From contig JAODBI010000102.1 of NCBI GenBank assembly GCA_025463875.1, positions 1 through 44,060 on the forward strand: a stretch of 44,060 nucleotides of DNA, read 5' to 3'. The notes under the pieces were generated by a model that made no database searches, was not told where the DNA came from, and saw only the letters and a list, made by a program, of their open reading frames with translations. Below are positions 1 to 44,060 of this stretch, one piece after another. The DNA comes from Actinomycetes bacterium. GTDB lineage: Bacteria; Actinomycetota; Acidimicrobiia; IMCC26256; PALSA-610. Both the position numbers and the translations under genes were made by a program. Each line of letters begins with the position of its first letter. The stretch's first letter is position 1.

Positions 1-2
1 CG

Positions 3-944
3 TCGCCCGAGGACGGCACCGACATCGACGCGCTCCTCCAGCACGCAGACGTCGCGATGTACGTCGGGAAAGCCGAACACAGCGACGCCGTGGGTTATCA
101 CCCGACCCTCGATGTCAACACACCGACGCGCCTTGCAATCCTCAACGAGCTGCCCAAGGCGATCCGCGACGGCGAGCTGTTACTCCAGTACCAACCCAAG
201 ACCGACATCGCGACGGGAACAGTGGTCGGCGCGGAGGCGCTCGTCCGCTGGCAACATCCGACGCGCGGCCTGATCGCACCGGACGCCTTCGTCCCCGCGG
301 CCGAGCACAGCGGCCTCATCAAGCCACTGACCAGCTGGGTGCTCGACGGCGCGCTGGCTCAGTGCCGGCACTGGAACGACGTGGGCACGCGCACGCGCCG
401 GCCGGGACGCGCCGACCTGAGCGTTGCGGTGAACGTGTCGGCGCGCAACCTGCTCGACGAACGCTTCGCCGAAGAGGTGCGCGACGCCCTCGACCGTCAC
501 GGCGTCGCCGCCGCGCTCCTCACGCTCGAGGTGACCGAGACCGCGATCATGGCCGACCCTCCGCGCGCGCACGCCATCCTCCAAGTCCTGCACGGACTCG
601 GAGTCAAGCTCTCGATCGACGACTTCGGCACCGGTTACTCGTCCTTGTCGTACCTCAAGCTTCTCCCGGTCAATGAGCTGAAGATCGACAAGTCGTTCGT
701 GAGACACATGAACATCGAACCGAACGACTTCAGCATCGTGCGTTCTGTCATCGACCTCGCGCACAACCTGGGGCTCGAGACCGTCGCCGAAGGCATCGAG
801 GACCGCGACACTCTGCAGCGGCTCACGGCCCTCGGATGCGACTTCGCCCAGGGCTACTACCTCGCGAGCCCGATGAACGCGGATGCGTTCGACGCCTGGC
901 TCCTGGCCGACGTCGAGCCGTCCCTGCCTACCCGGCGCGCGTGA
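3..944 (+). CDS. GGDEF-EAL (c-di-GMP phosphodiesterase-type) protein, C-terminal part; 5' end lies outside the window
   Basis: Frame is open from nt 3 (SPEDGTDIDALLQHADVAMYVGKA, typical GGDEF C-terminus), followed by EAL-domain motifs EALVRWQHP, DDFGTGYSSLSYLKLLPVNELKIDKSFV, ETVAEGIE, FAQGYYLASP. Confidence 0.9.
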   Translation, partial: SPEDGTDIDALLQHADVAMYVGKAEHSDAVGYHPTLDVNTPTRLAILNELPKAIRDGELLLQYQPKTDIATGTVVGAEALVRWQHPTRGLIAPDAFVPAAEHSGLIKPLTSWVLDGALAQCRHWNDVGTRTRRPGRADLSVAVNVSARNLLDERFAEEVRDALDRHGVAAALLTLEVTETAIMADPPRAHAILQVLHGLGVKLSIDDFGTGYSSLSYLKLLPVNELKIDKSFVRHMNIEPNDFSIVRSVIDLAHNLGLETVAEGIEDRDTLQRLTALGCDFAQGYYLASPMNADAFDAWLLADVEPSLPTRRA

Positions 945-1001
945 ACACACGCGCCGAAGGCCACCTCGTCGTGCCCGCGCGCCGGGCGCGCGGGCACGTC
1001 G

Positions 1002-2699
1002 TCAGTTGGCGGCGATGCGCACGATGGGTTGGGGGATCCGGAGGCCGCCGGCCGAGCCGTAGAACTTGGCCTTCCCGAACGTGAAGACACCACCATCGGC
1101 CGCAGCCATCCAGTAGCCCGCGCCGTCACCGGAGGCGGCGATACCGACGATCGGCTGGTTGAGCCGGATGTTTCCCGTCGACCCGAAGAACGGAGCGTTG
1201 AACGAGAAGATGCCTCCGTCGGAAGCAACGAGCCAGTACCCGCCGGTCACCGGGTCGGCGGTCATGCCGACGATGGGCTGGTTGAGTCGAATCGCGCCGG
1301 TCGATCCGTAGAAGGCCGCGTCGCCGAAGGCGAAGATGCCACCGTCCTTCGCGACGAACCAGTACCCCTTGCCGCTGATCGTCGCGGTCATGCCCACGAT
1401 GGGTTGATTGAGTCGCACGCCTGCGAGCGATCCGAACAGCCTGGCGCTGCCGAACGCGTGGACGCTGCCGTCCCGCCCGACGAGCCAGTAACCACGGCCG
1501 TCCGGGGTGGCGGCAATGTCGATGATCGATGAGCGGAGGGGAAGGCCCGGGGCCGACCCGTAGAACTTGGCCGAACCGTGCGTGAACACTCCGCCGTCGG
1601 CGCCGACGAGCCAATATCCTCCGCCGGACGGCGTCGCCGCCATGCCCACGATCGGGCCGTTGAGCTTCTGTCCCGCCTCCGAGCCGTGCGGGGCCGCCTG
1701 GCCGTACGCGTAGATCGCGCCACCCGAGCTGGTCAGCCAGTAGCCGGTACTCGCCTTGGAGACGATGTGGCCGCCATCCGGGGGCGGCGGGGGCTTCGTG
1801 ACGGTCTGGTAAATGAGGGCGACGTGACCTCGTCCGTGCCACTGGCCCTGGTAGTAGGGGGCGCTGATCTGCCCGGTGGGCGAGCTGAAGCCGGAACCTC
1901 CGCCGCCGCCCGCGCCGACTCCGCCACCGCCGCCACCGAAGTAGCCACCGCCGCCACCGCCGCCACCGGAAGCACCCGCGCCTCCGGCCGCACGGGTGGA
2001 GGGCGACGTTGTCGGACCGGCGCCCGAGGTCGCACCCGTACCACCGACTCCGGGAGCGCCGGGCATTGCCGCCCCACCGCCGCCGGTGCCCGCGGGCTGT
2101 CCTGCTGCTCCGGCGCCCGTGGTGTGAACGGTGCTACCGCCGCCACCCGCACTCAACAGCGCGGCGCCGCCACCGCCACCGCCGCCGGCCGCCAGCACGA
2201 GCGCGCCGCCCGCACTGAACACGAAGCTGCCAGCGCCGCCGCCACCACCGGCCGTCGTCGAGCTGGCTCCCATGTCGCCGGTCGAGATGGTGTAGTTCTG
2301 ACCCGGCTGCACCGCGAGGAGCACGTTGACCGCGCCCCCGAGTCCACCGGCCGACTGGCTACCGCTGCCGCCTTGGCCGCCACTGACGTCGACACAGACT
2401 CTTCCGCCGGCCACGTTCGGCGGAACGACCCAGTTCTGCAACTGCGCCGAGAAGTTGAAGTCGACGGCGAAGAAGTTCTTGCCCTGTGCCGCCTCGTACG
2501 TGTCGCAGTTCTGGATGGGAGCGACGCTGTCGTTGGCGCCCACTCCGGCAGCTCCGGCGCCGTGCGCACCCGCGGTCGCGATCACCGACCCGACGCAGAC
2601 CCCGACGGTCGCGAGCGCCATGCGCGCTCGGGGTCGACGCGCGCTCGGCCGTGCGTGCGCGGAAACGGTTGACCGACGACTGCTTCGGAAGTGAGACAT
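1002..2699 (-). CDS. Secreted glycine-rich protein with six C-terminal propeller-like repeats
   Basis: N-terminal signal-like segment, Gly-rich middle (GGGGGGGGYFGGGGGGVGAGGGGGSGFSS), and six repeats of the type GYWLVxxDGGIFxFGxAxFYGS....LNQPIVGMxA. Confidence 0.85.
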   Translation of the reverse strand: MSHFRSSRRSTVSAHARPSARRPRARMALATVGVCVGSVIATAGAHGAGAAGVGANDSVAPIQNCDTYEAAQGKNFFAVDFNFSAQLQNWVVPPNVAGGRVCVDVSGGQGGSGSQSAGGLGGAVNVLLAVQPGQNYTISTGDMGASSTTAGGGGGAGSFVFSAGGALVLAAGGGGGGGAALLSAGGGGSTVHTTGAGAAGQPAGTGGGGAAMPGAPGVGGTGATSGAGPTTSPSTRAAGGAGASGGGGGGGGYFGGGGGGVGAGGGGGSGFSSPTGQISAPYYQGQWHGRGHVALIYQTVTKPPPPPDGGHIVSKASTGYWLTSSGGAIYAYGQAAPHGSEAGQKLNGPIVGMAATPSGGGYWLVGADGGVFTHGSAKFYGSAPGLPLRSSIIDIAATPDGRGYWLVGRDGSVHAFGSARLFGSLAGVRLNQPIVGMTATISGKGYWFVAKDGGIFAFGDAAFYGSTGAIRLNQPIVGMTADPVTGGYWLVASDGGIFSFNAPFFGSTGNIRLNQPIVGIAASGDGAGYWMAAADGGVFTFGKAKFYGSAGGLRIPQPIVRIAAN

Positions 2700-2873
2700 T
2701 CCCGCCCTTGGCTCTACTCGAGGGACTGCGTCTGATGTGACCGTTCACGACCGCGCCGCCGGAAAAATCCCATTGGTGCCGCCGCAATGCGTGACCGAAT
2801 GACGCCCTACGGTCGCGCGACGCAGGCTAACTGCTCAGCGCAACGACCGCCAACACCGAAGCCCGTCAACGAC

Positions 2874-2895
2874 GGGCCGCCCGGGACTCGAACCC
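2874..2895 (-). repeat. Isolated copy of the tRNA-Lys 3' end (T-arm/acceptor), att-like remnant
   Basis: gggccgcccgggactcgaaccc (2874-2895) is identical to 5670-5691 of the tRNA-Lys gene. No matching 5' acceptor half was found nearby, so it is not a complete tRNA. Confidence 0.65.
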
Positions 2896-3064
2896 CGGCT
2901 CACCACGATGTGCAGCGCCGACTCCGGGTGCTGCGGAGGCGAACCACCCCAGAGTCAATCGATCAACTTCGACGTGCTTATTGTTTGATTCCTGTTGACC
3001 AGGAGGTTTGCGAGAAGCGCACGCGGGCGGGGCGCGGTGATCTTCAGCTCCGAAGCGGGAGCGG

Positions 3065-3739
3065 TCAGGCGGTCGGCATCCGACGACGTCTCCTGCTGAG
3101 CATGGTGACGGCAGCGCCCAAGACGACGACCGCCGCGACCAGCAATGCGATCAGCCATCCCCACGAAGAGGACCCACCGTCATGCGACACTGCATCGTTC
3201 GCGCCCGTCTTCTGCGGAGTCGACACGGTCGTCGACGGTGCCGTTGCGACGGGTGTGAGCGTGCCGTTCCCGTTGAATGCCGCCTTGGTCCTCTCGGCGA
3301 AGGGCGAGCGTATCCAGCGCTCCGAGGTGACGGTTGCGCCCGCGCCCAGGATTTGAGGAGGCATACCGACCCAGACGTTGTTCCCGTCGCTGGCGTAATA
3401 GACCCGCAACTCCCCGGCTTGCGGGTTATCCCACCGGTCGCCGACCGCGAGATGGCAAATCGGGAGATTCGAAGGTGGCTTCTCGCTCACTACCTTGCCG
3501 AAGATCGAGGTAGGCAACCAGCTCTGCATGAAGGCGGCCGCTTGGGTGCTGTCGAGCACACGCGGCGCGGCACCCGGACAGGTCACCTTCGCACTGAGGA
3601 TGACGATGCCGTCGCCGATGTCGGTTCCGTCAGTCGCCGCCCGCGCGGGTGACGACGCGGCCAGCACGACGAAGAGCGCGGCGACGACGGCAATCGACAC
3701 GACGGGGCGACGAGCAACAAAGGGGTGCACACCCATCAT
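3065..3739 (-). CDS. Secreted/membrane-anchored hypothetical protein (signal peptide, C-terminal TM helix and Arg-rich tail)
   Basis: N-term VVSIAVVAALFVVLAASSPARA; C-term WGWLIALLVAAVVVLGAAVTMLSRRRRR. Confidence 0.7.
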   Translation of the reverse strand: MMGVHPFVARRPVVSIAVVAALFVVLAASSPARAATDGTDIGDGIVILSAKVTCPGAAPRVLDSTQAAAFMQSWLPTSIFGKVVSEKPPSNLPICHLAVGDRWDNPQAGELRVYYASDGNNVWVGMPPQILGAGATVTSERWIRSPFAERTKAAFNGNGTLTPVATAPSTTVSTPQKTGANDAVSHDGGSSSWGWLIALLVAAVVVLGAAVTMLSRRRRRMPTA

Positions 3740-3806
3740 TTCACGGTACCAGTGTCCGATATCGGGGGGCCGCGCGAGCCGCGTTACGGATGGGCCCTTG
3801 GACGCA

Positions 3807-3839
3807 TAGGAGGGGATGGGCCAAGCCCATCCCCTCCTA
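3807..3839. terminator. Perfect 15-bp stem / 3-nt loop hairpin in an intergenic region
   Basis: taggaggggatgggc-caa-gcccatcccctccta, located downstream of the minus-strand gene ending at 3888. No clear T-tract. Confidence 0.6.
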
Positions 3840-3887
3840 CCGTATGTTCCTGCTCAGCGAACGGGCGCTGTGTCAGATTGTCTAGTC

Positions 3888-5474
3888 CTAGCTGTCACCG
3901 CATCCGAAGTCGGAAACTCCGGGATACGTCTCCGTACATGCCTTGCTGAAGGTGAACGTGTCCGTCGTCGAGGTGTTGCTCGCCCGGATGTGCAGGAACG
4001 CTGTGCTGCTCACCGATGCGGTCGTGATGTCCTTCAGCGCCCGTATCTGCGCGGACGACGGAGGACCGACGTTGGTCGGCAGGTTCGCCGTCTGGGAATG
4101 GGCGACGGCGAGGTTATTGAACGTCGACGCGATACCTGCGGTTCCCGACCCGCAGAGCGCGAGGGCGGTCGGCAAGAACGGGAAGACCACGTCGGAATGG
4201 GCCGCTGCCTGCGACTCGCCCGCGGTCGACGCCGGGACCTGCTCGACGTAGCCGTTGAACGTTACGACCGCCGTCGGGACCGCCAACTCGCCGATCACCG
4301 GCTTGTTGAGCGAGACGTCGGTGCTGCTGTCCGCCAAGCCGGTAACGAACGAGCCGGGATTCACCCAGCCTCCCGTGATGTCGAAGCCCTCCGGCGTGTT
4401 CAGCCCGCACGCGTCGGAACCGGCCACCAGCGACGGGTTCAGGTCGAGCTCGGCACCGAGGTTCAACGCCGTGTCGCCATTGGTCGGTGCAGTCGCGCTC
4501 GGCTGACCGATGACGAGCGCCGCCGTCGCCGCCGTGGCCGTCGCGGCCGCGTTGAGCACGACAGTCGTGGCGTTCGTCACCGTCTTGATGTAGTCACCGG
4601 CCGGGATCCCCGCACCCGTGATCGGCAGGTCCTTGTCCCACGACTGGAAGCTCGCGCTCGCCGATGTCAGGGTCGTCGACGTGGTCGTCGTATGGCCGTC
4701 GTGCACCGTACGTGCGGTGGTCTGATTGGTCGCCGGACCGACGCTCAGGCTCTGGCCGGTGCCCGTCGCCGTGGCGACCGGCGCGACAGTCACCTGCGTT
4801 GCGCTGGTGCGCACGGTGATCTTGGCGCCGTGCGCCATGTTCGTGCCGGTGATCGTGCGACCGACGTCTCCCGGTTGGAAGTTGGCAGTCGCCGACGTCA
4901 CCGTGCCGGAGCCCGACGAGGTCGCGCCGTCGGTCACCGTGCGCGAGGTGGTGTTCTCGAGCGTCCACCTCCGGCCCGTGAAGGTCCCGGTCGCGTTCGC
5001 GCTGAGCACCGCGTGTGTCGCGTCGGTGAACGTCTTGATGAACGTACCCGCCGGAAGGCCCGACGCGGTGAGGGCGGCCGCGGGAGTCGCGCCACCGTTC
5101 AGCGACGCCGACGAGGCCCAGCCGCTGATCGGGTGATCGACGTCGGTGGAGGCGAAGTGACCCACCGTCAACACGACGTTCGGGCTTCCGCTCGTCGTGC
5201 TGCCGGTCACTTGGCGACCAGCGCCGAAGTGCCACACGGCCTGCGGGAAGTCCTCAGTCTTGTAGAAATGGCTCGCGAAACCGTCCGCGGTAGTCAACGT
5301 GCACGAGACCTTCAAGTTGCTCTGACCGGACGGCGTGTTCGGGAACATCGAGATGCCGCCGGATCCGGCGGTGGCACACGAGTCCACTACCGCTCCGGCG
5401 GGGCTGGCGAGGATCACGCCGGTCACGGCCAACGCGGCCGCGATCAACGCAATCGTGAATTTACGTCGAGACAT
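3888..5474 (-). CDS. Secreted protein with tandem Ig-like/phage-tail-like repeats
   Basis: Start MSRRKFTIALIAAALAVTGVILASPAGA. Internal repeats such as RTVTDGATSSGSGTVTSATANFQPGDVGRTITGTNMAHGAKITV and RTVHDGHTTTTSTTLTSASASFQSWDKDLPITGAGIPAGDYIKTV. Confidence 0.75.
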   Translation of the reverse strand: MSRRKFTIALIAAALAVTGVILASPAGAVVDSCATAGSGGISMFPNTPSGQSNLKVSCTLTTADGFASHFYKTEDFPQAVWHFGAGRQVTGSTTSGSPNVVLTVGHFASTDVDHPISGWASSASLNGGATPAAALTASGLPAGTFIKTFTDATHAVLSANATGTFTGRRWTLENTTSRTVTDGATSSGSGTVTSATANFQPGDVGRTITGTNMAHGAKITVRTSATQVTVAPVATATGTGQSLSVGPATNQTTARTVHDGHTTTTSTTLTSASASFQSWDKDLPITGAGIPAGDYIKTVTNATTVVLNAAATATAATAALVIGQPSATAPTNGDTALNLGAELDLNPSLVAGSDACGLNTPEGFDITGGWVNPGSFVTGLADSSTDVSLNKPVIGELAVPTAVVTFNGYVEQVPASTAGESQAAAHSDVVFPFLPTALALCGSGTAGIASTFNNLAVAHSQTANLPTNVGPPSSAQIRALKDITTASVSSTAFLHIRASNTSTTDTFTFSKACTETYPGVSDFGCGDS

Positions 5475-5530
5475 GCCCCAACTCCCCCCGATGACGAAAG
5501 CACCGACGTGCGCCGGGCGCTCGTGTTTCC

Positions 5531-5581
5531 AAATGTTTCCAACCGCTTTCCCAAAACCGGAGGAGCCGGAAACATTTTTTT
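5531..5581 (+). terminator. Hairpin with 10-bp arms followed by T7; terminator-like on the plus strand
   Basis: aaatgtttcc (5531-5540) ... ggaaacattt (5568-5577), with a T-run 5575-5581. Confidence 0.4.
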
Positions 5582-5668
5582 GTCGCCGCGCGTCGGACCA
5601 GGTCAGACGTGCGCGTCCAGTTGACGGGCGCCGGCCTTGAACGCGCCGACCCATTCGCGCATTCGTCG

Positions 5669-5741
5669 TGGGCCGCCCGGGACTCGAACCCGGAACCTGC
5701 GGATTAAAAGTCCGTCGCGCTGCCAATTGCGCCAGCGGCCC
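5669..5741 (-). tRNA. tRNA-Lys (anticodon TTT)
   Basis: Minus strand: gggccgctggcgcaattggcagcgcgacggacttttaatccgcaggttccgggttcgagtcccgggcggccca. Acceptor gggccgc/gcggccc; anticodon loop cttttaa. Confidence 0.92.
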
Positions 5742-5885
5742 CGTGCGTCTTCGTGGCGGTCAACACGACGCGCGCCGGGGAAGTTCCGCGGCGTCGCGTA
5801 GAACGCTGACCGTCCCAAATCGCGCGCAAGGCTATTGGGTCCGCCGCCGCGCTCGTCCGAATGGGGTCGAGGAGCAGCGCGCGGA

Positions 5886-6779
5886 TCAGGTGGCGATGGG
5901 CAGGACGAGGAGCTTGATGTTCCGGGCGTCGGGGCCGTACGCGAACACGAAGTGGCGCGACCCGGCCGGGGCATCGATCGTCACCGGGCCGTAGTCGGCC
6001 TTGCCGCTGCACGTGCCGGGTTGGCTCGGATACAGGGAGAGTTGCAGCGAACCCGGAGTCACCGCGTACGGGACCTGCGACGTGCCGCCAATGCTCGTCG
6101 ACGTGTTTTCGGTGTCGGTGGCGGTCTTCAGGCAACCCGTGACGCCCGCAATGCCCGCGCGCCATGAACCGTCCGGGACGACGTACTGGATCGACGCCGC
6201 GCCGATCGCGATCAACGCCTTGGCCGGCACCGCGTTGAGCGTCGAGTTGATGTCGGAATGCGACTCGAAGAAGCTCTGATCCGCGCCGGCGGCCGGGCCG
6301 TTGCCCGACTTCGGATCCTGGCCCTGGAAGACGATGGTCACCTGCTCGCCGCCCTTCCAGGTCTCGCTCTGCGTGATGATCTGGTGGTCATCGGCGCGCG
6401 AACCGGCGACGAAGGCGATGGTCGACCAGTTGCCGGAGGAGTCGCTCGCCGTCACGTCGATGTAGTCGCTCGCGGTGCCGAAGGGAACGGTTGCCAGCTT
6501 CTTGCCGCACGAGTCGTTGCCGCTGAAGCCCTGCCACACGTCGATGTCACCGCTCGGATACGTCGCATTGGTGAAGAGGTTGACGAAGCGAACTCGCGCC
6601 TTCTGCGGACCGGGATCGGTGAAGCACTTCCCGTTGGCGACGCCGGCGCTCGTCGTCGTGACTCCACCGGGCGCGGTGCTGTCGGACGGCGCGGCGGCCG
6701 GCTTCGAACCGCCACCGCCCCCGCACGCCGCGAGCAGCAGAGTCGAGACTCCCAGGATGACCAGCGCGCGAGTACGCAT
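5886..6779 (-). CDS. Lipoprotein, possibly DUF4397-like
   Basis: MRTRALVILGVSTLLLAACGGGGG lipobox; body contains ARVRFVNLFTNATYPSGDIDVWQG, which resembles DUF4397 proteins. Confidence 0.7.
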   Translation of the reverse strand: MRTRALVILGVSTLLLAACGGGGGSKPAAAPSDSTAPGGVTTTSAGVANGKCFTDPGPQKARVRFVNLFTNATYPSGDIDVWQGFSGNDSCGKKLATVPFGTASDYIDVTASDSSGNWSTIAFVAGSRADDHQIITQSETWKGGEQVTIVFQGQDPKSGNGPAAGADQSFFESHSDINSTLNAVPAKALIAIGAASIQYVVPDGSWRAGIAGVTGCLKTATDTENTSTSIGGTSQVPYAVTPGSLQLSLYPSQPGTCSGKADYGPVTIDAPAGSRHFVFAYGPDARNIKLLVLPIAT

Positions 6780-6915
6780 GTGCCGGCGAACGACCACGTG
6801 ACTACCTCCGTTTGGGTCGGCAGAAGGTACTCGCGGCGCGGCCGGGCACCCGGCGATACCGGCAGTGGCGACTGAGCACAGGGGCGCCGCTGCGCAAATT
6901 TGCGGCCTTCTGCGC

Positions 6916-7230
6916 ATGCGGACGCTGCTCTACGCGGCCAAGGACGCGGAGGGCCGGCCGGTCGCGGTCGCGGGCGTCGCCCTCTTCGGCGACCTCGCCT
7001 ACCCGTTCACGTTGCTGAGCGACCCCGACACAAGACGGCCGCGTCGTCGCGCTACATGCTGCACACCTTCGTCGCGCTCGACCTCGGCCAGGAGGGTGCG
7101 CGCCACCTGGTCGTCGGTTCGGCGCTCCGCGAGCGCGAAGGCAACCACTACTTCCAGCACCCTGCTCGGCTACCGGGTGCGCAACCTTCGACTCGACGTA
7201 ACGCCCTGGCCGCGCGGCAGTTGCGCGACG
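6916..7230 (+). pseudogene. Frame-disrupted small gene (acetyltransferase-like or unknown)
   Basis: MRTLLYAAKDAEGRPVAVAGVALFGDLAYPFTLLSDPDT is in one frame, KTAASSRYMLHTFVALDLGQEGARHLVVGSALREREGNHYFQH is in a second, and LLGYRVRNLRLDVT is back in the first. Confidence 0.55.
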
Positions 7231-7232
7231 CG

Positions 7233-8408
7233 TCAGCCGAGCGGTTCGCTCGGCACGTCGAAGTAGTCCTGGTAGCGCCGCGCCCGCTCCCGCCATACAC
7301 CCTCGTCGAGACCGGTGTCGGCGAACGTGTAGGTGTGCGTGCCGTGCTTGTCCGACGGGTTGGCCGCGAAGAAGTCGCGCATCCTCTGTTCCGCCGGGGG
7401 TTCCAGCTCCAGGCCCAACTTCTCGTAGATCTCGTGGATGGTCGCGAACGGGTCGGCCATGAAGCGGCGGAACTGCACGTCGACGACGCGCCCGGCCGGA
7501 ACCGTCCCGTCCTCGCGCGCCGTCACGGACCGGTCGAGACCGTCGAGGATGTTCTCCGAGAAGTCGGCCGCGACGCCGGGAATCGTCGCTTCGTCACTCG
7601 CGAGTGAACGCAGGCGCGCCACCAACGACGACAACGACGCAAGGATCCGCAATGGATCGCGATGCGTCTGCACCAGCAACGCGTTCGGGTACTCGGCGAG
7701 CAACGCGCCGAGCGACCAGAGATGCCCGGGCGACTTCAACACCCACCGCCGCGCCGGGTGCTTCGACTGCAGGTGCTCGAGAAACATGCGGTGCCATCGG
7801 TACGCGGGCCCCATGTCGGCTTCGTGCAACAACCACGTGGCGTACGACGGCACGCGGTACTGCGTCGGGAAGATCATGCTGCGGAAGTCGGACGCCGTGA
7901 TCCGCACGCATTCCTGCGGCAGCTGCGCGCCCATCGGATGCATCTGTTGGAAGCCCGGCAACACGAGGTCGACGCCCGCCAGCGTCTCGTCGACTTCGGC
8001 GATGCGCGGATCCGTGTCGTACGTCGCGGTCTCGGGCGGCGGGACGGGATGGTCGACCTCCCATGTCAACGGAACGCGCGTCGCGGGATCCATCGCCAGC
8101 AATTCGTGCAGGATCGTGGTGCCGGTGCGGCCCTGACCGACGATCACGATCGGCGGGACGACGTCGACGCCGGCGATCTCCGGATGTGCCCTGCGGTAGT
8201 CCAGGACGCGCATGCGGTCGGCGAGGTATCCGACGAGCTCGCCCCCGACCAAGGCCGCGCCCAACTCGTTCAGCGCGGCTTCCTCGCGCAGGGCGTCGAC
8301 GAGTTGCCCCAGCCCTTCCTTCCACGAGTCGTCGCCGAGATCGGTCAGGCCCGTCTGCTCCGACGCCTGCTCGACGGCGCGGCCCGCGTCGAGATCGACC
8401 GCCGTCAT
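7233..8408 (-). CDS. Sulfotransferase family protein
   Basis: Start MTAVDLDAGRAVEQ; PAPS-binding P-loop-like PIVIVGQGRTGTTILHELLAMDP; HRDPLRILASLSSLVARLRS. Confidence 0.85.
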   Translation of the reverse strand: MTAVDLDAGRAVEQASEQTGLTDLGDDSWKEGLGQLVDALREEAALNELGAALVGGELVGYLADRMRVLDYRRAHPEIAGVDVVPPIVIVGQGRTGTTILHELLAMDPATRVPLTWEVDHPVPPPETATYDTDPRIAEVDETLAGVDLVLPGFQQMHPMGAQLPQECVRITASDFRSMIFPTQYRVPSYATWLLHEADMGPAYRWHRMFLEHLQSKHPARRWVLKSPGHLWSLGALLAEYPNALLVQTHRDPLRILASLSSLVARLRSLASDEATIPGVAADFSENILDGLDRSVTAREDGTVPAGRVVDVQFRRFMADPFATIHEIYEKLGLELEPPAEQRMRDFFAANPSDKHGTHTYTFADTGLDEGVWRERARRYQDYFDVPSEPLG

Positions 8409-9532
8409 CGCACGTCCGCCAGCTTCATGACCGTGGCCTTGGGTGTCTCCACATCGCCCTCGGGCAGGAAGAACCGCCAGAACACCATGCCGAATCCCTT
8501 GCCCTCGGTGTCGATCCAGTTCGGCACGCCCGGGTCGGAGTGGGCGAGCACCATGCGGAACGAACCGTCCGGCTCGAGGGTGGTGCTCGCGCGGTTGAGG
8601 CTCGCGGTGCGGTGCGCGTAGTCGTAGGTCTGGAGGTAGCGGGTCCAGAGCGCGACGCTCGCGAAGCGGCACTCCGGCCACCGACCCGTGATGACCAGCG
8701 CCTCGTCGGGTGCGAGGAGATACGGCGCCATCGAATACGCGGCGTCGGCCGCCGCGAACGCGAAGGTCCCGGGCAGCTCCGGCGGCGGGAAGACGTTGGG
8801 CGTAGTCGAGACCCACGTCGGTTGCACCCGCTCGCCGGGCTTGGGCTGGTCGAGCGTGCGGGAGCGGACGAACACGGTGACACGTCGCCATCCGGCGGCG
8901 ACCGACGCGTCGTCCCACGGTGCGGGCGGACCCACCGGTGAGCCCGACGGTGCGAGCGTTTGGATCGTCAGCGGCACCAACCGGTTCACGTCGGCGGCCG
9001 TCGGCGTCGGCTCCTCGAAATAGCAACGCACGATGAGCTCCGACGCGCCGTCGACGAGCTCGAGCCAGTTGCGCTCGCGCGGTTCGCCCCCGAAGAAGAT
9101 CTCGAAGCTGCCGTCGGCGGTGAAGTCGATGCGGTCGTCGTTCAACACGCCCGCGGTCTCGGTGCTGTAACCGCCGTCGGTCGTGTTCCGCTCCACCGTG
9201 AAGGAGAGGTAGATCGCCCCCGCGAGGTTGCCGGTTACGCGGTACGCGCGGTCGGACCGGACCGGAGCCGTGTAATAGATCGCGTCGGCGTTGTCGCCCA
9301 ACATCTTGCGCGAGCGCGTCACGATGCGGTTGAAGAAGGGCCGCTCCGGGTCCGACTCGAACATGAGGTGGAACCCACCCTCGAGCATCGAAGCGATCTG
9401 GCGGAAGCCGTCGGGGAGATCGCCGAATGCCGACGCGCTCCACTCCTCGCCGAGGTAGCGCTCGTCGATCTCCTGGAGCAACGCGATGAATTCCCGCAGC
9501 GCGGACCGCGACTCGGAATCGGTGTCGGTCAT
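8405..9532 (-). CDS. DUF1214-like protein
   Basis: MTDTDSESRSALREFIALLQEIDE...; ...RASTTLEPDGSFRMVLAHSDPGVPNWIDTEGKGFGMVFWRFFLP. ATGA overlap with the downstream sulfotransferase. Confidence 0.75.
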   Translation of the reverse strand: MTDTDSESRSALREFIALLQEIDERYLGEEWSASAFGDLPDGFRQIASMLEGGFHLMFESDPERPFFNRIVTRSRKMLGDNADAIYYTAPVRSDRAYRVTGNLAGAIYLSFTVERNTTDGGYSTETAGVLNDDRIDFTADGSFEIFFGGEPRERNWLELVDGASELIVRCYFEEPTPTAADVNRLVPLTIQTLAPSGSPVGPPAPWDDASVAAGWRRVTVFVRSRTLDQPKPGERVQPTWVSTTPNVFPPPELPGTFAFAAADAAYSMAPYLLAPDEALVITGRWPECRFASVALWTRYLQTYDYAHRTASLNRASTTLEPDGSFRMVLAHSDPGVPNWIDTEGKGFGMVFWRFFLPEGDVETPKATVMKLADVR

Positions 9533-9644
9533 CTCGCTTCCCTTTCGCGCCGCTCGCCCCTTCGCGCCGCATGCTCGCATGCCGGCGTCGATCGGCGCAC
9601 GTGCACGGGAAGGCGCACTGCAGCTCGGAGCAGGGTCGCTTGCT

Positions 9645-10139
9645 TCAGCCGGCCGGCGGTGCCGATGTCGTGGGTGTCGCCGATCCTGATCCGGCGGCCG
9701 GCACCGATGCGCTCGTCGGCGTGAGAGGTTGCACGGTCCGTCCGCACGTGCGCGCCGCGTAGGAGTCGAGCTCGGCGCGGTCGGCGAGCGCGGCGTCGAA
9801 GCGGTACTGCTGCACATCGGCCTCGACGCGTTGAAGTCCCGAGCTCAGGTCGGCGGGAGCCACCGCGCGCAGCTGACGCACGTTGGCGACGTAGTCGTGG
9901 ACTGCGGTATCGAGCGTCTGCTTGAAGGTGTCGGGTTGATGCACGTCGGCGTTGGCGACGGTGGTCGCGATCGTGTCGAGCTTGGCGACGTACGCGCACG
10001 CCGACGGCGTCGACGCCTTCGTCGACTTCGACCCACCGCTGACCCGCCCGCACGACGACAGCACCGTAGCGAGGACGAATGACACGCAGACCAGGGCCGC
10101 GAGCCGTCGTCGTCGTACCGGCGTCGCCCGCTTCTGCAC
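9645..10139 (-). CDS. Putative lipoprotein, unknown function
   Basis: RRRRLAALVCVSFVLATVLSSCGRVSGGS lipobox; GTG start is inferred. Confidence 0.6.
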   Translation of the reverse strand: MQKRATPVRRRRLAALVCVSFVLATVLSSCGRVSGGSKSTKASTPSACAYVAKLDTIATTVANADVHQPDTFKQTLDTAVHDYVANVRQLRAVAPADLSSGLQRVEADVQQYRFDAALADRAELDSYAARTCGRTVQPLTPTSASVPAAGSGSATPTTSAPPAG

Positions 10140-10190
10140 GGGCAAACCGTAGCGACCGACTGCTACCCTGTACCCCTCCGGTGGAGACGA

Positions 10191-10263
10191 GCCCCCATCG
10201 TCTAGTGGCCTAGGACGCCGCCCTTTCACGGCGGTAACGGGGATTCGAACTCCCCTGGGGGTG
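10191..10263 (+). tRNA. tRNA-Glu (anticodon TTC)
   Basis: gcccccatcgtctagtggcctaggacgccgccctttcacggcggtaacggggattcgaactcccctgggggtg. Confidence 0.93.
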
Positions 10264-10316
10264 CAAACTCGGCATCAGCGGTGAAACGCAAGCCGACAGT
10301 CAAGGAACAACAGCAA

Positions 10317-10391
10317 GGTCCTGTGGTGCAGTTTGGAGTGCACGCCGCCCTGTCAAGGCGGAGGCCGCGGGTTCAAATCCCGTCAGGACCG
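10317..10391 (+). tRNA. tRNA-Asp (anticodon GTC)
   Basis: ggtcctgtggtgcagtttggagtgcacgccgccctgtcaaggcggaggccgcgggttcaaatcccgtcaggaccg. Confidence 0.93.
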
Positions 10392-10400
10392 CTCAACGAC

Positions 10401-10473
10401 GGCCGGGTAGCTCAGTTGGCAGAGCGCGCGCCTGAAAAGCGCGAGGTCACCGGATCGACGCCGGTCCCGGCCA
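10401..10473 (+). tRNA. tRNA-Phe (anticodon GAA)
   Basis: ggccgggtagctcagttggcagagcgcgcgcctgaaaagcgcgaggtcaccggatcgacgccggtcccggcca. Confidence 0.93.
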
Positions 10474-10589
10474 CTCCGCATGTCCGTGCGGATTCGGCGA
10501 ATGTTCGACGCTTCGCCGCTCCGTGACTCGCCACGGCTTTCTCCCGGCGCCCGATCATCTCCGGAGGCCGACGCCTCCGGAGACGCTCG

Positions 10590-10787
10590 TCAGATGCGAT
10601 CGGCCTCTTCGACGTGCTCGAGGAAGTGCCGGATCTCGCTCGCCCGGAACCGTCGATGGCCACCCAGCGTGCGAATCGCCGAGATCTTGCCGGCGCGTGC
10701 CCATCGGGTCACCGTCTTCGGGTTGACGCGGAACATCGCCGCGACCTCCGAGGGAGTCAAAAGTGTTTCGTCGTCGTGAGCTTCCAT
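10590..10787 (-). CDS. bldC: BldC-family MerR-type DNA-binding regulator
   Basis: MEAHDDETLLTPSEVAAMFRVNPKTVTRWARAGKISAIRTLGGHRRFRASEIRHFLEHVEEADRI closely resembles Streptomyces BldC; a location near purM/purF is also known in Streptomyces. Confidence 0.85.
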   Translation of the reverse strand: MEAHDDETLLTPSEVAAMFRVNPKTVTRWARAGKISAIRTLGGHRRFRASEIRHFLEHVEEADRI

Positions 10788-11144
10788 GGCCTCCGCCTCG
10801 TCGAGAACGTCCGTGTCAATTGCTCGTTCGTTTTCGAATCCGTTCGGGTCAAGAGCACGGGCTCGGCCCCGCAACCGCTTCGATCACCCGTCGTCGTTCC
10901 GTACCCCGATGCCGCGATTCGTACGGATTCGGGGCTTCTTGCTCCGAGGGTGCCGCCAGGACACCTATCGGCCTGTTCTGTGCATCGGCGAAGAATCCTG
11001 CGTAACTGTGTCGTCACGGGACGCGAACACCGTGTTCGGCATAGTAGGACATCAGGTGGCAGATCGTACAAAGGGCATAAAAGACGTCTGCGTACTAGTT
11101 ACTGACGCCCACCGGGGCCCGCTACGGAGCAGCCGACGCCCGGA

Positions 11145-12311
11145 TCAGCGGGTTTCTACGTGCACGCGGCCGTGGCCCTCGACGATCTCGCCGACGAGCC
11201 AGGCGTCGTGCCCCTCGGCGCGGACGACGTCGAGCGCCCGCTCGGCGGCGTCGGCTTCGACGATCGCCAGCATCCCCACGCCCAGGTTGAAGACGTGTTG
11301 CATCTCGAGGTCGGGAACGTCGCCGGCCCGCTGGATCTCGGCGAAGATGCGCGGCTCGTCCCAGGTGCCGCGCCACACGACACCGTCGCACCGGTCGGGC
11401 AGCACCCGGGCGAGGTTCCCGGGGATGCCCCCTCCAGTGACGTGCGCGAACCCGTGCACCGGCACCTTCCGGGCGAGCTCCAGCATCGCAGGGGCGTAGA
11501 TCACGCTCGGTTCGAGCAGCACGTCGGCGAGTGAGGTGTGGGCGCCCGGCCACGCCGCCTCGTGCAGGTCCATCGCGGCCCGCTCCAGTAGTGCAGCGCG
11601 CGCGAGCGAGTAGCCGTTGCACCGCAGACCCGGGCTGGCGAAACCGATGATGCGGTCGCCGGTGCGTACGTCGCGCGGCAAGACCTCGGAGCGTTCGACG
11701 ACACCCACCGCGAATCCGACGAGGTCGAACTCGCCCGGTTCCATGACGCCCGGGTGCTCCGACATCTCGCCGCCGAGCAGCGCGCAGCGCGCCCGCCGGC
11801 ACCCCTCGGCCACGCCGGAGACCATCTCGTCGATCTCCTCGGGAACGAGCTTGCCGATCGAGATGTAGTCGAGGAAGAAGAGGGGCTCGCCCCCCTGCGC
11901 CGCGATGTCGTCGACGGACATGGCAACGCAGTCGATGCCGATCGTGTTGCGCCGGTTCGCGAGCCGGGCGATCAGTGACTTGGTGCCGACGCCGTCGGTC
12001 GAAGACACGAGCAACGGATCGTCGAACCGCTTCCAGTCGACTGCGAACAGCCCGCCGAAGCCGCCCACGTCGCCGACGACCTCGGGCCGGAACGTGGACC
12101 GGACATGTGCCTTGATGAGCTCGACCGCCTTCTCGCCGGCAGCAATGTCGACGCCCGATTCCGAGTACGTGAGCTTCCGGTCGGACGGGCTCACGCGCGG
12201 TCGGCGGATTCGGCGATCGTGCCCGGGATGTGCAGCGAACGCGACTCCGCTTCGAGCACGTGCTTCGTGTCGTACTCGGGGACGGGCACGGGGTAGTCGC
12301 CCGTGAAGCAC
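11145..12311 (-). CDS. purM: Phosphoribosylformylglycinamidine cyclo-ligase
   Basis: TYSESGVDIAAGEKAVELIKAH..., VSSTDGVGTKSLIA, ALLGGEMSEHPGVM, HVTGGGIPGNLARVLP. The start may be internal (SPSDRKLTYSESGVDI), because the listed N-terminus overlaps purF. Confidence 0.95.
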   Translation of the reverse strand: MLHGRLPRARPRVRHEARARSGVAFAAHPGHDRRIRRPRVSPSDRKLTYSESGVDIAAGEKAVELIKAHVRSTFRPEVVGDVGGFGGLFAVDWKRFDDPLLVSSTDGVGTKSLIARLANRRNTIGIDCVAMSVDDIAAQGGEPLFFLDYISIGKLVPEEIDEMVSGVAEGCRRARCALLGGEMSEHPGVMEPGEFDLVGFAVGVVERSEVLPRDVRTGDRIIGFASPGLRCNGYSLARAALLERAAMDLHEAAWPGAHTSLADVLLEPSVIYAPAMLELARKVPVHGFAHVTGGGIPGNLARVLPDRCDGVVWRGTWDEPRIFAEIQRAGDVPDLEMQHVFNLGVGMLAIVEADAAERALDVVRAEGHDAWLVGEIVEGHGRVHVETR

Positions 12312-13666
12312 GCGGTGCAGAACGACTCACGCGGCGAATCCGTGGCGCCGACGAGATGGTCGAGGTCGAGATACGCGAGGGAGTCGACTCCGAGGTAGAG
12401 CGCGATCTCGCCGATCTCCATGTCGGCCGCGAGCAGGTCGGAGCGTTTGCCGGTGTCGAGGCCGTAGAAGCACGGCCAGCGGTACGGCGGCGACGAGACG
12501 CGGAAGTGCACTTCGGTCGCGCCCGCCTCGCGGAGCAACGCGATGATCTGGCGGGTGGTGGTGCCGCGCACGATCGAGTCGTCGACGACGACCAGCCGCT
12601 TGCCCTTGATGTTGTCGCGGAGCGGGTTCAGCTTCAGCCGCACGTCGGTGCCGCGCTTCTTCTGGTTCGGCTGGATGAACGTGCGCCCCACGTAGCGGTT
12701 CTTCACGAAGCCGTCGCCGTACGGAATCCCCGCGGCCCGGGCGAAACCCTGCGCGGCGGGGACACCTGACTCGGGCACCGGCATCACCATGTCGGCCTGC
12801 GCCGGAGCCTGGCGGGCGAGCGCCTCGCCCATGCGCTGGCGCGCGGCGTGGACGCTGTGGCCGTAGAGCTGTGTGTCGGGACGGGCGATGTAGACGAACT
12901 CGAACAGACAGAGCTTGGGCGTGGGCTCCGCGAAGCGGATCGACCGCACGCCGCCCGCGTCGATCGCGACCATCTCGCCCGGCTCGACGTCGCGCACGTA
13001 GTGCGCGTCGACGAGGTCGAGTGCGGCCGTCTCGCTGGCGAGCACCCAACCGCCCTCGGTCTTGCCGAGCACGAGCGGCCGGAAACCGTGGGCGTCGCGC
13101 ACGCCGAACAGGTGCGCCTCGTCCATGAGGACCAACGAGAAGGCCCCCGCGAGCTTGGGCAACACCTTCTCCAGCGCGTGCTCGAGGTCGCGGCCGTCGG
13201 AGCGCAGCTGCTCGTCGTACTCGTGCACGAGCAGCTCACCGATGAGCTCGCTGTCGGAGGTGAGGACCCCGGGGAGCATGCCGAGCTCGCCCGACAGTGC
13301 CTCGGTGTTCGTGAGGTTGCCGTTGTGCCCGAGGGCGAACCCGGCATCCGCGACCGACCGGTAGACGGGCTGGGCGTTGCGCCAGGTGCTCGAGCCGGTC
13401 GTGGAATAGCGCACGTGCCCGATGGCGAGATGGCCCTCGAGCGGTGCGAGCCGGCGCTCATCGAAGACCTGGGTGACGAGACCCATGTCCTTGACGACCG
13501 TGATCGTCTCGCCGTCGCTGACGGCGATGCCGGCCGACTCCTGGCCCCGGTGTTGCAAGGCGTAGAGGCCGAGGTACGAGAGGTGGGCGACCGGCTGTCC
13601 CGGCGCGTACACGCCGAACACCCCGCACGCGTCTCTGGGGCCCGAAAGTTCTGCGTCCAAGGTCAC
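12191..13666 (-). CDS. purF: Amidophosphoribosyltransferase
   Basis: DACGVFGVYAPGQPVAHLSYLGLYALQHRGQESAGIAV; VVVDDSIVRGTTTRQIIALLREAGATEVHFRVSSPP. Confidence 0.97.
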   Translation of the reverse strand: MTLDAELSGPRDACGVFGVYAPGQPVAHLSYLGLYALQHRGQESAGIAVSDGETITVVKDMGLVTQVFDERRLAPLEGHLAIGHVRYSTTGSSTWRNAQPVYRSVADAGFALGHNGNLTNTEALSGELGMLPGVLTSDSELIGELLVHEYDEQLRSDGRDLEHALEKVLPKLAGAFSLVLMDEAHLFGVRDAHGFRPLVLGKTEGGWVLASETAALDLVDAHYVRDVEPGEMVAIDAGGVRSIRFAEPTPKLCLFEFVYIARPDTQLYGHSVHAARQRMGEALARQAPAQADMVMPVPESGVPAAQGFARAAGIPYGDGFVKNRYVGRTFIQPNQKKRGTDVRLKLNPLRDNIKGKRLVVVDDSIVRGTTTRQIIALLREAGATEVHFRVSSPPYRWPCFYGLDTGKRSDLLAADMEIGEIALYLGVDSLAYLDLDHLVGATDSPRESFCTACFTGDYPVPVPEYDTKHVLEAESRSLHIPGTIAESADRA

Positions 13667-13773
13667 CAGTATCCCATGAGGGTGCGCCGGTCTTCCGGTT
13701 CGACGTCGTCCGCTCCGACGCCTTCCGGTCCAACGTAGTGAACGCCCGGAGACTTCCCGTATCCTGCGCCGCC

Positions 13774-14301
13774 ATGGAGCTGGCCGGTTGTTGTCTGTGG
13801 TTCACCGGCCTCTCGGGGGCGGGCAAGAGCACGATCGCGAACATCGTGGTCCAGCAGCTGAGCGAGCGCGGCCGCAAGGTCGAGCTCCTCGACGGCGACG
13901 AGGTGCGTGAGCACCTCTCGAAGGGACTCGGGTTCTCGAAGGAAGACCGCGACATCAACATCCGCCGCATCGGCTGGGTCGCGTCGGTGCTGGCCCGCAA
14001 CGGCGTGGTGTCGGTGACCGCGGCGATCTCCCCGTACCGCGAGCTGCGGGACGAGGTCAGGAGTTGGATCGACAATTTCGTCGAGATCCACGTCGCCACG
14101 TCGCTGGAAGACTGCGAGTCGCGTGACGTGAAGGGCCTCTACGCCAAGGCGCGCACCGGCGAGATCCCCGAGTTCACGGGCGTGTCCGATCCGTACGAGC
14201 CGCCGCTGTCGGCCGAGATCATTTTGGAGACGGCGGGTCACACGCCCGAAGAATCCGCGGCCGAGGTCATCACCTGGCTCGAGCAACACGACCTGCTCTG
14301 A
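13774..14301 (+). CDS. cysC: Adenylylsulfate (APS) kinase
   Basis: CLWFTGLSGAGKSTIANIVVQQLSERGRKVELLDGDEVREHLSKGLGFSKEDRDINIRRIGWVA; GIPEFTGVSDPYEPP-like segment (EIPEFTGVSDPYEPPLSAE). Confidence 0.92.
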   Translation: MELAGCCLWFTGLSGAGKSTIANIVVQQLSERGRKVELLDGDEVREHLSKGLGFSKEDRDINIRRIGWVASVLARNGVVSVTAAISPYRELRDEVRSWIDNFVEIHVATSLEDCESRDVKGLYAKARTGEIPEFTGVSDPYEPPLSAEIILETAGHTPEESAAEVITWLEQHDLL

Positions 14302-14454
14302 CCGGCGGCGCTACTCGGTGTAGTCGCCGAGTTGGCGGTGCAGTAGCGCTCTCATCTCGTCGGGCTCCGCGACCGGTCAGGCACCCCGGTTGCGCCCGAA
14401 ACGTCGCTCGGGGACAAAGTGCTCGGCCTCGGGATCGTCGCTCTCGCTCGAGTT

Positions 14455-16773
14455 CTACGTCTCGCGCGACATCAGCGCGGGAATCGCGTCGCGCCAGGCG
14501 TGGGTCGCGTCGGCGAGGGCGACATCGAGCGCGCCCTTGACGATGAGGCGGTCGCCCCCGGCGGTGCCGACCACGCGCGCCGGGACTCCGGCGGCGGCGG
14601 CCTCGCCGCACACAGCCGCGGTCTCCTTCGGGTCGACGCAGCACACGACGACCGACGCGGGCTCGGCGAAGCACGCCTCGGCGGGCGTGCAACCGTCGTA
14701 GTGGAGCTCGACCTTGAAACCGACGTCGCCCGCGATCGCCATCTCCGCGAGCGCGACCGCGAGACCGCCGTCGCTCACGTCGTGCACACCGGTCACCGAC
14801 CGCTCGCGCACCAGCGTCGATACGAGCTCGTGCAACGCGCCCGCGCGCCCGAGGTCGGCGAGCGGCGGCATACCGCCGTCGAGACCGTGCACGACCGCGG
14901 CCCATTCCGAACCACCGAGATCGGGGCGGAGGTCGCCGAGCACGACGATGTCGTCGGCCGCCCGCAATGCCGGCGCGGGCGGGCGGTCGCGCAGCTCGTC
15001 GATGAGTCCGATCACGCCCGCGACGGGCGTGGGATGGATGTCGTCGTCGCCCGACGCGTTGTAGAAGCTCACGTTGCCGCCGATCACGGGAATGTCGAGC
15101 GCTTCACACGCCTCGCTCATCCCCTCGACCACTTCGGAGAACTGCCACATCACCTCCGCATGCTCGGGGCTCCCGAAGTTGAGGCAGTTGACGAGCGCGA
15201 GCGGACGCGCGCCCGAGCACGCGACGTTGCGCGCGGCTTCGAGCACCGCGAGCCGACCGCCGGTGCGCGGATCGAGCCGGCAGAAGCGGCCCTTGCCGTC
15301 GGTCGAGAGCGCGAGCGCTTTCTCGGTTCCCTTCACGCGCAGCACCGCGGCGTCGGCGCCCGGCCCGGCGACCGTGTTCAGGAACAGCTGGTGGTCGTAC
15401 TGGCGCGAGACCCAGCTCTTGTCGGCGATCGTCGGCGTGGCCAAGAGCGCGAGCAGCTCACCCGAGAGGTCGCTCCCGACCGGGAACTTGTCGCGCAGCT
15501 GCGGCCCGGGGTCGGCAGCTTGCAACGTGTCCTGCGCGGCCGGCCGCGCGACGGGCCGGTGGTACAGCGGACCGTCGCCCAGGCTTTCGACCGGCACGTC
15601 GGCGATCGGCGGAGCGTCGGAGGTGACCGGCGCGGCCTCGTCACCGATCGGCGGCCGCGGATTCTCACCCGGCACACCGATCGCATCGAACAGGCCGTCG
15701 TAGACGCGAAAGCGGGCGGTGTCGGTGACGCGCCCCACAACGGTGGCCCGGATCTCCCAGCGACGCGCGAGCGCGAGCACCGCGGCGAGGTTCTCGGGCT
15801 CGACGATCGCGAGCATGCGCTCCTGGCTCTCGGACGTCAGCGCCTCGACCGCGTTCATGCCGGGCTCACGCTTGGAGACGCGCGCGACGTCGACGTCCAT
15901 TCCCGCGCCCGCCTTCGCCGCGGTCTCCGAGGCCGCGCACGAGAGACCGGCCGCGCCGAGGTCCTGCACGCCGACCGCCAGCTTGGCGTCGAGGAGCTCG
16001 AGGCACGCCTCGATGAGCCGCTTCTCCTCGAACGGGTCGCCGACCTGGACCGACGGGCGCTTCGCCTCGTCGCCCGCTTCGAACGACGCCGACGCCAGGA
16101 CGCTCGCCCCCCCGATGCCGTCGCGGCCGGTCGAGGAACCGAGCAGGACCGCGAGGTTGCCCGGGCCTTCGGCGCGCGCGAGCACGAGGCGCTCGATCGG
16201 GAGGATGCCGAGACAGAACACGTTGACCAGCGGGTTGCCGCGGTACGTGTCGTCGAACACCGCCTCGCCCCCGACCGTCGGGACGCCGACCGAGTTGCCG
16301 TAGCCCGAGATCCCGGAGACGACTCCCTCGAAGAGGTAGCGGGTGCGCGCGTCGTCGAGCGATCCGAACCGCAGTGGATCCATCAACGCGATGGGCCGCG
16401 CGCCCATCGAGAAGACGTCGCGGATGATGCCGCCCACTCCCGTCGCCGCACCTTGGTAGGGCTCGACTGCAGAGGGATGGTTGTGGCTCTCGATGCGGAC
16501 CGCGACCGCCAGACCGTCGCCGATGTCGATGACGCCGGCGCCTTCGCCCGGGCCGACCAGGACCCACGGCGCCTCGGTCGGGAACCGCGACAGGTACGCG
16601 CGCGACGATTTGTAGGAGCAGTGCTCCGACCACATCACCGAATACATCGCGAGCTCGAGGTGCGTCGGTTCCCGCCCCAACTCGTCGACGACCGCCGCCA
16701 ACTCGTCGTCGGTCATGCCGAGCTTGCGGTGCAACGGATCTTCCGGGATTGCCTCGCTCTGCGCCTCCGCCAT
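14455..16773 (-). CDS. purL: Phosphoribosylformylglycinamidine synthase subunit PurL
   Basis: [58 protein letters not shown]. Confidence 0.97.
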
Positions 16774-16838
16774 CAGGGTTGATGGTAGCGACGGCGGTTC
16801 GGACCCTCCGGCCCGCGTCCGGCGCTACTCGCCGGAAC

Positions 16839-17567
16839 TCATTCGCTTGTCTTGACCCACACGGTCTGGCGCACTTCCCACATGACGATGTCGGCGCGCT
16901 GCGTTGTCTCGATCGCGCGCAACGCTTCGACGAGATCGCTCTCGCCACCCCAGGTCGCGGCGTTGCGCCAGAACATCGCCGCCGCGCGCGAGGCCGGAAC
17001 CGGATGCTCGACGACGCGATCGATCGTGCGCGCGCAGTTGGGCGGATCGGTGTCGAGCACCGGTCCGGCCCAGAGGGTCGCGCCGCGCGCCGCGACGACT
17101 GCGGTGACGCGGTCCTCGTAGCGCTCGAACAACGGATCATCGCTGCGGTAGCGCACGGGCTCTTCGCAGACGACCAGGCCGCCGGCGCGCAGGGCCGCCA
17201 CCCAGCTCGCGAGCGCCGCACCCGGCTCGGGCAGGTGACCGAGCAGCAGCCGCGAGTAGATGAGGTGGGCGGGAAGCGTCAGCGGGGCGGTCACGTCGCC
17301 GACCGCGAAGTGCGCGTCGGGCACACGATCGCGGGCCTCGGCGATCATCGCCCGCGATGCGTCGATGCCGGTGGTGAAGCTGTGCGGAATCGCCGTGCGC
17401 AACAACGCGGTCGTGTAGCCGGGACCGCAACCCATGTCGATGACGTAGCGGTACCCACCGCCGGGAATGTCGCGCAGCAGCGTCCGGGTCGGTGGCGCGA
17501 ACGTGTCGGCAACGAGTCCGAGCCGTTCGCGTGCGAGATCCGTATCGCCGAAGGCGTACGTCGTCAC
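16839..17567 (-). CDS. SAM-dependent methyltransferase
   Basis: YVIDMGCGPGYTTALLRTAIPHSFTTGIDASRAMIAEARDRVPDAHFAVGDV motif I region. Confidence 0.85.
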   Translation of the reverse strand: MTTYAFGDTDLARERLGLVADTFAPPTRTLLRDIPGGGYRYVIDMGCGPGYTTALLRTAIPHSFTTGIDASRAMIAEARDRVPDAHFAVGDVTAPLTLPAHLIYSRLLLGHLPEPGAALASWVAALRAGGLVVCEEPVRYRSDDPLFERYEDRVTAVVAARGATLWAGPVLDTDPPNCARTIDRVVEHPVPASRAAAMFWRNAATWGGESDLVEALRAIETTQRADIVMWEVRQTVWVKTSE

Positions 17568-18250
17568 ACGAGCATTGTCGCGCGGGTCGTCGCGGCTGCG
17601 ATGAGACTTTTCAGCAGCACGACGCCGTCGTCCGAACCGAGCAACGCGTCCGACGCGCGCTCGGGATGGGGCATCAGTCCGACGACGTTGCCCTCGGCGT
17701 TACAGATGCCGGCGATGTCGTCGAGACTCCCGTTCGGATTGTCGACGTAGCGGACGACAATCCGGTTTTCGGCCCGCAGCTCGGCGAGCGCGCGCTCGTC
17801 ACAGACGAAGTTGCCTTCGAAGTGGTTGATCGGGATGCGCAGCACGTCGCCGACCCGAGCGAGGTTGGTCAACGCGGTTGACGTCGTCTCGACCCGCAGG
17901 TCGACCGTCTGGCACAGGAACTTCAGCCCCGCGTTCTTCTGCAGGGCGCCGGGCAGGAGGTGCGCCTCGCACAGCACCTGGAAGCCGTTGCAGATACCGA
18001 CCACCGGGCCGCCGGCGCGGGCGTGCTCCCCGACCGCGCGCATCACCGGAGAGAAGCGCGCGATGGCACCCGTGCGCAGATAGTCGCCGTGCGCGAACCC
18101 GCCGGGCACGACGATGGCGTCGACGCCCCTCGTGGTGTCGTCGCCGTGCCAGAGGAGCTCGGCTTCGCCGCCCAGGTGCTCGATCGCGAATTGCACGTCG
18201 AGCTCGCAGTTCGTCCCGGGGAACTGCACGACACCGATGCGGACGGTCAC
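17564..18250 (-). CDS. purQ: Phosphoribosylformylglycinamidine synthase subunit PurQ
   Basis: VTVRIGVVQFPGTNCELD; GPVVGICNGFQVLCEAHLLPGAL; VVGLMPHPERASD. GTG start inferred. Confidence 0.95.
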   Translation of the reverse strand: MTVRIGVVQFPGTNCELDVQFAIEHLGGEAELLWHGDDTTRGVDAIVVPGGFAHGDYLRTGAIARFSPVMRAVGEHARAGGPVVGICNGFQVLCEAHLLPGALQKNAGLKFLCQTVDLRVETTSTALTNLARVGDVLRIPINHFEGNFVCDERALAELRAENRIVVRYVDNPNGSLDDIAGICNAEGNVVGLMPHPERASDALLGSDDGVVLLKSLIAAATTRATMLV

Positions 18251-18495
18251 GAGATCACGACCTCGTAGGCCTCGATCACGGGGTTGGCGAGGAGGCGCTC
18301 GCACATCTCCTCGACCTGGGTGCGCGCGCTCTGCGCGTCGGGCGCGTCGACGACGAGCCTGATCGTCTTGCCGATGTGCACCTGCGCGACATTCGTGTAG
18401 CCGAGCGCCGGCAACGCCCGCTCGACCGTCGCGCCCGCGGGATCGGCGATCCCGGGCCGGTGCGTGACTTCGACGTGCGCATTGAACGCAGGCAT
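18247..18495 (-). CDS. purS: Phosphoribosylformylglycinamidine synthase subunit PurS
   Basis: FNAHVEVTHRPGIADPAGATVERALPALGYTNVAQVHIGKTIRL; adjacent to purQ. Confidence 0.92.
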   Translation of the reverse strand: MPAFNAHVEVTHRPGIADPAGATVERALPALGYTNVAQVHIGKTIRLVVDAPDAQSARTQVEEMCERLLANPVIEAYEVVIS

Positions 18496-18561
18496 GCGGC
18501 GATGTTACCGATCGGAGTCGCGTTCGAAGCTCCGATCGCTGTCTACCCGGGGACGATGCGG

Positions 18562-19443
18562 TCAGTCGTCGACGCCGTACCAGTCAGAGAAGGCGTTGTC
18601 GGTGATGAGCTCGTAGGCCTCGATGTACTTCGCCCGGGTGTTCGCGATGACGTCCGGCGGCAGGCTGGGCGCGGGCGGCTCGTGATCCCAGCCCGTCGCG
18701 TCCATGAAGTCGCGCACGTACTGCTTGTCGAACGACGGCGGCGTAGTGCCCGGCTCGTACTTCTCGCGGGGCCAGTAGCGCGACGAGTCGGGCGTCATCA
18801 TCTCGTCGATGACGAGCACCTCGTCGTCGCGCTCGCCGAACTCGAACTTCGTGTCGGCGAGGATGAGGCCGCAACTCTCCGCGTGGCGCGCGCCGCGCTC
18901 GTAGAGCTTCAGGGAGAGGTCCTTCAACTGCTCGTAGAGGTGAGCGCCGACGAGCTCCATCGCGTCCCGGGCGCTCAGCGGCACGTCGTGACCGGTATCG
19001 GCCTTGGTCGTGGGCGTGAACAGCGGGAGCGGCAACTTCTCGGCCTGCTTCAGCCCGGGCGGAGCCGCGAAACCGCCGATGGTTCCGGCGTCCTGGTACT
19101 CGCTCCAGCCGTGCCCGAACACGTAGCCGCGCACGACGCACTCGAGCCGGATCGGCCGTGCGGCGTGCACGAGCGTCGCTCGGCCCGCGACGTCGCCGGC
19201 GATCTCGGGAAAGTCGGTGGGATCGGACGAGATCACGTGGTTAGGAACGATGTCGGCGGTGCGTTCGAACCAGAAGTTCGAGAGCGCGGTCAGCACGCGA
19301 CCTTTGTCGGGGATGAGGTCGGGCAACACGACATCGAACACCGAGACCCGGTCGCTCGCGACCATCAGCAGCGCGTCCATCCCGACTTCGTAGAGCTCGC
19401 GCACCTTTCCGGAATAGAGGTGCGGCAAACCGCTGTCGCTCAC
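18562..19443 (-). CDS. purC: SAICAR synthase
   Basis: LPHLYSGKVRELYEVGMDALLMVASDRVSVFDVVLPDLIPDKGRVLTALSNFWF; LADTKFEFG. GTG start overlaps the purB stop. Confidence 0.95.
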   Translation of the reverse strand: MSDSGLPHLYSGKVRELYEVGMDALLMVASDRVSVFDVVLPDLIPDKGRVLTALSNFWFERTADIVPNHVISSDPTDFPEIAGDVAGRATLVHAARPIRLECVVRGYVFGHGWSEYQDAGTIGGFAAPPGLKQAEKLPLPLFTPTTKADTGHDVPLSARDAMELVGAHLYEQLKDLSLKLYERGARHAESCGLILADTKFEFGERDDEVLVIDEMMTPDSSRYWPREKYEPGTTPPSFDKQYVRDFMDATGWDHEPPAPSLPPDVIANTRAKYIEAYELITDNAFSDWYGVDD

Positions 19444-20750
19444 GCCGGCAGGTCTCCCATGTTGTCGAGCGCGTCGAACACGCGGTTGATGTTCGCGAGC
19501 GCGCGCTTGAGGTCGAAGCACGCGTCGAGCCGCGCCGCGTCGAGCGTCGCGGCCACCTCGGGGTCGGCGGCGAGCAGCTCGCGGAACGACCGCTCCTCCT
19601 GCCAGGCGCGCATCGCATTGCGTTGCACGATGCGATAGGCCTCGTCGCGGGTACGGCCCGCCTCGACGAGCGCGAGCAGCACGGGCTGGCTGAACACGAG
19701 TCCGAAGGACGCGTCGAGGTTCCGCAGCATGCGATCGGGATGCACTTGCAGGTTCTCGATCACCTGGCGCCATTTCACGAGCACGTAGTAGGCGAGCATG
19801 AGCGAGTCGGGCACGATGATCCGCTCGACGGACGAGTGCGAGATGTCGCGCTCGTGCCAGAGCGCCACGTCCTCGAGCGCGGCCTGCAGGTTCCCGCGCA
19901 GAACCCGGGCCAGCCCGCACATCTGTTCCGACTTGATCGGGTTGCGCTTGTGGGGCATCGCGCTGGAGCCCTTCTGCCCCTCGCGAAAACCCTCTTCCGC
20001 TTCGCGCACCTCGGTGCGTTGCAGGTGGCGGATCTCGAGGGCGAAGGACTCGACGCTCGCTCCGATCGACGCGCACGTGTACATGACCTCGGCGTGCCGA
20101 TCGCGGGGCAGCACCTGCGTGGCCGGTACGGGCTGCAGGCCGAGCCGCTCGCAGACGTAGCGCTCGACCTCCGGATCGACGTTGGAGTACGTGCCCACTG
20201 CGCCCGAGAGCTTGCCGACGGCGATCGTCGCCCGCGCCCGCGCCAGCCGCTCGCGGTCGCGACGTACCTGCATCGCCCAGAGCGCGAGCTTGGCGCCGAA
20301 GGTCGTGGGTTCGGCGTGGATGCCGTGCGTGCGGCCGACCATCGGCGTGTCGCGGAACTCGTGTGCCCGCTTCGCGATCGCGTTCTCGAGCTCGGCGGCC
20401 GCCCCGGCGATGAGGTCGACCGCACGCGTCATCTGCAGCGCGAGCGCGGTGTCGACGACGTCGCTCGAGGTGAGCCCGTAGTGCACCCACGCGCCGGCGG
20501 GCGGCCCGACGGTTTCCTGCACGACGTCGACGAACGCGGCAACGTCGTGGTCGGTGATCCGTTCGCGCTCGTGGATCGCGCCGACATCGAATCCGGCGCG
20601 CTCCCGCACCGCTCGCGCATCCTCGGCGGGTACCACGCCGAGCCGCGCCCATGCCTCTACCGCGAGAACTTCGACCTCGAGCCATGCCCCGAAGCGCGCC
20701 TCGTCGGTGAACAACGCGGAGATCTCGGGAAGCGAGTAGCGGGGGATCAC
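19440..20750 (-). CDS. purB: Adenylosuccinate lyase
   Basis: VIPRYSLPEISALFTDEARFGAWLEVEVLAVEAWA; GSSAMPHKRNPIKSEQMCGLARVLRG signature. Confidence 0.96.
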   Translation of the reverse strand: MIPRYSLPEISALFTDEARFGAWLEVEVLAVEAWARLGVVPAEDARAVRERAGFDVGAIHERERITDHDVAAFVDVVQETVGPPAGAWVHYGLTSSDVVDTALALQMTRAVDLIAGAAAELENAIAKRAHEFRDTPMVGRTHGIHAEPTTFGAKLALWAMQVRRDRERLARARATIAVGKLSGAVGTYSNVDPEVERYVCERLGLQPVPATQVLPRDRHAEVMYTCASIGASVESFALEIRHLQRTEVREAEEGFREGQKGSSAMPHKRNPIKSEQMCGLARVLRGNLQAALEDVALWHERDISHSSVERIIVPDSLMLAYYVLVKWRQVIENLQVHPDRMLRNLDASFGLVFSQPVLLALVEAGRTRDEAYRIVQRNAMRAWQEERSFRELLAADPEVAATLDAARLDACFDLKRALANINRVFDALDNMGDLPA

Positions 20751-22030
20751 GGGAGGGCCTGGGCGCCGATGTCGCGACGGTAGTGGACGCCGGGCCACGA
20801 AATCTCCGCCGCCGCGGCGTAGGCCCGGTCGCGCGCCTCGCGCACGTCCGCTCCCACGGCCGTGACCGTGAGCACGCGGCCGCCGTTCGTCACGGTGGCG
20901 CCCCGATCGTCGGTCGCAGTGCCCGATTGGAAGACGACGACGCCGTCGTGTGTCCCGGCGCGGTCGATGCCGGTGATGATGTCTCCCTTGCGGTCGGCCG
21001 CGGGCGGGTAGCCCTCGGAGGAGAGCACGACACCGACGCACGCGAGGTCGGAGAGCTCGACCGGCGTCACGAGATCGCCGGACGCCGACTCCGACAGGTG
21101 CACGAACAGGTCGCTCGCGAGGCGAGGAACGACCACCTGGCATTCCGGGTCGCCGAACCGCACGTTGTACTCGAGCACCTTCGCGCCGTCGGGCGTCAGC
21201 ATGATCCCGCAGAACAGCGCGCCGCTATACGGAGCACCGCGACGGTCGAGCTCGGCCAGCGTCGGTACCAGCGCGCGCTCCATCAGCTCGTCGACCACGC
21301 CCGCGTCGACGAAGGGCACCGGTGAATACGCGCCCATCCCTCCCGTGTTCGGGCCGGCATCGCCGTCGAACGCGCGCTTGTGGTCCTGCGCGGTGGCGAG
21401 CACTCGGGCGCGCCGCCCGTCACAGAGCGCGAACAACGAGATCTCCGGACCGGTCAGGCCTTCTTCGATCACGCAGGTGCGGCCCGCGTCGCCGAACGCG
21501 ACACCGGAGAGATACGCGCGCACCGCGTCTCGCGCCTCGGCGATCGACTCCGTCACGACCACACCCTTCCCCGCCGCGAGTCCGTCCGTCTTCACCACAT
21601 ACAGGCCGGACAAGGTCTGCAGGAAGTCGAGTGCTTCGGCTTCCTGGCCGGATCCGAAGGTCCCGTAGCGCGCGGTCGGCACCCCGGCCGCGACCAACAC
21701 GTCTTTCATCCAGGCCTTCGAGCCTTCGAGCCGGGCGGCGGCGGCACTCGGACCGAAGGCTCTACGCCCCGACGCGACTACCGCGTCGACGGCTCCCGCG
21801 ACCAACGGGTCCTCCGGGCCGATGACGACGAGGTCGGCGTCGAGCTTCGTCGCGAGATCGGCGACCGCCGCCGGATCGGTGGCGGCGACCGGTAGGCATT
21901 CACCGATCGTCGCCATACCGGGATTGCCGGGCGCGCACACGATGTCGTCGACGAGCGGCGAACGCGCCAGGCTCCACGCGAGCGCATGCTCGCGGCCACC
22001 GGCGCCGACGACGAGAACGCGAGTGCTCAC
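20747..22030 (-). CDS. purD: Phosphoribosylamine-glycine ligase
   Basis: RVLVVGAGGREHALAWSLARSP; VVVTESIAEA; LEYNVRFGDPECQVV. Confidence 0.96.
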   Translation of the reverse strand: MSTRVLVVGAGGREHALAWSLARSPLVDDIVCAPGNPGMATIGECLPVAATDPAAVADLATKLDADLVVIGPEDPLVAGAVDAVVASGRRAFGPSAAAARLEGSKAWMKDVLVAAGVPTARYGTFGSGQEAEALDFLQTLSGLYVVKTDGLAAGKGVVVTESIAEARDAVRAYLSGVAFGDAGRTCVIEEGLTGPEISLFALCDGRRARVLATAQDHKRAFDGDAGPNTGGMGAYSPVPFVDAGVVDELMERALVPTLAELDRRGAPYSGALFCGIMLTPDGAKVLEYNVRFGDPECQVVVPRLASDLFVHLSESASGDLVTPVELSDLACVGVVLSSEGYPPAADRKGDIITGIDRAGTHDGVVVFQSGTATDDRGATVTNGGRVLTVTAVGADVREARDRAYAAAAEISWPGVHYRRDIGAQALP

Positions 22031-22042
22031 CCGGTCACCCGC

Positions 22043-23335
22043 TCACGCGGCGCGGGGAAGCACGATCGTCTGATCGCGCGCCGGACCGACGCCGACGATG
22101 CTCACGTGCACACCGACGAAGTCCTCGACGAACCTCACGTAGTCGCGCGCGCAGGGCGGGAGATCTTCGAGCCGGCCGACCTTCTCGATCTCCACTCCCC
22201 ATCCGGGCAGCGTCTCGTAGACGGGCTTCACCTTGTGCAACACCGACTGGTGATACGGCACGTGGTCGTAACGAGTGCCGTCATCGCCTTCGTACGCGAC
22301 ACACACCTGCAACTCCGAGAGCGGCGAGAGGATGTCGAGCTTCGTGAGTGCGAGCTCGGTGCAGGTGTTGAGGCGGACCGCATGCTTCAGCATGACGAGA
22401 TCGAGCCAACCGGTGCGCCGCCGCCGTCCGGTGTTCGTACCGAACTCGCGGCCGCGCTCGACGAGCATGTCGCCGACCGCGTCGCCTTCGAGCAGCTCGG
22501 TGGGGAACGGCCCACTGCCGACGCGCGTTTGGTACGCCTTCACGAGTCCGACCACGCGCTGGATCGCGAGGGGACCCACTCCCGCGCCCGTGCACACCCC
22601 GCCCGCGATGGGGTTGCTCGAGGTCACGTACGGATAGGTGCCGTGGTCGAGGTCGAGGTATGTCGCCTGCGCGCCTTCGAACAACACCCACTGCTGCGCG
22701 TCGAGCGCTTCGTGCACGAGGTGCACGGTGTCGTCGATCATCGGCGCGAGTCGCGGCACCATCGCGAGATAGCGCTCCGCGAGCTCCTTGGCATCGATCG
22801 GGAGCCGGTTGTAGACCTTCGCCAACACGCCGTTCTTCTCGCGCAGCGCCAGGTCGAGCTTCTCGCGGAAGATCTTCGGGTCGAGCAGGTCCTGCACGCG
22901 GATGCCGACGCGCAACGCCTTGTCGGCATAGGCCGGACCGATGCCGCGCTTGGTGGTCCCGAGCTTGTTCTTGCCGAGGTAGCGCTCGGTCATCCGGTCG
23001 AGCTCTTGGTGGTACGGCATGATCAGGTGCGCGTTGCCGGAGAGGCGAAGAAGACGGGTGTCGACGCCCTTGCCCTCGAGCATGTCGACCTCGTCGATCA
23101 GCACCGCGGGATCGACGACCACGCCGTTCCCGATGACCGGCACGACCCACGGATACAGGATCCCGCTCGGTACGAGCTGGAGCTTGAAGACCTCGCCGTC
23201 GACGACGAGCGTGTGGCCCGCGTTGTGGCCGCCCTGATAGCGGACGCACATTGACGACTCCTTGGCGAGATAGTCGGTGACCCGACCCTTGCCTTCGTCG
23301 CCCCACTGAGTGCCGACGATCACTGCGCCCGGCAC
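22043..23335 (-). CDS. purA: Adenylosuccinate synthetase
   Basis: [62 protein letters not shown]. Confidence 0.97.
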
Positions 23336-23438
23336 TTAAACGCTCCACCTGTTCGCGGTCACGTTGGGGAAATGGTAGCCGACGACCGAGCGGGGCCGAC
23401 AGTGGTTGCGGGGCACGAATGCTTCGTAGGCTGCGCGG

Positions 23439-24800
23439 GTGCGGACCTCTCTCGGCATCCCCTACGCGACCGCAGCACGATTCGCGGCACCTCGACCGAT
23501 CGCGTTCTCCGCGGCGTCGCTCGAGAGTTCGCATTTCGGTGCCGCCGCGCCCCAGCAACTCGACGGTCCGCTCGGCGACATCGTGCCCGGCATGAAAGTG
23601 CGCGACACGGACGAAGACGCGTGCTTGACGTTGAACATCTGGGCGCCGACCGCGGACGCTCCGCTCCCGGTCCTGGTGTGGTTCCACGGCGGTTCGTTCG
23701 TCATCGGGTCGTCATCCCAACCCGTGTACGACGGAACACTGCTCGCAGACGAACAACAGGTCGTGGTGGTGTCGGTGAACTACCGCCTGGGCGCGTTCGG
23801 CTTTCTCGACGCGCGGCCGTTCGGTGGGGTCGCCAACTGCGGCGTGCGCGACGCGATCTGTGCGCTGCAATGGGTGCGCGATCACATCGCGTCCGTCGGC
23901 GGCGACCCGTCCCGCGTTGTGGCGTTCGGCGAGTCGGCGGGGGGCGGACTGTTGTTGCATGCGCTCGCGTCACCGGCGGCGCGCGGTCTGCTCACCGGCG
24001 CGATCGTGCAGAGCGGGGCGACGTTCGCGACCCTCGACGAGGCGCGCGCCGCGCGGGTGCTCGAAGCTCTCGTCAAGGAAGCGGGCGTGGGAGATGCGGG
24101 CGGGCTGCGAGACCTGTCGGCGGACGCACTGGTCGCGGCCCAGTCGACGGCCATGGTCTCGTTGCTGGGAACCGTCGGCATGATGCCGTTCCACCCGATG
24201 GTCGGCGACGACCTGCTCCCGGCACCGCCCGCCGCGGCCCTGGCCGGAGGCGTTGCGGCCGGGGTCGCGCTCATCGCCGGTACGACCGCCGACGAGATGC
24301 GGCTCTTCGTCGACGCGTCTTCCGCGCCGCCCCCGCGCGGCAAGGTGGTGCGACGCGCGGCGCGCTACCTCGGTGTCGACGAGAACGCGGCCGACGCGAT
24401 CGTCGCGGGTTACGAACGGGCGCTCGCGACCGACGACACCCACAAGATCTGGCGCGCGCTGTTCGGCGACAACGAGATGCAGGTGCCGTGCCGGGCCGGC
24501 CTCGAAGCGCAGGCGCCGCACGGGCCGACCTACACGTACTGCTTCACGTGGGAGGGTCCGACGGTCGGGGCATGCCACGGGATCGACATCCCGTTCCCGT
24601 TCGGCAACTTCGTCGACGGCTGGGACGCGTTCGTCGGCCTCGACGACGACGGCCGCGCGTTGTCGCGGACGATCCGGGACTCATGGGCCGCGTTCGCGCG
24701 CACCGGCGATCCGGATTGGCCCCGATATCCGTCGGCGCGGGTCTTCGGCCGCGCCGTCGAAGACGTCGCGCAGCACCCGCTCTTCGGCCGTCTGCCCTAA
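23439..24800 (+). CDS. Type-B carboxylesterase
   Basis: EDACLTLNIWAPTADAPLPVLVWFHGGSFVIGSS; VVAFGESAGGGLLLHAL. Confidence 0.9.
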   Translation: MRTSLGIPYATAARFAAPRPIAFSAASLESSHFGAAAPQQLDGPLGDIVPGMKVRDTDEDACLTLNIWAPTADAPLPVLVWFHGGSFVIGSSSQPVYDGTLLADEQQVVVVSVNYRLGAFGFLDARPFGGVANCGVRDAICALQWVRDHIASVGGDPSRVVAFGESAGGGLLLHALASPAARGLLTGAIVQSGATFATLDEARAARVLEALVKEAGVGDAGGLRDLSADALVAAQSTAMVSLLGTVGMMPFHPMVGDDLLPAPPAAALAGGVAAGVALIAGTTADEMRLFVDASSAPPPRGKVVRRAARYLGVDENAADAIVAGYERALATDDTHKIWRALFGDNEMQVPCRAGLEAQAPHGPTYTYCFTWEGPTVGACHGIDIPFPFGNFVDGWDAFVGLDDDGRALSRTIRDSWAAFARTGDPDWPRYPSARVFGRAVEDVAQHPLFGRLP

Positions 24801-25609
24801 CGTTCGAACACGCGCCGGGGCGGCCGACCGAGCACGCGCTCGACCGTGTCGGTCGTCTCCGCGAGCGCGCCGCGCGCGACGGCTTCGAACAGATGCACGC
24901 TCGAGTCGGCGAGCCAGGGGTCGAGGCCGGATGCGACCACGGTCTCGCGCCACTTGTCGAGCGGCAGGTCGATGCGCTTGACACCCAATCGGGCACCGAC
25001 GTCGTCGCCGTCGAGCGCGTCGGGGCCGGTCAGATGCAGCGGCCCGTCCAGATCGGAACGCACGAGTGCGTCCGCCGCGACCGCCGCGATGTCGGACGGG
25101 TCGATCCAGGCAATCTTTCCCGATCCGGTCGGCAGCACGACCGCGCCGCGCGCCACCACATCGCCCTGCTTGTCGATGACGCTGGAGAAGAACGAGGGCT
25201 GCAGGATTGTGGAGCGGCAACTCGATGCCGCCAAGCGGCGTTCGATCGCCCGATGGTTCCCGTGCAGACCGCTCTCGAGTCCCGCGATCGGGATGTTCGA
25301 GACCTTCGCGATTCGCTCGACACCCGCCGCTTCCGCCGCTTCGATCGCGTTGGTCTCGAGCTCGACCTGATCCTGGGTCGGCGAGGAGACGAGGAACATG
25401 GCCGTCACGTCCGCGCACGCCTCCCGCAGGGAATCGCGGTCGTGCAGGTCACCGGTGACCACTTCGTCGACCGGCGGACTTCCCGCGGGAAGGGGCCGGC
25501 GCACGAACGCCCGCACCTGAACGCCGCCGGGCCCGCCGTCCCGCGCGGCGAGGATCGAGGCGACCGCGCGCCCGAGCTCACCGGTCGCGCCGATCACGAG
25601 CACTCTCAC
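24797..25609 (-). CDS. NmrA/SDR-like NAD(P)-binding protein
   Basis: MRVLVIGATGELGRAVASILAARDGGPGGVQVRAFVRRPLP. Confidence 0.85.
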   Translation of the reverse strand: MRVLVIGATGELGRAVASILAARDGGPGGVQVRAFVRRPLPAGSPPVDEVVTGDLHDRDSLREACADVTAMFLVSSPTQDQVELETNAIEAAEAAGVERIAKVSNIPIAGLESGLHGNHRAIERRLAASSCRSTILQPSFFSSVIDKQGDVVARGAVVLPTGSGKIAWIDPSDIAAVAADALVRSDLDGPLHLTGPDALDGDDVGARLGVKRIDLPLDKWRETVVASGLDPWLADSSVHLFEAVARGALAETTDTVERVLGRPPRRVFER

Positions 25610-25663
25610 GAGACGACCATCACGGAGCGACCTTCACGGCCCGGGAGTCTCGCGGATACGGTC

Positions 25664-26401
25664 ATGGCTGTGCGTCTGCCCCGCCCCGGACCGGGCATCG
25701 GTCACGATCTGACCGTGCAACAAGAGCTCGCCTGCGCGTTGCGCATTCTGGCGCGCGACGGCTGGCGCGAGAACCTGTCGGGCCACATCACCGTCGCGAC
25801 CGACGACGGCGGAATGTGGTGCAACCCCTGGGGGCTGTGGTGGGAGGAGGTGCGGGCCTCCGACATCCTGCGCCTCGACGCGGACGGCCGGATCGTCGAC
25901 GGCCAGTGGGACGTCACCCCCGCCGTCTTCCTGCACACCGAGCTACACCGGGCGCGCGCGGACGCGCGTGTCATCGTGCACAACCATCCGTACTACGCCA
26001 CGTTGCTCTCGACGATCGGTGAGCAGCCTCGGCTGGTGCACCAGAACTCCTGCATCTTCGACGGTGAGCTCGCGTTCGTCGACGAGTACGGCGGTGTCGG
26101 CGACGCCAGTGAGGGCCAGTGGCTCGCGCAACAGGTCGGCAACGCGAGCGGCATCCTGCTCGCGCGCCACGGGGCGATCGTGACGGCACCGACGATCCCC
26201 GCCGCGTGTTACAAGGCCACGACCTTCGAACGGATGTGCCACTTCACCTTCGACGCGCTCGGCGCCGGCCGCAAGCCGACCGAGGTTCCCGCCGAGGCGC
26301 GCCCCGCATTGAAGATCGCGCTCCGGCAGAACACGCCGCAGGCCTACTGGGACGGCGCTGTCCGCCGGCTGTTGCGAACCGAACCCGAGGTGCTGACATG
26401 A
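25664..26401 (+). CDS. Class II aldolase/adducin family protein
   Basis: LTVQQELACALRILARDGWRENLSGHITVATDD; VIVHNHPYYATLLSTIG; LARHGAIVTAPTIPAACYKATTFERMC. Confidence 0.88.
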   Translation: MAVRLPRPGPGIGHDLTVQQELACALRILARDGWRENLSGHITVATDDGGMWCNPWGLWWEEVRASDILRLDADGRIVDGQWDVTPAVFLHTELHRARADARVIVHNHPYYATLLSTIGEQPRLVHQNSCIFDGELAFVDEYGGVGDASEGQWLAQQVGNASGILLARHGAIVTAPTIPAACYKATTFERMCHFTFDALGAGRKPTEVPAEARPALKIALRQNTPQAYWDGAVRRLLRTEPEVLT

Positions 26402-27642
26402 CCGGGCTCTCGCTCGACGACCTCGCGAGCAACGAGCATTTCGGCGGCGGCAAGGGCCGGCGGCAGACGATCACCTGGCTGCCGGAGCCGGAGCCGCGCG
26501 AGCGCATGTACACCGTCATCTCCGTCGACGACCACGTCGTCGAACCGCCCGACGCGTTCACCGGGCGCTTCCCCAGGAAATACGCGGACGACGAACCGCG
26601 CGTCGTGCCGACGGACGACGGTGGTGAAGCGTGGGTGTGGCAGGGACAGGTGCTGCCGAACGTGGGCTTCAACGCGGTCGTCGGACGGCCGTCGACTGAG
26701 TACGGCTTCGAGCCGACCCGCTTCGACGAGATGCGCAGAGGCGCGTGGGACGTGCGCGCGCGCGTCAACGACATGGACATCGACGGCGTCGCCGCGTCGT
26801 TGTGCTTCCCCTCGTTCCTGCCGGGATTCGTCGGCCAGCGCCTGACGATGTGGCCGTCTGACGATGACCTCGCGCTCGTGGCGATGCGCGCGTACAACGA
26901 CTGGCACCTCGACGCCTGGTGCGGGGCGGCGCCGGGGCGCTTCATCCCGAACCAGATCGCGTATCTCCGGGACCCGCGGATCGCGGCGGAGGAGATCCGG
27001 CGCAACGCGGCGCGCGGCTTCCGCGCGGTGACGTTCTCGGAAGCGCCCGACAAGCTCGGCTTGCCGACCATCCACTCCGGCTACTGGGACCCGTTGTTCG
27101 CGGCGTGCGAGGAGACGCAAACGGTGTTGTGCCTGCACGTCGGTTCGTCCGGGACCTCGCCGACGACCTCCGCCGACGCCCCACCGGAGATACCGGCCGT
27201 GTTGTTCGGCGCGTACGGCATGTACAGCGCGGTCGACTGGCTCTACTCGAAGATCCCGGTGCGCTTCCCGGACATCAAGATCTGTCTCTCCGAGGGTGGC
27301 ATCGGCTGGGTGGCCGGGATCATCGACCGCCTCGATCATTGCTTCAGGTACCAGCTCGGCTACCTGCCGACCTGGCGAGACGTCGAGCTCACGCCGAGCG
27401 AGGTGTTGCGCCGCAACTTCTGGTTCTGCGCGCTCGACGACGACTCGAACATGGCGTTGCGCCACCGCATCGGGCTCGAGCACGTGCTCGTCGAGTCCGA
27501 CTACCCGCACGCCGACTCGTCGTGGCCGGACACACAGGCGATGCTCGTGCGCCAGCTGCGCGACCAGAACGTTCCGGACGACGAGGCCGAGCGCATCACG
27601 TGGCGGAACGCGTCCGAGCTCTTCCGTCACCAACTTCCCTGA
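26398..27642 (+). CDS. Amidohydrolase family (amidohydro_2-like) protein
   Basis: YTVISVDDHVVEPPDAFTGRFP; ARVNDMDIDGVAASLCFPSFLP; HVLVESDYPHADSSWPDT. ATGA overlap with the aldolase gene. Confidence 0.88.
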   Translation: MTGLSLDDLASNEHFGGGKGRRQTITWLPEPEPRERMYTVISVDDHVVEPPDAFTGRFPRKYADDEPRVVPTDDGGEAWVWQGQVLPNVGFNAVVGRPSTEYGFEPTRFDEMRRGAWDVRARVNDMDIDGVAASLCFPSFLPGFVGQRLTMWPSDDDLALVAMRAYNDWHLDAWCGAAPGRFIPNQIAYLRDPRIAAEEIRRNAARGFRAVTFSEAPDKLGLPTIHSGYWDPLFAACEETQTVLCLHVGSSGTSPTTSADAPPEIPAVLFGAYGMYSAVDWLYSKIPVRFPDIKICLSEGGIGWVAGIIDRLDHCFRYQLGYLPTWRDVELTPSEVLRRNFWFCALDDDSNMALRHRIGLEHVLVESDYPHADSSWPDTQAMLVRQLRDQNVPDDEAERITWRNASELFRHQLP

Positions 27643-27655
27643 GGGTCGGCCTTCC

Positions 27656-29077
27656 GTGCGAACCATTGCGGAGGTCGTAGCCCGCAACGCCCGGGCGCAG
27701 CCCGACCGCGTGGCCTTCGTCGAGGCCGCCTCGGGCGAGTCGATGACCTGGCGCGAGTACGACACGCGCTCGTCGTTGATGACCGGGACGCTCGACGAAT
27801 TCGCGGCCGGCGATCGCGTCGCGCTCCAGATCGCCGACGGGCCCGGCGTGCACGCGGCGATGCTCGCGTGCGAAAAGGCGGGGATCGTGGCGGTCGGTGT
27901 CGGCGCCCGCGCCGGCGAACGCGAGGTCGCCCACCTCGTCGAGCACAGCGGCGCGCGCACGTTGTTGCGCGAACCTCCCGCCTCGGCGGGTGCCGGCCGG
28001 GAACGACGCATCGGCCCCGACGAGCTGTGGTACCTGAACTCCACGTCGGGCACGACCGGCCTGCCCAAGATCGTGATGCACACGCAGGCGCGCTGGTTCG
28101 CGTTCCACGCGTTCGCGCACCCGGTGGCGCACTTCACCGCCGACGACGTCTTCCTCTCCGCGCTGCCCGCACCCTTCGGATTCGGTCTGTGGACGGCCCA
28201 CTTCTCACCTGCGATCTCGGGAGCGACGTGCGTCGTGTGCGCGCGTTTCGACCCGGACCTCGTTCTGCGCGCCATCGAGCGCTACCGCGTCACGGTGCTC
28301 GCGGCGGTGTCGACGCAGTTCGTGATGATGCTCAACTCCCCCGCCATCGCCGGGTATGACCTTTCGTCGCTGCGCATCATGTTCACCGGGGGCGAGATGG
28401 TGCCGTTCGAGCGGGCGAAAGAGTTCGAGGACCGCACCGGTGCACACGTCCTGCAGTTCTACGGATCGAACGAGACCGGCGCGTTGTCGTGCACGACACC
28501 CGACGACCCGCAGGAGAAGCGACTGCGCACCGCCGGCCGCGTCATTCCGGAGATGCACGTGCGCCTGCTCGACGCCGACACGGGCGCCGACATCACCACC
28601 CCCGGCCGGCCGGGCGTACCCGCGGGCAAAGGTCCCGCGCTGTGCCTCGGCTACTACGACGACCCCGCCGCGAACGCGCAACTGTTCACGACCGACGGCT
28701 GGATGCTGATGGGCGATCTCGCCACGATCGACGAGGACGGTTACCTCACTGTCGTCGGGCGCACCTCCGACATCATCATCCGGGGCGGCAAGAACATCAG
28801 CGCCGCGCAGGTGGAGGACGCGGTGTCGTCGCACCCGGCTGTCGCGTTGTGCGCGGCCGTCGCGGCTCCCGACGAGACGTTCGGTGAGCGCGTCTGCGCG
28901 TTCGTCGAGATGCGCGCCGGCTGCGAGCCGGTCACGCTCGACGACCTGCGCGCGCATCTGGAGCAACGCGGCACCGGCAAGGAGCTCTGGCCCGAGCGCC
29001 TGGTGGTGCTCGACGCGCTGCCTCGCTCGTCCGGCGGCAAGGTGGCGAAGGGCGAGCTGCGCTCCCGCGCGGAGTGA
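27656..29077 (+). CDS. AMP-dependent acyl-CoA ligase
   Basis: LWYLNSTSGTTGLPKIVMHT; VLQFYGSNETGALS; GWMLMGDLATIDEDGYLTVVGRTSDIIIRGGKNIS. GTG start inferred. Confidence 0.9.
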   Translation: MRTIAEVVARNARAQPDRVAFVEAASGESMTWREYDTRSSLMTGTLDEFAAGDRVALQIADGPGVHAAMLACEKAGIVAVGVGARAGEREVAHLVEHSGARTLLREPPASAGAGRERRIGPDELWYLNSTSGTTGLPKIVMHTQARWFAFHAFAHPVAHFTADDVFLSALPAPFGFGLWTAHFSPAISGATCVVCARFDPDLVLRAIERYRVTVLAAVSTQFVMMLNSPAIAGYDLSSLRIMFTGGEMVPFERAKEFEDRTGAHVLQFYGSNETGALSCTTPDDPQEKRLRTAGRVIPEMHVRLLDADTGADITTPGRPGVPAGKGPALCLGYYDDPAANAQLFTTDGWMLMGDLATIDEDGYLTVVGRTSDIIIRGGKNISAAQVEDAVSSHPAVALCAAVAAPDETFGERVCAFVEMRAGCEPVTLDDLRAHLEQRGTGKELWPERLVVLDALPRSSGGKVAKGELRSRAE

Positions 29078-29102
29078 GAGCTTGCCCCGCCTCGCCGAGA
29101 GG

Positions 29103-29810
29103 TCAGCCCGCCATGCGCTGTTCGAGCGCGTCGAGCCGGCGCGCAATGTCGGCCAGGACCGCCGCGGTGTCGTTGGTCGCGCCCAGCACCTCGCGCGCGT
29201 GCACGAAACCGGTGAGCGCGGCGACGACCGCGCGCTTGGTCGCTCGCATCTCGACGCCCATCCGGCGGAGCACCTTGCTCGCGAGTCCGTCTTCGGTCGC
29301 GAGCAGACCGAGCAGGAGGTGCTCGCAACCGATGTAGTTGTGACCGAGGCCGAGTGCTTCGCGCGCCGCCAACTCGAGACTCGACTTCAGGAGCGGAGTG
29401 AAGGGCAGGTTGTCGCCTCCCGGTTCGGTCGGTGGCCCCATCGAGGCGACGAGCTCGGCGCGGAGGTCGTCGATCTCGATGTCGAGCGCCGACAGCACTT
29501 TGCGCGCGAGGTTCCCACCCTCGTCGAGCGTCCCGAGCAACAGATGCTCCGTACCGATGTAGTTGTGGGGCGTGTCCTTCGCCGCCCTTTCGGCGAGGAC
29601 CACGGCGTGGCGCGCCCGCGGGGTGAACCGCGAGAACGGGCCGGAGGCGACCGCACCGGCCGCGACGGTCGGCGCATCGGCCGAGCGCAGCGCGGCCACG
29701 CCTCGCACCGCTCGTTCGAGCGCGGCCTGGCAGATCGCGGAGACGGGCACCTGGGCGTCGCGGACCGCGGCGGCCAGCTCGTCCGGCAGGTAGACGTTGA
29801 TCTTCGGCAT
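29103..29810 (-). CDS. Ribbon-helix-helix-like N-terminus fused to two Clp_N repeats, no AAA+ domain (ClpC2-like?)
   Basis: MPKINVYLPDELAAAVRDAQVPVSAICQAALERAV (RHH-like), then FTPRARHAVVLAERAAKDTPHNYIGTEHLLLGTL and FTPLLKSSLELAAREALGLGHNYIGCEHLLLGLL (two Clp_N repeats). The protein ends without Walker motifs. Confidence 0.85.
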   Translation of the reverse strand: MPKINVYLPDELAAAVRDAQVPVSAICQAALERAVRGVAALRSADAPTVAAGAVASGPFSRFTPRARHAVVLAERAAKDTPHNYIGTEHLLLGTLDEGGNLARKVLSALDIEIDDLRAELVASMGPPTEPGGDNLPFTPLLKSSLELAAREALGLGHNYIGCEHLLLGLLATEDGLASKVLRRMGVEMRATKRAVVAALTGFVHAREVLGATNDTAAVLADIARRLDALEQRMAG

Positions 29811-29823
29811 CGCGCACCTCGAA

Positions 29824-29856
29824 GGGGTTATAGAGGGGTTATGTAGGAGGTATAAA
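29824..29856. promoter_or_regulatory. Three imperfect 11-bp direct repeats upstream of the RHH-Clp_N gene, candidate operator
   Basis: ggggttataga / ggggttatgta / ggaggtataaa, 14 bp upstream of the ATG (29808-29810). The last unit overlaps an inverted repeat, gaggt-ataa-acctc. Confidence 0.55.
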
Positions 29857-29972
29857 CCTCTCTCCGGGACTCGTCAAGCGCCTCCCACCTGCGCCGCGCC
29901 CGCAGGCTGCGTGACTCCGGCCCGATGCGTGTATACGGTCGTGATCCTCGCCAAAGGCCCATGGAGGACGTC

Positions 29973-31247
29973 ATGCGTACCTGGCTCTCGATGGCGCGTC
30001 GGTCGGTCGCGTCAGCCGCTGCGGTGGTCGGCGTCGGCGTCGCGCTGGCGATTCCGGCCGTGACCGCGACCGCGCCGACTGCCCACGCGGCTCTCGCACC
30101 GGTCGTCGGCTGCGGCTTCCACTTCGGGCCGATCTCGGAGCAGGGAGCGGCCGGGACCGAGTTCCTGTCGGTGATCGTGCGACCCGTCAACCCCGCGCAA
30201 CGGTGCACGAAGGCCATCACGTTCACGGCGACCGCGACGCCTTCGAGCACGGCGACGCGCTACACGAGCATCGACAACAACCCGATCACCGCGAGTCAGA
30301 CGGTTTCGTTCGCCCCCGGCCGGCTTCCGCCGCTACTGACGATCGCGTGGCAGGGATTCCATTGCGCCGACCCCGCCGTTCCCGGCGTGCTCACCTTCGC
30401 GGCCGGCGGGCAATCGGCGTCGACGGGGATCACGCCGAGCAGCTGCTTCGCCGCGACGGGCGGCGCGCATTCGAACTTCGCGTCGTTCCCGACTCCACCA
30501 GCGCCGAGCGCGGTGGGCATCGCCCGGACCCCGAGCGATCACGGCTATCGCACCGTCACGCAGACCGGCGCGCTGACGCACGAAGGTGACGCCACCGCGT
30601 TCACGGCGGCTCCGTCGCACGCGCCGGTCGTCGGCATCGCGTCCACTCCGACCGGAAACGGCACGTGGGTGGTCGCCAACGATGGTGGAGTGTTCGCGTA
30701 CGGGAACGCGACGTTCTTCGGCTCGCTGGGAGCGATACATCTCAACCAGCCGGTGGTCGGCATGGCTCCGACTCCCGGCGGCCATGGCTACTGGTTGGCC
30801 GCGTCTGACGGCGGCGTGTTCTCGTTCGGCGACGCCGCATTCCACGGCTCACTCGGCGCGATCCATCTGAACGCGCCCGTCGTCGGCATTGCCGCCACAC
30901 CGAGCGGGCACGGCTATTGGCTCACCGCATCCGACGGCGGGGTATTCGCATTCGGCGATGCCACCTTTGCCGGATCACTCGGGAGCGTGCTGCTCAACGC
31001 ACCGATCGTCGGCATCACCGCGGGTCCGCACGGCGGCTATTGGCTCGTCGGCTCCGACGGGAGCGTCTTCGCGTTCGGCGGCGTGCCGTTCCGGGGATCC
31101 CTCGGTGGTGCGCAGCTGAACGCACCCGTCTCGGGGATGACCGCGACCTCGACCGGCAACGGCTACTGGCTGGTCGGCGCGGACAACGGGATCTTCGCGT
31201 TCGGTGACGCCCACTTCTTCGGATCGATGCCGATCTTCTCTCCCTGA
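29973..31247 (+). CDS. Secreted protein with six C-terminal propeller-like repeats
   Basis: Signal-like MRTWLSMARRSVASAAAVVGVGVALAIPAVTATAPTAHA; repeats GYWLAASDGGVFSFGDAAFHGSLGAIHLNAPVVGIAATPSGH. Confidence 0.85.
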   Translation: MRTWLSMARRSVASAAAVVGVGVALAIPAVTATAPTAHAALAPVVGCGFHFGPISEQGAAGTEFLSVIVRPVNPAQRCTKAITFTATATPSSTATRYTSIDNNPITASQTVSFAPGRLPPLLTIAWQGFHCADPAVPGVLTFAAGGQSASTGITPSSCFAATGGAHSNFASFPTPPAPSAVGIARTPSDHGYRTVTQTGALTHEGDATAFTAAPSHAPVVGIASTPTGNGTWVVANDGGVFAYGNATFFGSLGAIHLNQPVVGMAPTPGGHGYWLAASDGGVFSFGDAAFHGSLGAIHLNAPVVGIAATPSGHGYWLTASDGGVFAFGDATFAGSLGSVLLNAPIVGITAGPHGGYWLVGSDGSVFAFGGVPFRGSLGGAQLNAPVSGMTATSTGNGYWLVGADNGIFAFGDAHFFGSMPIFSP

Positions 31248-31263
31248 CATCCTTTGCCTGAGA

Positions 31264-32403
31264 TCAAGGCGCGCGCGGCAGCACGTGCCGGCTGAAGAAC
31301 TTCCACATCTCCTCGTTCGCGTCGATGAGCGTGGTGCCGCGCCCGACGCCGTCGAGGACCCAGGTCTCCTTTGGGCCGGTGTTGAACGGTGCGCCCGGCC
31401 ACACGTGACCGGAGCCGGTCAGCTGCCACAACGCGACCTGCGCGCCTCCCTTGCAACCGGTGTACGTCACCAGCGTGGCGGTCAGCCCTTCCGACGTTCC
31501 CGTGCCCGTGATCGTCTTGTCCGGGTGCGGGGTCGTGTCGCAACCGTCGGCCTTGACCCACTGCTGGACGCCGGCGATCACCGAGTAACGCAGCTTGGGG
31601 TCGCTGTTCTGCACGCCTTCGTAGCGCGCGATCGGGTCGTCGACGCTGTGGAGCTCCATCGTCGGGACCGGTTGCGTCGGCGCAATCCCCAGCTGTTCGA
31701 CCTGGCCCGCGACCGACGCGACCGCGGCGATGTACGTCGACGCCTGCGCGGCCATCGCGTACGCCATCATGCCGCCGTTCGACATCCCCGTGACGTACAC
31801 ACGACGGAGGTCGACGGGCGTCCGCGTGGCGACGTTGGAGATCACCGCGAGGAGGAAGTCGACGTCGTCGACGTGCTTGTCGACCGGGAGTCCGCAACAT
31901 GCACCGGCGTTGAAGCCGTACTGCGCCTGCTTGGCGACGGGATCCGGGTCGAGCTTCGTCGCGATGCGCGTGCCGTCGGGATACGCGACGAGGTAGCCGT
32001 GCTTGTCGGCCGACGCGTCCATCCCCGACTGCGCTTCCTGCAACAGCGCGTTCTGGGTCGCGCCGTGCAGGTTCAACACGAGCGGAAGGGCCTTGCCGCC
32101 GGCCGCGGCGGGCGGTACGTGCAAGCGGTAGCTGCGCTTGAGGCCGCCGGACGTCAGCGAGAACACGTAGGTGGTCGTGCTCGGCGCCAACGGAGTCGCC
32201 GCGCGCTTGAAGGCGACCGTCGTCGGCACCGGAGTCGGTCCCGTGGTCGACGTCGATGCGACCGAGGCGGACGAAGACGAGGTCGACCCGTTTCCGGCAC
32301 CTGATTTCGCCGACCCCGAGCTCGAGCACGCGGCGAGCGCGCCGACGGCGACCACGACAACGACAACGACGACAGATACCGCGGCCCTACGCATCATCCG
32401 CAT
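31264..32403 (-). CDS. LpqC/PHB-depolymerase-type esterase lipoprotein
   Basis: MRMMRRAAVSVVVVVVVVAVGALAACSSS lipobox; LPLVLNLHGATQN; RRVYVTGMSNGGMMAYAMA; GSGHVWPG. Confidence 0.85.
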   Translation of the reverse strand: MRMMRRAAVSVVVVVVVVAVGALAACSSSGSAKSGAGNGSTSSSSASVASTSTTGPTPVPTTVAFKRAATPLAPSTTTYVFSLTSGGLKRSYRLHVPPAAAGGKALPLVLNLHGATQNALLQEAQSGMDASADKHGYLVAYPDGTRIATKLDPDPVAKQAQYGFNAGACCGLPVDKHVDDVDFLLAVISNVATRTPVDLRRVYVTGMSNGGMMAYAMAAQASTYIAAVASVAGQVEQLGIAPTQPVPTMELHSVDDPIARYEGVQNSDPKLRYSVIAGVQQWVKADGCDTTPHPDKTITGTGTSEGLTATLVTYTGCKGGAQVALWQLTGSGHVWPGAPFNTGPKETWVLDGVGRGTTLIDANEEMWKFFSRHVLPRAP

Positions 32404-32465
32404 CCTCGCCGACGTCCTCGCCCGTAGGCGAGTCGCCCGCGACACCGACGCGGCGGCGCCCGACG

Positions 32466-32651
32466 TCAGTCGTCGTCGTCTTCCTTTTCGTCGGCGTCCC
32501 AAGCCTCGTTGCGCGCCTCGACGGTCTGCTTCCAGTTCTCGGCCGCTTCCCGCGACGGGTAGGGACCGAGGCGTCGCGACGGCGGGCACGGGTCGTCTTC
32601 GGTCACCGCCGTGTTGTGCTCGAGGCACCAGTACCACTGTTGTTCATCCAT
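32466..32651 (-). CDS. Small conserved-type actinobacterial hypothetical protein
   Basis: MDEQQWYWCLEHNTAVTEDDPCPPSRRLGPYPSREAAENWKQTVEARNEAWDADEKEDDDD, with a WYxCLxH...LGPYPSREAAE pattern. Confidence 0.7.
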   Translation of the reverse strand: MDEQQWYWCLEHNTAVTEDDPCPPSRRLGPYPSREAAENWKQTVEARNEAWDADEKEDDDD

Positions 32652-32720
32652 CAGGGAGGCCCTTACCCGCCGCCGCCGCGATCCGCACCTGGCGGAGATA
32701 GCGATCGAGCGGGGCGGTGA

Positions 32721-32876
32721 CACCTTTGCACCCGCGCCGAGGTCACGCTGGCTCCGACCGCGGACGGCACGCACGTCGTCTGGGGCGCCGAGTGGGACCG
32801 AGCGCTGCTCGGCCGCGCGGTGCACTGGAAGTTGCGCACGCTCTATCCCGAAGTCACGACGAGCTCGGTTACGTGA
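32721..32876 (+). pseudogene. C-terminal gene remnant, possibly SRPBCC/polyketide-cyclase-like
   Basis: In-frame EVTLAPTADGTHVVWGAEWDRALLGRAVHWKLRTLYPEVTTSSVT* without an upstream start; preceded by an in-frame stop at 32718-32720. Confidence 0.4.
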
Positions 32877-32885
32877 CGAGTTCGG

Positions 32886-32902
<17 letters not shown>
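32858..32902. repeat. 17-bp tandem repeat (2.6 copies) spanning the clpB stop codon
   Basis: gacgagctcggttacgt / gacgagttcggttacgt / gacgagctcgg. Confidence 0.85.
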
Positions 32903-34484
<1,582 letters not shown>

Positions 34485-35468
34485 CTACTCGATGTACTTG
34501 CGGTACTCGTCGAGTGTGGTCGCGCCGATGAGGCGCAGCTCACCGCGCGCGAGCATCGGCTTGATCATGTTGCCCGCATCGACCGCGCCTTCGGCACCAC
34601 CCGCGCCGACGATCGTGTGGATCTCGTCGATGAAAGTGACGACTTCGCCGCCGGTGTCGGCGATCTCCTTCAGCACCGCCTTGAAGCGCTCCTCGAACTC
34701 GCCGCGGTACTTCGTGCCCGCGACCATCGTTCCCACGTCGAGGGCGATGACGCGCTTGTTGCGCAGACCCTCGGGCACGTCGCCTTCGACGATGCGGCGC
34801 GCCAGACCCTCGACGATCGCGGTCTTCCCGACCCCGGGTTCACCGATGAGCACGGGGTTGTTCTTCGTGCGACGCGACAACACCTGGATGATGCGACGGA
34901 TCTCCTCGTCGCGTCCGATGACGGGATCGATCTTTCCCTGGCGCGCGGCCTCCGTGAGATCGCGGCCGTACTTCTCGAGCGCCTGGTACTGCTCTTCGGG
35001 ATTGTCGCTCGTGACGCGATGCGACCCGCGCACCTGCCGGAGCGCCTCCAGCACGGCATCGTGATCGACGCCCGCGCCCCGCAACAGATCGCCGACTCCG
35101 CCGGGCACCTCGCACATCGCGAGGAGAATGTGCTCGGTCGAGAGATAGTCGTCGCCGAGTGCGACGCGCTCGGCGTCGGCGTTCTCCAGCACCCGGATGG
35201 TGCTCGCGCCGAACTGCGCGTCGCGCACCGTCGCCCCGCTCACCCGAGGGAGCCTCACCAGCGCCTCGTCGACGCGCCGGCGTACGTCGCCCACGTCGAT
35301 GCCGATCTGACCGAGGACACCCGAGACGATGCCCTCGCTCTGGTCGAGCAACGCGCGCAGCAGGTGTTCGGGCGCGATCTCGGTGTTGCCGGCGTCGCGA
35401 CCGAGCGCCTGCGCGGCCTGGAGCGCCTCACTCGTCTTGCGTGTGAACTTGTTCGGGTCGATAGCCAT
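34485..35468 (-). CDS. clpB: ClpB N-terminal part (N domain and most of NBD1), ending at an in-frame TAG
   Basis: [23 protein letters not shown]...; [47 protein letters not shown] (TAG = complement of 34485-34487). Confidence 0.9.
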
Positions 35469-35530
35469 CGTTGTGTCTCTTCTCTTCTCGTACTGCTCTT
35501 GCCGGCTGCCCTTCCCTTGCCGGTCGCCGG

Positions 35531-35926
35531 CTAGCGGCGGTGCTCGAACCGGGCGACGACCGCGCTGCGGACGGGGACGAGCTCGTGGCGATACTGGCGG
35601 TGCGCGGCCTCGACCCGCTGTTCGGCCTCGCGCTGCAAGTCGTCGAGGCGCGCCTCGAGCTCGGCGATGCGCTCACGTGCCGCACCGAGCTCGTCCTCGA
35701 GGGCGAGGATGCGCTGCACTCCCGCCAGCGACACACCGTCGTTCGTCAGCTCCTGGATCCGTTGCAGCAGCGCGATGTCGTGATTCGAGTAGCGGCGACT
35801 ACGACCGGTCGTACGCGCCGGCGAGAGCAATCCCTTGCGCTCGTAGATGCGCAGCGTCTGCGGGTGCACGCCCGCGAGCTCGGCCGCCACCGAGATCATG
35901 TACAACGCCCTCGCGTCACTCTCCAT
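35531..35926 (-). CDS. hspR: HspR heat-shock repressor, MerR family
   Basis: [68 protein letters not shown]; position between dnaJ and clpB. Confidence 0.93.
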
Positions 35927-37130
35927 CGCGCTTCCTCCGGTCTTGGGCGGCCGCGTCCAGCGCCGCGCGCGGATCGCCGTCGAGCGCGCCCGCGAGCGCA
36001 ACGACTGCGTCGCGCTCGGCGCTCGTCAGGTTGATCGGGATCTGCACGTCGACGGTGACGAGAAGGTCGCCTTCCTTCGCGCCTTTGCCGTTGTCGCCCG
36101 TCCCGCTTCCGTTCTGGGCGACGCCCTTGCCGCGTACGCGCAGCACCTTTCCGCTCGGCGTTCCCGGCGGAATGCGCACCGTCACCTGCGCGTCGAGAGT
36201 GGGCACCTTGATGTCGGCGCCGAGCGCGGCTTCAGGGAACGTGACCGGGAGCCGCAACGTGAGATCGTTGCCGCTGCGCCCGAACAACGCGTGCTCGCGC
36301 ACGTGCACGACGACGAAGAGGTCGCCGGGCGGGCCACCGTTTGCTCCTGCCCCGCCGCGTCCCTTCACGCGGATGCGCTGCGCGTCGGCGACGCCGGCGG
36401 GAATCCGCACCTTGACCTCGCGAGCACGCACTTCGACACCGCTGCCGTTGCACGTCGGGCACGGAGTGGGGATGACCTGTCCCCGCCCACCGCACGTGGG
36501 GCACACCTGGGAGAACGAGAAGGGCCCCTGGTTGTCGGCGATCGTCCCGGCCCCGTGGCACTCGGGGCACGTCTCGGGCATCGTGCCCGGCGCCGCGCCC
36601 GAACCGGCGCAGGTGGAGCACGTCGCGTCGGCACGGAACCGCACCGTCGAAGTGACACCGCGGATCGCGTCCTCGAACTGCAGATGCAACTCGGTCTCGA
36701 GATCGCGACCGCGCTGCGGACCGGTCGCGGTGCGCCCGCGCCGGCGCCCCGCGCCGCCGCCACCGAACAGATCGCCGAAGATGTCACCGAGTCCGCCGCC
36801 GTCGGTGTCGAACCGGAACGTGCGACCCCCGCCGCCACCGCCGAATCCGCCCGGCCCGAACCCGCCGGCACCGTCGGGTCCGACGCCGGACGCGACCATC
36901 TGGCGGACCTCGTCGTACTCGGCGCGCTTGGTCTTGTCGCCGAGCACGTCGTAGGCCGCGGAGATCTCCTTGAAGCGCTCCTCGGCCGCGGCGTTTCCCT
37001 GGTTCGCGTCGGGGTGGTGTTGCTTGGCGAGCTTCTTGTACGCGCGCGACAACTCCTTCTCGGTCGCACTCTGCGGCACACCGAGAACGGCGTAGTAGTC
37101 CTTTTCGAACCACTCTCGCTGGGCGCTCAC
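35916..37130 (-). CDS. dnaJ: Chaperone DnaJ
   Basis: KDYYAVLGVPQSATEKELSRAYKKLAKQHHPDANQG; zinc-finger CSTCAGSGAAPGT, CPECHGAGTI, CPTCGGRGQV, CPTCNGSGVE. GTG start inferred. Confidence 0.95.
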   Translation of the reverse strand: MSAQREWFEKDYYAVLGVPQSATEKELSRAYKKLAKQHHPDANQGNAAAEERFKEISAAYDVLGDKTKRAEYDEVRQMVASGVGPDGAGGFGPGGFGGGGGGRTFRFDTDGGGLGDIFGDLFGGGGAGRRRGRTATGPQRGRDLETELHLQFEDAIRGVTSTVRFRADATCSTCAGSGAAPGTMPETCPECHGAGTIADNQGPFSFSQVCPTCGGRGQVIPTPCPTCNGSGVEVRAREVKVRIPAGVADAQRIRVKGRGGAGANGGPPGDLFVVVHVREHALFGRSGNDLTLRLPVTFPEAALGADIKVPTLDAQVTVRIPPGTPSGKVLRVRGKGVAQNGSGTGDNGKGAKEGDLLVTVDVQIPINLTSAERDAVVALAGALDGDPRAALDAAAQDRRKRDGE

Positions 37131-37657
37131 TCGAGATTCTTCCTCGTCACTTTCACCATCGCGGGACGCAGGACGCGTCCCTTCAACTTCCAACCGGTGC
37201 GCAACACGTCGTCCACATGTGGCTCACCTTCGCCGTCGTCCTGCATCACGGCCTCGTGCTCGTTCGGATCGAACGGTGTTCCCTTGGCCTCGATGCGCTC
37301 GAGCCCGGCGCGCTCCATGACCGACGTCAGCTCGGCGTAGACGAGCTCGATGCCTTTGCGCACCTTGTCGTCGACGTCGCCGCCTTCGAGGTTGCGCACC
37401 GCGAGCTCGAAGCTGTCGAGCACCGGGAGCAGCTGCTCGAGCAATCCCTCCGTCGAACGCTCGACCAGCGCGGTCTGTTCGCGCACGACACGCTTGCGGT
37501 AGTTCTCGAAGTCGGCCTGGAGCCGACGCGTGGTGTCGAGCAGGTCGTCACGCTCGCGTTGCAACGACGCGAGATCGTCCTCGAACTGCGCGGCCTCTTC
37601 GGCACCCGGGTCAGGTGTCTGACCCGGGGCCGTCGTCTCGCGGTGCGCGTCCGTCAT
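37127..37657 (-). CDS. grpE: Nucleotide exchange factor GrpE
   Basis: LQADFENYRKRVVREQ; LLPVLDSFELAVRNL; GTPFDPNEHEAVM. Confidence 0.95.
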   Translation of the reverse strand: MTDAHRETTAPGQTPDPGAEEAAQFEDDLASLQRERDDLLDTTRRLQADFENYRKRVVREQTALVERSTEGLLEQLLPVLDSFELAVRNLEGGDVDDKVRKGIELVYAELTSVMERAGLERIEAKGTPFDPNEHEAVMQDDGEGEPHVDDVLRTGWKLKGRVLRPAMVKVTRKNLE

Positions 37658-37663
37658 GACGGG

Positions 37664-39511
37664 CTACGCGCTCCGCTGGTCGTCGTCGGCGTCGTCGACG
37701 ATCTCGGCGTCCGCGACCTCGTCGTCCGAGGGCTGCGAATCGCCGCCCGTGGCACCACCGGCCGACTGCTGCGCCTGCACGTTCTGGTACAGCCGCCGCG
37801 TGAAGTCGTTGCTCGCCGCAAGCAGCAGCTCGTGCGCGTGCTTGATCGCCTCGACGTCGGAGCCGGCCAGCGTCTCCTTGAGGTTCTTCAAGGCCACGTC
37901 GATCTTCTCGCGGTCGTCGGCGGGGACCTTGTCGCCCTGCTCCTTCAGGAGGGTTTCCGTCTGCCACGCAAGGGTGTCGGCCGTGTTACGGGTCTCGGCC
38001 TCCTCACGCTTCTTCTTGTCCTCTTCCGCGTGGGCCTCGGCGTCCTTGATCATCTGGTTGATGTCGTCCTTGCCGAGCGCGGTTCCACCCGAGATCACCA
38101 TCGACTGTTCCTTGCTCGTGCCGAGGTCCTTGGCGGAAACGTGCACGATGCCGTTGGCGTCGATGTCGAACGTGACCTCGATCTGCGGTACGCCGCGGGG
38201 CGCGGGCGGCAGACCCATGAGCGTGAACGTGCCCAACTGCTTGTTGCGGTAGGCCATCTCGCTCTCGCCCTGCAGCACCTTGATCTCGACCGAGGGCTGG
38301 CTGTCCTCGGCGGTGGTGAAGACCTGCGAACGCTTCACCGGGATGGTGCTGTTGCGTTCGATGATCTTCTCCATGATCTGACCGCGGGTCTCGATGCCGA
38401 GCGACAGCGGCGTGACGTCGAGTAGGAGGATGTCCTTGACGTCACCCTTCAAGACGCCGGCCTGGATCGATGCACCGGCCGCGACCGCCTCGTCGGGGTT
38501 CACGCCCTTGTGCGGCTCCTTGCCGGTGAGCTGGGTCACCAACTCGGTGACCGCAGGCATACGCGTCGAACCACCGACCAGGATCACGTGGTCGATCTTC
38601 GATTTGTCGAAGCCCGCGTCGCGGATCGCCTGGTCGAACGGACCTCGGCACGCTTCGAGCAGGTCCTTCGTCATCTCCTGGAAGCGGGCCCGGGTGAGGG
38701 TCAGCTCGAGGTGCAACGGACCGTCGCTCGTCGCGGTGACGAACGGCAGGTTGATCGTCGTCTCCTGCAACGTGCTGAGCTCGATCTTCGCCTTCTCGGC
38801 CGCTTCCTTCAGGCGCTGGGCGGCCATCTTGTCGATGCCGAGGTCGACGCCGTGCGAGTTCTTGAACTCGCTGACCATCCAGTCGATGACCTTCTGGTCC
38901 CAGTCGTCGCCACCGAGGTGCGTGTTCCCGGACGTGCTCTTGACCTCGAACACACCGTCGCCGATCTCGAGCACCGACACGTCGAACGTGCCACCGCCAA
39001 GGTCGAAGACGAGGATCGTCTGGTCACTGCCTTCCTTGTCGAGGCCGTACGCGAGCGCGGCCGCGGTCGGCTCGTTGATGATGCGCAGCACGTCGAGGCC
39101 TGCGATCTCGCCGGCTTCCTTGGTGGCCTGGCGCTGCGCGTCGTCGAAGTACGCGGGGACGGTGATGACGGCCTGGGTGACCGGCGTGCCGAGGTAGCTC
39201 TCGGCGTCGCGCTTCAGCTTCTGCAAGATGCGGGCGCTGATCTCCTGCGAGTTGTACGCCTTCCCGTCGATGTCGACCTTCCAGTCGGTGCCCATGTGGC
39301 GCTTGACGGAACGGATCGTGCGATCGGGGTTGGTGATCGCCTGGCGCTTGGCGACCTCGCCGACCAGCACCTCGCCGGACTTGGAGAACGCGACGACCGA
39401 GGGAGTCGTACGGCTTCCCTCGGCGTTGGGGATGACGACAGGCTCACCGGCCTCGAGCACCGAGACCACTGAGTTGGTAGTGCCGAGGTCGATGCCGACG
39501 GCCTTGGACAT
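37664..39511 (-). CDS. dnaK: Chaperone DnaK
   Basis: [82 protein letters not shown]. Confidence 0.98.
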
Positions 39512-39695
39512 GGTTTGCCTCCACTGGAGCTGAGGGTTGAGTACGAACGAGGATCATAACTTGACAATGCCGTTGTTAGATTCCCCGGAGGGCGGGAAAT
39601 TCCCGGATCGTGGCCGCCGCGTCACGCTCTGAGCGGGCGTGAGCAGGGAAAGTGCCAGGTGACGCGGACGGCGCGACTGGTTAGATTTCGGGCCC

Positions 39696-40121
39696 ATGGC
39701 CCGTCGCGATGCGTTCATCGACCACTTGCAGCAGGTCCCGCTCTTCGCGGCCTGCTCTCGCAAGGACCTCCAGCTGGTCGCCAGACGGGCGGAAGAGATC
39801 AGGGTTCCGGCGGGCAAGACGCTCATCTCCGAGGGGGAGACGGGGCACGAGTTCTTCGTGATCCTCGAGGGGACGGCCCGGGTGACCCGGCGGGGTCGCA
39901 AGATCACGACCCTCGGGCCCGGTGACGCGTTCGGCGAGCTGGCACTGCTCGAGAAGGCGCCGCGCAACTCGACGATCGTGGCCGACACCGACATGGAGCT
40001 CGTCGTCCTCGGCCAGCGTGAATTCGCCGGCCTCATCGACGAGGTCCCCGGCTTCGCGCGCAAGCTGCTCGCGGGCATGGCTCACCGCTTGCGTGAAGCC
40101 GACGCCCGCAGCGTGAACTAA
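39696..40121 (+). CDS. Cyclic-nucleotide-binding (Crp-like) domain protein
   Basis: LQQVPLFAACSRKDLQLVARRAEEIRVPAGKTLISEGETGHEFFVILEGTARVTRRG; GDAFGELALLEKAPRNSTIVA. No C-terminal HTH is visible. Confidence 0.88.
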   Translation: MARRDAFIDHLQQVPLFAACSRKDLQLVARRAEEIRVPAGKTLISEGETGHEFFVILEGTARVTRRGRKITTLGPGDAFGELALLEKAPRNSTIVADTDMELVVLGQREFAGLIDEVPGFARKLLAGMAHRLREADARSVN

Positions 40122-40183
40122 CCGACTTTCCCGCGTTCCCTCGGATCGATGCGGGTCGGGCAGGGGCTTGTACATTCGCGCTG

Positions 40184-42394
40184 ATGCGACTGCCCAAGGC
40201 TCATCAGGTCGTGCTCGGACTCGGCGTCGTGATGTTCGTGTTCGTGATCGGCAGCGGCGTCGTGCCCGCGATCACGGGGTGGCACGACAACTCGAACGTC
40301 CAGCGCGAGGTGTTCTGGAACGTCCCGACCGCGTTGAAGGTCGCGTTCTATGCCGCGGTGGCGACGACGTTGCTGATCGTCGCGTGGCTCGCGTCGCTGC
40401 GCGTCCGCAACTACGAGCGCGGCCGGCCCGACGACCGGCGCACCACTCGGAAGAACGTCGAAAAACGGGCCAAGAGCTACCGCAACGGCGTGTGGATGCA
40501 GACGCTGCTGCGCGATCCCGCCGCGGGCCTCATGCACGCGCTCCTCTACTTCGGCTTCGTCTCGCTGTTCATCGTCACCGTCATCAGCGAGACCGACCAC
40601 CAGCTCCCGGACCGCTTCAAGTTCCTGCACGGGCAGACCTACCAGGCGTACTCGGCGGGGGCCGAGATCGCGGGTCTCATGTTCCTGGCCGGCATCGTCT
40701 GGGCGATCTCCCGCCGCTACATACAGCGGCCGTACCGCATCCGCATCAAGACCCGTCCCGAGGACGCGGTCATCCTCGGCACGTTCTTCGTCATCGGTGT
40801 CACCGGATTCTTCGTCGAAGCCGTCCGCATCGCCGCCGAGGGCGAGCCGAGCTTCGAGAAGTGGTCGTTCGTCGGATACCCGCTCGCCAAGATCGTCGAC
40901 GGTTGGTCGGTCCACACCCTCGACGTCACCCACCGGTGGTTGTGGGCCGTGCACGTGGTGGCGTTCCTGGGCTTCCTCTTGATCCTGCCGACGACGAAGT
41001 TGCGGCACATGTTCACGTCGCCCATGAACATGTACCTGAAGGATCGCGACCGGCCCAAGGGCGCGATGAAGCCCATGCCGAACCTCATGGAGACCGAGCT
41101 CGAGAGCTTCGGTGCGGTCAAGATCGAGGACTTCACGTGGAAGCAGTTGATGGACACCGACGCGTGCACGGTCTGCGGACGTTGCACGTCGGTGTGCCCT
41201 GCGCACGCGACGGGCAAGCCCCTCGACCCGCGCGAGATCGTCTTGAAAGTCGGCGAGGTGATGGTGGCGACCGGTGATCCGGCCGTGTCGCCGGTGGTGG
41301 GCGTCGACCCCGACATCGCGGTCACCGTCGACAGCGTCTTCGAGCGCATCACACCCGACGAGGTGTGGGCGTGCACGAGCTGCAAGGCCTGCGACGAGAT
41401 CTGCCCAGTGAACATCGAGATCCTCGACAAGATCCTCGACATGCGGCGCTACCTGACGCTGATGGAGAGCGACTTCCCGAGCGAGCTCGGGAACACGTTC
41501 CGGTCGATGGAGAACTCGGGCAACGCCTACGGCTTGAACCAGGGAGACCGCGGCGATTGGGCGAGCGCGCTCGAAGGTGTCGACATCGTCGAGCCCGGCG
41601 GCGCGTTCGACCACGAGTACCTGTACTTCGTGGGCTGCGCCGGGAGCTTCGACGACCGCAACAAGAAGACGTCGCGCGCGCTTGCCAAGCTGCTCCAACG
41701 GGCGGGGATCGACTTCGCGATCCTCGGTCCAAGCGAGATGTGCAACGGCGACCAGGCCCGCCGCGCCGGGAACGAATACATCTTCCAGATGCTCGCGATG
41801 CAGAACGTCGAGGTGTTCGACGGCATGGGCGTGAAGAAGATCATCACGCAGTGCCCGCACTGCTTCAACGTGTTGAAGAACGACTACCCGCAGGTCGGCG
41901 GCAACTACGAGGTCATCCACCACTCGCAGTTGCTCGACGAGCTCGTGCGCGACGGACGGTTGTCGCTCGCGGGCGCGACGCTCGAAGAGCGCGTGACCTA
42001 CCACGACTCGTGCTACCTGGGTCGGCACAACGACGTGTACCTCGCGCCCCGACGCGTCGTCGGTTCGCTCGCCGGCATCGACCTCGTCGAGATGCCGCGC
42101 AACGGCACCAAGGGCATGTGCTGCGGCGCCGGCGGCGCGCGCATGTGGATGGAGGAGAACACCGGCAAGAAGGTGAACACCGAACGCAGCCAGGAGGCGA
42201 TCGCGACGGGCGCGTCGCGCATCGCGGTCGCGTGCCCCTTCTGCTACGTGATGTTCGACGACGGCGTGAAGGGCGAGGGCAAGGACGAAGAGGTCCGCGT
42301 TCAGGACATCGCCGAGATGCTGTGGGAAGCGATCGAGAACGGCGCGTCGGGCGCGGCGGCCGCGGCCGGACCCCCGTTCACGCCCGGGATCTGA
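40184..42394 (+). CDS. Membrane-anchored Fe-S oxidoreductase (HdrD/GlpC-like; narG-gamma-like N-terminus)
   Basis: N-terminal TM helices; CTVCGRCTSVCPAHATGKP and CTSCKACDEICPVNIEILDKI 4Fe-4S motifs; two cysteine-rich domains (YHDSCYLGRHN, MCCGAGGARMWMEE). Confidence 0.93.
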   Translation: MRLPKAHQVVLGLGVVMFVFVIGSGVVPAITGWHDNSNVQREVFWNVPTALKVAFYAAVATTLLIVAWLASLRVRNYERGRPDDRRTTRKNVEKRAKSYRNGVWMQTLLRDPAAGLMHALLYFGFVSLFIVTVISETDHQLPDRFKFLHGQTYQAYSAGAEIAGLMFLAGIVWAISRRYIQRPYRIRIKTRPEDAVILGTFFVIGVTGFFVEAVRIAAEGEPSFEKWSFVGYPLAKIVDGWSVHTLDVTHRWLWAVHVVAFLGFLLILPTTKLRHMFTSPMNMYLKDRDRPKGAMKPMPNLMETELESFGAVKIEDFTWKQLMDTDACTVCGRCTSVCPAHATGKPLDPREIVLKVGEVMVATGDPAVSPVVGVDPDIAVTVDSVFERITPDEVWACTSCKACDEICPVNIEILDKILDMRRYLTLMESDFPSELGNTFRSMENSGNAYGLNQGDRGDWASALEGVDIVEPGGAFDHEYLYFVGCAGSFDDRNKKTSRALAKLLQRAGIDFAILGPSEMCNGDQARRAGNEYIFQMLAMQNVEVFDGMGVKKIITQCPHCFNVLKNDYPQVGGNYEVIHHSQLLDELVRDGRLSLAGATLEERVTYHDSCYLGRHNDVYLAPRRVVGSLAGIDLVEMPRNGTKGMCCGAGGARMWMEENTGKKVNTERSQEAIATGASRIAVACPFCYVMFDDGVKGEGKDEEVRVQDIAEMLWEAIENGASGAAAAAGPPFTPGI

Positions 42395-42421
42395 CGACCC
42401 GGTCGTTGTTGATCTGCGTTG

Positions 42422-42553
42422 CGGCGATTCGTCGGAAGATTCGTCGGGACGTGAGGGCGTGCCTCAGACCTGTCCCGGCGATTCGTCGGAAGATTCGTCG
42501 CGCCACTCCGACGAGGTGCCCGAGCTGCGTCGGCGATTCGTCGGAAGATTCGT
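42422..42553. repeat. Three direct copies of a 23-25 bp repeat with 29-30 bp spacers
   Basis: cggcgattcgtcggaagattcgt(cg) at 42422-42446, 42476-42500 and 42531-42553. Confidence 0.9.
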
Positions 42554-42648
42554 TGGAACGCTCTGACCAGGGGTGACCCGTCGGGGAGGGAACGAAATTC
42601 GTGGCGGGCGGGCACACGACGAATCGCCGCCGGTAGTCACGGACCTCG

Positions 42649-43722
42649 TCACTTCTCCGGTTCGTCGTCCTTGTCCAAGGCCTTGTTCCACCACGACTCG
42701 CCTTCGGCTGGTGCGGCCGGCTCGGGTGCGGGCGGATCGGCGGCGGGGGGCGGCGGAGGCGGAGTCGTCGACGGCGCGGGGCTGTCCCAGCCGAGCGGAC
42801 CGGGCTCGGTGGGAGGCGCGGGTGGCGCCGGCGGAGGCGGTGTGGGGTCTGTCCAACCGGGTGCGGTCGGCGACGCGGGCGCGGTCGGAGGCGGCGGCGC
42901 GCCCCAGCTCGGCGCCTGCTGGGGAGGGGGCGGCGATCCCCAGGTGGGAGGCGCCGCTTCCGCGGGCGGTTGCGCGCCCCACCCCGGAGGACCGCTCGCC
43001 GGCGGGGCACCCCAGGTCGGTTGCGGCGGGGGCGGCGCGGACCATCCACCGGGCTGGGCCGGAGGAGCGCCGTACGGGGGCGGAGCGCCCCACCCGGGCG
43101 CGCCCTGTGGCGCGCCGCCGGGCGGAACCCATCCCGCCGGGCCCGGTTGACCGTACGCGCCGTACGGGCCGGCGAAGGCGGGACCGAGTACCGGGCGGCC
43201 CGCGTCCGCGAGCGCCACGACGTACGTCCCCGCCGCCATGTCACCCACCCGCCGGTGCGGGTGCGTGAGCGACGCGGTGAGCAATCCGATGAGGAAGCAG
43301 AGGTTGTCGACGAAGATCAGGAGGATCCAGCGGAGCAGCACGGGGCCGAACCCCGCCTTCCGGCCCTGCGCATCGACGACGCGCAGACCCATGATGAGCT
43401 TGCCGATGCTGGCGCCGACCACGGCCTGGAGCACGACGAGGTCGAGGATGCTCGCCACGGCGCCGATTCCGTAACCGAGGCCGAGCCCGGAGCCTTTCCA
43501 GACGTAGACGCGCGAGCCGATCTGGAGACATGAACCGCTGACGCCGCCGGCCCGGAGGCTTGCGCACGCGTGCGCGGGCGCCCCCGTGTAGACCTGGTCC
43601 TTCGTCACGGCGAGGATGGCGATGCCGATCCCGGCGAGGAGCACGAAGTCGATGATGTAGGCGACGATGCGCCGGCCCATCACGTTGGTGGGATCGCGCT
43701 GGAGCGGCATTCCGTAAGCCAT
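42649..43722 (-). CDS. RDD-family membrane protein with a long Pro/Gly-rich C-terminal tail
   Basis: NVMGRRIVAYIIDFVLLAGIGIAILAV; GASIGKLIMGLRVVDAQGRKAGFGPVLLRWIL; then PPGGAPQGAPGWGAPPPYGAPPAQPGGW... Confidence 0.88.
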   Translation of the reverse strand: MAYGMPLQRDPTNVMGRRIVAYIIDFVLLAGIGIAILAVTKDQVYTGAPAHACASLRAGGVSGSCLQIGSRVYVWKGSGLGLGYGIGAVASILDLVVLQAVVGASIGKLIMGLRVVDAQGRKAGFGPVLLRWILLIFVDNLCFLIGLLTASLTHPHRRVGDMAAGTYVVALADAGRPVLGPAFAGPYGAYGQPGPAGWVPPGGAPQGAPGWGAPPPYGAPPAQPGGWSAPPPPQPTWGAPPASGPPGWGAQPPAEAAPPTWGSPPPPQQAPSWGAPPPPTAPASPTAPGWTDPTPPPPAPPAPPTEPGPLGWDSPAPSTTPPPPPPAADPPAPEPAAPAEGESWWNKALDKDDEPEK

Positions 43723-43799
43723 ATGGCGTCGATTCTCCCCTACGGCGTGCCCTGAGCGGGCGGATGCCGAAAAGTGTCCTCTGGTACCTTCGGCCGTTC

Positions 43800-43870
43800 G
43801 CGGGCGTAGTTCAGCGGCAGAACATCAGCTTCCCAAGCTGAGAACGCGGGTTCGATTCCCGTCGCCCGCT
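43800..43870 (+). tRNA. tRNA-Gly (anticodon CCC)
   Basis: gcgggcgtagttcagcggcagaacatcagcttcccaagctgagaacgcgggttcgattcccgtcgcccgct. Confidence 0.92.
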
Positions 43871-44060
43871 CTCGTATGTATGCGCAGGTCAGGGCATACC
43901 CGCACAGACCTCACGGGATTGCGGCATCCGTTCAAAACGGTTCCATCACCCGCCCTCGGTGATCTCGTTCAGTACGCCAAGCGGTCGGCGAGGCGCGGGG
44001 ACGTTTGGCACACCTCGCACCGAAATCGGAGTAGCGCCGCGGTGGTGGTAGCACCTCCGG

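Follow-up and report, generated by a model that had tools for sequence, protein, structure and literature searches.

A 2.8-kb islet at tRNA-Lys(TTT) as a probable remnant of a horizontally acquired genomic island in an uncultured actinobacterium

Introduction

Genomic islands of the Islander class combine an intact tRNA gene with a same-orientation fragment of its 3′ end on the 3′ side, lie at sites that are occupied in some relatives and empty in others, span 2–200 kb and carry a tyrosine integrase gene (PMC4383910). T-arm type sites are nearly as common a kind among them (PMC4383910). Cis-mobilizable elements (CIMEs) are decayed ICE/IME that keep attL and attR, are devoid of integration and transfer genes and, once accreted to another element, can be mobilised in cis (PMC5704250). 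At the ssrA gene of Dehalococcoides, islands that have no integration module hold their cargo between 20-bp direct repeats of the 3′ end of the RNA gene (PMC3146451).

Here we describe an islet of 2.8 kb that resembles each of these systems in part. It lies in a contig of 44,060 nucleotides, which is referred to below, over its whole length, as the window. The window belongs to genome G000, a draft MAG of 403 contigs, and all compared genomes are likewise draft MAGs. An original prediction had read the islet as the att footprint of integration into a tRNA-Lys 3′ end, enclosing two secreted or surface proteins, and had called it ‘decayed or trans-mobilised’. Our comparison with relatives argues for decay: the islet is most probably what is left, on the tRNA side, of a genomic island that was acquired horizontally, integrated at the tRNA-Lys 3′ end and was later stripped of its distal part.

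Results

The islet and its insertion site

The 22-bp sequence GGGCCGCCCGGGACTCGAACCC delimits the islet on both sides, in the same orientation and with 0 mismatches (Table 1). By chance, no such repeat is expected, as 100 shuffles gave 0 matches even with 3 mismatches. The entire G000 genome holds 2 copies, and each of the 3 other genomes of the genus holds 1. The right copy forms part of the 3′ end of a tRNA-Lys(TTT) gene that both ARAGORN and Rfam recognise as intact. The left copy corresponds to the same stretch of the tRNA, and neither program found a tRNA at 2874–2970; the claim that this copy stands there with no tRNA 5′ half was thus correct. The insert itself spans 2896 to about 5667. 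Its borders are not marked by any step in GC content, so that composition is of no help here.

Table 1. Coordinates of the islet, its borders and its genes in the window
Feature	Position	Strand	Basis
Displaced 22-bp tRNA-Lys 3′-end fragment (tRNA positions 51–72), distal att remnant	2874–2895	+	Adjoins native downstream flank of tRNA; flank identity with G003 empty site
Doubly truncated SARP/BTAD regulator gene fragment, in-frame TGA, no start	2895–3053	-	Residues 28–85 of G002 protein
p224, 224 aa, apparent signal peptide and C-terminal membrane anchor	3065–3739	-	ORF, conserved as coding gene
Perfect 15-bp inverted-repeat hairpin between p224 and p528 genes	3807–3839	.	Sequence
p528, 528 aa, secreted (predicted), tandem repeats	3888–5474	-	ORF, conserved as coding gene
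tRNA-side element end, non-coding	5475–5667	.	Mostly near-identical to G002, except ~50-bp indel
tRNA-Lys(TTT), intact, integration target; 3′ end is reconstituted att copy	5668–5741	-	ARAGORN; Rfam tRNA 67.2 bits
22-bp copy within tRNA 3′ end (tRNA positions 51–72)	5670–5691	+	Repeat comparison

An empty site and a longer filled site in sister species

In the sister species G003 the site is unoccupied. Positions 1–1650 of its locus L015 match window 1258–2895, and L015 1627–2882 matches window 5668–6918. The two matches overlap in one 22-bp copy, which means that the flanks are continuous in G003. When the window flanks were joined at the repeat, they aligned with G003 in a single continuous alignment of 1936 columns with 85.5% identity, and the left repeat took the position of the native tRNA 3′ end. 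This continuity identifies the sequence left of 2874 as the flank that natively follows tRNA-Lys downstream. The original prediction had anticipated that a close relative would show such an empty site, with the 22-bp sequence present once, and the occurrence of this site in G003 supports the att footprint. Among the relatives, we found no case of the two surface genes remaining syntenic regardless of the repeat.

A second sister species, G002, also carries the p528 and p224 genes beside tRNA-Lys, with ~90% identity to the window over 2.7 kb. The far end of this element continues into a full-length SARP/BTAD regulator gene encoding 382 aa (L013 4993–6141; BTAD E 6e-37), beyond which the contig ends within a frame that has a TetR-type helix-turn-helix. 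A homologue of that frame adjoins a SARP gene in G003 (L102) and scores as TetR_N. No 22-bp copy is present at the far end of the G002 element. A 29-bp match at G002 C313:6190 was considered as the distal att and rejected, since it sits in a protein-coding frame reading like uvrA.

The window retains a fragment of the SARP gene, which was absent from the earlier inventory of two proteins. The fragment shares 84% identity with the G002 protein over the residues listed in Table 1. Its start codon is lost in a ~159-bp gap relative to G002, and its other end abuts the 22-bp tRNA fragment directly, the junction being ambiguous by only 1 bp. As this gene fragment derives from a gene that is full-length in G002, the window islet is the shortened form of the element.

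Divergence from the surrounding chromosome

Between G000 and G002, dS amounts to 0.165–0.171 in the two islet genes and to 0.42–0.67 in five surrounding backbone genes; between G000 and G003, dS in backbone genes is 0.22–0.48. High identity with G002 extends as far as the tRNA 5′ end; from there until 7230 G000 resembles G003, not G002. The islet dS to G002 lies well below that of the backbone and hence indicates that the islet moved horizontally. Since the G002-like tract is bounded by the tRNA and followed by G003-like sequence, G000 can be described as a chromosome of the G003 type that carries an insert of the G002 type at tRNA-Lys. We consider horizontal spread of the islet to be demonstrated by this divergence. 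The dN/dS values of the two islet genes (0.36–0.44) suggest that both are under some constraint.

Cargo of the islet

The two open reading frames that had been proposed as secreted or surface proteins are present and conserved as coding genes. Their signal peptides and the membrane anchor of p224 are predictions read from the sequence, and the two proteins may act at the cell surface. Two hairpins had also been claimed in the islet; the one located between the two genes is probably a terminator.

Neither p528 nor p224 received a Pfam, NCBIfam or PHROG assignment above cut-off, and p528, p224 and the SARP fragment matched no transfer family. Searches of the islet proteins in IMG/VR, of p528 in phage records and of p224 in plasmid records returned no matches. 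Residues of about 87–323 of p528 form tandem repeats of about 75 residues, which are similar to the actinophage decoration protein PDB 8eci (with profiles of seven and three sequences, E was 8e-8 and 1.4e-4, respectively). AlphaFold predicted p224 with a pLDDT of 62 and no significant PDB fold match, and p528 with a pLDDT of 27.

Within the family, p528 was found only in this genus (4/14 genomes), and p224 was found in 6/58 genomes of the order. A search of genome contigs with p224 gave only two Actinomycetota MAGs (BP_122 and BP_119), with matches equal to those of G002 and G003. Elsewhere in the genus, homologues of p528 and p224 are likewise paired (G000:C202, G003:C137 and G001:C53), which makes the islet pair an additional copy of a two-gene set. 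No tRNA or integrase was found near these other pairs. The second pair shares the same neighbourhood in two sister species (L101 10173–12360 in G000:C202 and L100 2196–4604 in G003:C137), and in both it adjoins the same class of large ‘MYPFWDIAVWPLIQAA’ gene. The p528/p224 pair belongs to a narrowly distributed protein family and spreads horizontally.

Outside the islet, window 1002–2699 (minus strand) encodes a large Gly-rich secreted protein with repeats, which has no Pfam or NCBIfam match. Its DNA gives about 50 matches in G000 alone, indicating a strongly expanded family.

tRNA-Lys(TTT) as an integration site in relatives

Other genomes of the family and order repeatedly show a second copy of the tRNA-Lys 3′ end, 36–49 bp long. 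The copy is 49 bp long and 10 kb from the tRNA in G004, 43 bp and 2.2 kb away in G007, 36 bp and 4.6 kb away in G036, and 38 bp and at a contig end in G011; G008 has two copies of 43 bp each, 872 bp apart. The displaced fragment usually starts near the anticodon loop in these relatives, and in the T arm in the window. Immediately 3′ of tRNA-Lys, three genomes have tyrosine-integrase genes or pseudogenes: a frameshifted one in G001, made up of PF00589, Arm-DNA-bind_4 and PHROG integrase pieces, a partial one in G004, and a C-terminal part in G011. Judged from these sequences, tRNA-Lys(TTT) is a recurrent integration hotspot in the family. The G001 orthologue of the EAL gene of the window is on a contig other than that of tRNA-Lys.

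Several of these loci have features of their own. In G007:C172 (L091 7668–9984), the 43-bp duplicate bounds a 2.2-kb islet with one aldo/keto reductase gene and no integrase. The two same-orientation fragments in G008:C50 (L087 7868–7910 and 8740–8782) show the pattern expected of tandem island remnants. In G036:C70, a tyrosine integrase frame (L088 8105–9313; PF00589, 51 bits) starts just beside the tRNA-Lys 5′ end and runs to the contig end, and the 36-bp fragment lies opposite it, on the 3′ side of the tRNA. A tRNA-Lys(CTT) gene in G002:C224 (L054 1294–1368) also adjoins an integrase C-terminal fragment.

The islet was said to contain no integrase, and indeed none was detected on the whole 44-kb contig by a PF00589 genome search or by tblastn with 13 integrases. 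No integrase of this element was found on the G002 contig either, the distal end of the G002 element being beyond the assembly.

Discussion

From the anatomy of the locus, the empty site and the hotspot taken together, we infer site-specific integration by a tyrosine integrase. An element with an attP copy of the tRNA-Lys(TTT) 3′ end would have entered the chromosomal tRNA-Lys 3′ end, in keeping with an intact tRNA, a native 3′ end displaced by 2.8 kb to a position beside its native flank, and the unoccupied site of G003. A longer state of this element occupies the equivalent tRNA in G002, where the two surface genes are followed by an intact SARP gene and then a TetR gene. In the lineage of the window, a deletion would then have fused the displaced tRNA fragment to an internal part of the SARP gene, trimmed the tRNA fragment from the usual ~36–49 bp to 22 bp and removed the distal part together with any integrase. 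The loss is directly visible as a truncated gene; its timing and extent are parts of the proposed scenario. The two remaining genes are still coding sequences under some constraint. The remnant would not be self-mobile, and any renewed mobilisation would depend on an integrase supplied from elsewhere.

The short length of the distal fragment can be viewed in two ways. The 22 bp could represent the original core of a T-arm type site, a common type (PMC4383910). We favour trimming by the deletion that cut the SARP gene, because the edge of the fragment and the truncation of the gene coincide.

The decay half of the original alternative is supported by the truncated SARP gene and the longer version in G002, whereas trans-mobilisation found no positive evidence. 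Still, the 2.8-kb unit might itself be mobile, as a minimal cargo element with functional 22-bp att sites served by a trans-acting integrase encoded elsewhere. The horizontal transfer of the cargo, the two perfect 22-bp copies, the integrase genes elsewhere in the G000 genome and the other integrase-less islet of 2.2 kb in G007 all agree with this. We nevertheless consider it unlikely, as the only other copy, that of G002, is longer and has no 22-bp copy at its distal end, the edge of the unit cuts the SARP gene, and the single phage-type integrase beside a tRNA that was examined in G000 (L049) is located at tRNA-Leu, not tRNA-Lys. A bolder version, and a decidedly improbable one, would be a still-active minimal cassette that encodes two secreted proteins and passes from species to species through the in-trans action of an integrase on 22-bp tRNA-Lys sites, with the decoration-protein-like p528 repeats hinting at a phage link.

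Vertical inheritance of an ancestral two-gene locus that G003 lost by short-repeat recombination is very improbable: precise deletion between the 22-bp repeats would yield the G003 arrangement, but vertical descent cannot give an islet dS to G002 of about a third of the backbone dS, and the repeat of the tRNA 3′ end would still need integration to explain it. We give even less weight to an assembly artefact. A draft MAG in 403 contigs might contain unrelated sequences joined at a 22-bp repeat; the tRNA-side junction, however, is reproduced independently in G002, and a misjoin driven by the repeat would not create the SARP–tRNA junction with its 1 bp overlap. Finally, the left fragment can be drawn as a T-arm-like stem and loop, yet there is next to no chance that 2874–2970 is the end of an intact, unusual tRNA, as ARAGORN reports none, Rfam reports none at E up to 5, and the upstream part aligns to SARP coding sequence.

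As a remnant of an acquired island, the islet is an ordinary kind of phenomenon and a good example of it. With one sister species showing the empty site, another a longer form, and an islet measurably younger than the surrounding chromosome, it documents cleanly how, in uncultured actinobacteria, an island was acquired at a tRNA and then decayed.

The overall architecture is that of Islander islands (PMC4383910), with an intact tRNA, a same-orientation displaced 3′ fragment downstream on the 3′ side, foreign DNA in between, and a site that is occupied in G002 and empty in G003. The length of 2.8 kb falls within the Islander range, near its 2-kb lower limit. However, Islander islands require an integrase gene inside, and the islet has none, which makes it a remnant and not an intact island of this class. 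The islet resembles CIMEs (PMC5704250) in its two att-like copies and in having no integration or transfer genes, and it occupies a hotspot used by integrase-bearing elements in relatives. ICE/IME ancestry and att function would have to be assumed for the islet, and the distal of its two perfect 22-bp copies, shorter than the 36–49 bp of relatives, may be trimmed. We therefore do not claim CIME membership and would call the islet CIME-like, in that it seems to behave like a CIME or an island remnant. The Dehalococcoides ssrA islands (PMC3146451) involve a serine recombinase and stand in tandem, whereas the window has a single islet at a hotspot whose enzymes are tyrosine integrases; in both systems, integrase-less cargo resides at a hotspot where other islands carry an integrase.
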